Of a DNA stretch of 64,000 bases, positions 1-64,000 are shown piece after piece. Within the stretch, counting starts at the first letter, position 1; each line of letters begins with the position of its first letter. Source of the stretch: Branchiostoma floridae (taxonomy: Eukaryota; Chordata; Leptocardii; Amphioxiformes; Branchiostomatidae); contig NC_049990.1 in the NCBI RefSeq assembly GCF_000003815.2, positions 13,455,460-13,519,459 of the forward strand, in the 5' to 3' direction. The notes under the pieces are model-generated. The model ran no database searches. It had not been told where the DNA came from and saw only the letters and a list, made by a program, of their open reading frames with translations. Position numbers and translations under genes: made by a program.

Positions 1-984
1 GAATCCATAGAAAAACCGTAACGAGAAGACAGAAAGCATTTTGACTACTGAAAATTACTTTGTTTTTTTTCTACATGGCTTGAAAGCGAATGAAGTTTCG
101 CCTGGAATAACCGCTAAGCGAACCCTTCGGTCACCGAAAAGCGACCCCATACGGTGGAACTTCCAGAATCTTTAAGAAAATGTGCGTTACTTTGATCACT
201 TGAATCCCATAGAAAAACCCGTAACGAGAAGACAGAAAGCATTTTGACTACTGAAAATTACTTTGTTTTTTTTCTACATGGCTTGAAAGCGAATGAAGTT
301 TCGCCTGGAATAACCGCTAAGCGAACCCTTCGGTCACCGAAAAGCGACCCCATACGGTGGAACTTCCAGAATCTTTAAGAAAATGTGCGTTACTTTAATC
401 ACTTGAATCCCATAGAAAAACCCGTAACGAGAAGACAGAAAGCATTTTGACTACTGAAAATTACTTTGTTTTTTTTCTACATGGCTTGAAAGCGAATGAA
501 GTTTCGCCTGGAATAACCGCTAAGCGAACCCTTCGGTCACCGAAAAGCGACCCCATACGGTGGAACTTCCAGAATCTTTAAGAAAATGTGCGTTACTTTG
601 ATCACTTGAATCCCATAGAAAAACCCGTAACGAGAAGACAGAAAGCATTTTGACTACTGAAAATTACTTTGTTTTTTTTTCTACATGGCTTGAAAGCGAA
701 TGAAGTTTCGCCTGGAATAACCGCTAAGCGAACCCTTCGGTCACTGAAAAGCGACCCCATACGGTGGAACTTCCAGAATCTTTAAGAAAATGTGCGTTAC
801 TTTGATCACTTGAATCCCATAGAAAAACCCGTAACGAGAAGACAGAAAGCATTTTGACTACTGAAAATTACTTTTTTTTTTTTTCTACATGGCTTGAAAG
901 CGAATGAAGTTTCGCCTGGAATAACCGCTAAGCGAACCCTTCGGTCACCGAAAAGCGACCCCATACGGTGGAACTTCCAGAATC
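1..984. repeat. 203-bp tandem repeat array, about five units
   Basis: Unit starts are visible near 1, 202, 405, 608 and 812, so the period is 203-204 bp. Units are nearly identical: differences are single bases and the length of a T-run. The array begins at or before the window edge, so its true size is unknown. Each unit contains TTTAAG, and the last unit is interrupted there by the next element. A piece of the same unit continues at 1657-1708 on the far side. No coding is supported; the open frames over it are repeats of chance frames. Confidence 0.95.
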
Positions 985-988
985 TTAA

Positions 989-1652
989 CGGAGCACACCC
1001 CAGTTCTTCCGCCACCGGGGTCCGTGGTAGTGCGCAACAAAATAGTGACGAAAGGTTTCCGATGATCTATGTTTGAGTTGAGATTTCTCATTATTTCCTG
1101 CGAAATGACATTAAACGGTTACATGGCTGAAAAGCTTAGGAAATGGTGTGTTTTTGGTGCAAATTGCGTTTTGGTCCGCGGCTTACTTCCGGGATATTCC
1201 TACGCCTGAATGTGATTAGGCTCGTGACCTAGATTGACCTCTGAAGCGCTGTGTTAAGGAAGCCAAGTTGCAATGCCACGCGTCTTGGATGATTAAAAAA
1301 ACTGTAGTACTAGAATTTTCTTCATAATTGGCTGGATTACTCTTTAGACTTTCCTCTTTCTGGCAGTATCAGTCGTGCTTGCCGGAAAAATCTACCTCAT
1401 CTGTTTTATCCAATGCGAAAATGCCCGATTTTGTGCATCATTTTTGACATGAAAATAATGGTTTTTCCCTATAATTTTTCAAAATTAAAGAAGTTGAAGG
1501 ATCGAAACTCAGTTGGTCTTGTAGCTGAAGGAATATCCTCTCACCCCATAACCAGTTATTTTGCTTCATGATAATTCCCTGGAAGGATGGTCGCTAGACT
1601 TCAGGGTGTGCCGCCTCCATTTGAAACCCCAAATAAACTGGGGTGTGCCCCC
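989..1652. mobile_element. Non-autonomous TTAA-flanked (piggyBac-type) element inside the tandem array
   Basis: The element starts CGGAGCACACCCCAG and ends with the near inverse CTGGGGTGTGCCCCC. It is flanked by TTAA at 985-988 and 1653-1656. The uninterrupted units of the array have TTAA at the same point, so both the empty site and the target duplication can be read directly. TTAA duplication is typical of piggyBac transposases. The 664-bp interior has no transposase reading frame, so it would depend on a transposase made elsewhere. Confidence 0.8.
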
Positions 1653-1708
1653 TTAAACAAAGTGTGCGTTACTTTGATCACTTGAATCCCATAGTAAAAC
1701 CCGCATCA

Positions 1709-4700
1709 AGATACCTTGTCATATGTGCAGGAAAGACCGCGAAGTCCCGTTCGTTTATGCATGTTCAGCACCTTCCTTTACCAGTCCTTGGCACCTTTCC
1801 AACGTCCAGGAATGTCTTCCTTTGGTCCAATGATCCTTGGTAGAAAAGACGAGACAAATTAAACTACGAAATATAACGTTAGGTTTAACATAGAAATAGC
1901 CAGAAGAATCATGATCTCATGATGGGTGGCAGGATGTTGAGTGCGCTTTGATGAAATGAAAGTAATGTTGCTGTTTGTTTCAGTCTTAATTTTCGAAAGC
2001 AATTTTTGTTTCTATGGTATACAAAGCCCAGTGCATAGCTGATTCAGTTTCTGTGACTGTGTCGACCCCGGGAATTCCAGTGTTTCTAAAATAAAGGAAT
2101 TAACTACTATGATTTCAGTCACCTGTCTGCCTTTCTGGCCTGTGTCGTTATCTTGGTTCGGGACCCAAGATAACGACATAGGCAGCTTATGTAAAATCAG
2201 CCACACACCAGGCCTGTGCACCACAGAAATGAGCTAAAGCGGCCCCGAATTCAAAAGGAGCCTTCACTTACAAAGTATCCGAATGTGAACCCCTACCAGC
2301 ATCATCACTCGGCATGTCAACAAAACCCACTCAAGCACCTTACCATCTACCATGAGTTTGCTAAGCTAAGGCTAGGCAATTTACACCCCATAAAACACAC
2401 AAGAACTTAACTAAGTTTCAGGTCCTCTGGTAGGGCTCGACGTACACTCGAGCACCGATCTTTCTGGACGTCACCGTACAACTAGCTATCGGACAGTCAA
2501 GGATAAGTCCCACCCTGGATAGTTGCATGCAGTTGATCCTGGCTTGCTGGCTCCAATACTGATATTCTGGAAGGAAGGAAGTGAAATAAGAATTAGGTCG
2601 AAACGTCAATAAAAACCAAAGCGATAGATAATGCACAAGGATGCCTTACATGACATGAAAGTCTGCGTTTTTTTTAGCCGTGAGGTCTGCTTTTACACAA
2701 TAAATGAATGCTAACAACATAGTTATCGTTTCCAAAAGGCTGCTTTAACACAATACAGAATGTCATATATCTCGGGGAAAGGCCTTGTCGTAGATCTACC
2801 GTTTCGAGCACTGTGGGTCTTCAAGATGCGCCGGAGATTTTTCTGACATCTCCCCGGACCTTGTGAAGAACTTCACGGTGACTCTTGGCGCTGCCTTCGG
2901 CAACCCTTGTCTCCATTGTCCGCACATTTCAGCGTACGGTGCGGTATCGGTTAAAGACGAGCATACATCATCTACCTCAACTCACTATTACTGGCACTGC
3001 AACAAACATAAAAGGCTCAACGTTTGCACAACGGCAGTGGGAACGTGACATACAGTAAGATTTGGACACCTTGAATAGGCTGATATGAACTAGTATACGT
3101 AACTACCGCTTAGCAACAAAAACAAAAGGCTCAATGGATTTCATGGTTTTCCAGTGGCAAGTGGGAATGTGATATGCAATTAGAACTGGGCAACTTTCAT
3201 AAAAGACAATCAAGATTAATTCCACCTACACGTCTAATAGCGTGATGCTGAGCAGAGGCACCCGTCGATCTCACCGTTTGGAACGCGTCGCTGGTCTTGT
3301 TGTAGAGGAGTCCGGAGATTCTCTTGACATTTCCCAGGAAGTTGTCGTGAAGAACCTTCCCAAGTCCCTCGCTTCACGATCCCTTGCCAAGGACATTCGG
3401 GCTTACGGTGCGAGCCCGTGTGACGAAATGGCTACGGTCTTGCTTGGTTGAACGATCGACCGTAAATGACAAAACAATAGTCTCGGCAGACGGACAAAGC
3501 CGTCATTTGAGCCCAGGAGTGCCTATCGCAGGTGCTAAATTACCACTCATCTGCGATTGGCCAAGCAATCAATCATCTGCAGGCATCATTGGCTAATACA
3601 TGGCGATTGTGTTTGGTTCATTAACAGAATCCTGACCTGTCATTGGTCAGAAAAATGCACTTTCGGCCATTGGCTACCTCCTCTGATGAAATTAATCCTT
3701 GAATGCAGCAACGCAACTCACAGCGCCCTACTTGTGACAGCGATTTATAACTGTACTGCAACTGGTTGGGTGTTGCAACGTTGTCGCCATAAAAAAAAAA
3801 CAAAGGCAAAAGTCAATTGCAGGTCCTCATGGCAATTATGGGTGCTTCTTTTTATCGAAAGTACAATGTAAACATTCGTTTAGACCAAGGGCCACCACAG
3901 CTCGTCAGTTTAGAGTCCAAAACTTCTCTTAACTCTATTGAGACCGAGTTTTTATGGTCATCCCATCCCACGACCAAACTGTAAGATGTCGTTTCCGGTA
4001 ATCTGCTATTCACCTCACAAGTCTTACAGTACAGTTACTGTAACGGTCCTAAGGCTGTACTGTGCTACTTGTCACGGGAAAGCCAGATTTTAAACTTAAT
4101 GTATATGAATATGTCAGAATCGTAACGGATTCCGATATCAGCATCTTGATTTTTTTTACTCACTGTAAACTGCCAACAATCTGCATAGTGTACTTTTGAT
4201 AAACTTGATAAACTAAAAATATGCCAGAGCTATTGACTAAGGGAAATCGCTTTGACAACCCTATGCTACGTTTAGAAAAGAAAACAAACTTGAGTAAATA
4301 AAACAGAAATGCAATTATTGTATACCACTTTATTCTGAACAAACTTACCATACATTTATCACAAATACAGTATCTACATCTTAATACAAATAATATCCAC
4401 AAATTTTACAGTCTCAGGCTCAATATTAATACAATTTTTTTTCCAAACTATCTACAAATGGTTTTGAAATTCCACTATACACACACTCAGAATGTGAGAA
4501 GTCAAACATAAGGCAAATTAAATCTATGTGTTTTGAAAAATGTACGGATCTTTCTCTATTGTACAATGTAGTAAAACAACAAGGCTATTTTGAAGGCACA
4601 CAAAGTAGATTATTGCATAGAAAAGAGAAGGCGCACGGCCTAAAATGGTAGAGACTCTAAGCTACTTCCTTGAGGAAACTATCTGTATGTAAAATTTTTG

Positions 4701-6410
4701 GAAGAAACCTGAATTCTGTGTGTTTAGCTATTTCTAAATGATATCATACGATATACATTTGTACATGTGCTTTGTGACTTTAGCAGCAATACTTTGACAT
4801 TTAGTAAATAGAATCTCTTCAAAATATATATCTTTTTAGCCTTTCTACCAAGCTGGTATCAATTTGATTTAACAGTGGAATTTCCCCAAAAACTTTGATG
4901 AATGACAGTGAATGATAATTCTAATGCTCTCAGTAACCGTAGTCCGATAGCCTTTCAAGTTGAGGCCGTAGGGGCAGTGGGGCAAAAATGTTTAGGTCCA
5001 CTGAGTCCAAAAAAAAAACTAAATGTCCGAAGCCAAGTCCGGACTTGCAAAAAGCTACTTCCATATACAGTGAAATTTGCACCGGAAAAAGACCCCCCAA
5101 AAATTCATGTTTACACTGGTTGTATATAATTTGCATGCATTTATCACATTGCATTTCAATTCATGCTAACATGCAATTTTATATGCACCATCCCCCCTCC
5201 TCCTCAAAAAAAGAAAACTTTCTAGCGCACATAATATACAGGGACTTAAAGTCCGGACCTGAACCTGGCTCCTGACCTGAACATCGGAGTATAGGCACGC
5301 ACCACTAAACGTGGGTCCCGTGTTCGAGGAGGTGTCGTAAGCACGTCATTATATGATTCAAAAGTCATACAAATGACAGAATGACAAATTGACAGAATGC
5401 TTCAGCCAAAAGTCTGAAACGACAAGTATATGTCCATTTTGCAGCTGCTTTCTATGATTTACAGTATGGTCAGAATTTCTTTTAGCTTTTGCACTTATGG
5501 TCTTTCGTACTTTTCATCATAACACTAACGGTTAACGATAGTTATAGCAAGGTTTAATATACTAAGGAAGCAGGAAGTATAAACTGTTCCTGTCGTCAAC
5601 TCCTGGCTGACCAAAACGTCATTGGTAAATTAATTACTAGTAGTCACGACCGGTCACAGGCGGAAATATCAACATTCGCGTGGGTTGAATCATCTGGCTA
5701 GTTGTTCCGCTTTCGGCTGATCCAAACTACCGTAGGCTGCTACTGTGATCGACTACTACTGCCCTGCGGAGTTTATATACCACGACGTTTATACAGATGA
5801 CGTCATAGACAACTACACATTTTGTTAGGGTTTCAGTAACGAAGCCGACAGTAAATATCAAAGCCTAGACTACACATACAAGTTTTGATGTGCTAAATTA
5901 GGTAAGGATTATTTTATTCTTAAAAAGTCGTATTTCTATTTTAATCATTTTGTTTCATAATACTAAAAATAAAATTTTACTGAAATTAGTCTTCCCTCAA
6001 GCAGCATAATGGTTTCACCCACCACGCCTACGATGTCAAAATGCCGAAATACTATTATTCCGCGTTGTGTGCCATAAAGTTGTGGGCAACTGATTCCTTC
6101 CAGTTAATATTTGTTGGTATACGGTACATTAAAATTACAAAATGATTAAATGTGACTGATTAAAGTGTAAATTGTACCCCACACATCATCTATTTGACGG
6201 AATTTATAAGTGAGAAATGGGGAACTACTTTGCGATGGCGGATGGTTTTCAGTGTGCGCCACACCCTGAACCAAGCCAAGATGGCTGCTCTGGTGGAAAT
6301 TAAGATTTAGCACTGCCGAACAACAGTATTTACAGCTCCTTTCGTCTTTACTACGATGTCTACAAGAATGGATAGCACGGGGAACTATTTCTAGAGAGTC
6401 CATAGGTATA
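1709..6410. other. Intergenic region with no recognised gene
   Basis: No conserved exon was found on either strand. Around 2790-2990 and 3250-3430 two stretches resemble each other (shared CCGGAGATT and GTGAAGAAC blocks), which looks like an old duplicated repeat. The block near 3000-3060 is echoed near 3117-3190. 4150-4900 is AT-rich. 5240-5290 holds a fragment of the GGTACC-ended foldback family seen at 30035. An open frame at 3242-3451 has no recognisable domain and is not called. Confidence 0.5.
3556..3760. promoter_or_regulatory. Cluster of four CCAAT-type boxes with a TATA-like motif
   Basis: ATTGG (CCAAT on the minus strand) occurs at 3556-3560, 3588-3592, 3642-3646 and 3669-3673. A TTTATAAC motif follows near 3746. 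Such a cluster is typical of NF-Y-bound promoters. No transcript or exon could be linked to it, so it is only a candidate. Confidence 0.3.
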
Positions 6411-6565
6411 AACAGTGGTTCAAAGTTGCCTGTGTTCCTTCAGCGCGAAGCTTTTTGGGTGAAAGCCGCTCGGAAGTTGAGGAGGGGACAGACGACTCCG
6501 TCTGTTTTTTGTGGGAGAAGATTTGATTTGGTGTCCGTGAGTGTGAAGAAAGACTGAACTTCAAA
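6410..6565 (+). promoter_or_regulatory. Probable 5' UTR / promoter-proximal region of the kinase gene
   Basis: This is the sequence just before the first coding exon. It is less AT-rich than its surroundings and leads without an evident splice site to the ATG at 6566. There is no TATA box close by. The transcription start cannot be placed from sequence alone. Confidence 0.35.
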
Positions 6566-19412
<12,847 letters not shown>

Positions 19413-20910
19413 GACTGAAACAAGCTTCACCCTCACCATACAGCAAGGACATCACCATCCACACATCCATGCCAAGAAGAATTACTAAGAAGCAGTCTTC
19501 TAACACTCCTTATGTAATATATATATATACATAAATCTATCTATCTATCTATATATGTATGCAAGGAACAAATTTATCTTCAGAGGAATATGGCACTTCC
19601 AACATCAGTTTTTGAGAAGTGGACTAGGAAATAGCTTTGTTGTTCATTCAGGCTAACCCACTGTCAATCTTTCATTTCTGGTTATCCTACATGTACAGTC
19701 ATGTATATGTCATATGCTTTTGTAGAACTTTAAATAGCCAGGTCACTACTGTTTCTTATAATATGAAAAGACATGGACCTGTCTGTTAAAACATTATCTC
19801 AACTGAGTCAAGTATGGAAAACTGTAATTTCTCAGTCCAATGAAAGGGTAGCTGTGGCTGGCATATTGTTGGAAACTTGTCATTAGTTATACAGACAGAT
19901 TTTAAAAGCATAATATTTTTGATCCCAAGTCAGTCAGTTGTATAAGTGAGGTTTTACTGTAAGTGAAGATATCCAAGAAGATAAGACAATGTTACACAGC
20001 AATTCCAGCCTGACACATGCCCCCATATTATCACTTACTCATCTGTAAATGACCACAAATATTACTTCATAAGCAAAAAAGAACGTTTGGAGAAGGGGAA
20101 TGTAACCTGTGTGTACTAATTGAGGAAATAATGGTGTTTGTTGGTGGAATGTTAATCTTTCAAACAAGGCAGAGAGTCTGTACATTTCTTGACCTTTTTT
20201 TCCTCTGCTGATTTTATTTTAGTAGTAGCATAGTACTCAGAAAAACAAAAGGTATCATTTTTACTTTCCTTCTGTGCTCTCCTGTTGTATTACCCACATA
20301 GTTACCTATGCAACTGTCCAGGTGACCCATTATGGTCTGTGTGCCGGAAAAGAACTGTTGGTAACGTTGAACAGTTAAAACTTGTGCCACATGACAATAT
20401 TACATGGTTACTTGTTTCTTCCAAAATTGATATTTCAGACCACATCATTTGTACATTGTTGTAAGTGGAGACTCAAGCATTGAGCAGTATTAATTTGTTT
20501 TGGCTTGTATATTTGCCATGGACCTCACTTTGCAAAGATGCAGTAATACAGGAATAGGTGGAGGGGAGCTAATAGAAATATTTGTAAGGCTGTTCAATAC
20601 CTAATGATTTTGTGGTAAATACTGACAAAATGATAGTGATCAGAGATTCCTCGCCGGACATAGGATTTTGAGATGGATACGTACGTATGATGTGTACGTA
20701 TCCTAGCACTGATTATTCAGAACTGTACGTAGCAGATTTCTTCTCTAGATCTAGAGAAGTAGAGATGGTTTTATTTGCTTCCACTTCATTAGATGTTCTG
20801 TTCTTAAATAAGGTCTTTTAGATGGAATAGATGGTAAAATACAATGCCAAAATTATGGGCAAAATAAGTTGTGTCATCTTTGATGTGATGTATTACATTG
20901 ATGCAATAAA
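19413..20910 (+). other. Probable 3' UTR of the kinase gene
   Basis: No further exon is seen after the stop at 19410-19412. The first well-placed AATAAA is at 20905-20910, giving a UTR of about 1.5 kb. A short TA/CTAT microsatellite lies near 19516-19556. A perfect 20-bp palindrome lies at 20740-20759. The true polyadenylation site is not certain. Confidence 0.45.
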
Positions 20911-21854
20911 TCACCAAAGAAACAACAAATGAAGCATATTTCTCAGTGGTGTTTACTGTACACAATAGGGATGTGTACCTAGATGTATATGCAACAATAG
21001 GCACTAGGATATACTGGTAGGCGAATTCTTGTACACAACCAGGTTAAAAAGCTATTAGACACCTTCCTCAGAGCTTCTGACTGGAGTTCTGCTTCTCTCT
21101 GCCTATGGAGGTGGCACTTTTGCCTGGCTAAATTGGCATTTTGACCTTCCAATCTTTTCTCATTAATGAATTAAGAAAGAATAGAGCCATAATGAATATT
21201 TGATAGATGAGCATGAAAGAATTCTAAATCTGATTTTTTGGGGGCCATATGGATGATGTCATCAGGTTTTATTGCCCCGTATATTATTTTTTTCTATGAG
21301 AAAATACAGCACTTTGATACATACTACCGCAATGAAACTATGTTTTTCATGTGGATATTGACGAAAGCTATATATGTACAAACTCACGGTTGCGCAAATT
21401 TATCTTCTAATGCTCTGTTATTAAAAAACGATTTTTTTTAAAAATTAGATGAAAGTTATTATTTTCCAATTACTAGTTAGTTTCTCAAAATATAAACGTT
21501 TTAAAATTACGTCAGAAAATGACAATGCTTTCAATATGAGTGTCATGGTGATATTCAAGGTATCGCATACTGCATTTTTTACACCCGTTTGAAAAATGGA
21601 CTCTCCTCCCATAACCTGTGACCCCCAGGTAGATGTTGGGTTAGAAGGTCGTGACGTTTCATGATCGCCGGGCTTTGCTTTACAGTCATCTTCCCTAACA
21701 ATATGCGACAGTAGCCATCAAATAGATCTATTCCTACTGTCTACAATTGTTAGGCGTAAAGGAGTCACCAGACAAGCGCCAGTCATAGAAATATTTTACG
21801 ATTTTTCCCCCAATATCTGCTCGGAGATTACTCAAACAAGCCTTTGGCGGCTTC
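20911..21854. other. Intergenic region between the kinase gene and SAP130
   Basis: About 0.9 kb, AT-rich, with no conserved exon and no clear transposon ends. Open frames here are short and unsupported. Confidence 0.5.
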
Positions 21855-22028
21855 TTTGTCCAATCCCTTGCATTGTAACATTCCTGACCAATCAGATCCG
21901 TCGTTAGTACCCACTATGGGAGGGAACGACGTTGCGGTGGAATGCTAGACTGTGTGAAACACGCAGACGATAGATTTTTGTGAAAACCTTCCTTTTTTTG
22001 CAGCAGTAGAGTGGTTTCTTGCTGTGAG
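21855..22028 (+). promoter_or_regulatory. Candidate SAP130 promoter and non-coding first exon
   Basis: CCAAT motifs occur near 21860 and 21888. The following sequence reaches a good donor (GAG|GTGAGTT) at 22029. The next supported exon, at about 23906, carries the ATG. This fits a 5' UTR exon ending at 22028, but the start of transcription is not visible. Confidence 0.4.
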
Positions 22029-23337
22029 GTGAGTTGTGATACATTAGAGATTTACTGGGTGTAGTTTCAGTCCTTTTCGATGATGTATTCTTTCAGAACT
22101 GTGACGTTTGTTGTGGTGAGTGTGGCGCCCAAGGAAGCTAGCGACGAGTTCTGATCCTTTGCTGGAGTGTGACTGAAAAATTATGAGCAAAATAATGTAC
22201 CTGTACAAATTTCTGTCGAGTCTAGGTCAATACCAGTATGCTGGGTGGTCAGATCCTCCATATGTGTGATATAGCTGACGTTCTTGTTGTAAAGGAAAGC
22301 TGGATACGCCTGTACAAGCTACCGAAGGCACCCCGGTTACACCCCCCTCCCCACCCCTGGCCGCGGTTTTACATGTACATACTGTTTCTCAACTCCTACA
22401 CTGCGTTCATGTCCCTAGTTTGTAGCCTATATTTCATTTATTATACTGTACTACTCGAAATTTTGCCACAAAATGGCTGCTATAAGCTAGCAACAACAGC
22501 ACAGCCTACTTCACATGGGCAGACTCACCTCAGTTATTGGGCTATTCCAAACAATCAAGGAGAATGGGGGACGGAAGAGGTTGGATTGGATGGGTGGCTG
22601 AGTCAAAAATGTGGACTGGACATTAGGGTTGGGTCAAAGAAACCTGGATTGGACAGGGGGGTACTACAATTTAGGTAGCACGCGAGCCTCAGATATTTGA
22701 AGCATTACTACATAATTTTTGTATAGATAAGCGGCAGTAACTGTTTCCCGCATTCAGCTGACAACAGACTGATACGTCCGCACTCTCGCTGTTGGACCTG
22801 TCTCAGCTTTTCTCTCAAATTATGGTACCTTTCGGGGGTTTTCATCTTCACTGCAAATTCACTCAACAATTTGATAGAAATCTTCACTGTGTGCCATTCG
22901 CAGAACTTACTATACATCTTGAAGTTGGGACTTGACAATCTTACCTAGCAATTTGGCTCTCTTTCAGCCAATTCTTCTACCAATCTTCTCCAACAAAAAA
23001 TGCAGCCAGCCTTACTCTTAGGTTTTTGCATGAAATACAATGTACGGTGCATGTGAAGTTTGGTGGGAAGTTGGGTAGAAAGACCCTATGTAGGCGGTCA
23101 CAAATATGAATCAAACATTTTGCACAATGCACATCAAATTTCTAGAGGAGCAAATTTCTGCAGGAGTTTGCCTGTGCCTCACATCATTTGGTTGCAAAGT
23201 CTAAAATTGTTTTTGCACAATACTAACATAACAACTCATTATGATTTTGTTAACACAAATTTAAGCAGGATAGTGTCATGAACTGGTACATGTACATGAA
23301 ATACTGGAGGCTGTGTGTGGACCCCATTTGTACACAG

Positions 23338-23690
23338 AGCTCGAAATACCTTTTTCTGCACACCTGCACTGGTGCAGGTAACACTGAAAGTTACCTGCAC
23401 CAGAAAAATTTTACCTGCACCACTGTGCACTCTGAATTTAGGAAGTATGGATCATACTGAAATTGTTCAGGAACAATTGCTATTTTTTTTCTATACTTTA
23501 TAGGTGGTAACAGTCAATGCAGCTAATAACAATCCGCATATACCTACATCATAGGGCATTTATGTATAATAAACTATAAAACCCTCAACATGAACCAGTG
23601 CATGTTAGGTGCAGGTAGACACCAGAAATACCTGCACAGCTCCAATTTACCGGCACTGACCTGCATATGCAGGTGGTATTTCGAGCCCTG
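23338..23690. mobile_element. hAT-type MITE, GGGCTCGAAATACC family, in SAP130 intron 1
   Basis: Ends are AGCTCGAAATACC and GGTATTTCGAGCCCTG, with near-repeat flanks GTACACAG and GTACAGAT. The interior has many CCTGCACC and GGTGCAGGT blocks. A reverse-oriented relative lies at 40719-41036 and a fragment near 32019-32155. Confidence 0.7.
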
Positions 23691-23941
23691 GTACAGATTA
23701 GTCAGTCTGGTAGCATTTACATATTTGAATTTATCATTATAAAATATGAATTTGTATGAAATTAATCTAAATGATTGGAAAGAAGTTCTTTTACTAACTT
23801 GCATGTCATCAACTCTGAACTGTAGTTGTTTAATTATGCCACTACCACATCGGCTAATGGTCTGTTGTACGTTTCATCTTCTTTGCTGTGTCCTGCTATA
23901 TCAGGGTCAGAGCTCAGTGTGACTGTCACTGTCAGTGTGAG

Positions 23942-26900
23942 ATGAGTGCCCCTAGACCCTCCCCTCCCAGCAGTGGGAGTGACCCACCAATGGAAGGCTC
24001 TTCTCATGGCCAGTCCAAAGAACAGGAGGACCAGCCCCTGCCTAAGGCACCTGAACCTCCCAGGATGGTGCCACATGTCCAAGTACATGTGGAGTCCAGC
24101 TTTCTCAAGGTAAGACGTCACACATGTTCCGTGAGTTCACTAATGGCCGCCAAAGTATGTTTTTCGTCATTTCTCAGCACAAATTTATCAATCTATGGAA
24201 GGTTATAGATGATTTACAGCAAAATAAAGAAAATACTAGTATATACATAAGTGCTACTTTTTATGCAAGTCCAAGAAGCAGTTCTCAATGTTCCAGTTTT
24301 AACCGGACTTGTAACCGGACTTGAACCAAAACTGTCTACAAGTCCAGTACCGGTTCGGTGTACCGATACAGCTCTAAGTATGAGTGAGCATGTGTGAGTC
24401 TAAGACTAAGTAAGAATCAAGTGAGTGAGAGAGTGAGTTAGATCTAGAGTATGTCACTGAATGTCTGAGTTAGTATTCAGAGACTGATAATATCAGATAT
24501 GCTGTAATGATAACCTGTTATCCCTGTTCTCAGACTGGGAAGCCCATGGTACCCACACGACTGATCGTCCCTGCCACCAACACCAACCAGAGCACCGTCC
24601 ACCCCACTCCGGCCCAGTCCCACAAGACAGAGGGTGCAGGTCCAGCACACAGCCTGGCCCACCTGGCTGCTGTGGGAGGGATGGGGCACCTCCCCCTCCT
24701 GAGCCATGGGCAGCCCGGAGGCCCCCCCATGTCCCGCGGGTCCATACAGCCACACATGGGCACACACATCCCAGCCAGCCTGCCTGTCCATGGCTTCACA
24801 AGTCACGTACCCAGAGGTCAATACTTTATATCAACACATATCTTTCTTTTACTAGTAACGGCTCAAAATTTATGTATGCAAATTCACCCAGTATCTCAAG
24901 CCCTGAGTACTTATATCTAGCCTGCTTACATTTGGAAGCATATCAGACATCTTTCTCAGTCTGATCTTCTTAGTCTAACTGAAGTCTCGTTGCTATATGT
25001 AGCAGATGTCAGTTACAGACAGTAGTGCTTTTGGGGCAAGAGCACAATCCCAAAAATGGCTAAGATTGTATGCAAGTTCGGCCTGGTTGATGATGAGAAG
25101 TTAGAAGCTCTGAAGAAGATATCTGATAGGCATTGAAACTTAAGCTGGTTGTGAAAAAGAAAACTACATGAAACTGATGAAATTGTTTTCGGCAGGCAGG
25201 GCTTCCTATAAGGGCTGTGTACCACAAACCCGTACTGTTTAGATTTAGAATAACAAGATTTTTTTGTACACAACCAAATTTCATTTTCAATATTGGAGCA
25301 TGACCAACAATCCTTACAATCCATATCTTATAAACACTGATTTTTGGTAACGCCTCAGGGGCGGAGGTATTTTCTACAGTATTACGATTGCTTTGAAAGA
25401 ATTTAGAAAATTGTACGAATGCATTCTCTTGGGATTTGATTTTTTTGAGACTGCAATCTAACTAAATGTTTCTCATGTGACATGTGCCTTCAGGTGCAGC
25501 TGCAGCTGCAAGTCTGACACCTGCTGCCAAGGGCAGTGTGACCACGGTGTTGCGCCCACCCTCTGCTGGTGCGAGTGCCTTTCCTGTGTCCACTCCCTCC
25601 TCTGGACTGGTGCAGACCCAGGCTATTCCACCACAGGTCAAAGTTCAGGTACAGCCAAGGCCATTTTGGTATTATTGAGTTTGTTCAAATACTGTAAATG
25701 CATTTAAGTTCGCGGAAAATGGAGTGTTCGCGGTGGTTTGAAGTTCGCCATAGTGCCATAGATTGTAGCCTACAACTATAATGGAAAAATGTTTGCGGTG
25801 GTTTTAAGTTCGCGGTGAAGTGGTCACCGCAAAAACCACAAACATAAAACCACCGCGAACATTTCTGCATTTACAGTAATGCTGCGGTAGTGAAATGATT
25901 TCTCAGCTGTTAACTGTCTTTGACATTTTCTTTAGTTTTAGAAATACTTACAGTATCCTAGACAATTTTGTCAGGTTCAATGTAAATTGTAATAAAGTAA
26001 AGGATATGAATTATGTATTTATATTTAAAGAACATCAAGTCTAACAACTGGGGCAATTACTGTTACTTGCAATTATAAGTTAATAGGTACTGAGACAGGC
26101 TGCCTTTACAGACCCTTGCAATTAAGTCCCACCTATTGTAAGCTCCTTGCAATTTAACTCCTGGCATTGAAGTGAGATGTGTTGTCCCACCCAGTAACAA
26201 TCATCATCATAACAATAACAGTAACAGTGACAAAGGCTACAGTAAATGTTAAAAAGTGGCAGTCGTTCTGTTTTCACAGTGCCTTTGCAAAATCATGTCA
26301 CTGACTCTGAGGATATATGTTTTATGCCACAGTGATTGTGTCTATTTCAAAACATTGAGGACATATAATTTGTACTACTAGTACTAGTACCACAGTCAGA
26401 TCCTTTCAAACTGAAAGATAAATGAATTTACATTTACAGTATGATAGCAGGTAGCTGGTGTAAATGCTTTTTCCCAGCTACATGGAAAATTGCATGTTGG
26501 CAAGCATTTTGCATGCAGTATATAACATCCACCAAAAATAGTTACTCAAGCAACTGGATATGGTTTTGAAACGGTCAGACGTTTCGGATAGAATCCACTA
26601 TCCTTCGTCAGTGACACTAGTGGCACAGTGACACTTCGTCAGTATATAACATCTACTTGCAAAATTTTGTATTATATTTTCACACATTTATTTGTGACTA
26701 CAATATACAAGTATACACAATCAGCACAACTTCTTGTACATGTAATGTTAACTTATTAGTGCCCATTTAGCCCATAATGTGTGTTGAGTATGAGACTTCA
26801 TCAGTACAAATAAGATAGCATTGTTAACACATGCAAAATTGCATTTTTACATGCAAATTGTGAAAATAGCATGCATATTGCATGTTGCATGTTGAGTTTG

Positions 26901-29900
26901 TATGTGGAGCCATGTTAACCATATCTGTCCATGCTGCCCCAGGCCCGATCTGTGGGTGGGAGCAGCACCCCTCCCATGGTGACCACAAGCTGTACCCCCA
27001 CACCCTCTCCTGCTGTGTCCTCGGGGCCAGAACAGCACAGGTGAGATACTCTACATGCTACCACACATCCTCTTGTTTTGCTACATGTACGTACTATACA
27101 TGACAGTATGCTGATGTATAAGAGGTGTCTGTTATGGTGAATACGCACAAATACAAACAAAGCACAAATTGGCCCAAACATTGATTACATATTTATTAAG
27201 AAGTGCTACGTATCCACTGGGTAGATACAGTATGATCAGCGACAGTTGCTCATGCAGAAGTAATGCTAAAATGTCTTTCTATTTATCTGTAACACCCTTG
27301 CCCAGTCTCTTGTAGGTGGTTTCTAACCAGCTGTATGTAAGAGCTGTACAGTATAGTACCAGTGACTAAGTATAATATGTTCTTTTCTTGTACTACTGAT
27401 AAGAAGTATAAAGTTTTAGCAAGTGTTGACGTTTTGTGAGTGACTTTTATTAGTTATCACATACATGTTTGTTGGTGTGAATATAATGTCTAGAGACTGA
27501 AGCATGACTGGTACCATTGGTAACCCCCATGCACACCCTTGTTTGCAGAACGTCCGTGTTCCCTCCACACGCCTCGGGCATCAACGTTGGTCTGGTGAGG
27601 GGGGAGGGGACGGCCTCCCCACACCTCACCACCCTGCCGGCCAGGTCCCTCCAGGTGTCACATGTCATCGGCATGCCCCAACACAAGTCAGCTGTCACAG
27701 CTGCTACTGTAGCCCCCATGATGGCACACACAACCACTGTCACCACCACAGTTTCAACTCAGAGTAAGTCTCCTGAGCCACTGGTTCACATTTCAGTAGC
27801 TTATTCATTCACTGTCTTCAATACCCATGTTATATCACATGCAAGAATTTGGAGAGAATTGGATTTTGTACTACAATTTTTTGTTTGGAGACACCAGATT
27901 GTGATTTGCCGCAATTCGTATTCAAAAGTATGTTTTCTCGGCATTTATGACATAAATAGAATACTATACTGCCTCTTGCAGAGGGCAAGTATGGCAGAAG
28001 GCATTCGTGCCAAAAAATATTGATCATGAAGATAGTGTCTTTACATAAGGAATGCTTGGGTCTGCATGGTAGAATTATGGCTGGTTGTTCATTCATTGAT
28101 ACATAATCTATTTGAAAATAACACTCCCTTCTGGAGTTTAATCCTCCTTTAAACCCCATAGGAATATTGTAGTACATGTAACTATGTACTGTTTTGTATC
28201 CTATCTTCCACAGATTCCACAGTTACCCAGGTATCCCTGCATCAGTCCACATCAGCATCTACTGTGACCTTTGCCCCCAGCTCCTCCCACTCATCTGTGG
28301 TCTCCTCAGCAAGTATCCCCATTGGTGAGACTCAGTTTCACTTATTTTGCTTTTCAGGGAAGGCAGGGCTCCAAATACATTTTTGGGTCAACTTGCACTT
28401 TGTTCCGACTTCCTGCTTGCTTGTTTTAGACTACCTAAGCCAAGAACTGCAGCATTGACAAGGACCTTTTGTATAGATGCACCAAGTCCTATAACACATT
28501 TCCAATACAAATGAAAGCAACCTCACCTTCCATTTTCAAAACACACATTGTAAATTGGATACGGACTAAAATCAACACAAACAAACCCTTACAGGATTGA
28601 TGGGTAATAGTTGATTTGCAGCTACATGATGTAGCTGCAAATCAACTATTAATTGACTCATGTTTGTGGATAATTTCTCTGTTAATTACACCCACTGTTA
28701 TTTTATTTACTGTTACAACCATTGATGTTTTGTTATTTATGTTATAGCCGTTGACCTCTGACCCCTCCTCATTACTTCCGTTCACTGAGTTTATTTTCCA
28801 TTCAGTTCTTCTCGTGTCATACTGTATACTTTTGTTGACTTTATGTTATCTGACTGTTTTGTAATGTTGTTAGACGACTCCAGGAAGAATAGAGTTTATG
28901 ATAATCATTGTAAAATCTAATTGGAGATCGGAATAAACAAACAAACAAACAAACAGACATGGTCCATTCATGTTGTATTGGTCCAACCCGTCCCCTACAG
29001 TCTCTAACTACGACTGTGTTTTACTTGGTAGCCAAAGTCCTGCCCCAGCCCGTGGCGCACTCCCCCCGACCCCTGCTGGACTACAGTGGTGACACCCCGG
29101 GGATGCCAGCCTCCGCCAGCCTGTTCCTCCCCGCCAGACAGCGGGGATCTCCCAACCCTGTTAACACTGCCGTCTCCATGGTTACCACGGCCTCACACAG
29201 CGACAGTAGACCTGAGAGGTGAGGCAACCTCGCTCACATATATGGGGGCGTTAAAAAATTACCGGATAAGAATCTATTGATATTACCGGATATTAAATCT
29301 ATAGGTATTTGTATGTTTCATTTAAGTCAAATACTCCAAATCAAATTTGTGGTGCTGAAACGTGTAATTAAAGGCGTATATGACGAGTTAAAAAGACGAG
29401 TCATGGTTTGGGTTGTGTTGGTTCGTACTAATGAATAAAATAAAAGATAAAATAAAGAGGTATATACATGTAGTTTTGCATCCTTCCTAGCGCTGAAGCA
29501 CCACCTTTGTCTATTTGTGGTCCTTTTCCTGTTCATCCAAGCAATAACCTCAAATAAGGTACGCAACACAACTTTGGCAGGAACTGGCAATACCTTATGA
29601 ATATTTTGCAGTAATTTAAGCTGATAGAATGTTTGTATTATATATAGTATTACATGTACATACTATGTTAGTATTTTCCTCACTGATATATGATGTACTT
29701 ACCGTGCATGCAGGTCGCAGTTTCTCCTGTCCCACAGACCGACCCAGGCCAGTTTACCCCTGCACACCCCGCCCTACACCACCATCACGCCGGCGTATTA
29801 CTACGACCCTGCAGCGGCACTGCGGTACCCCCACCACACGGCGCAGGCCGCCATGGCCATGCACACGTACCAGGCAGCACAGGCCGCAGCGCACTTCACT

Positions 29901-32900
29901 CCCATCTCATGTTCAGCCTCCGCCATTCGACCACTTGTGGGTCAGTGTCAACTCTGTTTTCTCTTACATATGCATGGTTAAGGCCACATGGATTTATTTC
30001 CAATGGCTGCTATTTTCTCAGTAGGGCTGTATATTACTAGGGGTGGGTACCAGTACAGAAAATTCAGGTCCAGGTCCAGTTCTTGTCCAGAGGATCAGGT
30101 TTAGGTTTGGACCTGAACCTGGACCTGATTCAGTATGTGAGAACTTGTGAATGGACGATACTCGAGACAATGGTCCATTGCACAACAAAGGAAACTGTTT
30201 TGTGAAGTATTCAACTCCCACTGGCATTTTAAAATCCCACAGGGCTAACTGCCTCTGTACAATTGACTGTAAAACTTGGTAGAAATGACTATAGACTATA
30301 GACTCTACTCGCTGTTATTTTCCTCGAACGGTAAGCCCCCGAAACGTGTGAATGCCTGATCATATACATTGTAATTTGTTCATTTTCCAATAGGTCCAAC
30401 ATCCAATCCACCAAATTTTTTCAGGTCCGTTTTTTCTGGACCGGTCCAATAAGAAAAAAACAGTTTTGTACTGGAACACCATACCGGTACCCACCCACAC
30501 TGTATACGCAATACTTTTATGAAAACCTGGGCCTGTAGAATTGTTTCGGAGTAGTTTTACTGATTAGATTGAACTCCCAGTGATCCCTCAGTATTAGAAA
30601 AGTCCATTGGCCAGACTAGCCAGGGTAAGTGCTTTACTTGCAGCCCGTGGGACTATTCCATGGGTGTGATTTTCCCATGGGTAGATATTGGTCCACTAGC
30701 CTGACTAGATTATGTTTATAGTGGCCTGCAAGACTGACCAGCCCTAAAAGCTTATCAGACACCCGTAAAACAAGGTATAAGTTTACACAAAGTATACATT
30801 TAGGCAGTAGTAGAGTCCTTACACCTAACAGTCGCGTAGTTAATGTTACATGCTTTAAAGTGCTTTTCTTAGCTGAAAAATAAAAGGATGTATCAAATAG
30901 ATTTGGGGCCAGTAAAAACTTGAGGCAGAAGTATTTGACCTACCTGTACATGTACCTCCCCAGCCTCCCCTCAAGCGTCGGTGGCTGCGGCAGCTGTTGC
31001 CGTGGCAGCGCAGCACGCCGGCGGGATGAGACCGGGCCCCGCCATGTCACTCAACCACCCCATGTTCCTGTCCATGGAGGCCGCCAGGCAGGCACAACAA
31101 GTCCCACCATCTATTACTACAGCTAGTGAAGGTACAGTTCAGTTTCTACAGGCACAACAAGTCCCACCATCTATTACTACAGCTAGTGAAGGTACAGTTC
31201 AGTTTCTACAGGCACAACAAGTCCCACCATCTATTACTACAGCTAGTGAAGGTACAGTTCAGTTTCTACAGGCACAACAAGTCCCACCATCTATTACTAC
31301 AGCTAGTGAAGGTACAGTTCAGTTTCTACAGGCACAACAAGTCCCACCATCTATTACTACTGCTAGTGAAGGTACAGTTCAGTTTCTACAGGCACAACAA
31401 GTCCCACCATCTATTACTACAGCTAGTGAAGGTACAGTTCAGTTTCTACAGGCACAAGTCCCACCATCTATTACTACAGCTAGTGAAGGTACAGTTCAGT
31501 TTCTACAGGCACAACAAGTCCCACCATCTATTACTACAGCTAGTGAAGGTACAGTTCAGTTTCTACAGGCACAACAAGTCCCACCATCTATTACTACAGC
31601 TAGTGAAGGTACAGTTCAGTTTCTACAGGCACAACAAGTCCCACCATCTATTACTACAGCTAGTGAAGGTACAGTTCAGTTTCTACAGGCACAACAAGTC
31701 CCACCATCTATTACTACAGCTAGTGAAGGTACAGTTCAGTTTCTACAGGCACAACAAGTCCCACCATCTATTACTACAGCTAGTGAAGGTACAGTTCAGT
31801 TTCTACAGGCACAACAAGTCCCACCATCTGTTACTACAGCTAGTGAAGGTACAGTTTAGTTTCTACAGGCACAACAAGTCCCACCATCTATTACTACAGC
31901 TAGTGAAGGTACAGTTCAGTTTCTACAGGCACAACAAGTCCCACCATCTATTACTACAGCTAGTGAAGGTACATGGTTTCTGTTCAGTTTCTACCAAGAG
32001 ATTTCTTATGTAAAAGGGCTGGAAATACTTGCTAAATATGCAGGTTAGTTCAGGTAAAATTGGAACTGCGCAGGTAGTTCTGGTGTCTACCTGCACCTAA
32101 CCTGCACTTGTCCATGTACTAGGTATATTATAATTATGAATACAGATCTAATGTTCAAATGTAGGTTTGCAAATTTACCCTTTGGTGCATAACTGTGTTT
32201 CTTCTGTAGCCAATGACTCGTCAGCATCCAGTATGAGTGGCAGCTATGCTGGTGGTGTGGGCGGAGCCAGCACCCAGCCAGTCCTGGCAGTGGGGGCACC
32301 AGGGAACCCTAACTCCTCCCCCAGACCCAGTATACTCAGGAAGAGGACCAATGATGGGTGAGCCTAAAATAACCTTGTTAAAATCTGAACAAGTTTTGGG
32401 TTGTCATGAAAGAACACCTGTTTCATAGCCTATGTATGGAGGGATTGAAATACTGTACCTTGGTTCTGGTAACTGCAATATTGCAAGTTGCCAAATGTTT
32501 TTTATGCAATTTGCAGAAAGCTTTACTAAAATTTACTAAACATATTATCAAATTTGCTTTATGGAAAAGTCTACCCTCTCAGTCAGATGTTGGGACAAAA
32601 CCTTTGAAAGATCTGTATCTGTACATGTATCTGTACAGCCAGTATAACCGTCCTTTGGCGTAACATGGAGTCCATAGCAGGGTTGTAGCCAGCACCCTGA
32701 CCCTGTCCTTCAGCCCTTTGATGGAATTTTGCAGCTGGGGCCATACCCATTCCCTCCTCTGTGATGGACAGAAATGGATACGTAAAGATTATAATAAAAC
32801 TGTCTACTTGGTGTAATTTTTCAACAAAACAGATGCTGTGGAACAGCCTAGTCTACCAGTAAAATTTACATCTGAAAATGCAGGAAACAGCATTTCAGAG

Positions 32901-35900
32901 GGTCTAGATCTCAAAATTTTCAGGGGAGCATGCCCCCGGATCCCCTAGGAACACCACCCCTTCGACGCAACGTCTTGCTCGATAGGATTCAAAATTGAGG
33001 GGATGGAAAATGATTTCAGGCTGACTACAACCCTGGTGCATAGGATAGGTTGGTTTTCTTAAGATGTAATTGCTTTTACAGTGTTGTAATTGTGTACATA
33101 AAGGAAAAGTTTGTTTGTTTGTTTGTTGACCACCAGCATGCGGAGAACAGCATCAGCCACCACACCCACAAACAGTGATCCCAACAGCCCCCGGGTGGAG
33201 GTGGCCCCGCCCACTGCTGCCTCGCCACGCCCACCAGGGTAGGTGTGGTCTACTCATGGCAGTCTGACTGCAAATCTGCAGATATCTACCATGGTTTTAA
33301 AGTGCTGATGTCAGCAAAATTCAACATTTTTAGATTACATTCGGCCATAAGTTACTGCCTTATTCAGTAATACTGGACATTTCACATGTGAAGAATGTTC
33401 TTTTGAAAAGCAAAAAGTATGATATTTTCAACTGTATGTACTGAATGATGATTATTCACTTAATTTTTTTTTTAATATGTGCTTCTTATTTTTTGTGAGC
33501 CGAGGTACAAAAACTATCTTTCGCTCACTGGAATAGTCTAATTTCTGTTATAAACTATCTTAAATTTGCATTAGAAAAAGACAAAAACTTTGCTGTTTAT
33601 GTACTGACTGTAATAATAGATTTTTTATGTACAATTTTGCATGTAAAATATATCCCAACATGAAAGTTTACAATGTAACAGAAAAGAAGATTTCTAGTAA
33701 TAGAAATTCTAATTCACATGCCATGGGTTCAGGTCTGGACTTCTACATGTAAGTCTGGACCTGAACCTGAACCTCTTGACTTGAATCTGGACCTGAGCCT
33801 GAATATGAGTTTCAGGTACTACACATTGGCTGTTTTATTATGGGCCAGTTTTAGTGCTGGGAGATGATTATGAAACAATATTCATGCAGTTTCAATTTTA
33901 GCTGCATGTGGAGCCTTAATTAATTCAAAGTTTGAATAGAATTCCAATGGAATTTTTTTCCACAGTGAGACAAAGCCAGAGACAGGGTCTAGCCAAGTAG
34001 GAGATGTTGTCATGGCAACAGAAGGAGACTCCACAGCGGTCCCGTCTGAAGTGAAAGTGAAGGAAGAACCTATGGAGATGTCTTCCCACCCTGTCCCACC
34101 TGGTGGTATGTGTCACATGTTTAAATTCACAGTGTAATCAGGTAGACTGAACCAAATAGTATAACCCACCACCCTGCTGGGGCGAGCTCAGACATAATAT
34201 TTGTTGTCGATTTTTCGCTGTTTCATCCATGCATCAATTTTCTATCATTATCAATAAAAATTAACTTTACTGTGGGTCGTACAAAGTAGATATGTAAATG
34301 CAGAAGAATGTAAGAAAAACCGATGATAACGTAAAGAAATTAGTCAAAGAATAAGAAACGAAAGAACATAAATGGGATCTGTTGATCAATATACCATATT
34401 CTGTGTGTTTAACATTTCTAACCACTTAGATCTCATAATGAAGCCAATTTTTATTTTATGTTGTCCAAACATTTTTTTCCACACAATAGCATCAATTTTA
34501 GGGTTTCCATTATGATAAATTAGGTAATTGAGGTATGTAATACTATGTGTTTGTGTGCAGCCATGACTGTTAACCAGCTGATCGCCAGTGTGGTGCAGGC
34601 AGCCACCACGCCCACTGTGTCCAACACACCCAGCCTCCCCGTCACCACGCCCACCAGTCTGCCACCGGAAGCCTCGCCCAGGAAAAAACCACGCAAGCAA
34701 CAACATGTGTAAGCCTTTAAACACCATCTCAGCATAGTGTGTGCTGTGTACGGGGATATCTGGGACTGTAAATCTCAGCATAGTGTGTGCTGTGTACGGG
34801 GATATCTGGTATTGTAAATCTCAGCATAGTGTGTGCTGTGTACGGGGATATCTGGGATTGTAAATCTCAGCATAGTGTATGCTGTGTACAGGGATATCTG
34901 GGATTGTAAATCTCAGCATAGTGTATGCTGTGTGCGTGGATATCTGGGATTGTAAATCTCAGCATAGTGTGTGCTGTGTACAGGGATATCTGGGATTGTA
35001 AATCTCAGCATAGTGTATGCTGTGTGCGTGGATATCTGGGATTGTAAATCTCAGCATAGTGTGTGCTGTGTACAGGGATATCTCATTCTGGTATTGTAAA
35101 TCTCAGCATAGTGTGTGCTGTGTACGTGGATATCTGGGATTGTAAATCTCAGCATAGTGTGTGCTGTGTACGTGGATATCTGGGATTGTAAATCTCAGCA
35201 TAGTGTGTGCTGTGTACGGGGATATCTCATTCTGGTATTGTAAATCTCAGCATAGTGTGTGCTGTGTACGTGGATATCTCATTCTGGTATTGTAAATCTC
35301 AGCATAGTGTGTGCTGTGTACGGGGATATCTCATTCTGGTATTGTAAATCTCAGCATAGTGTGTGCTGTGTATGTGGATATCTGGGATTGTAAATCTCAG
35401 CATAGTGTGTGCTGTGTACAGGGATATCTCATTCGGGTATTGTAAATCTCAGCATAGTGTGTGCTGTGTACGTGGATATCTGGGATTGTAAATCTCAGCA
35501 TAGTGTGTGCTGTGTACGGGGATATCTCATTCTGGTATTGTAAATCTCAGCATAGTGTGTGCTGTGTACGGGGATATCTCATTCTGGTATTGTAAATCTC
35601 AGCATAGTGTGTGCTGTGTACGTGGATATCTGGGATTGTAAATCTCAGCATAGTGTATGCTGTGTATGTGGATATCTGGGATTGTAAATCTCAGCATAGT
35701 GTGTGCTGTGTACGTGGATATCTGGGATTGTAAATCTCAGCATAGTGTATGCTGTGTACGTGGATATCTGGGATTGTAAATCTCAGCATAGTGTGTGCTG
35801 TGTACGTGGATATCTGGGATTGTAAATCTCAGCATAGTGTATGCTGTGTACGTGGATATCTGGGATTGTAAATCTCAGCATAGTGTGTGCTGTGTACGTG

Positions 35901-38900
35901 GATATCTGGGATTGTAAATCTCAGCATAGTGTGTGCTGTGTACGGGGATATCTGGGATTGTAAACTCAGCATAGTGTGTGCTGTGTACGTGGATATCTGG
36001 GATTGTAAATCTCAGCATAGTGTGTGCTGTGTACGGGGATATCTCATTCTGGTATTGTAAATCTCAGCATAGTGTGTGCTGTGTACGGGGATATCTGGTA
36101 TTGTAAATCTCAGCATAGTGTGTGCTGTGTACGTGGATATCTCATTCTGGTATTGTAAATCTCAGCATAGTGTGTGCTGTGTACGTGGATATCTGGTATT
36201 GTAAATCTCAGCATAGTGTGTGCTGTGTATGTGGATATCTGGGATTGTAAATCTCAGCATAGTGTGTGCTGTGTACAGGGATATCTCATTTGGGTATTGT
36301 AAATCTCAGCATAGTGTGTGCTGTGTACGTGGATATCTGGGATTGTAAATCTCAGCATAGTGTGTGCTGTGTACGGGGATATCTCATTCTGGTATTGTAA
36401 ATCTCAGCATAGTGTGTGCTGTGTACGGGGATATCTCATTCTGGTATTGTAAATCTCAGCATAGTGTGTGCTGTGTACGTGGATATCTGGGATTGTAAAT
36501 CTCAGCATAGTGTATGCTGTGTACGTGGATATCTGGGATTGTAAATCTCAGCATAGTGTATGCTGTGTATGTGGATATCTGGGATTGTAAATCTCAGCAT
36601 AGTGTATGCTGTGTACGTGGATATCTGGGATTGTAAATCTCAGCATAGTGTGTGCTGTGTACGTGGATATCTGGGATTGTAAATCTCAGCATAGTGTGTG
36701 CTGTGTACGGGGATATCTGGGATTGTAAACTCAGCATAGTGTGTGCTGTGTACGTGGATATCTGGGATTGTAAATCTCAGCATAGTGTGTGCTGTGTACG
36801 GGGATATCTCATTCTGGTATTGTAAATCTCAGCATAGTGTGTGCTGTGTACTCTCACCTCTCAAATAAACGTACCGGTACGTTTATTTTTTTCCGCCTCA
36901 GAATCCACCCGGTACGTCCTTATTTTAGACGGTACGTTTATTTTTTTTTTCAAATTGGGGCTTTTTTGACTAACCAGGGACCTCACAAATATTGAAAGTT
37001 GGAATTTTCTGCCCATATTTCCGCGGTATTTTTGCTCAAAATTCACTAAATCTATCTAAAAAGTATCATTTTCCCCACGTAAATCTGTTGTTTACATTGT
37101 TGAAAGTTGCCGACAATCAGCAGTGGCGCGTGCAGGGGCCTGCACAGAGACCAGCGCCCCCTGAAGGGCGGAGTTTTCTTGAGAGAAGCAGCTTGAGAGC
37201 TTCTCCGGCAAAAGTCTCAAATTACCCACTAGCTTGATTTCACATCCACCGGCAGGTAAATTTAGAAGTGTGCAACTAATCTTGGACAAGAAAAAAAAAT
37301 CCAATAAAGATATGGAAAGATTTCAAGTGTGTTTTTCCGATGCATTTTATCTCTGTTTACATTGTCTGAGGCCAGCACGTGAGCCAGCCCTCTGTGTAGG
37401 CCTCCCCTAATGGAACGCGCCCCCAAGGAGGCGGAGTTCTAATATCCCAAGCTTTGTAAGCGGTGCCGCCTGTGATCATGGAGCCGGGAAGTCTACTAGG
37501 GGTGTGCCGTTGGCATGGGAACCATGACAACATTTCTGTTAGATGTCGCATTCTCAGCTATATGTCGATCTTTCCCTGGTAACTTCTACACTAAAATATA
37601 TTTCTTTTTACCAACTGAAGGTAAAGTTGTGGATAGAGAAAAATTCTAGTTCATGCTGCTTGTAAAGTTGTTTAAAAACTAAAAGATTATCCTTGCTCCA
37701 ACAGAGTACTCAGGTCTCTCATGCATGTAACACTTTTGGGGGAGTGGCTACAGTGCTGAGTCTATGATCGAAACATTTGGGGGAAGTTGTGTTTATTTTG
37801 GTCGCTACTCTGTAACCTTTTCTAAAGATAAACCTGGCCAAATTACAATTTACTATTGTCTCTAAGTTTCCACTCAGTATTTTGAAATACAATATTACAA
37901 AATACCCTTTTGTATTTCTAAATTTGGAATCTTTTTCTAACTTGAAATGTGTTCTTTCCCTGCCTTCAAGTGAACTGTTCCCCTAGATTATAGATGAAAT
38001 ACAATGAATGGCATGAATGAAAGAGCTCTAATTATAATATAACTTGTAGGAATTACACGGGATTGCTCTGGAAGACTGTGAAACTGTTAGAGCTGTCCAG
38101 CTTTCTTTCTGAACTGGGGGTTATTTCTTTTATAAACATGTACATGTAGTCATGCATAGTCATGTTTGCCAAAAATAATTTTTGCCATTAGTGTTTTTAC
38201 AATGTCAAACTAGTTTATTATTTACTTACTACAATTTTTTAAGATGTAAAGGTAAATCTTAAAGATATGAGCTAACAAGTTGCCAAGAATACACCAAAAA
38301 CCATTGGTACTCAGGCATAAATAAGTAAAAAGAACCTACCTGATCATCTTCTCTTGGACAGAAGTAGTATGGACACAGTTTACATGTCATTGGGTATTTT
38401 TCCGGGGGGTACTTTTATTCCAGGGGGTACTTTTATTAGATTTTGAAGATTTGTCCGGGGGGTACTTTTATTCCAGGGGGTACTTCTATTTGAGAGGTGA
38501 GAGTACGTGGCTATCTGGGATTGTAAATCTCAGCATAGTGTATGCTGTGTATGTGGATATCTGGGATTGTAAATCTCAGCATAGTGTATGCTGTGTACGT
38601 GGATATCTGGGATTGTAAATCTCAGCATAGTGTGTGCTGTGTACGTGGCTATCTGGGATTGTAAATCTCAGCATAGTGTGTGCTGTGTACGGGGATATCT
38701 GGGATTGTAAATCTCAGCATAGTGTGTGCTGTGTACGTGGCTATCTGGGATCATTGTAAATCTCAGCATAGTGTGTGCTGTGTACGGGGATATCTGGGAT
38801 TGTAAATCTCAGCATAGTGTGTGCTGTGTACGGGGATATCTGGGATTGTAAATCTCAGCATAGTGTGTGCTGTGTACGGGGATATCTGGGATTGTAAATC

Positions 38901-41620
38901 TCAGCATAGTGTGTGCTGTGTACGGGGATGATAATGATGTGTAAACCTAGGTGTACACTGCAAATGAAGGCCTCGATAATATGATGTTTTAAAGATATTG
39001 TAGTAGACTTTGGGTAAGAATGAATGATGGAATAAATGATCTGGTATTCAGGTTTACGTTCTGAAAGTCATGATGTGCCACTCTCCTCTGTGCAGTGTGG
39101 CTACAGAAGATGGCTTTGCTGGGGATGTGGAACTGAAGATGATGGACAGTAAAGCAGACTTCCCCGCTCCCACAAAGAAGGAAACCAGAGACAGGAAAAA
39201 AGAACAAGGTTAGTTTGCCTATTGTAAAACTTCCTCGGTACATACAACTTGCTACCCTTCGAACAACTTTTAGCTCAACAACATAGAAAATTTACAGGTG
39301 GACATTGGAACAAGGTAAGGAAGAAATCGTTTATTGAATCTGATAGGCCAATGCTCTGACTAGAGACATTGGTACAGGACTAAGGAGTCTAGATTGGGCA
39401 TCATAGGACAGGATAATGTTTGCCTGACATCTGTACGTACGTCTAACGTTTTCCCAACTGAGGTCTATAGATTATGATGAATTGAGAGAATAGGAGGCTG
39501 ATCAGACCCGCGGGAGGGCTGGGACTGTGGGTGATGCAGAATAAAAGTGGTCCAACCTTAGACTCAGGATAAAGCATGACGTTGTGAACTAAACTATTTT
39601 ATTCATGTCATACCCACCCTAACATTTCAATGAGGTTGAGAAGTTCAGAAAATGTGTTGTCTTTGTACCAAAAACAATCACAGTGACAACATTCAGTTCC
39701 AACTTCCAAATCTGGTATTCGAATTTTGTGTTGAAAAGTGATGCATGTTCAATTGATTCTATGGAAGTGCATGTGTTAGCAATGCTCCATGTGATAACAC
39801 AGTTTTCACAGCCCAGGTATGGCATAATAATTCACGCTGTAACTGCTGTTCCAGTTGAGGACGTGCTGTACGTGCTGAAGCGGTTCCCCCTCCCTCCTGT
39901 CCAGCTATAACCCTTACTGTTAACTGTTCCAGTTGAGGACGTGCTGTACGTGCTGAAGCGGTTCCTGCGCCCGTCCCTCCTGTCCAGCTTTAACCCTTAC
40001 TGTTAACTGTTCCAGTTGAGGACGTGCTGTACGTACTGAAGCTGTTCCCCGTCCCTCCTGTCCAGCTATAACCCTTACTGTTAACTGTTCCAGTTGAGGA
40101 CGTGCTGTACGTACTGAAGCTGTTCCCCGTCCCTCCTGTCCAGCTTTAACCCTTACTGTTAACTGTTCCAGTTGAGGACGTGCTGTACGTACTGAAGCTG
40201 TTCCCCGTCCCTCCTGTCCAGCTTTAACCCTTACTGTTAACTGTTCCAGTTGAGGACGTGCTGTACGTACTGAAGCTGTTCCCCCTCCCTCCTGTCCAGC
40301 TATAACCCATACTGTTAACTGTTCCAGTTGAGGACGTGCTGTACGTGCTGAAGCTGTTCCCCCTCCCTCCTGTCAGCTATAACCCATACTGTTAACTGTT
40401 CCAGTTGAGGACGTGCTGTACGTGCTGAAGCGTTTCCCACGCCCGTCCCTCCTGTCCAGCTACAGGCACGGCTGGAAGGCCAGACTCAACCACTTCCAGA
40501 GGTACTCGGACTTTAAAGTCAAAGGTAAGTAGACATGTGCTTGTGGTGGTACATGTGTCTGGATGTCTCATGTATTTTGCTGTATGCTCATATCATTCTC
40601 TGTTGAAGGATTCAAAGGAAAGATAGGCAGCTTTTAATCGGTGAGGATTATCATGATGTAAACACAAATTTGAAACCAGCAAAGTATGTTTCCAGCCATA
40701 TATTTAAGTAAGGCAGAACAGGGCTCGAAATGCTACCTGCATATGCAGGTGAGTGCAAGTAAAATTGGAGATGTGCGGGTATTTCTGGTGTCTACCTGCA
40801 CTGGTTCATGTACTGGGTTTTATACATAAATGTCCTATGATGAAGTTGTATGTGGATTGCTATTAGTTGCATTGACTGTTACCACCTATAAAGTGTTTTT
40901 TTTTAAATAGCAATGGTTCCTGAACAATTTTAGTATAATCCATACTTCCTACATTCAAAGTGGTGCAGGTAAAGGTTGTCTGGTGCAGGTAATTTTTACC
41001 AGTGCAGGTATGCAGAAAAACGTATTTCGAGCCCTGCAGAAGGTGTGATACATGTATGATAACTTGTGTGTGAACAGCGATAAGTTTACACAGCTTACAT
41101 AGAACTTCTGTTCATTTGTGTCATGTTATGTTTGTGTGCCCCTGGAACAGATAAGAAGCTGTCCTTACACGATGTGTGCAGTCAGAAGGGTCTGGCACAG
41201 AAGGCAGCCGGCTGGAAGGTGCACCACTTGGCCAATCAGCTGGATGAACTGGTAAACACAACAGACTTGTACACCTCCTTCTGCTCATTTCAAAGTCATG
41301 GCTTAGCTCAGGGTTTTTCTCAACATCGGCTAGGATATAGAGCAGTGTACCAGAGTTATGGACATGTTGTAGTTGGTATAGTCCAGTGGTTAGCGACCCG
41401 GCATCTGGAGTCAAAACCAAGAAGCCACGGCATGTCCACATGCATGCTTCAAGGTAGTCTTGCAGTCCTTAGGATGATGCATATCTAAGGGAGAATGCAC
41501 ATACCAGTATTTGAGGAGATGGAAACATTCAATAAAGGACATATTCAATAGTGTATGTTGAATGTGATGGGTATCACATACTGTACTACCATGTCTGTGG
41601 TATGTTCTCAGCCTGGAAAA

Positions 41621-41655
<35 letters not shown>

Positions 41656-42283
41656 ATGTTTGTTCCAATTACAGGCATGTAATGAACAAGACACATTTGC
41701 CAAGATGTCCAGCTTCCATGAAGGTCTGAAGGCGCCTGGCAAGAAAATCATCATGGAGGAAGAAATGAGGATGATCCAAGAGCTGATACAGGTTAGATTA
41801 TGCTCTCCTTCTACTCTCAAGCTTTCGGTTTGCTTCAAACGTCTTGAAAATTTGTGCCAAGATTCTAGTAAGAAACTGAGAAGCAGAATTGTAAGAACTT
41901 CCCTGCGATGAACAGACTGAGGCAACAGCCATCACTGGCGAATCATTTTACCTGCAGAATCTTCACAGTTTGCCAGTGCCAATTGGAAAACTATTGAATG
42001 GAAGTGCAATTTTCATTTAGTTTTGTCCAATGAATATGCTTTCTTCACTCTATGTGACAGCTGAGATAAGATGAAGGTGTACAAAAATGTACTATACTAA
42101 CCTATCTACCTGTTGTGTTGTTTTTTGTAGGGGAATATTCAGAGAGCCCGGCTCACTACAGAACAACTCAATGACACCAAACAGCAGATGGTGAAGATAG
42201 TGGAGAAACACAGGGGGGAAGTATGTGACATCATCAAGAAAAACTGTAGCAGGAAGTCCAGCAAAAAGAAGAGCAGCTCATAA
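23942..42283 (+). CDS. SAP130, Sin3A-associated corepressor subunit, 18 coding exons
   Basis: Coding exons: 23942-24109, 24534-24816, 25494-25648, 26943-27040, 27549-27763, 28214-28324, 29032-29218, 29714-29940, 30964-31131, 32210-32357, 33137-33238, 33966-34105, 34561-34708, 39096-39208, 40405-40524, 41151-41251, 41675-41791, 42131-42283. All phases agree; 917 aa. Conserved segments in order: PHVQVHVESS; VPRG with an Ala run and SVTTVLRP; AKVLPQPVAHSPR with GSPNPV; SSPRPSILRK (about 570-580); EVKVKEEPMEM, SUMO-site-like; SPRKKPRKQQHV, a basic nuclear signal (about 705-716); and a C-terminal region with WKARLNHFQRYSDFKVK, AGWKVHHLANQL and a terminal helix. SAP130 is a nuclear Sin3-HDAC scaffold; its C-terminus binds Sin3 in vertebrates. 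The low-complexity Pro/Ser/Thr middle is usual. The ATG was chosen as the first Met in an exon whose upstream frame is also open. Exon 10 uses the first of many repeated donors; exon 16 uses the last of eight repeated acceptors. Confidence 0.93.
24290..24370. repeat. Fragment of the GGTACC foldback family
   Basis: TTTTAACCGGACTTG, then CCAGTACCGGTTCGGTGTACC, resembles the right half of the element at 10119-10605. It lies in SAP130 intron 2. It is truncated, with no target duplication seen. Confidence 0.5.
25692..25876. mobile_element. Tc1-type MITE, CTGTAAATGCA family
   Basis: TIRs CTGTAAATGCATTTAAGTTC and the near inverse ending CTGCATTTACAG, with TA on both sides (25690-25691 and 25877-25878). 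The 185-bp interior is built of inverted TTCGCGGTGG / CCACCGCGAA blocks, so the whole can fold back. It lies in SAP130 intron 4. Confidence 0.85.
26528..26640 (-). mobile_element. Truncated repeat with hammerhead-like core (copy 2)
   Basis: It is almost identical to 17409-17530, including the 31-nt core (minus strand 26581-26611). It lies in SAP130 intron 4 and ends in a short CAGTGACACT duplication. Two copies in introns of different genes show it is a dispersed family. Confidence 0.55.
28605..28651. other. Perfect 47-bp hairpin in SAP130 intron 7
   Basis: Two 22-nt arms, beginning TAATAGTTGATTTGCAGC and matching exactly in reverse, surround a 3-nt TGA centre. The arms show no mismatch. No transposon ends or target duplication are evident around it. 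Confidence 0.85.
30035..30499. mobile_element. hAT-type foldback MITE in SAP130 intron 9
   Basis: Ends TACTAGGGGTGGGTACC and GGTACCCACCCACA are inverted. Flanks CTGTATAT and CTGTATAC form an 8-bp duplication with one change. The interior is rich in CAGGTCCAGG and CCTGAACCTGG. It is related to the copies at 10119 and 57214. Confidence 0.75.
31092..31975 (+). repeat. 60-bp in-frame minisatellite at the donor of SAP130 exon 10
   Basis: Fifteen tandem units start at 31092 and repeat every 60 bp; the seventh lacks one codon. Read in the exon frame each unit encodes AQQVPPSITTASEGTVQFLQ. Each also contains a donor, GAAG|GTACAG, in the same phase, which joins correctly to exon 11 at 32210. TTTCTACAG at the unit end resembles an acceptor. 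The frame is open until a TAG at 31857-31859 in unit 13. Splicing at donor n keeps n-1 units, so the protein could gain 0 to about 240 residues. The CDS model uses donor 1. Confidence 0.95.
32019..32155. repeat. Fragment of the GGGCTCGAAATACC hAT family
   Basis: GGGCTGGAAATACTTGC followed by ATATGCAGGTTAGTTCAGG and TCTGGTGTCTACCTGCAC matches the start of the element at 40719. The rest is missing. It lies just past the exon 10 minisatellite. Confidence 0.55.
32678..33035. mobile_element. hAT-type MITE, CAGGGTTGTAGCCAGC family
   Basis: Ends CAGGGTTGTAGCCAGC and GGCTGACTACAACCCTG are inverted. The 8-bp flanks GTCCATAG and GTGCATAG differ at one position. It is 358 bp with no coding capacity, in SAP130 intron 11. 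Confidence 0.85.
33725..33825. repeat. Fragment of the GGTACC foldback family
   Basis: Alternating AGGTCTGGACTTC, GGACCTGAACCTG and GGACCTGAGCCTG blocks match the interior of the 30035 and 57214 copies. No ends are recognisable. Confidence 0.5.
34732..36850. repeat. 46-bp minisatellite, left part (SAP130 intron 14)
   Basis: Units of about 46 bp (core CTCAGCATAGTGTGTGCTGT) begin about 20 bp after the exon 14 donor and run without a break. A longer variant carries CATTCTGGTATTG in place of GGGATTG. Rare variants recur in the same order about 760-860 bp apart, showing that a block of many units was duplicated. The array is split by the element at 36851-38503 and resumes at 38506. Confidence 0.97.
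36851..38503. mobile_element. TA-flanked non-autonomous DNA element splitting the 46-bp array
   Basis: TIRs start CTCTCACCTCTCAAATA and end with the inverse TATTTGAGAGGTGAGAG. TA lies at 36849-36850 and 38504-38505. Removing 1,655 bp restores a normal repeat unit (GTGTA followed by CGTGG), so the empty site is read directly. The left end has repeated GGTACGT/TTTATT blocks. The right end has four GGGGGTACTT(T/C)TATT blocks, likely subterminal binding sites. No open frame of transposase length is present. Confidence 0.88.
38506..38933. repeat. 46-bp minisatellite, right part
   Basis: It continues the array at 34732-36850 with the same unit and ends before exon 15 (39096). Some units here have GTGGCTATC in place of GTGGATATC, a variant not seen in the left part. 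Confidence 0.95.
39846..40424 (+). repeat. 77-83-bp minisatellite multiplying the acceptor and start of SAP130 exon 16
   Basis: Eight copies of TTAACTGTTCCAG|TTGAGGACGTGCTGTACGT are present, with acceptor AGs ending at 39854, 39932, 40015, 40093, 40171, 40249, 40327 and 40404. The first seven copies reach a TAA soon after the copied exon start (for example ...FPLPPVQL then stop). Only the eighth continues into the conserved WKARLNHFQRYSDF coding sequence. The second copy keeps a longer CGCCCGTCCCTCC stretch closer to the true exon. Confidence 0.95.
40719..41036. mobile_element. hAT-type MITE, CAGGGCTCGAAAT family
   Basis: Ends CAGGGCTCGAAAT and ATTTCGAGCCCTG are exact inverses. The interior matches 23338-23690 in reverse orientation. 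It lies in SAP130 intron 16. The flanking 8-mers share only CAGAA, so the target duplication is unclear. Confidence 0.75.
41360..41450 (+). repeat. tRNA-derived SINE-like fragment in SAP130 intron 17
   Basis: GGTATAGTCCAGTGGTTAGC, then CCCGGCATC, resembles a tRNA D-arm with an A box. The B-box region is poor. It is probably the head of a short SINE remnant. Confidence 0.35.
41620..41656. repeat. (GAT)n microsatellite
   Basis: About ten GAT units lie just before the acceptor of SAP130 exon 18. It is a simple-sequence tract. Confidence 0.9.
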
Positions 42284-42314
42284 GGCTACCTCTCTGTTAC
42301 CAGGATCCATGTAC

Positions 42315-42320
42315 AATAAA
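42315..42320 (+). terminator. SAP130 polyadenylation signal
   Basis: AATAAA lies 32 bases after the SAP130 stop codon. It implies a very short 3' UTR. It is the first canonical signal after the stop. Confidence 0.7.
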
Positions 42321-42329
42321 GATTTCCTC

Positions 42330-43580
42330 TGACCTGCTTTGGAGGAGGCTGAAATCACACTTGTATAAAAATACATGTCTTTCATTTCTGAACTCCTAAC
42401 AGTTTCTCTTCTGAGTTAAATTCAGAGGAGTTATCAATATCAGGGTCCAATATAGCCAAGCGTTTATGAAAAGTATCCATAGATTAATCTCTCATCAGCC
42501 ACGAAGATAGAAACTTGACCGTGTAGTTTCAGCCTCCTACAATGACATTTAGTGGAAGTTGGTCAAAAATTAATATCTTCATTGAACAGCCCTTATATGT
42601 GCAGCTACAGCTGTGTAAATAAAGCCTGGCCTATTGTACCGATGAACATTATTTGGGCAACTGTTACAGCCTTCATTCAATACCTTTATTGTACAGTATT
42701 GTGTGCTAGTATTAGTATAATTTCTGAACAGACATTCAACAACAAGCTGAAGGTGCTGGTTCTTAATGATACGTCCAAGACGTCATCCTTTCCCATGTAC
42801 AGATGCTTGGCCTCTCCTGTCGTCAGGAAAATTCCCATTTGCTAAGAGATAACAGCAAGTCTTGCTGTAAAACTATTGGACTGACTGATGTAGCTTAGCT
42901 CTTACTGAGTTATAGAGAACTATGTTACATTTCCCATGTTGGCAACTGTGGATTCATCTAGTATTTTTTTGACACCAGCAAAGAAATGGCAGGATCAGGT
43001 CATTTAAAGCTATAGCAACCATCATATTGTTTATCCTTATTCTCAGCTCCTGTGAATATGATAATTACATTGTATGTTCCTCAATCTCATAACTTTTCCA
43101 AATCACTTTGGTACTCACAGATTTTGCAGATAAGGTCCTTATTTGCATAGCTGGTCTCTCTTGATGATTGTCTACATCTAAACAACATACATCTCAAGTA
43201 TGCAAAGTCTGTTCTGGCACCAAAATAGCATTTTCTCCTTGATAATGCATATGAGCTCTTCTTTGCATAAGTTACATTGTATGTCTAATGAAGTGCGCCA
43301 TCCTCCAAGTTCCAAATACCACCAGTGGGGAATTCCATGTACCACTTTGGTATTAAAGCATTTTCTCATCAATCATGCAATGTATGTCTTCATTTGCAAA
43401 GCTACATGTACTATCTACCAATATTCCGCCTTTTCTGTTGTCTTGCTTGGCTATCCAGTTATGCAAATTAGGCTCATAATTAGCATCAAAAATTGCCATC
43501 TTGTTATTAGTCACCTAATTTATAAGCTACATGTACCTTAATCTGGATGGCCTGTTTGAAGGTCAATGCGGTTGGGTTTA
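42330..43580. other. Gene-free region with degenerate A/T-rich repeat
   Basis: No exon was found. From about 43100 to 43540 a loose repeat recurs (TTTGCATA, GTTCCAAATACCAC, CAATCATGCAA). Related motifs reappear at 56050-56340, so this is a dispersed repeat. Confidence 0.5.
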
Positions 43581-43837
43581 GGTGGTATCTCACTGCACTT
43601 GGGGCACTGGTGTGGCACTGCAGGGGTCGAAAGATTAGGCAACGAATTCCAGAGATCAAGAATGAGTTTTCTTATGTTTTGTGTATTTTTTTGACTTCTA
43701 AGTCATACTTTTACTTATTACGCAATATCTAAATTATAAAAGATTGGCCAAAATAACATGGCGGCGAAAATAACAGCGCCGCAGTGAACGAACCCTGCAG
43801 TGCCGCACTGGTGCCCCATGTGCAGTGAGATACCACC
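43581..43837. mobile_element. MITE with long inverted repeats, GGTGGTATCTCACTGCAC family
   Basis: The left arm begins GGTGGTATCTCACTGCAC and the right arm ends GTGCAGTGAGATACCACC. The inverted match extends about 45 bp with few differences. TTA lies next to the left end and ATTA next to the right, suggesting a 3-bp target. It is 257 bp and non-coding. Confidence 0.85.
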
Positions 43838-43980
43838 ATTACTTGTCATTTAGAAGGGCCTCGTTCTTGCCAATGACGCCAGAAGTTAGAAGTGAGTTAT
43901 CGTGCTTTTGGCTGAATTGACAGCTGTTTAATTGTCACATATATACACACTAGGTAACTGATGACTACATATTAGGATTA

Positions 43981-44358
43981 GGCCATATTATATATGGATG
44001 ACGTCCCTGTACGCAATTTTCGACTATTTCCAAAAAAAAGTTTTCAACCATATTGTAAATCGTACAAAGCATCAGTAAAATGAGCAAATGTAAGCCTTAT
44101 AGATGGCAAAAATTATTGGAAAATGGATACTTATCTCATGGAATGCTAATGTCGATTCCAAGGCCAGAGCAGAAGATGTAAAAGAACAAAAATGAAGAAC
44201 TTTATTATTTGGTATACCATACTATATTTAGTCATTTGTGCAGCCCTCCTGACCACTTACATTTCATAGGACAGTTTTGTTTAGCCACTAATTCACACAC
44301 TCGTATTAGTTTGGGGGTTACCAGAGGATATCATCCATATAACCAAATCAATATGGCC
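43981..44358. mobile_element. Harbinger-like MITE, GGCCATATT family, with TTA duplication
   Basis: It begins GGCCATATTATATATGGATG and ends with the inverse CATCCATATAACCAAATCAA then TATGGCC. TTA is duplicated at 43978-43980 and 44359-44361. A 3-bp TTA/TAA target and GG-starting ends fit PIF/Harbinger. The interior shares AGAACAAAAATGAAGAA with the copy at 18129. No transposase frame. Confidence 0.8.
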
Positions 44359-44529
44359 TTAAAAAGTAAAAAAAGGGAAAATTTCCTAGAAACTATAACA
44401 TAGTACAACTAAACCATTTTGACTACTTGTAAAAATCCTATTTCAATTTGTAATCAGATGGTATAAAATAGAACTGAATCAACGCGCCTCTGCTACGTAT
44501 TAAAAGTTTACCAAGTCATAATGTGCACA

Positions 44530-44660
44530 TAAGTTTAAGACTGGATGAAATGAGTATTATGAAACGTTTATGAAGGCCAGACATCCAAGTAAACAATATT
44601 CAAATAAGATTCAATCTCTACAACTGGACTAAAAACGGAGAATTACTTCCGGACGATTTG
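44530..44660. repeat. Relic of the foldback retroelement family of 50889
   Basis: CGTTTATGAAGGCCAGACAT, TTCAATCTCTACAACTGG and ACTTCCGGACG match, in order and inverted, the tail and arm of the element at 50889-51228. The hammerhead-like core is lost here. Confidence 0.5.
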
Positions 44661-44751
44661 AGTGAATATGATGACATTTTTATCATACTTGAAACAAGCA
44701 TACTACTTTTACTTTCACACAGTATAGATGATAATTCAATGATATAAATGT

Positions 44752-45385
44752 GGCACCGTGTGACCGAATGGGTAGGGTGCTTGACCTAAAATCGAGAAGT
44801 TCAAGATTCAGGACAGGCACATGGGAAAGTCACTTTCCACAATGTGCCTCACTTTACACAAGTGCACACGTGGAAACGAGTACGTAGCTTCAGTAATACC
44901 CCCTTTCCACTAGGACGGCGCTCTCGCCGCGATCTTTCAATTTAACGTATCCCTCAACTAATTGTACAGAAAAGAAACAATTTTTTTTACACTTTCTGTG
45001 TTATGTTGTCTTCTAAGTCACACTTTTACGTTTTGTATGAAATATCCAGTGCGAAAGCGAAGGTTACACATATCCTATTTAGGTCGCAGTGAGAGCGCAG
45101 CACGATCTAGAGTTAGGCCCTCTTCCCGTTTGCACTGGGCAGGGATCGCTCTGTGTTCTCACAATGTGTATACCTATAACGGATGTGTGTAACCTTCAGT
45201 TTCTTACTGGATATAACGTACAAAATGTAAAAGTGTGGCGCAGAGAGCACGGCGAGAGAGCGCCGTCATACTGGAAAGTAGGTATTAGATGTTTAAGGAG
45301 TTATTCAATGTTTAAGGAGAGCTCGAGCACGTTCAAGAACCCACCACACTTGTCAAACGGTATAGGGGTCCATCCCGGTGTGAAT
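44752..45385 (+). repeat. tRNA-derived SINE interrupted by a DNA element
   Basis: A tRNA-like head (TGACCGAATGGGTAGGGTGC as A-box region, AAGTTCAAGATTC as B-box region) spans about 44752-44820. Its body reaches about 44893 and seems to resume at 45290 with GAACCCACCACACTTG and GGGGTCCATCCCGGTG. That tail also occurs at 11830-11880, supporting a dispersed family. Between the halves lies the element at 44897-45284. Confidence 0.45.
44897..45284. mobile_element. DNA element with TIRs ending TTTCCACTAGGACGGCGC
   Basis: The left end (TACCCCCTTTCCACTAGGAC followed by GGCGCTCTCGCC) is an imperfect inverse of the right end (GAGAGCGCCGTCATACTGGA then AAGTAGGTA). The interior has a second inverted pair around AAGTGT/ACACTT and GGTTACACA/TGTGTAACC. 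A fragment of the family lies at 49045-49150. No transposase frame is present. Confidence 0.65.
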
Positions 45386-45389
45386 TGAT

Positions 45390-46400
45390 CAAACAAAATC
45401 TGCCCGGATATGAAGCTTCAGTACTAGTTACTTGCCTTGAGGCAGTTTTCCGTGTATGCAATACAAACCAAATCTAGGAGCGGTGTTTTAGTTCAGAGTT
45501 CGCGGACACGTCTGTGACACGTCACACATCAGCTCCTGCAAGGGCTGCCTTTGTTTGAGTCTCCGCCAAGACAGCATCGCACGGGGCTCATCACTTCTGA
45601 TAGTCGTAAGTATCCAAATTACGGTATGTTCTCTAGAACGTATCTTCTTTGTCGTTTCTTTTTATTATGTTACCTTCACAGAAGGTACATACTGTTTTTG
45701 CTCTGTTTCTTCTTCTTTTCCGCACAAATAAAAAACATGAATATCTCCGAAACTAGACCTTGGAATATCTCGTAATTCAGCAAGCTGGTAGGTCTGCACA
45801 TAAGACACTGCACCTTGGTCATTTGGTCCCCTAAAGATACCAAAAAATGATTTTATGGGGCAAAAAAGGGTGAAAAAACTAGCAATTTTAACACAAAATC
45901 GAACTTTCGAGCCCCATAGAACTTTGGAACTACGTTCCAAGGACCCGAGGTCAACGACCGGTAGCTATGGAACCCGCCCGGGAGATATGGAACATGGTGT
46001 TCGAACGAGGTCAACGACCGCTGCTACGCAACACGGAAGTGTCCGCCCGTCAAATGATGACTTCATCTTGCTTTAGACGGCCTGAATTGAGCCAGAAGCC
46101 GTCCTCTGAATGATTTGTGGAATTCATTTTGCCAAGAAGTAATAAGAGATCAAGAAATTCACAGAGCTTTGACTTTATTTTGCCGAATATCGGCACCCTT
46201 TGCAATCAAATTCAAGGAAGGTAGAATGAAATTGAGCGCAGGCAGAATGAAATTTAATGCCCCCAAAGTATCAAAATGTGTCTCGGTCTAGGTCAGTTCT
46301 AAGTATTTGTTTCAATTCTTTCCTTGATTTTGTTTAAGCTATAGGTTTTGCAACCTGCACAAGCCAGTTTTACCATGAGCCATCCAAACATTGTTCAGAT
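45390..46400. other. Gene-free region
   Basis: No supported exon. GAGGTCAACGACCG occurs twice (45947 and 46008). A spliced first exon could end near 45605, but nothing confirms it. Confidence 0.45.
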
Positions 46401-46404
46401 TGAG

Positions 46405-46545
46405 TCGGGGCGGCGGCGGTGGCGGCGGGGCGGCGGCGGCCGGGGCGCCCGGCGCCCGGCCCTGTTCTCGCCAGGATTTTGTCACAGCGTCGGGGCAGGG
46501 GGCCGGGGGCCGGGGGGGGGGGGGGCCAGGGGGGGCCAAACCCCC
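46405..46545. repeat. GC-rich simple sequence, (GGC)n and poly-G
   Basis: GGCGGCGGTGGCGGC-type sequence passes into a run of about 16 G. The apparent Gly/Pro/Ala-rich frames on both strands are products of this composition. Confidence 0.85.
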
Positions 46546-49040
46546 CCTAAAGCCTTGCATTTTAGGCTACAGAAGGCTTATTTCATTCTGATTTAGGGCC
46601 ATATCTACGATAATCGTAGCAGTCACTTAACTTCTTGTCAGCAGTTTAACATAGCAGTATTTCGGGTCAAAGAGTCAAAGACAACAAAAAACTCATAAAC
46701 AACAAACTTTACTCAGCTCAACAGTACTTATAACTATCGTCCGGTTTGCCATCCGAAGCTGAAGCGCTTCTTTATAGCGCTAGTACCTTCGCTGCGCTGC
46801 CGTGACGTGCGATTGTTGTTGACGGTCTTATATCCCTACGTCGCCGCCTCGCTGTCAGACGATATTCCAACGGACCTGTTTCAAGGAAAATATCCGGCGA
46901 AACCGCTGTTCCGCGTCAGATTCTATTCTATAAAACACGTAACGTTACGTGGGAATAAATGTTACAGTCTAATAAATATTTTGTAGAAGCACCGCTGTGG
47001 GGAAGTCCAAGGAATGCAATAATCACGTAGCATATGAAGTTCGCTGTCAACTGGCACGCGGCTGTTTGAAACTCTAACCAACAGCGGCGGCCTTTGATGA
47101 AGTGGGCGAAAAAGTGCACTGCCTTGGTAACAAGGAAGCCGACGGTGTGGGCGGGGCCACATGGCGAGGCTTCTCCCCCGAAAGCCCCGGCCCCGAAAGG
47201 AAATGCCCGGGTTTTACATACAAACTTACGATGGTTTGAATTTTACATTGCCGAATCAAAGAGCTTCAAATTTAGAACAGGAAATTTGGAAACGCGGACG
47301 GTCTTGCTCTAGAAATATGTCAGAAAGAATTGATTCTGTTTTCCGCGCTGAAAAAGAAATGACGCAACCAGTTGTAAGAGCCTTTGTGTTGATCAACAAA
47401 TAAGGACATTCGCGGGAAATCTGGCTGTTCCGGGGAGGGATCCCACCCCGCTGGTCACTCGTGGCGGCAAGTCCTCTGTTTACAATCATTTCGCGCGAAC
47501 GCAAGGGCGATCCTGGGTGGGAGGGGCTGCGAGACAACGGCACGGCGGGTGCTCTGAAACACCTCCCTTCGAGCTGATAACTTCTTGAAACAGCGGAGGC
47601 GCGTGCTTGGCGCGTGCTTTTGTGTTTTTACTACGATATTTTGTTATTTTTTCCCCATGTTTTGCCGCTACGCTGGATGAAAAAGCAGCGTAGCGGGCTT
47701 TTTACAGCGTCATTTTTCCAGCCGACAGCGTATCGGCCCGCTATGCTGAAAAGGCCTGGCGAGAATTCTATGTTGTGTTTGAGTTACGTAGAATCGAGAA
47801 CACACACGGTGTGTAGTGCGCCAGCACTCGTCTTTTGATTCCACTGGTGTTTTCACGATTCTGTAAAAGCCGAGGTTGAGTTGCGTGCTCCGCGCGATAA
47901 TATTGGTGAACAAACGCACTCAGAGAGAATAACTACTAACGTTAGCACTAGTGCAATTTTCTCAGACAGGCCAATAACTGTGGTAACGCTACGTGTATGT
48001 GGTAACGTGGGGATTTCTTTGGATGTTTCCTGACATTATAAGTAACTGACATATAATCATAAAAATGTAGCGAGACCTGTTCGTTTTTATCCACAGTACT
48101 GAATAGGAACGTTTACTCAAGTTCATGCATAGAGCTGTCGTCCAAATGAAACACGGAATGGTGTCACGGTTCTAGTTAACCTATTTTTGAGTAAAAAAAA
48201 AACATTTGAGCAAAAAGAAACACATGACTACGTTAGACGCAAGGTCACTGCGTGTCGCCGGCGGTTACATAAAAAACTCAAAGTTTTACGCCTGAGACAT
48301 AAAGGTATGTGAAACAAAAACGATGGACTTGATGAGTTTGTTTCGCTATTAAACTGACCTTGAACAAACATGATTAACTGCAGCGTGGAACGCCCGCCCC
48401 ATCTTAGGTCACGGTCATTCCTTTCACCTTGTTGTTCATCATGTAAGTTACCACAGCGCTGCGTTGGTCCCCAGCAAGTAAGTGGAGCACGGAAACGAAG
48501 TCAGCTGGGTACATTACAATTAAGCTACGTGCAGCTTTATACACGGTGGGAGTGGCCGGCACAGCACAAAACCCCAGGCACAAAGTCAACGCGAAAGTTT
48601 AGTGTAGCAGAAACCTAACCCCTTAAAGTTTGCATGATTGACAGGCGGACGGGTTCGAAGTGTGCCGGGCGGCACGTGTTGATAATGAGGGCATAAACAA
48701 ACTACGTACATCAAACGTAAATCAAAATTGTTTGCTAAAAATTAAAAGAAATTTATGAAATGTGAATTGCGGACTCTGAAAAAAATGATCGAGCCGTTCA
48801 AACATGAATGAATTTACACAGATTGACAGGAATCATATAGCGGAGGAAGCATATAGCGGAGAAGAGCTGCGTACTGTGAAGATTACATGGAGTGTGCAGG
48901 GGTAGCCATATCAACTTCAGCTCTGAGAGTATCTGTCAACTGCGTGACGTGAACGAATATAATAGATTTGTGGCAATTTTAGCGATTACGCTAACCAGCT
49001 GTTTCTATGAATTTGTGCGATTTACAGTAGTTGGTAACCA
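46546..49040. other. Gene-free region with a GC-rich core
   Basis: 46740-47790 is richer in G+C and CpG than its surroundings and could be a promoter region. An 80-codon open frame at 47161-47403 begins MARLLPRKPRPRKE and has no recognised domain, no splice support and no homologue I know. I see no gene that can be supported. Confidence 0.4.
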
Positions 49041-49044
49041 CTAG

Positions 49045-49150
49045 ACGGCGATCGCGCCGCGCTCTTACTGCGACATAAATAGGATTGTGTAGCCTTCGAT
49101 TTCACACTGGGTATATTATAGAAAACGTAAAAGTGTGACAGAGCATGCTG
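49045..49150. repeat. Fragment of the 44897 element family
   Basis: CCACTAGACGGCGATCGCGC, TGCGACATAAATAGGATTGT and AAAACGTAAAAGTGTG match parts of 44897-45284. The other end is not recognised. Confidence 0.5.
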
Positions 49151-50804
49151 AGGAGAACCCTTCGCGCTGCGTAGTACAAGCGGCAAACTCTGTGAGACGT
49201 TTTTGTGAATGTACCTTCCGATTTTTGTGCTACGCTAGACAGTGTGCCGTAACTTGGTAGGCTTGTTTTAATTTTGCTCTCTTCAAAGTTAGTCTAATTC
49301 AAGAAGACAGAAACGAGAATTCAATTTTATAATATTTTGGCTTCCTTTTGACAATAAAATTGTGACTGTGTGTGCTTCTTGTCTCACGTGAGGCTGAAAA
49401 AAATTCCTAGGCCCTGACCCTCCCGCAGACGGCCGTCTTCCCCACGCTAAATGTCGTCGAGTAAACCCTGTTGACGACCGTCAGAAATGGAGAACCTTTG
49501 TGGACAGACAGACTGCCCTGTGGCTTGTAGCTATGGGACTGAGATGAGATGATGATGAGAAACCCTGTGTGGAACAATATTAGACGTTGTGTTCATTATT
49601 CAAGATGCATAACGTTACAGATAAAAAATTATCAACATTTATTTGTACCTTCTTGTCTTATCCTGTGTCAACAGCTGCAACTATTTCAGTTTACCCTTCC
49701 TGGCAGAAATGCTAGGCTAGACCATGTGAAGGTAACATTCTGTATTTGCTTGCAAATGTTACCTGTCTAGTTTCGACGTGTTTTTCTCAATATCGATACA
49801 CTAAAATGTACCCTAAACCATGTCTCCATTGTATCCATCACAACGATAATCTCCAAGCACATCAGATTAATTGTGACAGTATCCAAATGGCTAAACAGTA
49901 TCCAATTGGTCCCCGAGACCTCCATGTACTCAAACAGGGAGGAACATTTATTTTCAATAATGGTGTTGCTGCGCCTTCTTCAGAGTCAATTGGTTTCTGT
50001 TTACCCCTTTGGATACTGCCTTTCCCCCGATAGATCTGCTTAGAGATTATAACATTGTCAGTATGTAAACTTATCCTAACCTTAACAGAGTTTATAAGTC
50101 AATGGTGCACAACTCACCTTCCATCTTGTCCTTGTTCTTCCATACGGAATAGACTAGTAAAAGACAGAATTGGTCACCATGCTCTTATTGCATTGTTTAT
50201 ATCACCAGCAATACTGTTGATGGAAACATATAGCATCCTGGTACAATGATTCACAATGTCGTACACAGAATAACAGTACTTTTTGTACACAACAAGGGCT
50301 TTATTGCACCGACGTTGCGGTGAATGACTGTCACATTGTTTAGGGTAATTTTGGCTTGTCACATTGTACTGCAGCATAGGTGTCGATGATTATTGATGCG
50401 GTCCCTGTTGTAAAGTATTAATATGAATAAACATATTTAGATAGTTATAGTTTGTACGATGTTTACCATGCGGCCCCAAACGTAAAATCAGTGTGCATAA
50501 ATGTTGTCCACATACTTGAGAATGTGTTGAGTGTATATCCCCTACTCCCTGTACATATTCCACAAATACCAATACGAGAGGAGAGTGCTTTAGCTCTGCA
50601 GATAATATTTTCGGAATCCCCAAAATAAGTAGATAAGTGTATAGGCAACCTGCTTCTTGGGTTGAGTGCCCCCCCCCCCCCCCCAAATGAAGAGACGAAA
50701 GTCTTAAAGTTTGTACTTTTGTTGTACTTCAGAATAACTGCGGAGATGTTAATGGAGTTTCCTTGACTTACTGGGCTCTTATGTGCCGATACAGCTGAGG
50801 TGGA
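49151..50804. other. Region upstream of the secreted vWA gene
   Basis: No coding exon is recognised. A run of about 18 C lies near 50669-50686. The sequence just before 50805 would be the 5' UTR and promoter of the next gene; no clear TATA box is seen. Confidence 0.4.
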
Positions 50805-53800
50805 ATGGGGAGAGGTGTGGAGTTCTGTATGTGTGTACTAGCTGCAGTCCTCGGAGCAGGGAAAACAGGTATTGAAACGTGTAACTAATTATTCAAATAC
50901 AATTTAATCTCTACTGGATATTTACTTCCGGACGTTTCGAGTGACACCCGTCACTCTTCTTCAGCGTCACTAGAATGAACTAGCAAAACTATTCAATACA
51001 AGTACAGCTAACTATAAAAACTGGTTGAACCACTAACTCTTAGGGATCATATGCAAAGTTAGCTGTACTTGTATTGAATTGTTCTGCCAGTTCATTAGAG
51101 TGACGCTGAAGAAGAGTGATGGATGTCACTTGAAACGTCCTGAAGTAAATATCCGTTTTCTATCCAGTTGTAGAGATTGAATTGTATTTGATTATTGTTA
51201 ACCTGGATGTCTAACCTTCATAAACGTATGTGACTAATTAGTTCCATCAATGTAGAAATTAGCAAATCAGATCGTTCGGTCACAAAGACCCGTCCCACAG
51301 TAGCACAACACCTGTCAGGTTTTCTCCTAGGGGGATTAACATATAGTACATAGTAGGACGCCAAAGTGAGAGGGTTCGACGCCTAAAAATTTATAGCAAG
51401 GTGCACTGCAATTTACAAGACTTTAATGTGTTGAATTTCAGAGTCCAATGTACAGAATATACGAAAATGAGCTTGAATTAGCTGGCTCGTTCTTTTTTAA
51501 AGGCCAGTTTTGTCTGACTCCCAGCCATGGGACTGCAGCCGACGCAAAGGGGTAGCAGTATCATTACATAAGGCGCAAATTCTTGCCGACCGCAGAAACA
51601 TCTTGCAACTTACACAGTCTCAAAACGAATGTATTTCTCTACCATTCAGCACAGTTACCATGATTACCTTTGTCTTAAAGTTAAGAGTATTGATGAGTTT
51701 GATGATATTCTGTGCCTTAAAACAGTTTAAGGCGACCTTTGCATTGACAAACACCATTTGAAAATTACGAATATAAGACAAAGAACATTGCTATGTAAGC
51801 TGAGAATCAGTTGGTACAAACTGAAAATTGCCCCATGGCCATGTAGAAGAGTTCCAGTGCCCGGCACATAGCCACTACTCGGCGTGCGGTTCGGCCTGTG
51901 AGCCCACGTGTGCAGACCCGTGGCCGGCGTGTGTGCAGGCGTGTGCGGACCCGTGGTCGGGGTGTACACAGCCGTGTGTGGAGGGGTGCGTGTGTGATGA
52001 CGGCTACATCCGGGGCTGGAACGGAACATGCATTAACAAAACTGACTGTGGCTGCTTCAGCAACGGAAATTACTACAAGGTTAGCACCATATTTCTACAA
52101 AAAATATTTCTATGATGAACACATATGCTTCAGTTTTGTTAGTTCACATCTTCTTCTTCGATTTACGGCATAAATTACAGCTGTTTCGCACGATTTAACC
52201 GTATGGTCGAAAACCTGTACGTTATTATGGAAGGTCGATGTGTATGTTCGGGTGGATGTCATGTATATAATTATCTTTCTGTCATGTCATGTCATGTCCG
52301 TTATGTGTATATTGATATATTTTATGTGGATCACAGGAATAATAGCTGGCAACATAATATTGTTAGCTAAATGTGGATCTAAATGAAGTCAAAGTCAAGT
52401 CAAATCAAATGAACATGTCGAATGAACATGGCCTCCCATGCTGTGTTGCCAGACAGACGAGGTGTGGCTGACTCCCGGGTCCCGCCGCTGCACGTGCCTC
52501 GCCAACAGCTCCGTGGCCTGTGCCGACCTGAGCTGTACCCGCTCCCGCCCTGCCCTGAGTGACGGCGTGGATAACGACTGTGACGGCCGGGTGGATGAGG
52601 AGCTGCTCAACGGGCTGGATGACGACGGTGACGGGGAGATAGACGAGGATGTCGGTTAGTCTGTTGTTCTGTGACGTCACTGTAGGATATTTGGCCCAGA
52701 ACCCAGAGGTATTCGATTCGAATCCTGTCATGCCCACGGGAAAGGCAATTTACAAAACTTTCCTGGGGTCATCCAGGTGTAAAAAGACCTGACTTCGGTT
52801 AGGGAGTTAAAAGGCCCCATTCCCAACTCCCATTGGACTACCCTTGCCTTATCAAGCATGTTGTTCTTGTATGTGACACTGTTGAGTGCAGTGCCATATT
52901 GTTCTTGTCTGTTCAAAAGTAGATTTGAATTAAAATGTTTTTCATAAATATAGATTCACTGGCTCGGAAAGCGCCTCTGTTGTTCGGACAATTCCCAAAA
53001 CAGTGCTTAAAGGACACGTTAACAATGTGTACATTGTACATTTCCACAATTGATATTGGCACCGTACAATTTGTGACCTAGGTCCACAGAGCCGTAGTTC
53101 GCAAACTTTACTACCTCCGGCATGTTATCTGTTTATTTTGCCAATTTGCACTCTAATTTTCCAGTGACATGTTGAGCCTGGTAGAGGCTCTGACGTTAAC
53201 ATGAACAGTGGGTCATAAGTTGTAGACAGTTTATGGCGCCCCCCCCCCCCGCCCCCCGTCTATGTTGAGGGATGGTTACTAAGACTTGAGATAGATTGCT
53301 TCTTTAATCTATTCCTTTTTAAAAAGTCTGATTCCCAGGTCAAGATTCCTTCTTTTTCCTTCGAGACAGTGGCGCCGGTGAACGACACTATAGACTTTTT
53401 TGCAACTTTGATCCAGCAACTGTAGCTGAAAACCATTCCAAGATAATACTTTCATATCTCATGAGCCAGTCCCCATGTCTTTCTCGACAAAACGTGATTT
53501 CTTTTCCTTTTTGTACTTCAACAGTTGGAAGTTGCGGGATCGACATAGTGTTTGTGATCGACGGGTCCTGGAGTATCGGGCCGGCGGTGTTTGAGAGAAT
53601 CAAGGGGTTTGTACGGGACATCGTCGGTTGTCTGGACATCGGGGAAATTCAGGTGGAAAATACTGCACAGTCGCTAGATTTTTCTTCTTTTCGTGCTTGC
53701 TGTTACTTAAGTCTTCACACTTAAGTTTATATGAAATATACAAATGTAGAAAGGTATCTAGATGAGGCTGAATGTCAACATAGTCAGAGACGTATAGTTG

Positions 53801-56800
53801 ATAGTTTGAATTTCTGCATAACATTTTCAAAGTCAAGTTTGCTATAACGTGGGGGAATGCACAATTAATTAATAAGGCCATGTTGATTTGATTATATGGA
53901 TGACATCCAGCTGAAGCTATTTATCTCATTCTTTTAGCTCAAAAAAGTATTTCTCATGAAAAGCGTGATAATTACAAAATATGTGATTGTGATAAGTAAA
54001 AACTTTGTCACATTTTTTCGCCAAAGGATTTTCAACCTTCTTCTGAAGAATTAATGTGATAGCAACTCCCTTATCACATTAATTCTCTATAGAGAGATTC
54101 AGAAATCTTCTACTGGAGAATTAATATGATAGCAACCCCCTTATCACATTAATTCTCCATAGAGAGATCCGGGATTCTTCTACTGGAGAATTAATGTGAT
54201 AGCAACCCGCTTATCACATTAATTCTCCATAGAAAGATCCAAAAATCTTTACTGGAGAATTAATGTGATAGCAACCCCCTTATCACATTAATTCTCTGGA
54301 GAATTAATGTGATAGCAACCCCCTTATCACATTAATTCTCCATAGAGAGATCCGGGATTCTTCTACTGGAGAATTAATGTGATAGCAACCCCCTTATCAC
54401 ATTAATTCTCCATAGAGAGATCCGGGATTCTTCTACTGGAGAATTAATGTGATAGCAACCCCCTTATCACATTAATTCTCCATAGAAAGATCCAAAAATC
54501 TTTACTGGAGAATTAATGTGATAGCAACCCCCTTATCACATTAATTCTCCATAGAGAGATCCACGATTCTTATATGGAGAATTAATGTGATAGCAACCCC
54601 CTTATCACATTAATTCTCCAAATAGAGATCAACGGTTCTCCTACTGGTGAATTAACTTGACAAAGTTGTGATAAAGGCCTGTTCGTATCAGTATGTGGTT
54701 ACCGTCACCAGTTCGCAGCATGCAATCGTTTACGGAATTAAACACCAGACACGTTACATTTTGGTGTTACATAATGTCCTTTATTTGGGGAAAAACTTTA
54801 TGAATGTTACGTAAATATACTTCAGTTGGTTACATAACGTCCTTGTTTTGGAGAAAACGAAGCGCCCCCTATTTTGGGAACATGAGACCGGAAAAGACGT
54901 CACAGGGTACTCCCCCAAAACCGCGGGATGGGACAAAAACATCAAGGCCCCTTTCATGATGCAAAAAATGAAACGGTGCTATCGGTTACTATCGATTAAG
55001 TCAGCTGAAACGGATAAGTTTTGAGACAAAGGGGGTCAAAATCATCTTGTTTACTGCGTCTAAAATCTCTTCTGCTAACAAGACCACCAATTATTTGACT
55101 TTCATCATAGTTATAGTGTCATGGATAATGTGACATGAACATGTGACGTAAACAAACAACCAGAAACGCACAGTAAATAGTACGTTGTGATCAATGTCCT
55201 GATCGCCGATCCATCGCATGGTGTTGGGGATTCCCCTTGTGACGTCACTATCTTTCAAGTTGCATTCTGTGAGGCGGAGGTGCAGTTTTCGTTTTGTGTT
55301 CGCAAACTCGGGAGCGCTTCGTCAAAATAGACTTTATTTTCGAGTTTCATTTGGTTAGGCGACAGCAGTATTATGGATGCCATCACGCCTGATTTCAGAC
55401 AAGGAAGCTTATGAAAAAAGCTGGCCGGTGCGTATTTTGGAAAAAGCCTGGACGTTAAACAAAATCAAATGAAAAAAGAGTTTTTAAACATCGAATTACT
55501 GAATTGGTCTGTCTTCTATAAAAAAAATAATTTACTTAAGATTTGTCTTTCAAAGTAAAAAATTTGTAACAAGTGGGGTTCGAACCCACGATCCACGGCT
55601 GCAAAAGCAAATCGCTATCACCCAGCACCTTAGACCGGGCAGCCACGCTGACTCAATTACGTTATTAGGCGTATAGAAGAGCTATTAGAAGGGTTTGCTT
55701 AGATTGACCGATCCATGTATCTATCCGTGCAAACCAACCCGTTGAACGAACCACTTCTCTCGATTCAAAACGTATACGCACCGGCAAAAAAATATGATTT
55801 TTCCCATCTGAGATTGCAACCCTTGATAATAGAATAATTGAAGTCCATTTTCCTAGAGACAGACTTTGAAATAGTGTAGTATAATTTCGTTATTGTATTA
55901 ATCGCTCTGTCATACTTGCCATGCATTAAACTGTCGAGGAACAAAGTTCATTCATTCCATTACTAAAAAGGCCTAGAAATTACAAAAGAAGAAAAAATAT
56001 GACTTCCACGAATCCATACATGCTCTGAATGATTTTAACCTTTACGGCTGAAACATTATGTGCGTTTTTCATCAATCATGCAAACAAGGTCCTCGTGGGC
56101 ATACCTTATTTTTGTTGGGCATCTCTCCACCAAGTTAACAGAAGTAGACAATTCTGTCTTAAGACTAGTATCGAGAGGAGGCCATACTAGCATTTTCTGA
56201 TCATTTATGCAAACAATTATAAGTCTTCATTTACACAATTTATGTTCAAGGATGTTCACCTCCACGTAAGTTCCAAATGCCACAAGAATGAAATTCCAGT
56301 CATTTACAACTATGTCAGTTTCTCATTTACTATGATGATAATGCTAATTATAAGGGGGTTGCTATCACAATAATTCTCCAGTAGATGAGTACTGGATCTT
56401 TATTTGGAGAATTAATGTGATAAGGGGGTTGCTATCACATTAATTCTCCATTTAAGAAAACTGGATCTCTCTTTGAAGAATTTATGTGATAAGGGGGTTG
56501 CTATCACATTAATTCTCCAGTAGAAGAATATTGGATCACTCTTTGGAGAATTAATGTGATAAAGGGGTTGCTATCACATTAATTCTCCAGTAGAAGAATC
56601 CTGGATATCTCTTTGGAGAATTAATGTGATAAAGGGGTTGCTATCACATTAATTCTCCAGATAGGAATCCTGGATCTCTCTGTTTAATGTGATAAAGGGG
56701 CTGCTATCACATTAATTCTCCAGTAGAAGAATACTGGATCACTCTTTGGAGAATTAATGTGATAAGGGGGTTGCTATCACATTAATTCTCCAGTAAAAGA

Positions 56801-57960
56801 ATACTGGATCACTCTTTGGAGAATTAATGTGATAAAGGGGTTGCTATCACATTAATTCTCCAGATAGGAATCCTGGATCTCTCTTTGGAGAATTAATGTG
56901 ATAAAGGGGTTGCTATCACATTAATTCTCCATATAGAATACAAGATATCTGTATGGAGAATTAATGTGATAAGGGGGTTGCTATCACATTAATTCTCCAG
57001 TAAAAGATACTTATACCTCTCAATTGGTGAATTAATGAGACATTAAACTCTAGATCTATTATCACAACTTTTTCAGTTATCACGATATTTATTTTAAATA
57101 CTTTTCAGAGCTAAATGAATGTGATAAATAATCAGATCTTGACATCCTCTTGGAGCTATAAAACTGATGCAAACGTGCGATAAAAAGAGAGTCTGGCAAA
57201 AATATATCCCTCTAAGTAGGGGTGGGTACCGGTACAGAAAATTCAGGTCCAGGTCCGGTTCAGGTCCAGAGGATCAGGTCCAGGTCCGGACCTGAACCTG
57301 GACCTGATTCAGTATGAGAACACATGTGAATGGACGATACTCAAAACAATGGTCAATTTCGCTGCTTTACTGGTTTACTGTGTGATTGAATGCTATGTTA
57401 GAATGGGCGAACATTTATGCACCCGTGGATGTCTTCCATATAATCGAATCGACATGGTATAAAGTACACACCTCATCTGTTGTCATAGGTTGGAGTTATC
57501 CACTACGACTGTTTGCCGAAGTTAGACATCCAGCTCGGCAGCTACACCATGAAAACAGACCTCCAGGACGCCATCTTGACAGAAATCACTTTCGACGGGG
57601 AAGTGACGCGGACCGGAAACGCCATTCAATACATGAAAAATACGGTAAACTTGGCGTTTCTACGATCAACTACACAAAGTTAACGTAGATGTTCATTGTA
57701 AAAGGGCAGCAATGCACTTCTACAGTATTAGTGGTAGTGCGAGCGGTCACCATTATGTTTACATCCGTTCCTATAAAACACACATTGCTACACATAACGT
57801 TACACACAAAGGCAGATATGTGCACACATAGACACAAAGACATGCACACAGGCACCACACCCATACATAGACACACATACGCCCACAAGCACATGAACAC
57901 ACACAGACACCCACAAACACATGCGCACATGCACACACACACACACACAATTCAGTATAC

Positions 57961-57993
<33 letters not shown>

Positions 57994-58550
57994 TCGTGAC
58001 ATACGCCCGCATGCACACTGACACACACGTGTACACATACAAACACACGTGTACACACACACGCACATACACAAACACACACAACACACACAAGCGCATT
58101 CACAACATGCGTAAACCTACACACCAAATACCAATTGAGAAACACAGTGGGTTACAGCAAGCATAATTTCCCGTGTATTTCCCAGATCCCGTTCCGTGGT
58201 TACGTCCCGAGAGCGGCTGTGATCGTGACTGATGGCCGGACGCAGCTGGATGTAGAAGGGCATCAGGTACAACTCACAAGTTTCCCTTCAGCATGTCCAA
58301 CAAGCAGATGTGTGGCTTTGGCTCGTTTTGCACTACCACTAGTACTAACACCCAGGCATGCAGAACAAGCCAGAGACAAACATCTGTTTTGAGATTATGA
58401 TTACTAGTAGTTTAATGATAGAGCGGGTACAACAAGATGGTGAGCTACATGTATGTACAACTTAAGGTACAACACAGAAATTCTCACTCAAAGGCAAACG
58501 CAGCCTCACCATCTGGATGCAACTGTGGGAAGGGCAAGTTTGCTTGTTTG

Positions 58551-58609
<59 letters not shown>

Positions 58610-61600
58610 ACTATTGTCTACTTGTTATAACAAGTTAATATTAGTTATTTGACGTGAAACTGTATCTACATGTAGAACACATTGTCTTCCCCTTTCCAAG
58701 ATTCACTCTTGCCACATTATGTTGTCCTGCCCAAATTATTCACTTCTTTAAACAATACTGTGACAGAGTTTGTGATTTTTGACTTTGCCACTGACGTTAA
58801 AGTCACCAATGACACTAACACTAACAAGCAACCATTCATCATTATCATCGACGTTCCCTGAAATCAGTAGGGTAACGTTATCTATTTTGTACAAACGTCT
58901 ATGTTAATTGAATAATGCTGTAATCTCTGAACGTAATCAAGAAATGTTGAGTTGTTCTTTTATTAATTGATTGATGTTATCGTTTAAACGTTCCGATGTT
59001 ATCGTTTAAACGTTCCGATGTTATCGTTTAAACGTTCCGATGTTATCATGTAAACGTTCCGATGTTATCGTTCAAACGTTCTGATGTTATCTTTTAAACG
59101 TTCCGATGTTATCGTTCAAACGTTCCGATGTTATCGTTCAAACGTTCCGATGTTATCGTTCAAACGTTCCGATGTTATCTTTTAAACGTTCCGATGTTAT
59201 CTTTTAAACGTTCCGATGTTATCTTTTAAACGTTCCGATGTTATCTTTTAAACGTTCCGATGTTATCTTTTAAACGTTCCAATGCTATCTTTTAAAAGTT
59301 CCGATGTTATCGTTCAAACGTTCCGATGTTATCTTTTAAACGTCCCGATGTTATCGTTGAAACGTTCCGATGTTATCGTTCAAACGTTCCCATAGTTCCA
59401 TGATGACTTTGCGGAGAGTGCCCGTGACGCGCGGGATTGTGGGATAGAGCTGTACAGTATCGCTGCAGGACGTGAGCCCGCTGTGGACACGAGCGAGTTG
59501 GGAACGATCACTAACAACCCTGCACGGGTGGTGCGGCTGGACCAGGACAGACCATGCGCCATCGCCAGCATGCTGGTGAAAGATCTCTGCGGTAATGTCA
59601 GCGTTTCATGTAGTATCCACAATTAGCATCGAAAACATTACCTTCTTGTTCTGCTGGCGTTGGTTTTCAGATTTTCTTTCTAGATTTTTATATACACGTA
59701 GTCGCTAGAAATTCCTCCTCATCTGACATCATAAAACATGGAGGCTTATTACCTATGTGAACGGGGTATTGTTTTAGGTGTGTCTGTCTGTTTCTTTGTG
59801 TCTCCGCAGCTTTTTCCATTATAACGCAAAATGCTTTAGAATGATTGTAATCATATAATTGGGAAGTGGGTAGGTCTCGGGAGAAGAAAGGCTAAAAAAA
59901 CCGCCAAATACAACATCTCTCTCTGTTTTAGTTCGGGAAATATCGTGATCTTGATTTTGTAGACGTCAAGACAAAGTGGTGTGGGTTGGGGACCCCTACA
60001 CAAATGCCCTGGAACTGCAATTGTAAAGGGTGAAATGTGAAAATTGGATCCTGCCAAAGTATATGACTCTCATGCATACACTTATTACACTATGTGTAAT
60101 TTTGGTAGAGAGAGGCATCAAACAAAATCGATTATGTTAGCTACAACTATATTTGAATAAAGATTGAAGCAAGATGAAAGATATCGCTAAAGCTGAATCA
60201 TCTTATGACTGTAGGGGCTTTCACAATTTCTTTTATTCAAGTCCGTATTTTTGAATTAGGTAAAGTTTGTAATAGAAGAAAAAACACGCTTTTTGGTTCA
60301 ATACACCGGCCGTATATCGTTGGGCAAAGTTAAAACACCTTCTTTCCGAAAACATTACCTTAAATGTAAATACGGAACTTATACGGACTTGTATATGCTC
60401 ACAAATGTGAATGGGTTCTTACGGAGATATGGAGTTCACAAACCGCAGTGCAAGGATTCATGTACAGTTATGTTTTGTTGACCATCCCCTGTAGACGTGA
60501 ACCAGCTGTGCCGGTCTATCGGCGGTGTTTGTACCAGCGATACAGACTTCTGTGCGGGCCCGGTCGTGCCGGACTTGTGCGGGGGGAACCTCACCTGCTG
60601 TGCCCCACAAGGTAGGCTAGAATCATTGATATCGAATAATAGGAGCGCATCCCCGTCTTGTAATTAGCCAGCGAAAGGGTATGTCACCCCGTAAGGGGCG
60701 GTATAACCCCGTCGTGTGTAAACATGTGCGAACATGTGTGATAAACATGTGCGAACATGTGTGATAAACATGTGCGAACATGTGTGATAAACATGTGCGA
60801 ACATGTGTGATAAACATGTGCGAACATGTGTGATAAACATATGCGAACATGTGTGATCACGTCGACCGATGATGATGAATAGGAGCGGTCAACGTTAACG
60901 CGTCTGGGTTTCAGACTTTTTTGCCAACCTTGGTCAAATTTAGTCAAATATTGTTCTTTCTTATAGTTATAGTTATATACTATACTAGTTATAGTTTTAT
61001 ACTATACTCTCCCTTCGCAGCCAGGAGCTGGATTGCGCGGAGCTAGCTTACAATTGGCGGGGCTAAATCGCACGATTCTCTACTAGCAGCCCGTTATAAG
61101 TCAGATGCTTGAGTAACTTTTGTATTGTGTGTATATAGTGTGCAAACAATATATTTATATTGGGGTTTTGATGATGATAAGACGAGATTTACGAATTCAA
61201 AGCTCTAATCATCTTACGAATGTATGAGGTCTCCGAACTCAAACCCGGCCCATAGATTAACGATACAATTAATAGCTCAAGTCTCTAGTGTGTAAATGCC
61301 TGATTTACACATGTACACAACGTTTCGAGTCGACTCTATAAAGTTGATTCAGCGACTTAGAATAGACTGAGAAAACGCGTGTGTAAATCGCGCTTATAGA
61401 CGAGCTCTGCCTTCCAGACGAGCCGTGCCGGGCCATGGGCGGGGTGTGCCAGTTTGACGACCTGCCGTGCCCGGGACGGCACCTGAACGGTCTGTGCGGA
61501 GGGCCCGCCAACAGGAAATGTTGTATCGACTGCTGCCAGCAGCCAACAGGCACCACAGGTGAGCATGCTTTTATTATTTGCGGCAAATATGGCGTCACGG

Positions 61601-62480
61601 TGTTAACGTAACGGTCGGGGTGTTTCCAGGACGAGTTCGAATCTACCGGTATGCTCACGTTACCTGCGTTGTGCCCCTGGGAAAATGCCATTTTTGTAAC
61701 ATATATTCCGTAAGCATTTGAATACACTCTCAGTAGATAGTAATAAAGCAGGAAGATAACCCCAAAGGTCACATACATGCAGTAAGTGACAGGTCAGAGT
61801 TGGTAGAACTACCTATCATTTAGACATGGCCGAGCGTTCACAGAGAGGTGTTTTCACAGTTATATATTGTCCATATGCTAGTGTCAGATAGCACTATAGT
61901 GGTCTGAGTTGTGTTTAGGCCTGATGAAGTTTGGTTCTTGGATTTCATGATCAGCTAGAAATTGATAGACGAAAAATGAAGAGATAGTAGAGCTCACCAT
62001 GGACGAGATTGGATTCTGACTAGAGTCAAAGTTGCCTATGTCATCATAATTTCTTATTCAACTAATTTGACAAGATAAACCAAATAGAATCTAGATATTC
62101 ATGGAGTATGAGGTCTCTGAACTCACGTCATGAAGTATCAACAAAGTTTTTCAAGTTTTTTTTTCTGTGCGATCTCTGTCTCCACAGTCACATACAGGAG
62201 CTTAGGCTGTTGGACAGATAGCGACATCCGTGCGATCCCCCCACTGGAGGGGCTGGACCCCAGACTACAAGATCCGTACCGTCTGCGAGAAAACGCAATA
62301 GAGAAGTGCTACCAAGCGGCCAGAGACCGAGGCTATGACGTCTTTGCTCTCCAGGACGGAGGTTGGTGCGCGGCATCGTCTGCTGCGAGGCGAGCCTACC
62401 GGCAGTACGGGCCGTCCCAGCGCTGTGGGCCGGCCGGCAAGGGCGGTGTCTGGGCAAACAGCGTGTACGAAATCATATAG
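50805..62480 (+). CDS. Secreted multidomain protein: TIL module, von Willebrand A domain, Cys-rich modules, C-terminal Cys/Trp domain
   Basis: Exons: 50805-50868, 51847-52079, 52453-52654, 53525-53652, 57489-57644, 58186-58266, 59396-59591, 60495-60611, 61418-61558, 62188-62480; phases agree, 536 aa. Residues 1-20 look like a signal peptide ([12 protein letters not shown]). 24-95: TIL domain ([18 protein letters not shown]), then the usual [12 protein letters not shown] and CTC. 140-166: Asp-rich [14 protein letters not shown], like the MopE metal-binding motif. 167-345: vWA domain with complete MIDAS (DGSWS 179-183, Thr251, Asp277 in VTDG). 355-392 and 394-430: two modules of the form C-x(3)-GGVC...CGG...CC. 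440-536: domain with [17 protein letters not shown] and GVWANSVYE, of a type seen in marine invertebrate extracellular proteins. It is likely an extracellular metal-dependent adhesion or recognition protein; the ligand is unknown. Exon 1 is the least certain part. The stop codon lies in the first unit of a minisatellite. Confidence 0.82.
50889..51228. mobile_element. Foldback retroelement (Penelope-like candidate) with two hammerhead-like cores
   Basis: Two long inverted arms lie at about 50895-51015 and 51055-51190 (ATTCAATACAAGTACAGCTA and its inverse, TCTCTACTGGATATTTACTT and its inverse). A tail follows, ending CTTCATAAACGT. The flanks GTGTAACTAATTA and GTGACTAATTA look like a target duplication. 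Hammerhead-like cores lie at 50934-50964 (minus) and 51106-51136 (plus). It lies about 20 bp after the donor of exon 1. Confidence 0.6.
52690..52890 (+). repeat. tRNA-derived SINE-like copy
   Basis: GATTCGAATCCTGTC is a good B box. It is followed by CACGGGAAAGGCAATTTAC and CCAGGTGTAAAAAGACC, a body resembling the sequences after the B boxes near 44820 and 61640. It lies in intron 3 of the secreted gene. Confidence 0.5.
54045..54619. repeat. Left array of nine 44-bp palindromes
   Basis: Each unit is an inverted repeat, GGAGAATTAATGTGATA and its complement, around GCAACCCCC. Units occur about every 70 bp, separated by 24-27-bp spacers (ATAGAGAGATCC..., two main variants). Two units at about 54255-54340 are directly joined without a spacer. 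Arms are nearly perfect, so each unit can extrude as a cruciform or fold in RNA. Confidence 0.93.
55567..55652 (-). tRNA. tRNA-like sequence (Leu/Ser-type, probably a pseudogene or tRNA-derived)
   Basis: Read on the minus strand it begins GTCAGCGTGGCTGCCCGGTC (A box) and contains a perfect T arm, GTGGGTTCGAACCCCAC (B box). The length, about 86 nt with a long variable region, resembles tRNA-Leu or tRNA-Ser. The acceptor stem pairs at only about four of seven positions and the anticodon stem is poor, so it is probably not functional. It lies near the middle of the composite element between the mirrored arrays. Confidence 0.5.
55660..56340. other. Interior of the composite element
   Basis: No coding frame is supported. 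56050-56340 resembles the degenerate repeat of 43100-43540 (GTTCCAAATGCCACAAG against GTTCCAAATACCACCAG). Confidence 0.45.
56345..57000. repeat. Right array of about ten 44-bp palindromes, inverted relative to the left array
   Basis: Units read GGAGAATTAATGTGATA, then AGGGGGTTGC, then TATCACATTAATTCTCC, so the asymmetric centre is the reverse complement of that in the left array. The spacing is again about 65-70 bp, with a different spacer set (AGTAGAAGAATACTGGATC). One unit near 56684 has lost its left arm. Confidence 0.93.
57214..57350. mobile_element. Truncated copy of the GGTACC foldback family
   Basis: TAGGGGTGGGTACCGGTACA, then repeated CAGGTCCAGG and CCTGAACCTGG blocks, match the left 140 bp of 30035-30499 closely. 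The right half is missing. It lies inside the right end of the composite element. Confidence 0.7.
57780..58110. repeat. (CA)n-rich tract
   Basis: ACACAC and close variants (ACACATAC, ACACGTGTAC) dominate for about 330 bp in intron 5 of the secreted gene. The Thr/His-rich and Val/Cys-rich open frames on the two strands are artefacts of this composition. Confidence 0.93.
58552..58607. repeat. (TA)n microsatellite
   Basis: About 28 uninterrupted TA units in intron 6 of the secreted gene. Confidence 0.97.
58973..59391. repeat. 22-bp minisatellite abutting the acceptor of exon 7
   Basis: About 19 copies of GATGTTATCGTTTAAACGTT plus CC, with variants CTTTTAAAC and GTTCAAAC. The last copy runs directly into CATAG|TTCCATGATG, so the array forms the whole region where a pyrimidine tract and branch point would be expected. 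Confidence 0.95.
60719..60857. repeat. 23-bp minisatellite
   Basis: Six copies of AAACATGTGCGAACATGTGT plus GAT lie in intron 8 of the secreted gene. Each unit holds two ACATGT palindromes. Confidence 0.93.
61585..61710 (+). repeat. tRNA-derived SINE-like fragment
   Basis: GTAACGGTCGGGGTG, then GACGAGTTCGAATCTACC, resembles a tRNA D-arm and B box. GTGCCCCTGGGAAAATGCC follows, as in the copies at 44752 and 52690. Confidence 0.45.
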
Positions 62481-63425
62481 TACAGATGTGTGTCTACCAC
62501 GTGTACGAAATCATTTAGTACAGCTGTGTGTCTACCACGTGTACGAAATCATTTAGTACAGCTGTGTGTCTACCACGTGTACGAAATCATATAGTACAGC
62601 TGTGTTTGTACCAATGTACGAAATCATTTAGTACAGCTGTGTTTGTACCATGTGTACGAAATCATTTAGTACAGCTGTGTGTCTACCACGTGTACGAAAT
62701 CATTTAGTACAGCTGTACATGTGTTTGTACCATGTGTACGAAATCATTTAGTACAGCTGTGTTTGTACCACGTGTACGAAATCATATAGTACAGCTGTGT
62801 GTCTACCACGTGTACGAAATCATTTAGTACAGCTGTGTGTCTACCACGTGTACGAAATCATTTAGTACAGCTGTGTGTCTACCACATGTACGAAATCGTT
62901 TAGTACAGCTGTGTGTCTACCACGTGTACGAAATCATATAGTACAGCTGTGTGTCTACCACGTGTACGTAATCATATAGTACAGCTGTGTCAGTCTACCA
63001 CGTGTACGAAATCATATAGTACAGCTGTGTGTCTACCACGTGTACGAAATCGTTTAGTACAGCTGTGTGTCTACCACGTGTACGAAACCATATAGTACAG
63101 ATGTGTGTCTACCACGTGTACGAAATTATTTAGTACAGCTGTGTGTCTACCACGTGTACGAAATCATTTAGTAAAGCTGTGTATCTACCACGTGTACGAA
63201 ATCATTTAGTACAGCTGTGTGTCTACCACGTGTACGAAATCATTTAGTAAAGCTGTGTGTCTACCACGTGTACGCAATCATTTAGTACAGCTGTGTGTCT
63301 ACCACGTGTACGAAATCATATAGTATAGCTGTGTGTCTACCACGTCGTGTACGAAATCATTATACTACCGTAACAGAGCCGTAACAGTAATGTTTCTACC
63401 ACGTGTACGAGATCTTATAGATAAT
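62462..63425 (+). repeat. 38-bp minisatellite containing the stop codon of the secreted gene
   Basis: About two dozen units of CGTGTACGAAATCATTTAGT plus ACAGCTGTGTGTCTACCA. The first unit is coding: GTGTACGAAATCATATAG is the last five codons (VYEII) and the stop. All later units lie in the 3' UTR. Units decay towards 63425. In the coding frame the first TAG ends the protein, so array length does not change it. Confidence 0.95.
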
Positions 63426-64000
63426 AGCTGTGTTTATTGTACGTGTCTGAAATATCATGTATGGTATAGCTGTCCCGTTTTGATATCACGAAGTTGCTTA
63501 GGACAGTTTTAAAACTAAGACTAGCCGATATTGTTGATGAGATTGCTTATTTTCGTTCATGTCTTGAGACCAAGAGTTATTACGATCGGTTTAGTCTGAC
63601 AAAAATTAAATTTTAACAAATCGTTCAGGGAAAGAAAAGTTATAAACTATAATAAGACTAATAATTTCCTCATATAACATATGTAATGAAACACCATAAT
63701 GGAAAATGTAATCTCTCTCTCTGCCAGTCAGTCTATACAGACTATGACACTAATGTACTCAGTAGCACAATAACATGGCATGTAAAGTTTGGGAGATCTA
63801 AATTCCACATTGTCTACTGTTCAAATAGAATCCTCACCCAACATGATGACACTGTCTTCGTAGACTTCATGGTATGAGGAACATGAACCACAAAACCCTT
63901 GTTTACCACATGACTTACGGTATTCATTCAGGATGTGGACAAGAAAGTGATGGCCACAAAAATTTGGCGGGTATTGATAAAAGACTTCATGTTTTATATA
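63426..64000. other. 3' flank of the secreted gene
   Basis: No gene is seen. An ATTAAA at 63605-63610 could serve as a polyadenylation signal, which would put the whole minisatellite in the 3' UTR. The open frame at 63686-63877 has no recognisable domain. Confidence 0.4.

Follow-up and report, generated by a model that had tools for sequence, protein, structure and literature searches.

Among described DNA transposons, the closest systems are the foldback-type elements, and the comparisons made here are limited to the available portions of their descriptions. Galileo, a foldback-like member of the P superfamily in Drosophila, has long inverted ends, which contain tandem repeats in part of its copies, target site duplications of 7–8 bp, and repeats that grow (PMC4168063); these repeats hold functional binding sites for the THAP domain of its transposase (PMC3688188). 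Tetris, a foldback element of Drosophila virilis, has modular long ends with tandem repeats, duplications of 8–10 bp and copies lacking a transposase, with no autonomous copies found (PMC4079207). Tm1, a Mutator/foldback element of root-knot nematodes, has composite inverted ends with repeated motifs of about 14 bp, two differing terminal motifs, and duplications of 9 bp (PMC3169594). Muta1, an active Mutator-like element of Aedes aegypti, is a type 2 foldback element with duplications of 8–9 bp, a terminal imperfect palindromic motif, and nine subterminal repeats of 12 bp with 3–4 bp spacers in a 145-bp end (PMC5225508). Lastly, the fungal RecQ-bearing Kolobok element KolobokH encodes a RecQ helicase together with its transposase, with RecQ downstream of the transposase domain and a TTAA duplication (PMC9587614).

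The element described here lies in a 64,000-nucleotide stretch of the Branchiostoma floridae genome (the window), and by its structure is of foldback type, sharing the plan of Galileo, Tetris, Tm1 and Muta1. First, its long inverted ends are built of tandem repeats, and secondly, target site duplications are found at copies that differ in repeat number, with 6–21 units per array. The original statement that no element of this plan was known to have been described is thus too sweeping: long inverted ends carrying tandem repeats are known from foldback elements, and it is the 44-bp palindromic unit that does not appear in the available portions of those descriptions (PMC4168063, PMC4079207, PMC3169594, PMC5225508). 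Relative to the same accounts, the palindromic unit, the arrays of 6–21 units, a change present on both arms, and giant copies with a RecQ-fused protein look new. Unlike Galileo, the repeat unit is palindromic, giant copies are 25–35 kb long, and there is no THAP match in eight giant-copy reading frames; unlike Muta1, the units are 44-bp palindromes and the ends measure about 740 bp, and no MULE model matches the protein of the giants. The family differs from Tetris in having large coding relatives, and from KolobokH in its 8-bp duplication without fixed sequence and in the placement of RecQ upstream of a DDE-like region; its two ends, A and B, recall the two terminal motifs of Tm1. No lancelet element of this plan was found in the titles and abstract openings of the literature searched, subscription papers lying mostly outside that search.

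The element, its arrays and its insertion site

The window element is 3231 bp long, has the ends 5'-AG...CT-3', and is flanked on both sides by the 8-bp duplication TGACATCC. Its boundaries were set by aligning the sequence outside the arrays across copies, and because most rows have a sharp edge the element is bounded at 53909 and 57139; three array flanks are without one, those of L012 and L025 on one side and that of L028, which reads N there. Across the aligned copies end A starts AGCTGAAGC, AGCTTAAGC or AGAGTTAGC, and end B starts AGATCTGATT or AGACCTGATT. The span originally given, 53876 to 57459, corresponds to the ends of a MITE that surrounds the element. The features are as follows.

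53530–53652, plus strand: host-gene exon piece, VWA domain positions 1–35 (Pfam match)
53876–53908, unstranded: left part of the host MITE, the insertion target, outside the element (MITE comparison, joined-flank search)
53901–53908, plus strand: left copy of the 8-bp target site duplication TGACATCC (end comparison)
53909–57139, unstranded: whole element, 3231 bp (end alignment with other copies)
53909–54042, plus strand: end A, outer part of the long inverted repeat (aligns in other copies; at least 38 genome matches, window included)
54045–54619, plus strand: left array, nine palindromic 44-bp units (unit search and alignment)
54661–54940, plus strand: interior block b, beside end A in the window copy and beside end B in the giants (alignment)
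55018–56340, unstranded: interior block a, 90–91% identical to the giants over longer stretches (alignment)
about 56336–56998, minus strand: right array, ten units in mirror orientation, one truncated and the innermost with one degenerate arm (unit search and alignment)
57006–57139, minus strand: end B, outer part of the long inverted repeat (alignment with copies; half-site scan)
57140–57147, plus strand: right copy of the 8-bp target site duplication TGACATCC (end comparison)
57148–57459, unstranded: right part of the host MITE, outside the element (MITE comparison, joined-flank search)
57489–57644, plus strand: next host-gene exon piece, VWA positions 40–90, below the Pfam cut-off (Pfam match)

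The two arrays of palindromic 44-bp units are mirrored, with nine units on the left and ten on the right, in agreement with the nine and about ten facing, near-identical palindromes with an asymmetric centre noted from the sequence at the outset. In each complete unit an asymmetric centre of 10 bp separates two 17-bp arms, GGAGAATTAATGTGATA and its complement; the centre reads GCAACCCCCT in the left array and the complement of this in the right. Units follow one another at steps of about 70 bp with spacers of 24–26 bp, with exceptions such as two left-array units that abut (a 44-bp step at 54298). The right-array unit near 56677 has lost most of one arm by truncation, and the innermost right-array unit has a single good arm (56363–56379), its other arm being degenerate. 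The 17-bp half-site occurs 36 times in the window with up to two mismatches, against a mean of 0.03 in shuffled sequence. We note that within the left array a 253-bp block (54042–54547) is tandemly duplicated at 96% identity, the second copy joining at the unspaced unit.

Regular palindromic repeats with spacers are the one point in favour of a CRISPR-like memory array in a eukaryote, and the CRISPR likeness suggested earlier does not survive comparison of the spacers, which are variants of one sequence. This finding, together with the transposon ends, already refutes such an array; the arrays are moreover mirrored within a mobile element bearing duplications, and no cas family was found in the Pfam scan of eight frames of the gap-free giant copy described below, so that we give this explanation next to no weight. 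A scan for bacterial-type promoters and terminators (10 and 4, where shuffled sequence gave 12.4 and 1.6) was set aside as of no use in a eukaryote.

The inverted arms of the element align over 742 bases at 84.9% identity, including 280 ungapped bases at 90%, which bears out the expectation that the two arrays could pair over 600 bp. Between the arrays, a segment on the minus strand at 55574–55653 looks tRNA-like by eye, and no tRNA was reported there by ARAGORN or Rfam.

When the flanks of the element are joined at the duplication, 40 of the 41 matches listed span the junction without an insert, at 85–92% identity, the remaining match being the window's own right flank; these counts are lower bounds, with 40 of 642 candidates scored. 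The MITE is thus a resident repeat and the target of the insertion, and on these matches its ends belong to the target and not to the array element. Membership of the element in the flanking MITE family, as first proposed from shared Harbinger-like ends, was rejected: the element has differing ends of its own and an 8-bp duplication, and MITE copies occur empty of it. The reading of the array element as a transposon is supported. Another MITE end is present at 44326–44356 of the window, and 142 bases of the host MITE's right half (57217–57358) are 89% identical to 30038–30179, and are possibly a further repeat within this MITE. Because it falls between exon pieces matching VWA positions 1–35 and 40–90, the element is placed in an intron of a VWA-domain gene. 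A CA-rich microsatellite lies just downstream of the second exon piece, at 57823–58092.

Copies in the genome and giant relatives

Searches of the genome with the left array and with end A, much as had been proposed at the outset, revealed a family to which the window element belongs. End A has at least 38 genome matches, window included. Twenty stretches of the same genome, chosen among the matches listed (of 313) to the left array, were compared with the window, and copy counts are accordingly lower bounds. In all, 21 stretches from 18 elements, window included, yielded 413 units (118 distinct), with 6–21 units per array, which disposes of the alternative that such arrays are found only here. 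Thirteen copies have both ends, and among these the 8-bp duplication is perfect in nine, matches at seven of eight bases in two (L011 and L013), and is absent from two (L014 and L016); this count omits five loci (L012 and L025–L028), for which one or both end motifs are missing from the stretch examined. The ten short copies in which both ends were found, and three giants, have mirrored arrays at each end, and a single array was seen in the stretch examined for L026–L028. Since the copies were located through their arrays, arrays at both ends are partly a selection effect, and their universal presence gives no independent support.

The three giants share the ends, the arrays and perfect 8-bp duplications with the window element:

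C16:7301986–7336868: giant copy, 34,883 bp (both ends and perfect 8-bp duplication)
C1:2371678–2396607: giant copy, 24,930 bp (both ends and perfect 8-bp duplication)
C1:30531109–30563033: giant copy, 31,925 bp (both ends and perfect 8-bp duplication)

The first two contain runs of N, and the 31,925-bp copy is without N in the stretches read. Among the matches listed, and with arrays included, the giants are 94–100% identical to one another over longer collinear stretches. Block a of the window copy is 90–91% identical to the giants over longer stretches and 95% over one of 412 bases, and block b is about 86–89% identical to the other side of the giants. This shared interior makes the window copy a relative of the giants that has undergone internal deletion.

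Coding capacity and superfamily

A Pfam scan of the gap-free 31.9-kb giant covered eight reading frames. A protein kinase is matched in two pieces in separate frames, the second below the cut-off, and a RecQ helicase is matched by DEAD (in two pieces, the first below the cut-off), helicase C, zinc-binding and RQC models. Most of the helicase is contained in an open frame of 1535 residues that also encodes about 1000 further residues; the helicase as read is split over two frames, possibly by an intron. A weak OTU match below the cut-off lies upstream on the same strand. Against its own genome the RecQ-fused protein gives 34 matches, consisting of helicase-only open frames, fragments (many with stops) and one full copy, a count that is not informative for the two giants with gaps. 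Twenty of these 34 matches lie on C6 at 19.7–28.1 Mb (L040–L048 among them), many being stop-bearing fragments and some overlapping. Some resident MULEs on C6 lie close to a decayed RecQ relative; they have no similarity to the giant's protein, and their proximity was therefore dropped as evidence.

The region following the helicase has a DDE-like pattern by eye, with spacings of 80 and 119 residues. Its FP-x-A and H pattern resembles the group with a C/DxxH motif, but the letters here are ExxH; that group is named in the available part of PMC9587614. No Pfam transposase model matches the region, the sole weak match being to Mor (E 0.069, below the cut-off), no solved structure matches it, and there is no similarity between it and a resident MULE; because of these results we refer to it as a candidate transposase, and we infer that function from its pattern.

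In duplication length and end structure the elements are Mutator-like, but no transposase model matches them. Polinton/Maverick elements have a 6-bp duplication and polymerase and integrase genes, and AG...CT ends would fit them; they were discarded because the duplication here is 8 bp and no polymerase or integrase was found in the eight frames scanned. hAT elements carry a hAT dimerisation domain, for which the giant-copy frames scanned gave no match. MULEs are defined by duplications of 8–11 bp in the accessible text of PMC6446971, and the 8-bp duplication falls within this range; a MULE transposase domain was not found in the eight frames of the gap-free giant or the region after the helicase (the two other giants being gapped), and none of the 27 PF10551 matches listed falls in a giant copy. 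Zisupton/KDZ elements likewise have an 8-bp duplication (PMC12730594, in part), as seen here, and the KDZ transposase domain PF18758 (PMC9297572, in part) has no match in the giant-copy frames scanned; nor does the P transposase of the P superfamily, to which Galileo belongs, match any of the eight. Kolobok, characterized by a TTAA duplication according to the portion of PMC9587614 available, was rejected as a home for an element with 8-bp duplications.

The size and gene load of the 25–35 kb relatives, and their helicase and kinase genes, might also suggest integrated viruses, with the arrays as viral replication origins. No polymerase, capsid or integrase model was found in the eight frames scanned (two of the three giants being gapped), no relatives were found in phages for the region after the helicase or in viral_contigs for its 467-residue middle, and we regard a viral origin as very improbable. 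Taken jointly, the findings are probably best explained by the insertion of a foldback-type DNA transposon of the cut-and-paste kind, itself non-autonomous, into a MITE within an intron of a VWA-domain gene with duplication of 8 bp, the transposon being an internally deleted relative of 25–35 kb elements coding for a protein kinase and a probable mobility protein composed of a RecQ helicase and a DDE-like region.

The half-site and the possible roles of the arrays

A position-weight model of the half-site was run over the whole 64 kb, and the four highest-scoring matches beyond the arrays (at 57026, 54006, 54646 and 57110) all fall inside the element. Two of these variants are in end B, at 57026–57042 and 57110–57126, the latter ending 13 bp short of the right tip, whereas its left-tip counterpart (53922) has a much lower score. 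The presence of the half-site near a tip as well as in the arrays would broadly fit the needs of a protein that binds both. The arms of the units are well paired: among the 118 distinct units 89.8% of cells agree in register, against 24–38% when slid by 1–3 positions, and the palindromic unit is present in two subfamilies. Unit position 8/37 reads T-A in 194 units, A-T in 162, and A-A in 27 (17 of these in L016 and L018), and in L027 an unpaired T-T occupies this position in 9 of 18 units. This pattern points to a change made in two steps, retained by both arms and then spread by homogenisation, bearing in mind that it concerns one of 17 arm positions and that homogenisation spreads single events.

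From these observations the arrays are most likely multiplied binding sites for the element's predicted transposase, a role already among those suggested at the outset, with the 17-bp half-site as its putative recognition motif. There is a precedent in Galileo, whose transposase DNA-binding domain binds repeats within its long ends, as stated in the available portion of PMC3688188. A clear two-arm palindrome in two subfamilies, a two-sided change, and a gap-free 31.9-kb relative with a candidate protein come together in this family, and make the idea of a binding array directly testable.

The same transposon could carry arrays that are by-products of replication slippage at hairpin-forming palindromes and of gene conversion, and that have no binding role. 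In favour of this are the range of array sizes (6 to 21 units), the duplicated 253-bp block of the left array, and the strong folding of single units as single-stranded DNA (z of -10.4 and -9.4). We nevertheless think it unlikely, given that motif variants recur outside the arrays, one of them close to the right tip, that one arm position is changed on both sides, and that mirrored arrays are found at both ends in ten short copies and three giants, though these copies were selected via their arrays. Action of the arrays through secondary structure, either as read-through hairpin RNA feeding small RNAs or as replication-stalling cruciforms, is a reading that we rate as quite improbable. It draws on the 742-base alignment of the two sides, on the folding of single units at about -14 kcal/mol as single-stranded DNA, and on the link between long MULE ends and small RNAs (PMC6446971, in the part available); but no Rfam family reaches its gathering score in the window, microRNA matches all fall below theirs, and pairing alone needs no motif variants outside the arrays.

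Under the binding-site reading, the element would have inserted into the resident MITE in the VWA-gene intron, duplicating 8 bp, by means of a mobility protein (the RecQ helicase joined to the DDE-like region) supplied by the 25–35 kb relatives. Each 44-bp palindrome would be a dimer site for this protein, and the two arrays would load many protomers, allowing both ends of an element as long as 35 kb to be brought together. The arrays would grow, shrink and homogenise by unequal exchange. More boldly, and with low confidence, we speculate that these elements form a new superfamily, made up of giant DNA transposons of animals, with RecQ and a DDE transposase in one protein that binds mirrored palindrome arrays as dimers and possibly unwinds or extrudes them, so that long elements pair, copy or invert, with the small copies as passengers. 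If true, a RecQ-DDE protein moving 25–35 kb would add to the known giant eukaryotic DNA transposons.

The orientation of the interior relative to the ends differs between the short and giant copies. End A adjoins block b in all 13 non-giant copies in which both were found (the window copy, L009–L018, L026 and L027), and adjoins block a in all three giants. Several copies of the subfamily with AGAGTTAGC ends have about 69 bases of block b next to both arrays, and the call there rests on the longer match. The simplest cause would be recombination between the mirrored arrays, with at least one inversion of the interior against the tips, and because the copies share descent this counts as one event. 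In two of the giants (L020 and L021) a second array stretch lies 587 bp past one array, and block b is present twice.
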